This document shows, in pieces, positions 1-10,726 of a stretch of DNA of 10,726 bases (position 1 is the stretch's first letter; every line of letters begins with the position of its first letter). The notes beneath the pieces are model-generated. The model did not search any database and had not been told where the DNA came from. It was given only the letters and a program-made list of their open reading frames with translations. Made by a program: the position numbers and the translations under genes. Origin of the DNA: an uncultured Haloferula sp. (lineage in GTDB: Bacteria > Verrucomicrobiota > Verrucomicrobiae > Verrucomicrobiales > Akkermansiaceae); NCBI GenBank assembly GCA_946885645.1, contig CAMPGU010000131.1, forward strand, positions 1-10,726, in the 5' to 3' direction.

Positions 1-809
1 CAATCGAGGATGGTGAGGGGATCGGAAAGGGCAGCCTCGGGTTTGCCAAGGAGGCTCTCATGGATCGCCTTCGCGCGGCGCTTCACTTTCAGACCACCGG
101 GAAGGACGCCTTCCCCCGAGCACCCGCGGGTCACGCAGTCCTGCATGGCTTTCCAAATGGCGTCGAGTTGGCGGCGGGTGTCGGCCTCGGGTCGGAAGGC
201 GGCTTCGTTTTCCAGCAGCAGCGAGGCGATGGAGAGGCCCGTCGCCTCGCTGCGCGCCATCAATTCAGCGGCGCAGGTGAAAGGATGCGGAACATCCGCC
301 GCCGCTTTCACCGGGTGTTGCAATTCCTCTTCGGTGGCGATGAAGCCGCCGCCCAAGGAATAGATCACCGAATCCGCCAGAGGGACTCCCGAAACGTCGA
401 GCGCCGTGAAATGCATGCCATTCGGATGCAGCGGCAACGGTTTGAGGCGCTTGAAATCAAGGTCGGTTTTCCCGTCGAATTCCAGATCCGCTCCCCAGGG
501 AGCGCGGAGCTTGCCGGCGCGGATGGCGGCCAGCTTTTCCGTGATCGAGTCGATATCGATGCTTTCCGGTTCCTCGCCCAGGAAGCCCAGTAGAATCGCC
601 GAGTCCGTGCCGTGTCCCTTCCCCGTGGCGGCGAGCGAGCCGTAGAGATCGCAACGGAGACGCGCCACCCGCGGGGCGAGCCCTTCCGCCTCCAGCCTCC
701 GGACGAAGCGGCAGGCCGCCCGCATCGGACCCACCGTGTGGGAGGAAGAGGGGCCGATGCCGATGGTGAAGAGATCCAGCGCGGAAAGAGTCATGGTGCC
801 GTTGCTCAT
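1..809 (-). CDS. sdaA: L-serine ammonia-lyase (iron-sulfur, single-chain type), partial at C-terminus
   Basis: This gene encodes the enzyme that deaminates L-serine to pyruvate and ammonia in the cytoplasm using a 4Fe-4S cluster. Reading the minus strand from the ATG at 809-807 gives 269 residues before the left edge. The N-terminus carries the family signature GIGPSSSHTVGPMRAA (about residues 17-32), followed by YGSLAATGKGHGTD, an LPLHPNGM segment and SLGGGFI. These match the beta domain and the start of the alpha domain of E. coli SdaA/SdaB, which are about 455 residues. Roughly the last 40 percent is missing, including the cluster-binding cysteines, so catalytic competence cannot be judged here. 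An in-frame ATG at 794-792 would also keep the signature. The 809 start was preferred because a weak GGA lies about 10 bases upstream, while nothing suitable precedes 794. The gene is divergent from the BenE-family gene and has no evident functional link to it. Confidence 0.93.
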   Translation of the reverse strand, partial: MSNGTMTLSALDLFTIGIGPSSSHTVGPMRAACRFVRRLEAEGLAPRVARLRCDLYGSLAATGKGHGTDSAILLGFLGEEPESIDIDSITEKLAAIRAGKLRAPWGADLEFDGKTDLDFKRLKPLPLHPNGMHFTALDVSGVPLADSVIYSLGGGFIATEEELQHPVKAAADVPHPFTCAAELMARSEATGLSIASLLLENEAAFRPEADTRRQLDAIWKAMQDCVTRGCSGEGVLPGGLKVKRRAKAIHESLLGKPEAALSDPLTILD

Positions 810-957
810 GCTCGGGTTCCGTCCGCATCCATGCAAGATCGCGGAAAAAATTGACCGATTCGGCATCCGGGTCCGTTGGAAGCCGCCAATGAAAGCTCCC
901 CGGGGACCCGGCGCCATTGACGGCGGAGCTCCACGGGGGCATGAGGGCGCTGCCGCG
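810..957. promoter_or_regulatory. Divergent intergenic region with two near-identical 12-base repeats
   Basis: This 148-base gap separates two diverging genes and must hold both promoters. I see no convincing -35/-10 pair for either. TTGACC at 851-856 has no acceptable -10 partner at normal spacing. The notable content is AGCTCCCCGGGG at 894-905 and AGCTCCACGGGG at 927-938, which are direct repeats with one mismatch and starts 33 bases apart, about three helical turns. The first overlaps the perfect palindrome TCCCCGGGGA (897-906). The second overlaps GGAGCTCC (925-932). They could be tandem operator sites, but in GC-rich DNA chance is a real alternative. Confidence 0.3.
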
Positions 958-2136
958 ATGTTGAAAGACTTCTCCTTTTCCGCACTCGTCGCGGGGTTTG
1001 TTTCGGTGCTGGTGGGCTTCACCAGTTCGGTCGCGATCATCTTCCAAGCCACACGGAACCTGGGGGCCACACCGGAGCAGACGGCTTCGTGGCTTTGGGC
1101 CATAGGCCTGGGCATGGGAATCCCCAGCATCCTCTTATCCCTGGCGACGCGGAAGCCGATCCTCATCGCTTGGTCCACGCCGGGTGCGGTGGTGATCGGG
1201 GCGGCCGCGGCGGCGGGCCATCTGACCATGCCGCAGGCCATCGGTGCCTTCCTTTTCTCCGCCGTGCTGATCGTGGTTGCCGGTTTCAGCGGCGGATTCG
1301 AGAAGGTGATGAACCGGCTGCCGCTCCCGCTTGCTTCGGCCCTGCTCGCGGGGGTGCTTTCCCGTTTCGCGCTGGATGCGTTTGCCGCCATTCCCGTGAA
1401 CCCGATGCTCGTGCTGCCGATGGTGGCCGCTTACGTGGCCGGCCGCCGTTTCTGGCCGCGGGCGAATGTCCCGGTGATCCTGGCGCTCGGGATGGCCATC
1501 GCCGCGGTGCAGGGGAAGTTCCATCTGGAAGGGGTGCCGTGGCATCTCACCGTGCCGGTCTGGACCACCCCGGAATTCTCGCTGCCCGTTCTGATCGGGG
1601 TCGGGATCCCGCTCTTCATCGTGACGATGGCGTCCCAGAACCTGCCCGGTATCGCGGCGATCCGGGTGGGCGGGTATGAGGCCCCTGTGTCGAAGATCAT
1701 CGGCTGGACAGGTGTGGCGACCTTCCTGTTGGCACCCTTCGGGGCCTTCGGCATCAATCTCGCGGCGATCACCGCGGCTTTCGTGGTCGGGCCGGAGGCA
1801 CACCCGGACCCGAAGCGGCGCTACTGGGCACCGGTGTGTGCGGGCTTCGTCTATCTGCTGATCGGGGTGTTCGGGGCGACGGTGGCCGGACTTTTCGCCG
1901 CATTCCCCCGGGAACTGGTGCTGGCGGTGGGCGGGCTCGCGCTGCTGGCCACGATCGGGAACGCGCTATCGGCGGCCCTGGGCGGGGAGCGCTACCGGGA
2001 GGCCTCCGCCATAACGTTTTTCGTTACGCTCTCCGGCATCACCTTGCTCGGCATCGGCTCCGCCTTCTGGGGAATCGTGGCGGGCGGTATCGTGCTTTCT
2101 TTGCACCGCAGGGCCCCGGCGTCCCGCGCCGGTTAA
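958..2136 (+). CDS. benE: Benzoate/H+ symporter family membrane protein (BenE family)
   Basis: This is a 392-residue polytopic inner-membrane transporter of the BenE/YdcO family, whose characterised members import benzoate with protons. Almost the whole length is hydrophobic, with about 11-12 membrane segments. Family-like features are the opening FSFSALVAGFVSVLVGFTSS, the WSTPGAVV motif near residue 82, a VNPMLVLPMVAAYV stretch in the middle, and MASQNLPGIAAIR around residue 225. Length agrees with the family (about 390-400). The reading frame stays open upstream, but the extra residues there are polar and unlike the family, so the ATG at 958 is the likely start. Only AGGG around 943-946 resembles a ribosome site. 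It is followed after 45 bases by the hydrolase gene. The fold assignment is strong. Benzoate as the actual substrate is not shown by the sequence, because many homologues are uncharacterised, so the gene symbol denotes the family. Confidence 0.88.
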   Translation: MLKDFSFSALVAGFVSVLVGFTSSVAIIFQATRNLGATPEQTASWLWAIGLGMGIPSILLSLATRKPILIAWSTPGAVVIGAAAAAGHLTMPQAIGAFLFSAVLIVVAGFSGGFEKVMNRLPLPLASALLAGVLSRFALDAFAAIPVNPMLVLPMVAAYVAGRRFWPRANVPVILALGMAIAAVQGKFHLEGVPWHLTVPVWTTPEFSLPVLIGVGIPLFIVTMASQNLPGIAAIRVGGYEAPVSKIIGWTGVATFLLAPFGAFGINLAAITAAFVVGPEAHPDPKRRYWAPVCAGFVYLLIGVFGATVAGLFAAFPRELVLAVGGLALLATIGNALSAALGGERYREASAITFFVTLSGITLLGIGSAFWGIVAGGIVLSLHRRAPASRAG

Positions 2137-2181
2137 AGTGCGGTTTGACAGCAGGGCGGGCGGGGCTTTGTTAGGAACCCG

Positions 2182-2955
2182 ATGAAAACGCTTCTCCTCT
2201 CCCTCATGACCGCTTGTTCCGCTTCCGCCGCCCTTGTCGAAGAGACCGTCGAGTACGAGCACGATGGCGTCACCCTCGAAGGTTTCCATGTCTATGACGA
2301 CGCCGTGGAAGGGAAGCGTCCGGCGGTCCTGGTGATCCACCAGTGGACGGGGCTCAGCGATTACGAGAAACAGCGCAGCCGCATGTTGGCCGGGCTGGGC
2401 TACAACGTGCTGGCCGCGGACGTGTACGGCAAGGGCATCCGCCCGGTGCCTCCGGCTGCAGGGAAGGAAGCCGGGAAGTACAAGGGCGACCGCAAGCTCT
2501 ACCGCGGGCGCTTGAACGCGGGCCTTGCGATGCTGAAGAAGGACGAGCGCACGGATGGCTCGAAGGTCGCTGCCATCGGCTACTGTTTCGGGGGGACCGG
2601 CGCGCTGGAGCTTGCGCGGGCCGGCGCCGACCTCGCAGGCGTGGTATCCTTCCACGGCGGGCTGGACGCCGCCGAAGGCATGGCGGCGGAGCAGGGCGGG
2701 GTGAAAGCGAAGGTGCTGGTCTGCCACGGAGCGGAGGACCCGCATGTCCCGCCCGCGCAGGTGGAGGCGTTTGGAAAGGAAATGAAGGATGCCGGGGCGG
2801 ACTGGCAAGTCGTCGCATACGGCGGGGCTGTCCATTCGTTCACCCAGAAGATGGCGGGGGACGATCCCTCGAAAGGTTCCGCCTACAATGAAAAGGCGGA
2901 TCTCCGGTCGTGGGAGGTGATGAAAGACTTCTTCGCCGAGATCTTCGGGAAGTGA
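2182..2955 (+). CDS. Dienelactone hydrolase family protein with predicted signal peptide
   Basis: This is an alpha/beta-hydrolase of 257 residues. The N-terminus has a typical export signal (MKTLLLSLMTACSASA, probable cleavage near residues 16-17), so the mature enzyme of about 240 residues should be periplasmic or secreted. The catalytic triad expected of the dienelactone hydrolase family is visible: Cys135 in GYCFGG as nucleophile, Asp186 in HGAEDPHVP, and His218 in AVHSF. The VIHQWTGL segment at 51-58 fits the oxyanion region. Classical dienelactone hydrolases of chlorocatechol breakdown are cytoplasmic, so this one more likely acts on another ester or lactone; the substrate is unknown. 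The start is supported by AGGA at 2173-2176, five bases before the ATG. It lies 45 bases after the BenE-family stop in the same direction, so co-transcription is plausible. The CDS keeps the conserved tail to the TGA at 2953-2955. Confidence 0.9.
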   Translation: MKTLLLSLMTACSASAALVEETVEYEHDGVTLEGFHVYDDAVEGKRPAVLVIHQWTGLSDYEKQRSRMLAGLGYNVLAADVYGKGIRPVPPAAGKEAGKYKGDRKLYRGRLNAGLAMLKKDERTDGSKVAAIGYCFGGTGALELARAGADLAGVVSFHGGLDAAEGMAAEQGGVKAKVLVCHGAEDPHVPPAQVEAFGKEMKDAGADWQVVAYGGAVHSFTQKMAGDDPSKGSAYNEKADLRSWEVMKDFFAEIFGK

Positions 2956-3085
2956 GGCGGGTGCGAAACGCACGGGCGGAACTTCGCGCTTTGCGAACGG
3001 TGCGTCCGGCGTGAGGCTTGCGGTGCCGACGAGCTTTTCCGGAAGCGATCCCGGACTTTCGTCTCCTACCGTGCCGAACCCTCGC

Positions 3086-4108
3086 ATGCTCCGTCCGATT
3101 TTCACTCTAGCCGCCTGTTCCCTTCTTCTCCTTCCGGTTCCGCTTCTTGCGCAGGGAAAAGGTTCCGCCGCCGGGCCGGTGGCGGCGGAGGTGTATGTGG
3201 TCAAGGCGACACCGATGGCGATGACCGTCAACACGGTGGGCACCCTGCGGGCGAACGAGGCGGTGGATATCGTGCCGGAGCTGACGAAGCGGCTGGTGCG
3301 GATCCAGGTGGAGGAAGGCGCGCAAGTGGCGAAGGACGAGGTGCTCTTCTTACTCGACGATGCCGACTTGAATGCGGAGATCGTGGAGATCGAAGCGCGC
3401 TTGAAACTCGCGCAGGCGAACGAGGCGCGCACCGGCAACCTGCTCCCCCAGAAGGCGATCAGCCGACAGGAATACGACCTCGCGAAATCGGAGCTCGATG
3501 TTTTCAAAGCCCAGAAAGCGACCAAGGAAGTGGAGCTGGCCAAGACCCGCATCCGCGCGCCCTTTTCCGGAAAAACCGGGGTCCGGCGGGTGAGCGAAGG
3601 CGCCCTCGTGACGCCCAGCACGGTGCTGATGACCCTGCAGGATCTCTCCCGCATCAAGGTCGATTTCCCGCTCCCGGAGCGGTATGCGAGCGAGGTTAAA
3701 ACCGGCCAGAGATTCACCTTCACCGTAGCGGGAAACGCCACGATCTTCGAAGGCCAGGTGCAGGTGATCGAACCTGCGGTGGAAGCGGCCACGCGCAGCC
3801 TGCAGGTGCGCGGCATCTGCGACAGCCCGAAGGGACTCCTGCCGGGCGGATTCGCGGAAGTCAGCTTGCAGCTCGATACGGTGGAAAACGGTTTCGCGAT
3901 TCCCAGCGAGGCGGTGGTTCCCTCTGCTCGCGGCCAAGGTGTTTACGTGGCGAAGGATGGCAAAGCCGAGTTCCGCGATATCGACATCGGGATCCGCACC
4001 GCCGGGCAGGTGCAGGTGCTCCGCGGGTTGAGCGCGGGCGATCAACTCCTCACCACCAATCTCCTCCGCCTGAGGCCGGGCGTGGAGGTCAAGCCCGTCG
4101 AGCCCTGA
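3086..4108 (+). CDS. RND efflux periplasmic adaptor subunit (membrane fusion protein, HlyD/AcrA type)
   Basis: This adaptor links an inner-membrane RND pump to an outer-membrane channel. The 340-residue product starts with a signal peptide (about residues 1-23, core LLLLPVPLLAQ). Residues 47-92 form the first half of the lipoyl/barrel-sandwich domain (VGTLRANEAVDIVPEL, then VEEGAQVAKDEVLFLLDD). A short coiled hairpin follows at about 93-155. The second lipoyl half is at 156-187 (TRIRAPFSGKTGVRRVSEG), then the beta-barrel and membrane-proximal domains (LPGGFAEVSLQL, AIPSEAVV). Length is slightly short for the family because the hairpin is short. The frame is open from a GTG at 3011, but the ATG at 3086 places the signal peptide at the N-terminus and is preferred, although no Shine-Dalgarno precedes it. 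LAAC at 8-11 resembles a lipobox but lies before the hydrophobic core, so lipidation is unlikely. The permease gene follows after 48 bases. Confidence 0.92.
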   Translation: MLRPIFTLAACSLLLLPVPLLAQGKGSAAGPVAAEVYVVKATPMAMTVNTVGTLRANEAVDIVPELTKRLVRIQVEEGAQVAKDEVLFLLDDADLNAEIVEIEARLKLAQANEARTGNLLPQKAISRQEYDLAKSELDVFKAQKATKEVELAKTRIRAPFSGKTGVRRVSEGALVTPSTVLMTLQDLSRIKVDFPLPERYASEVKTGQRFTFTVAGNATIFEGQVQVIEPAVEAATRSLQVRGICDSPKGLLPGGFAEVSLQLDTVENGFAIPSEAVVPSARGQGVYVAKDGKAEFRDIDIGIRTAGQVQVLRGLSAGDQLLTTNLLRLRPGVEVKPVEP

Positions 4109-4156
4109 GTTCCGCGAAAGGCATCCCCTGCATCGCGCGATCCGCCATTTCCTTTC

Positions 4157-7100
4157 GTGAGCCTAGCCGAAACCAGTATCAAGCGCCCCGTCCTCGCGAC
4201 GGTGATGTCGCTCGCCATCCTCCTCTTCGGGATCACCGGGTTCCATTTCCTCGGGGTGAGGGAATATCCCGCAGTCGATCCGCCGATCGTCACGGTGCAG
4301 ACGCAGTATCCGGGTGCGAATCCGGAGGTGATCGCCTCGCAGATCACCGAACCGCTGGAAGCGGTGATCAACGGCATCGCGGGCATCCGCACCATGGCTT
4401 CCGAGTCACGACAGGAGCGCTCCACGATCACGGTCGAGTTCACCCTGGACACCGATCTCGACACGGCGGCGAACGACGTGCGCGACCGCGTTTCGCGGGC
4501 GGTGCGGAACCTGCCGGTGGATTCCAATCCGCCGGTGGTGGAAAAGGCCGACGCGGACTCCCAGCCGATCCTCTTCCTCTCCATGCGCAGCGACAAACGG
4601 AGCATCCTGGAGGTCAGCGATCTGGCCGACCGCCTGATCCGCGAGCGCATGGAAACGATCCCCGGCGTCTCTTCGGTCCGGATTTTCGGGGAGAAGCGCT
4701 ATGCGATGCGGCTGTGGATGGACCCGGTGAAGTTGGCCGTGCATGGCGTAACGCCGATCGATGTCCAGACCGCGTTAGATGAACAGAACGTGGATCTGCC
4801 CAGCGGCCGGCTGGAGGGCAGCACGACCGAGCTTTCCCTGCGGACCTTGGGACGACTCAACACCCCCGAAGATTTCGAAAATCTCATCATCAAGGAAGAG
4901 GACGGCCGGCAGATTCATTTCAGGGATATCGGTTACGCCGAGCTGGGGGCCGAAAACCTGCGCACGGGCACGAAGACCGATCTGGTGTACTCCATCGGGG
5001 TGGCCGTCATCCCCCAGCCGAACACGAACGCGATCGCCATCGCGGACGAGTTCTACAAACGGCTGGATCAGGTGAAGAAGGAGGTGCCGCAGGACGTGAC
5101 GATGGAGGTTGGCTATGATTTCACCCGCTTTGTCCGGCGTTCGGTCTCGGAGGTGGAGGAAACGCTGGTGATCGCTTTTTGCCTGGTGGCACTGATCATC
5201 TTCCTGTTCCTGCGGGACTGGCGTTCCACCGTCATTCCGGTGATCGCGATCCCGGTCAGCATCGTCTCCGGGTTCTTCATCATGTACGTGTCGGGATTCT
5301 CGATCAACGTGCTCACGCTGGTCGCCATCGTGCTCGCCATCGGCCTGGTCTGTGACGACGCGATCGTGGTGCTGGAGAATATCTACGCGAAGATCGAGGA
5401 CGGCATGCCGCCGCTGGAGGCGGCGATCAAGGGCTCGAAGGAGATCTATTTCGCCGTAATTTCGACGACCATCGCGCTGGCAGCGGTCTTCCTGCCGATC
5501 ATTTTCCTTTCCGGATTGACGGGGCGCTTGTTCCGGGAGTTCGGCGTCACGCTCGCGGGCTGCGTGCTTGTCTCCGCATTCGTGGCCTTGACGCTTTCGC
5601 CGATGATGTGCCGCTTCCTCCTGAAGAAGCACGACGAGAGGAAGAACTGGTTCTACCGGGTCACGGAGCCGTTCTTCGTCATGCTGGGCAGGGGCTACCG
5701 CGGTTCGCTGGGGGGCTTCCTGAAGGTCCGCTGGCTTGCCTTCGTCATCCTGGCCGCGAATGCCGTCCTCATCGTGTGGCTCGGCAAGTCGGTACCGCGC
5801 GAGCTTGCCCCGCTGGAAGACCGGGAAAATATCCGCGTCAGCGTGACCGCGCCCGAGGGATCCGGCTTCGAGTTCACGGAAAGCTGGATGGACAAGATCG
5901 ACACCTACGTGCGCGATAGCATTCCCGAGACCTTCCGTACCTTTTCCATCTTGGGCGGCGGCGGCGGCCGGAGCGAGGCCAACGCGGCAATCCAGAACAT
6001 CTACCTGATACCGCCGGAGGAACGCGGACGGAGCCAGGTGGAAATCCACAAGCAGATCATGGAGGACATGAACGCCTTCACCGGCGTGCGCGCCTTCGCC
6101 ACCCAGCCGCCGACCATCGGGGATCGCCGCGGGGGCCAGCCCGTCGCCTACGTCCTGCAGGCGCCCAATCTGGAGGCGCTGATCGAGGTGCTGCCCGAAT
6201 TCATCGATGAAGCGAACAAGAGCCCGGTGCTCCGCCAGATCGATGTCGATCTGAAGGTCAACCGTCCCGAGGGGATCATCTCGATCAACCGCAACAAGGC
6301 TGCGGAGCTGGGCGTGCCCGTGGAGCAGATCGCCCGCATCCTGGATTTCGCATACTCCGGCCGCCGCTTCGGCTATTTCCTGAAAGACGGGAAGCAGTAC
6401 CAGGTGATCGGGCAGATGCAGCGTCAGGACCGGAACGACCCGGGCGACTTGAAGAAGCTCTTCGTGCCCACCAAGAACGGCGGGATGGTGTCCTTGGATA
6501 ACCTTGTGACTTTCGACGAATCCGCGAGCCCCGCCGCGATCTTCCGCTTCAACCGCTCCGTGTCCGCCACGATCCAAGGCTCTCCGGCACCGGGGAAGAC
6601 CCTCGGAGACGGGATCGCGGAAATGGACCGCATCGCCGATCAGGTCCTGCCGGAGGGTTTCCGCACCGCGCTGGCAGGGCAGTCGCGAGACTTCGCGGAG
6701 AGTTCTTCGAGCCTGCTGTTCGCTTTCATTCTCGCGCTGCTGATCATCTACCTGGTGCTCGCGGCGCAGTTCGAGAGCTTCATCGACCCGCTGATCATCA
6801 TCCTCACCGTGCCGCTTTCGCTGGCGGGTGCTTTACTCACCCTGCATCTGACCGGGCAGACGCTGAATGTCTTCAGCCAGATCGGGATCATCATGCTGGT
6901 GGGTCTGGTGACGAAGAACGGGATCCTGATCGTGGAATTCGCCAACCAGCGCAAAGAGCAGGGATTGAAGAAACTGGAGGCGGTGCTGGAAGCTTCCGTG
7001 GCGCGTCTGCGGCCGATCCTGATGACCAGCCTCGCGACGATCCTTGGCATCCTGCCGATCGCGCTGTCGCTGGGCGCTTCGGCCGGCTCGCGGCAGTCCT

Positions 7101-7243
7101 TGGGCATTGCGGTGGTGGGCGGTCTGATCTTTTCGGGTCTGCTGACACTTTTCGTAGTGCCGGCGGTGTACGCGGTATTTTCCCGGGAGTTGAAGCACGG
7201 CGTCGGGAAGCCGGAGACGGATGCGGCGATCGCGGAAGCCTGA
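4157..7243 (+). CDS. Efflux RND transporter permease subunit (HAE1 family, AcrB-like)
   Basis: This is a 1028-residue proton-driven inner-membrane pump that exports hydrophobic or amphiphilic compounds, close to the 1,030-1,050 residues usual for the family. It shows the expected duplicated plan. TM1 follows the N-terminal TSIKRPVLATV. A large periplasmic loop spans about 32-335, TM2-6 about 336-485, a second loop about 550-850, and TM8-12 runs to about 1008. The proton relay is intact: Asp400 and Asp401 in GLVCDDAIVVLEN on TM4, and Lys920 in GLVTKNGILIVEFAN on TM10. The N-terminus is well conserved, so the GTG at 4157 is the start despite lacking a clear ribosome site. It forms an operon with the adaptor 48 bases upstream. 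No outer-membrane factor or regulator lies in the window, so a TolC-like channel must be encoded elsewhere. The drug or metabolite exported cannot be inferred. Cys399 replaces the more usual Val beside the aspartates. Confidence 0.96.
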   Translation: MSLAETSIKRPVLATVMSLAILLFGITGFHFLGVREYPAVDPPIVTVQTQYPGANPEVIASQITEPLEAVINGIAGIRTMASESRQERSTITVEFTLDTDLDTAANDVRDRVSRAVRNLPVDSNPPVVEKADADSQPILFLSMRSDKRSILEVSDLADRLIRERMETIPGVSSVRIFGEKRYAMRLWMDPVKLAVHGVTPIDVQTALDEQNVDLPSGRLEGSTTELSLRTLGRLNTPEDFENLIIKEEDGRQIHFRDIGYAELGAENLRTGTKTDLVYSIGVAVIPQPNTNAIAIADEFYKRLDQVKKEVPQDVTMEVGYDFTRFVRRSVSEVEETLVIAFCLVALIIFLFLRDWRSTVIPVIAIPVSIVSGFFIMYVSGFSINVLTLVAIVLAIGLVCDDAIVVLENIYAKIEDGMPPLEAAIKGSKEIYFAVISTTIALAAVFLPIIFLSGLTGRLFREFGVTLAGCVLVSAFVALTLSPMMCRFLLKKHDERKNWFYRVTEPFFVMLGRGYRGSLGGFLKVRWLAFVILAANAVLIVWLGKSVPRELAPLEDRENIRVSVTAPEGSGFEFTESWMDKIDTYVRDSIPETFRTFSILGGGGGRSEANAAIQNIYLIPPEERGRSQVEIHKQIMEDMNAFTGVRAFATQPPTIGDRRGGQPVAYVLQAPNLEALIEVLPEFIDEANKSPVLRQIDVDLKVNRPEGIISINRNKAAELGVPVEQIARILDFAYSGRRFGYFLKDGKQYQVIGQMQRQDRNDPGDLKKLFVPTKNGGMVSLDNLVTFDESASPAAIFRFNRSVSATIQGSPAPGKTLGDGIAEMDRIADQVLPEGFRTALAGQSRDFAESSSSLLFAFILALLIIYLVLAAQFESFIDPLIIILTVPLSLAGALLTLHLTGQTLNVFSQIGIIMLVGLVTKNGILIVEFANQRKEQGLKKLEAVLEASVARLRPILMTSLATILGILPIALSLGASAGSRQSLGIAVVGGLIFSGLLTLFVVPAVYAVFSRELKHGVGKPETDAAIAEA

Positions 7244-7246
7244 GCC

Positions 7247-7260
7247 GCCGTTGTCACGGC
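7247..7260. terminator. Small hairpin between convergent stop codons, possible bidirectional terminator
   Basis: GCCGT (7247-7251) pairs with ACGGC (7256-7260) around a four-base loop. It sits between the permease stop (7241-7243) and the opposing stop of the DUF4010 gene (7256-7254). With only 10 bases between the two genes, any terminator must be this compact or lie inside the opposing gene. There is no U-tract on either side and the stem has only five pairs, so the call is weak. Confidence 0.2.
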
Positions 7261-8138
7261 CACAGCATCAGGATCGTGGCGCCGCCCAGCAAGATCGCCC
7301 CGAAGCCCGCGAGGGTCGCCTTCACGTACAAGCCTTTGCCAAGGACCGCTGCCAGTCCCGCCTTGAAAACGGAGTTGGCAAGACCGCCAAGCAGGATGAC
7401 GCGCCAGCCCGTTTTCGGATCGACATCTCCCGATGAGACGAGGCCGGCCGTCGAGAGAGTGATGGCGTCCATATCGGTGAGACCGGAGATGGCGGCCACG
7501 GCATAGAGGCCGGAGTTTCCGAAGTGCTGCTTGGCAAGCGCCACCCCGTAAAGAACCGCCACGTAGAGAAGCCCGAACATCACGGCACTCTTCAATTCGG
7601 AGGGAGCTTCCTCCTCTCCCGGCGAATGCCCGGAGCGCGCAGCCATCAGTTGCACTCCGGTGGCGACGATGCCGCTCCAGATCATCATCGCGGCCAGCGG
7701 CGGCAGCAGGCTTCCCATGTGTCCGCGCGCGGTCAATACCACTTCCGCGATCACCCGGACGAATCCTACCGCGGAGGCAAGCAGCGCCATCGCGGCGAAG
7801 GACATGCCCGCCGCGCCCTCCGCGCGGCTGCGGCGGGATACGCTGGCCGTCGTGGCCGTGCTGGACACCAGGCCGCCGAGAATTCCCGCAATCAGGGAGC
7901 TCTTCGCCCCGCCAATGAACTTCCCCGCCAGGTAGGCCACCAGGCTGATCCCCACGATCAGCACCACCATCAACCACACCTTGAAAGGATTCAGCACCCC
8001 CAGGTAGCCCATCTCCCGGTTGGGCAGCAGCGGCAGGATCACCAGCCCGGCCAGCACGAGCCGCGCGATCTCCTTCAGGTCCTTTTCCCCCACCTTCCGG
8101 ACCATGCCGTGCAGCGGCACATCATCATGGAGGAGCAC
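7254..8138 (-). CDS. DUF4010-type C-terminal portion of an MgtC/SapB-family membrane protein, separated from its N-terminus by an amber codon
   Basis: This frame continues directly, without any shift, from the upstream fragment after the TAG at 8141-8139. It encodes about 294 residues with roughly nine membrane segments. Typical DUF4010 features are LPLLPNR after the first helix, LNPFKVWLMVVLIVGIS, GGLVSSTATTASVSRRSR near 88-105, GLTDMDAITLSTAGLV in the C-terminal third, and LGGLANSVFKAGLAAVLG. The family is full-length at about 410-430 residues, matching the two fragments added together. Independent translation could begin at the GTG immediately after the TAG (8138-8136) or at ATG 8105-8103, but neither has a ribosome site. 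This is therefore most simply the distal part of one gene, whether inactivated, misread in sequencing, or read through. Molecular function is unknown: the fused MgtC-like domain family is poorly characterised and no substrate can be claimed. Confidence 0.8.
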   Translation of the reverse strand: MLLHDDVPLHGMVRKVGEKDLKEIARLVLAGLVILPLLPNREMGYLGVLNPFKVWLMVVLIVGISLVAYLAGKFIGGAKSSLIAGILGGLVSSTATTASVSRRSRAEGAAGMSFAAMALLASAVGFVRVIAEVVLTARGHMGSLLPPLAAMMIWSGIVATGVQLMAARSGHSPGEEEAPSELKSAVMFGLLYVAVLYGVALAKQHFGNSGLYAVAAISGLTDMDAITLSTAGLVSSGDVDPKTGWRVILLGGLANSVFKAGLAAVLGKGLYVKATLAGFGAILLGGATILMLWP

Positions 8139-8141
8139 CTA
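8139..8141 (-). other. In-frame amber (TAG) codon splitting the MgtC/DUF4010 gene
   Basis: The minus strand reads GTG TAG GTG CTC CTC here. The residues on both sides belong to one conserved protein family in the same frame, so a single base change explains the break. A leucine (TTG) codon at this place would fit the helix ending EAGTV-x-VLLHDD. Other one-step sense codons (CAG, TGG, AAG, GAG, TCG, TAC, TAT) are also possible. Confidence 0.85.
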
Positions 8142-8516
8142 CACCGTGCCAGCTTCGATCACGGCGACGGCCAGCTGCTGTACTCCCGCGAGGGCACCGA
8201 TGACGAACATCACCAGCATCGCGATTTCCGTGGTCAAGCCCACGTCCGGTTCCGACTTCTGCATGGCCGCCACGTTTCCGACCACCACCACGGCAGTGCA
8301 GCAGGCGAGCCCGGCGGCGATCATCCAACCGCCGAAGGCCCCCGCGAGGAGGCCGGCGATGCCCCCGAAAAGACCTGTCAGCCCGAAGGTCCGGATGCCC
8401 GCCACCTCGTCCCGCACCCATTCCCGTTGCAGGCCTACCAGAAGACCCAGCCCCAAGGCCGTGCCGAGTGCCTGGAGTACCCGCATCGTTTCGGGAAATT
8501 CGGGGATCTCGCTCAT
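8139..8516 (-). CDS. MgtC-like N-terminal portion of the same membrane protein, ending at a premature TAG
   Basis: The 125-residue product holds the MgtC/SapB-like N-terminal domain with about four membrane helices. Recognisable motifs are GLGLLVGLQREW (22-33), AGIRTFGLTGLFGG (39-52) and GLTTEIAMLVMFVIGALAG (93-111). In intact homologues this domain is followed at once by a charged linker and the DUF4010 region, which is what lies in the same frame beyond the TAG at 8141-8139. The start ATG at 8516-8514 is preceded by AGGAG only two bases away, closer than ideal. ATG at 8486-8484 is an alternative that trims ten non-hydrophobic residues. A plausible promoter lies just upstream. On its own the fragment might insert in the membrane, since stand-alone MgtC domains exist, but the 125-residue length ends within the last helix or its edge, which argues for disruption instead. 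Confidence 0.8.
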   Translation of the reverse strand: MSEIPEFPETMRVLQALGTALGLGLLVGLQREWVRDEVAGIRTFGLTGLFGGIAGLLAGAFGGWMIAAGLACCTAVVVVGNVAAMQKSEPDVGLTTEIAMLVMFVIGALAGVQQLAVAVIEAGTV

Positions 8517-8537
8517 CGCTCCTACTGCCGTTCGGGG

Positions 8538-8566
8538 ATGTTAGAGCCGGGATGGCTGTGAATCAA
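8538..8566 (-). promoter_or_regulatory. Sigma-70-like promoter for the MgtC/DUF4010 gene
   Basis: On the minus strand TTGATT (8566-8561) and TAACAT (8543-8538) are separated by exactly 17 bases. Each hexamer matches four of six consensus positions. Transcription would start near 8531, giving a leader of about 15 bases before the ATG at 8516 and including AGGAG. It lies in the 83-base gap after the glycosidase gene, so the membrane protein could be transcribed independently of that gene. Confidence 0.45.
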
Positions 8567-8599
8567 GGAGGCTTGAAAAGCGGCGGGAAGGCCTGGCTT

Positions 8600-10726
8600 T
8601 CAGCATCGCGTCTTGGACCGGATCAGCTCCCGGAATAGCGCCGCTTCGCCGGTTTCCGCCCGCCCCAGCGCCGGGTCCTTGTCGAGATCGACGAAAAGGA
8701 GGCCGAAATCGGTGTTCGGATCGAAGGCATGGCCCCACTCGCGGTTCGAGGTGATCGACCAGTAGTTGTACGCTTTCACCGGCACGCCCTTTGTCAAAGC
8801 CCGCTCCACTTGATCGAGGTGCGCCCTGATGTAGTCGCCGCGCGTCATGCCGTCGGCGGAGGGTACGCAGCCGTTTTCCACCACCAGCAGCTCTTGGCCG
8901 GGGAACCAGCGGTGGAAGCGTTGGAGGGCGTGGAAAAGCCCCTGGGGCCAGACCGGTGCCCGCAGGAAGCGCCCGTGAGCGGCCTCCTCCAGCAGGCGGA
9001 ACCGGTGTAGCCGCCAGGTGGGCAGGCCCCAGTAGTAGTCGAGCCCGACGAAATCCTGCGCGCCCACCGCTTCCGGCGGGCAGAGCTCTTCGGGCAATCT
9101 TCCGGAGGTGCCGAGATACCACCAGTTCGCATTGGCAATCAGGCTGGTGGTGCCCCAGAAGCGCCACGCCCAATTCAACCAGCCGGATTTCGACTCCAGC
9201 ACCTCCAGGCGTTCGCAGGGATCGAGCGGTTCGATGTCGAGCTTGTTGGCATCGCCCAGAACCTCGAGCGCGATCAGCCTGGCGAGCTTCACCTCCAGGC
9301 CCTCGGCCTCGCACGCGGCGGAGACCCCCGGGGCGTCCTTGCGGATGCCGATGCGGATGCGCCCGCGGCGTTTGATGCGCCGGATGCTGCGGCCGGTGGA
9401 CATGCTGTCCGGAAGGCTGTCGCCGCCCGCGAAGACCTCGTGCAGGGAGAGCGGCCGGCGGATGTCCTTCGCGATTTCCTCCGGTCGGGAAATCCAGGGC
9501 TCTTCGCAGGCGAGGGCGAGTTCGTGCTGGAAGGCTGCTACCGCGCGGTTCACGCGTTTCAAGAGCCGCGCGTGGCCGTGCGGCGCCACCACCACATACT
9601 GCTCCTCGCTCAGGCCGGTGGCGAGGAAACGGAAGTGCCCGCGGTCCTTCAGCTCGAAGGGGAGCAGGAAAAAGGCGTCGCCATAGACCGCCTGGATCTT
9701 GCCCATGGCGAGGGCACTGCGGGCATCATCGTAACTCGCGAAGATTTTCTTCCGTGCTTGCGGGGGAAGATCGCGTTTCCAGTTTTCCGGCTGGTTGCCG
9801 ATGCCGATCACGCCGACTTCCTTGCCAGCGAGCGAGGCGATTTCCCGGCCCGCGTAACCCTCCATCACCAGCACGGCCTTCCCGGTCCGCAGGTAGGGAT
9901 CGCTGAATTCGAAGCGCGTCTGATCGCCCCGGGTGATGCCGCCGATCACCAGATCCACTTCGCCGCGTTCACTGACCAGCGCGCCCTTGGTGGTGAATTT
10001 GAAAACCGCTTCCGAGAGGCCGCGATGGCAGGCGCCCCAGTCCATCAGCATCTGCAGCCAGGTCGGGAAACCGGTCACCAGCGGATTCACGCCGACCTTG
10101 GCCGATTCATCGCGCTCCTTAATGCGGGAACGGGCGCGGGCGTGCGCGCGGAAAAGATTCGGGATCAGTTTTCCCACCGCCTCGGCCTCCGCCTCCACTT
10201 CCGTGCCCCGCGGCAGGCCGGGAGGCATGTAGTAGCGGTTCTGCCACCATGGCTTGATGTAGCCGAAGGTGAGCTGGCTCGGCTCGTTGAAGGTGATCCA
10301 CCAGTCCACCAGGTCGCCCAGGGCGGTGGCCACCTCGGCCGCGTAACGGGCGAAGAGATCCGGGAAAGCCTCGCCGATCATCCCGCCGTGGTGCCGTTCC
10401 AGCCACACCGGCCACACGAAGTGATGGAGCGTGACCATCACCTTCATCCCGTGGGCGCGCACGCATTCCGCCACCCGCCGGTAGTGGGCCAGCGCCTCCC
10501 CGTCGAAGACGCCCTCCGCCGTCTCGACCCGCGCCCACGCGATGGAAAAGCGGAAGAGCTTGCAGCCCATCCCGGCCGCGGCGGCGATGTCTTCCTCGTA
10601 GCGGTTCCAGAAATCCGTCCCGCGCCCCCGCGGCGTCAGCCCCTGGCAGCGCTCCCAGAGATCCCACACGTCTTCCCGCTCCGGATCATGGGCCTCCACC
10701 TGGTGGTCGGCATTTGCCGTGCCGAA
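8600..10726 (-). CDS. Family 1 glycoside hydrolase with an inserted, apparently circularly permuted, type 3 solute-binding domain; N-terminus cut by window edge
   Basis: About 708 residues are visible; ordinary GH1 enzymes have about 450. Numbering starts at the Val codon 10699-10697. The residues just upstream (FGTANADHQ) are the standard GH1 opening, so the true start lies beyond the edge. GH1 first half, to about 205: His93 in TLHHFVWP, acid/base Glu139 in TFNEP, then a beta-strand AKVGVNP. GH1 second half, about 508-699: DFVGLDYYWG, nucleophile Glu608 in VVENG, and WSITSNREW (Glu654, Trp655). All key subsite -1 residues appear present, so hydrolase activity is likely. Between them, 240-395 resembles the distal part of a type 3 solute-binding protein (GEVDLVIGG, FEFSDPYL, LAGKEVGVIG, GKIQAVYGD), and 436-506 resembles its proximal part (RIKRRGRIRIGIRKDAPG, GLEVKLARLIALEVLG, ERLEVLES). 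The two parts are in swapped order. Sugar substrate, ligand and cellular location are unknown. TGA stop at 8602-8600. Confidence 0.88.
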   Translation of the reverse strand, partial: FGTANADHQVEAHDPEREDVWDLWERCQGLTPRGRGTDFWNRYEEDIAAAAGMGCKLFRFSIAWARVETAEGVFDGEALAHYRRVAECVRAHGMKVMVTLHHFVWPVWLERHHGGMIGEAFPDLFARYAAEVATALGDLVDWWITFNEPSQLTFGYIKPWWQNRYYMPPGLPRGTEVEAEAEAVGKLIPNLFRAHARARSRIKERDESAKVGVNPLVTGFPTWLQMLMDWGACHRGLSEAVFKFTTKGALVSERGEVDLVIGGITRGDQTRFEFSDPYLRTGKAVLVMEGYAGREIASLAGKEVGVIGIGNQPENWKRDLPPQARKKIFASYDDARSALAMGKIQAVYGDAFFLLPFELKDRGHFRFLATGLSEEQYVVVAPHGHARLLKRVNRAVAAFQHELALACEEPWISRPEEIAKDIRRPLSLHEVFAGGDSLPDSMSTGRSIRRIKRRGRIRIGIRKDAPGVSAACEAEGLEVKLARLIALEVLGDANKLDIEPLDPCERLEVLESKSGWLNWAWRFWGTTSLIANANWWYLGTSGRLPEELCPPEAVGAQDFVGLDYYWGLPTWRLHRFRLLEEAAHGRFLRAPVWPQGLFHALQRFHRWFPGQELLVVENGCVPSADGMTRGDYIRAHLDQVERALTKGVPVKAYNYWSITSNREWGHAFDPNTDFGLLFVDLDKDPALGRAETGEAALFRELIRSKTRC
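9182..9982 (-). other. Inserted solute-binding-protein (type 3) domain inside the GH1 gene, segments in permuted order
   Basis: This interval encodes residues 240-506 of the glycosidase. Reading in gene order: 9982-9515 encodes the strand GEVDLVIGG, the SDPY motif, the second lobe (LAGKEVGVIG to GKIQAVYGD) and a closing helix (LLKRVNRAVAAF). Positions 9514-9395 encode a linker of about 40 residues. Positions 9394-9182 encode a segment that looks like the mature start of a binding protein (RSIRRIKRRGRIRIGIRKD), its first helix (GLEVKLARLIALEVLG) and the motif ERLEVLES. In ordinary proteins ERLEVLES runs directly into GEVDLVIGG. Here these two ends abut the GH1 halves instead, so the break lies in a loop of the first lobe and the natural termini are joined by the linker. 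The assignment is by motif recognition, without a profile search. Confidence 0.75.

What the first reader, a model, noticed from the sequence alone, without database searches (positions are those of the whole stretch)
9182..9982. Circularly permuted type 3 solute-binding domain embedded in a GH1 glycosidase
The GH1 barrel is continuous if residues of about 206-508 are skipped, and all catalytic residues are kept. The skipped part contains both pieces of a bilobed ligand-binding domain with the C-terminal piece first and the N-terminal piece second. Solute-binding domains close like a hinge on ligand. A binding protein inserted through a loop, with its natural ends tied by a linker, places both GH1 connections in the same lobe, as in laboratory-built allosteric fusions. 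I infer a ligand-gated glycosidase, or an enzyme that senses an amino-acid-like metabolite. I do not know of a described natural family with this architecture, though I cannot search.
Basis: partly seen in the sequence, partly recalled or inferred. Interest (0 to 1): 0.9.

Follow-up and report, generated by a model that had tools for sequence, protein, structure and literature searches.

The report
Glycosidase carrying a permuted binding domain
A family of Verrucomicrobia sugar-cleaving enzymes carries, inside the enzyme, a small-molecule-binding domain with its two ends swapped, which looks like a natural switch but has not been tested at the bench.

Summary
The minus-strand gene at 8600-10726 (708 aa, 5' end cut by the window) encodes a GH1 glycosidase interrupted at residues about 246-512 by a type 3 solute-binding domain (SBP3) whose C-terminal piece precedes its N-terminal piece. 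It is no assembly chimera: of 198 aligned rows of the family (some genes twice), 183 keep both lobes, and the 36 genome loci all bear Verrucomicrobiota names. The starts leave no room for a signal peptide in most relatives, so this is probably a cytoplasmic binding domain. The GH1 catalytic glutamates are invariant in 198 of 198. Invariant residues of the insert include D350 (the ligand-binding Asp of related SBPs), D464 and K283. Fifteen rows (13 distinct genes) lack lobe 2 while the enzyme stays intact; the tree favours two separate losses, though one origin is not formally rejected (AU p 0.061). I read this as a cytoplasmic GH1 tuned by a small anionic, amino-acid-like ligand, a control that can be lost. 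Architecture: very likely. Ligand gating: inferred, a little under even odds. The usual carboxylate-binding arginine is not conserved, so 'senses an amino acid' is not established. My searches found no paper on this architecture.

The parts
8600..10726 (-). whole gene as seen in the window (708 aa plus stop; first ~8 residues lie outside the window)
   Evidence: full-length relative P0001 is 716 aa and 99% identical
9992..10726 (-). GH1 part 1, residues 1-245 (barrel strands 1-5 and first helices after strand 5)
   Evidence: PF00232 stretch 1-215; residues 222-245 assigned by alignment with insert-less GH1 relatives
10283..10285 (-). E148, GH1 acid/base (NEP motif)
   Evidence: 198 of 198 rows; role by general knowledge of GH1
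9509..9991 (-). SBP3 C-terminal piece, residues 246-406 (end of lobe 1, all of lobe 2, return to lobe 1)
   Evidence: NCBIfam 250-405; Foldseek and VIA matches to SBPs
9605..9877 (-). lobe 2, residues 284-374; the part missing in 15 of 198 rows
9878..9880 (-). K283, at the first crossing between lobes (hinge by topology)
   Evidence: 183 of 183 full-length rows, 0 of 15 lobe-2-less rows, but it lies at the very edge of the deletion
9677..9679 (-). D350, aligned with the ligand-binding Asp (Asp157) of glutamine-binding protein
   Evidence: 183 of 183 full-length rows; alignment with 8hnj; contact in PMC7400645; residue numbering of the alignment by hand
9602..9604 (-). E375, at the second crossing between lobes (hinge by topology)
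   Evidence: 182 of 183 full-length rows, 6 of 15 lobe-2-less rows; also at the edge of the deletion
9392..9508 (-). linker tying the natural C-terminus of the SBP domain to its natural N-terminus, residues 407-445
   Evidence: least conserved stretch measured (mean top-residue frequency 0.57 for residues 401-455); pLDDT about 45
9191..9391 (-). SBP3 N-terminal piece, residues 446-512
   Evidence: phmmer of 452-512 alone finds the N-terminal parts of 2v25 (E 0.002) and 1xt8 (E 0.005)
9341..9343 (-). R462, aligned with a Lys of Peb1A; at the place of Asp10 of glutamine-binding protein (hand alignment, recalled sequence)
   Evidence: 179 of 183 full-length rows, 11 of 15 lobe-2-less rows; alignment with 2v25
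9335..9337 (-). D464, two residues on, in the same strand-loop; taken as pocket-side, not a listed contact
   Evidence: 183 of 183 full-length rows, 7 of 15 lobe-2-less rows
8603..9190 (-). GH1 part 2, residues 513-708 (rest of helix 5, strands 6-8)
8876..8878 (-). E617, GH1 nucleophile (ENG motif)
   Evidence: 198 of 198 rows; role by general knowledge of GH1

Best explanation
A cytoplasmic, catalytically competent GH1 beta-glycosidase whose activity is tuned by a small anionic, amino-acid-like metabolite that binds a circularly permuted two-lobed (Venus-flytrap) SBP3 domain inserted in the segment between barrel strands 5 and 6. GH1 holds lobe 1 at both ends; lobe 2 hangs free and closes on ligand; the movement is passed through the helices that flank the insert (222-246 and 515-531) to the mouth of the active site. 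SHOWN by sequence and prediction: nested permuted architecture, conserved catalytic set, no room for a signal peptide in most relatives, strongly conserved pocket and hinge positions, absence of lobe 2 in some relatives. INFERRED: ligand binding, direction of the effect, coupling path, ligand class.
Against: Lobe 2 is absent in 15 of 198 rows whose GH1 residues are all kept, so gating is not essential. The loss of K283, T281, A284 and E375 there is partly trivial, since they flank the deletion. Positions that are not ligand contacts by the alignment decay too (L481 kept in 3 of 15, G476 in 8, P277 in 10, G384 in 11), so decay is not confined to the pocket. The usual ligand arginine (Arg75 of glutamine-binding protein) faces a gap or T270, depending on the alignment; R271 beside it is Arg in 142 of 183. 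The insert is less conserved than GH1 (mean top-residue frequency 0.70-0.74 against 0.83-0.87). The two lobe-2-less lineages share 1 changed conserved GH1 position, 0.42 expected, P 0.36. No recurrent gene neighbour points to a ligand or pathway.
Confidence: 0.45

Rival explanations
1. Structural cap: the inserted domain (lobe 1 above all) only shapes or stabilises the GH1 active-site surface or an oligomer interface; no ligand is sensed. Lobe 2 is a dispensable relic.
For: Lobe 1 and several fold residues persist where lobe 2 is absent; the canonical ligand arginine is not conserved; decay in the lobe-2-less rows also hits positions that are not contacts; no GH1 change is shared by the two lineages above chance.
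Against: In the 183 full-length rows, the ligand Asp (D350) and the crossing-strand positions K283 and E375 are among the most constant of the whole insert; a relic lobe 2 would not be expected to keep them.
Confidence: 0.31
2. Substrate-capture domain: the SBP3 domain binds an amine- or carboxylate-bearing part of the enzyme's own substrate or product (for example an aminoacylated or peptide-bearing glycoside) and presents it to the active site; it is not a regulator.
For: The insert leaves GH1 in the strand 5 to strand 6 segment, which starts on the catalytic face of the barrel (secondary structure; general knowledge of GH1). MltF's regulatory domain responds to cell-wall muropeptides (passages of PMC10746161).
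Against: Distance and orientation of the pocket to the active site could not be measured (no coordinates were returned); no recurrent neighbour suggests such a substrate.
Confidence: 0.13
3. The inserted domain is itself an enzyme, like cyclohexadienyl dehydratase, which arose from SBP3 proteins; the protein would be bifunctional.
For: Ancestral CDT precursors (5t0w, 5tuj) are among the sequence matches, CDT itself is a weak one (5jos, E 0.013), and 5t0w is among the listed Foldseek matches.
Against: They match more weakly than amino-acid SBPs; the CDT catalytic residues were not tested here.
Confidence: 0.05
4. Assembly or sequencing chimera joining a GH1 gene and an SBP gene.
For: None found.
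Against: 312 homologous proteins, of which the 120 listed cover 98-100% of the query; 36 loci in genome records; 32 of 195 genomes sampled from one family carry a full-length match, one of them with an internal stop.
Confidence: 0.01

Closest known systems
GH1 beta-glycosidases (PF00232; 4r27 BGL167, 1vff, 8kap/9u98 SGR_2426)
   Different: A domain of about 267 residues is inserted between strands 5 and 6; Asp (D563, 198 of 198 rows) stands where the five insert-less relatives aligned have Asn in the NYY motif.
Family 3 solute-binding proteins (PF00497): glutamine-binding protein, Peb1A, DEBP/GltI, CjaA
   Same: Two-lobed fold, ligand-binding Asp (D350), N-terminal strand motif; basic residue R462 where Peb1A has Lys (for DEBP Arg24, recalled).
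   Different: Circularly permuted, nested in an enzyme, apparently cytoplasmic, no recurrent neighbour gene, canonical carboxylate arginine not conserved.
MltF lytic transglycosylase
   Same: A natural glycan-cleaving enzyme switched by a ligand-binding regulatory domain (passages of PMC10746161).
   Different: MltF's domain is N-terminal (same passages); that it is not permuted and that the catalytic fold is unrelated is recalled.
Engineered xylanase-xylose-binding-protein switches
   Same: Glycosidase and periplasmic binding protein joined by insertion, activity changed by the ligand (abstract of PMC4536891).
   Different: Man-made, GH11, and the enzyme sits inside the binding protein rather than the reverse.
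iGluSnFR and kin
   Same: SBP3 of glutamate type (GltI) joined with a partner domain; its structures are among the best structural matches of the insert (8ovn, 8ovp).
   Different: Engineered reporter; there the permuted partner is GFP (passages of PMC10327124).

Membership tests
GH1 (PF00232) | profile match above cut-off and barrel fold | tested here: met
GH1 (PF00232) | acid/base Glu (NEP) and nucleophile Glu (ENG) | tested here: met
   E148 and E617, 198 of 198 rows
GH1 (PF00232) | sugar-site set Q, H, N, Y, W, E, W | tested here: met
   Q9 196 of 198 (2 gaps); H102, N147, Y565, W656, E663, W664 198 of 198; which residues form the set is recalled
GH1 (PF00232) | glycosidase activity | not testable with these tools
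   -
SBP3 (PF00497) | profile match | tested here: met
   27.6 against 26.4 bits when de-permuted, 26.2 with the pieces in native order; native relatives P0041 and P0060 30.6 and 30.9; the native window protein itself gives none at E<=1
SBP3 (PF00497) | two-lobed fold | tested here: met
SBP3 (PF00497) | ligand Asp in lobe 2 | tested here: met
   D350 183 of 183 full-length rows
SBP3 (PF00497) | alpha-carboxylate arginine (Arg75/Arg77) | tested here: inconclusive
   faces a gap (alignment with 4zv1) or T270 (alignment with 8hnj); neighbour R271 is Arg in 142 of 183 and might stand in for it
ABC-transporter SBP | export signal | tested here: not met
   median 8 residues before window residue 1 in 166 relatives, at most 12 in 140, more than 22 in 10; starts. 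No signal-peptide predictor was run
ABC-transporter SBP | transporter genes next door | tested here: inconclusive
   no mechanical ORF cluster besides the gene itself recurs in more than 6 of 36 loci, but the clusters were not named; the seven window ORFs scanned hold no ABC transporter, and the upstream side lies outside the window
Allosteric enzyme of the MltF type (works like) | ligand changes catalytic rate | not testable with these tools
   -
Allosteric enzyme of the MltF type (member of) | lytic transglycosylase catalytic domain | tested here: not met
   catalytic domain is GH1
Cyclohexadienyl dehydratase | CDT catalytic residues | not tested
   -

The most novel reading that the evidence does not exclude
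A natural domain-insertion switch: evolution circularly permuted a Venus-flytrap sensor, planted it in a TIM-barrel glycosidase, moved it to the cytoplasm and rebuilt its pocket for a new anionic ligand, giving a metabolite-gated GH1, with lineages that later removed the clamp and so supply natural constitutive controls.
Probability: 0.38. Interest if true: 0.82.

Novelty: new variant of a known kind. Interest (0 to 1): 0.65.

Why it matters
Nested sensor-enzyme fusions are built in the laboratory as switches. A conserved natural one, with full, clamp-less and insert-less relatives, would let the evolution of allostery by domain insertion be tested directly, and would give GH1, for which I recall no dedicated regulatory domain, a metabolite-controlled member in Verrucomicrobia.

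Tried and rejected
Gene neighbourhood: no recurrent neighbour that suggests a ligand or substrate (ORFs were picked mechanically, longest first, which replaced the gene by an overlapping frame in some loci). Search for GH1 residues changed in both lobe-2-less lineages: 1 shared, 0.42 expected, P 0.36. Ligand by homology: R462 and R506 (164 of 183) recall glutamate/aspartate binders, but the usual arginine is not conserved, so no ligand is named. Number of lobe-2 losses: the quick tree needs two, its strongly supported branches alone do not force more than one, and the AU test of one clade gives p 0.061, so a single origin is not formally rejected; L031 is 79% identical over GH1 columns to its nearest full-length row and 64% to its nearest lobe-2-less row. 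The careful tree did not finish; the quick one was used. Chimera: rejected. Plasmid collection: 880 records match, none with one place over 80% of the query. Literature searches for the architecture; none of the titles or abstract starts listed describes it; those listed papers were not opened except PMC4536891 (abstract and outline). Searches for DEBP ligand residues gave no list of contacts; the passages of PMC10327124 name S72 and S27 only; the DEBP Arg24 equivalence is recalled. The position of lobe 2 relative to the active site could not be measured. (a short N-terminal fragment against PDB) was useless: its 10 matches, SAKe proteins, told nothing.

Full report
WHAT IS THERE. The minus-strand frame 8600-10726 encodes 708 residues and runs off the window; relatives are about 715 aa and most begin like MxFPxxFLFGTANADH. 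Pfam finds only GH1 (two stretches) and a GH5 echo below its cut-off in the native protein. NCBIfam adds SBP3 models: 250-405 to profile 96-252 (PRK11260) and, best stretch, 443-498 to profile 26-85 (PRK11917), so the N-terminal part comes last. The insert alone finds 38 distinct PDB sequences at E<=1; most match its first 165 residues with the later part of an SBP, while the best stretches of 2yjp, 2v25 and 1xt8 lie at its end and match their N-terminal parts. De-permuted, one continuous match results; the gain in score is modest (PF00497 27.6 against 26.2 bits).

BOUNDARIES. Alignment with five insert-less GH1 relatives from the phylum sample (L050, L052, L056, L059, L061; 35-38% identical over residues 1-223) puts the insert between two helices of the segment linking strands 5 and 6: residues about 246-512 (9191-9991). 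The natural SBP ends are tied by residues 407-445, inside the least conserved stretch measured.

A FAMILY, NOT A CHIMERA. 312 proteins at E<=0.001, of which the best 120 were listed; 36 loci from genome records, every title a Verrucomicrobiota name (two loci are from one assembly). Full-length in 5 of 288 genomes drawn from the phylum of G001 and 32 of 195 from its family, one with an internal TAG; 3 more lack lobe 2 and 5 more match over a part only. One protein is named an Armatimonadetes MAG by one source (P0062), perhaps a binning or naming matter. Flanking genes are not conserved: the most widespread neighbour cluster is in 6 of 36 loci. No signal peptide fits in most: a median of 8 residues precede window residue 1 in 166 relatives; 10 of 166 have more than 22. 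No predictor was run.

IS THE ENZYME ALIVE? Ten active-site positions were checked in 198 aligned rows (187 distinct at 99.5% GH1 identity): E148, E617, H102, N147, D563, Y565, W656, E663, W664 are constant in all, Q9 in 196 with two gaps. D563 takes the place of the usual Asn.

IS THE BINDING DOMAIN ALIVE? Contacts of glutamine-binding protein are Asp10, Ala67, Gly68, Thr70 and Arg75 in the large lobe and Gly119 and Asp157 in the small lobe (passages of PMC7400645). By the alignments, with numbering by hand, these fall on G262 (Ala67), G263 (Gly68), T265 (Thr70), a gap or T270 (Arg75), N311 or Q312 (Gly119) and D350 (Asp157); Asp10 falls on R462 by hand alignment with a recalled sequence. In the 183 rows with lobe 2: D350 183, R462 179, G263 179, G262 170, N311 162, Q312 158, T265 146, R271 (beside Arg75's place) 142. 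K283 (183) and E375 (182) lie where the chain crosses between the lobes; a salt bridge between them is my guess. Other invariant positions (D258, Y278, G349, G384, L481) look like fold residues. So the pocket is conserved, but not as that of a textbook amino-acid binder.

NATURAL DELETIONS. Fifteen of 198 rows lack 81-87 of the 88 positions 288-375; L034 and L035 repeat P0126 and P0121, so 13 are distinct. On a quick GH1-only tree of 96 rows the label needs two changes: a 12-row clade (SH-aLRT 100) and L031 alone among full-length rows (SH-aLRT 81-86). Holding all 13 together costs 59 log units but is not rejected at 0.05 (AU p 0.061). Whether the clade is a loss or branches at the root is not resolved; loss is the simpler reading. 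Of 21 lobe-1 positions kept in at least 97% of full-length rows, the lobe-2-less rows keep D258, S275, L388, R454 in 15 of 15; Y278, H385, G460, A482 in 14; L250, E478 in 12; R462, G384 in 11; P277 in 10; G263, G476 in 8; D464 in 7; E375 in 6; L481 in 3; A284 in 1; T281, K283 in 0. T281, K283, A284 and E375 flank the deletion, so their loss says little; D464, G263 and R462 are away from it and decay, but so do L481 and G476, which are no contacts.

MECHANISM. My best account is ligand-tuned GH1 (0.45), then structural cap (0.31), then substrate capture (0.13). The sign of the effect is unknown. The ligand is probably small and anionic because R462 stands where Peb1A has Lys and, from recall, DEBP has Arg; R506 (164 of 183) adds to this. 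This step is inference.

COMPARISON AND NOVELTY. Both domains are known; what is new is the nesting, the permutation and the apparent cytoplasmic place. Some JGI proteins of the family are auto-named 'beta-glucosidase/.../ABC-type amino acid transport sub...', so machine annotation has seen both domains. Five literature searches of open-licence papers list no description; subscription papers were not searched.

Noticed in passing
window 7254-8516 (-): MgtC (8139-8516) and DUF4010 (7254-8138) ORFs abut in one frame with only a TAG between them: either two genes or one gene with a premature stop.
   Followed up: partly
L050 308-1459, L056 2169-3335: Two of the insert-less GH1 relatives examined lie directly beside a glycosyltransferase gene of the MGDG_synth family (PF06925), which hints at glycolipid substrates for that branch of GH1.
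   Followed up: partly
window residues 155-176 (10199-10264, -): A strongly conserved, aromatic-rich GH1 segment (PWWQNRYYMPPGLPRG) has block pLDDT 32-48 in the full model although many of its positions are invariant; it is longer than in the insert-less relatives and may meet lobe 1 or a partner.
   Followed up: no
window residues 513-546 (9089-9190, -): After the insert GH1 resumes with a tryptophan-rich stretch (WLNWAWRFWGTTSLIANANWWYLG), largely conserved; possible interface or membrane contact.
   Followed up: no
window 8735-8752 (-): TSNREW at the sugar-site loop, where the insert-less relatives have IDNFEW.
   Followed up: no
window 736-7243 (+): HlyD and AcrB-type RND pump pair at 3011-7243; BenE at 736-2136; dienelactone hydrolase at 2182-2955. 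Ordinary.
   Followed up: no
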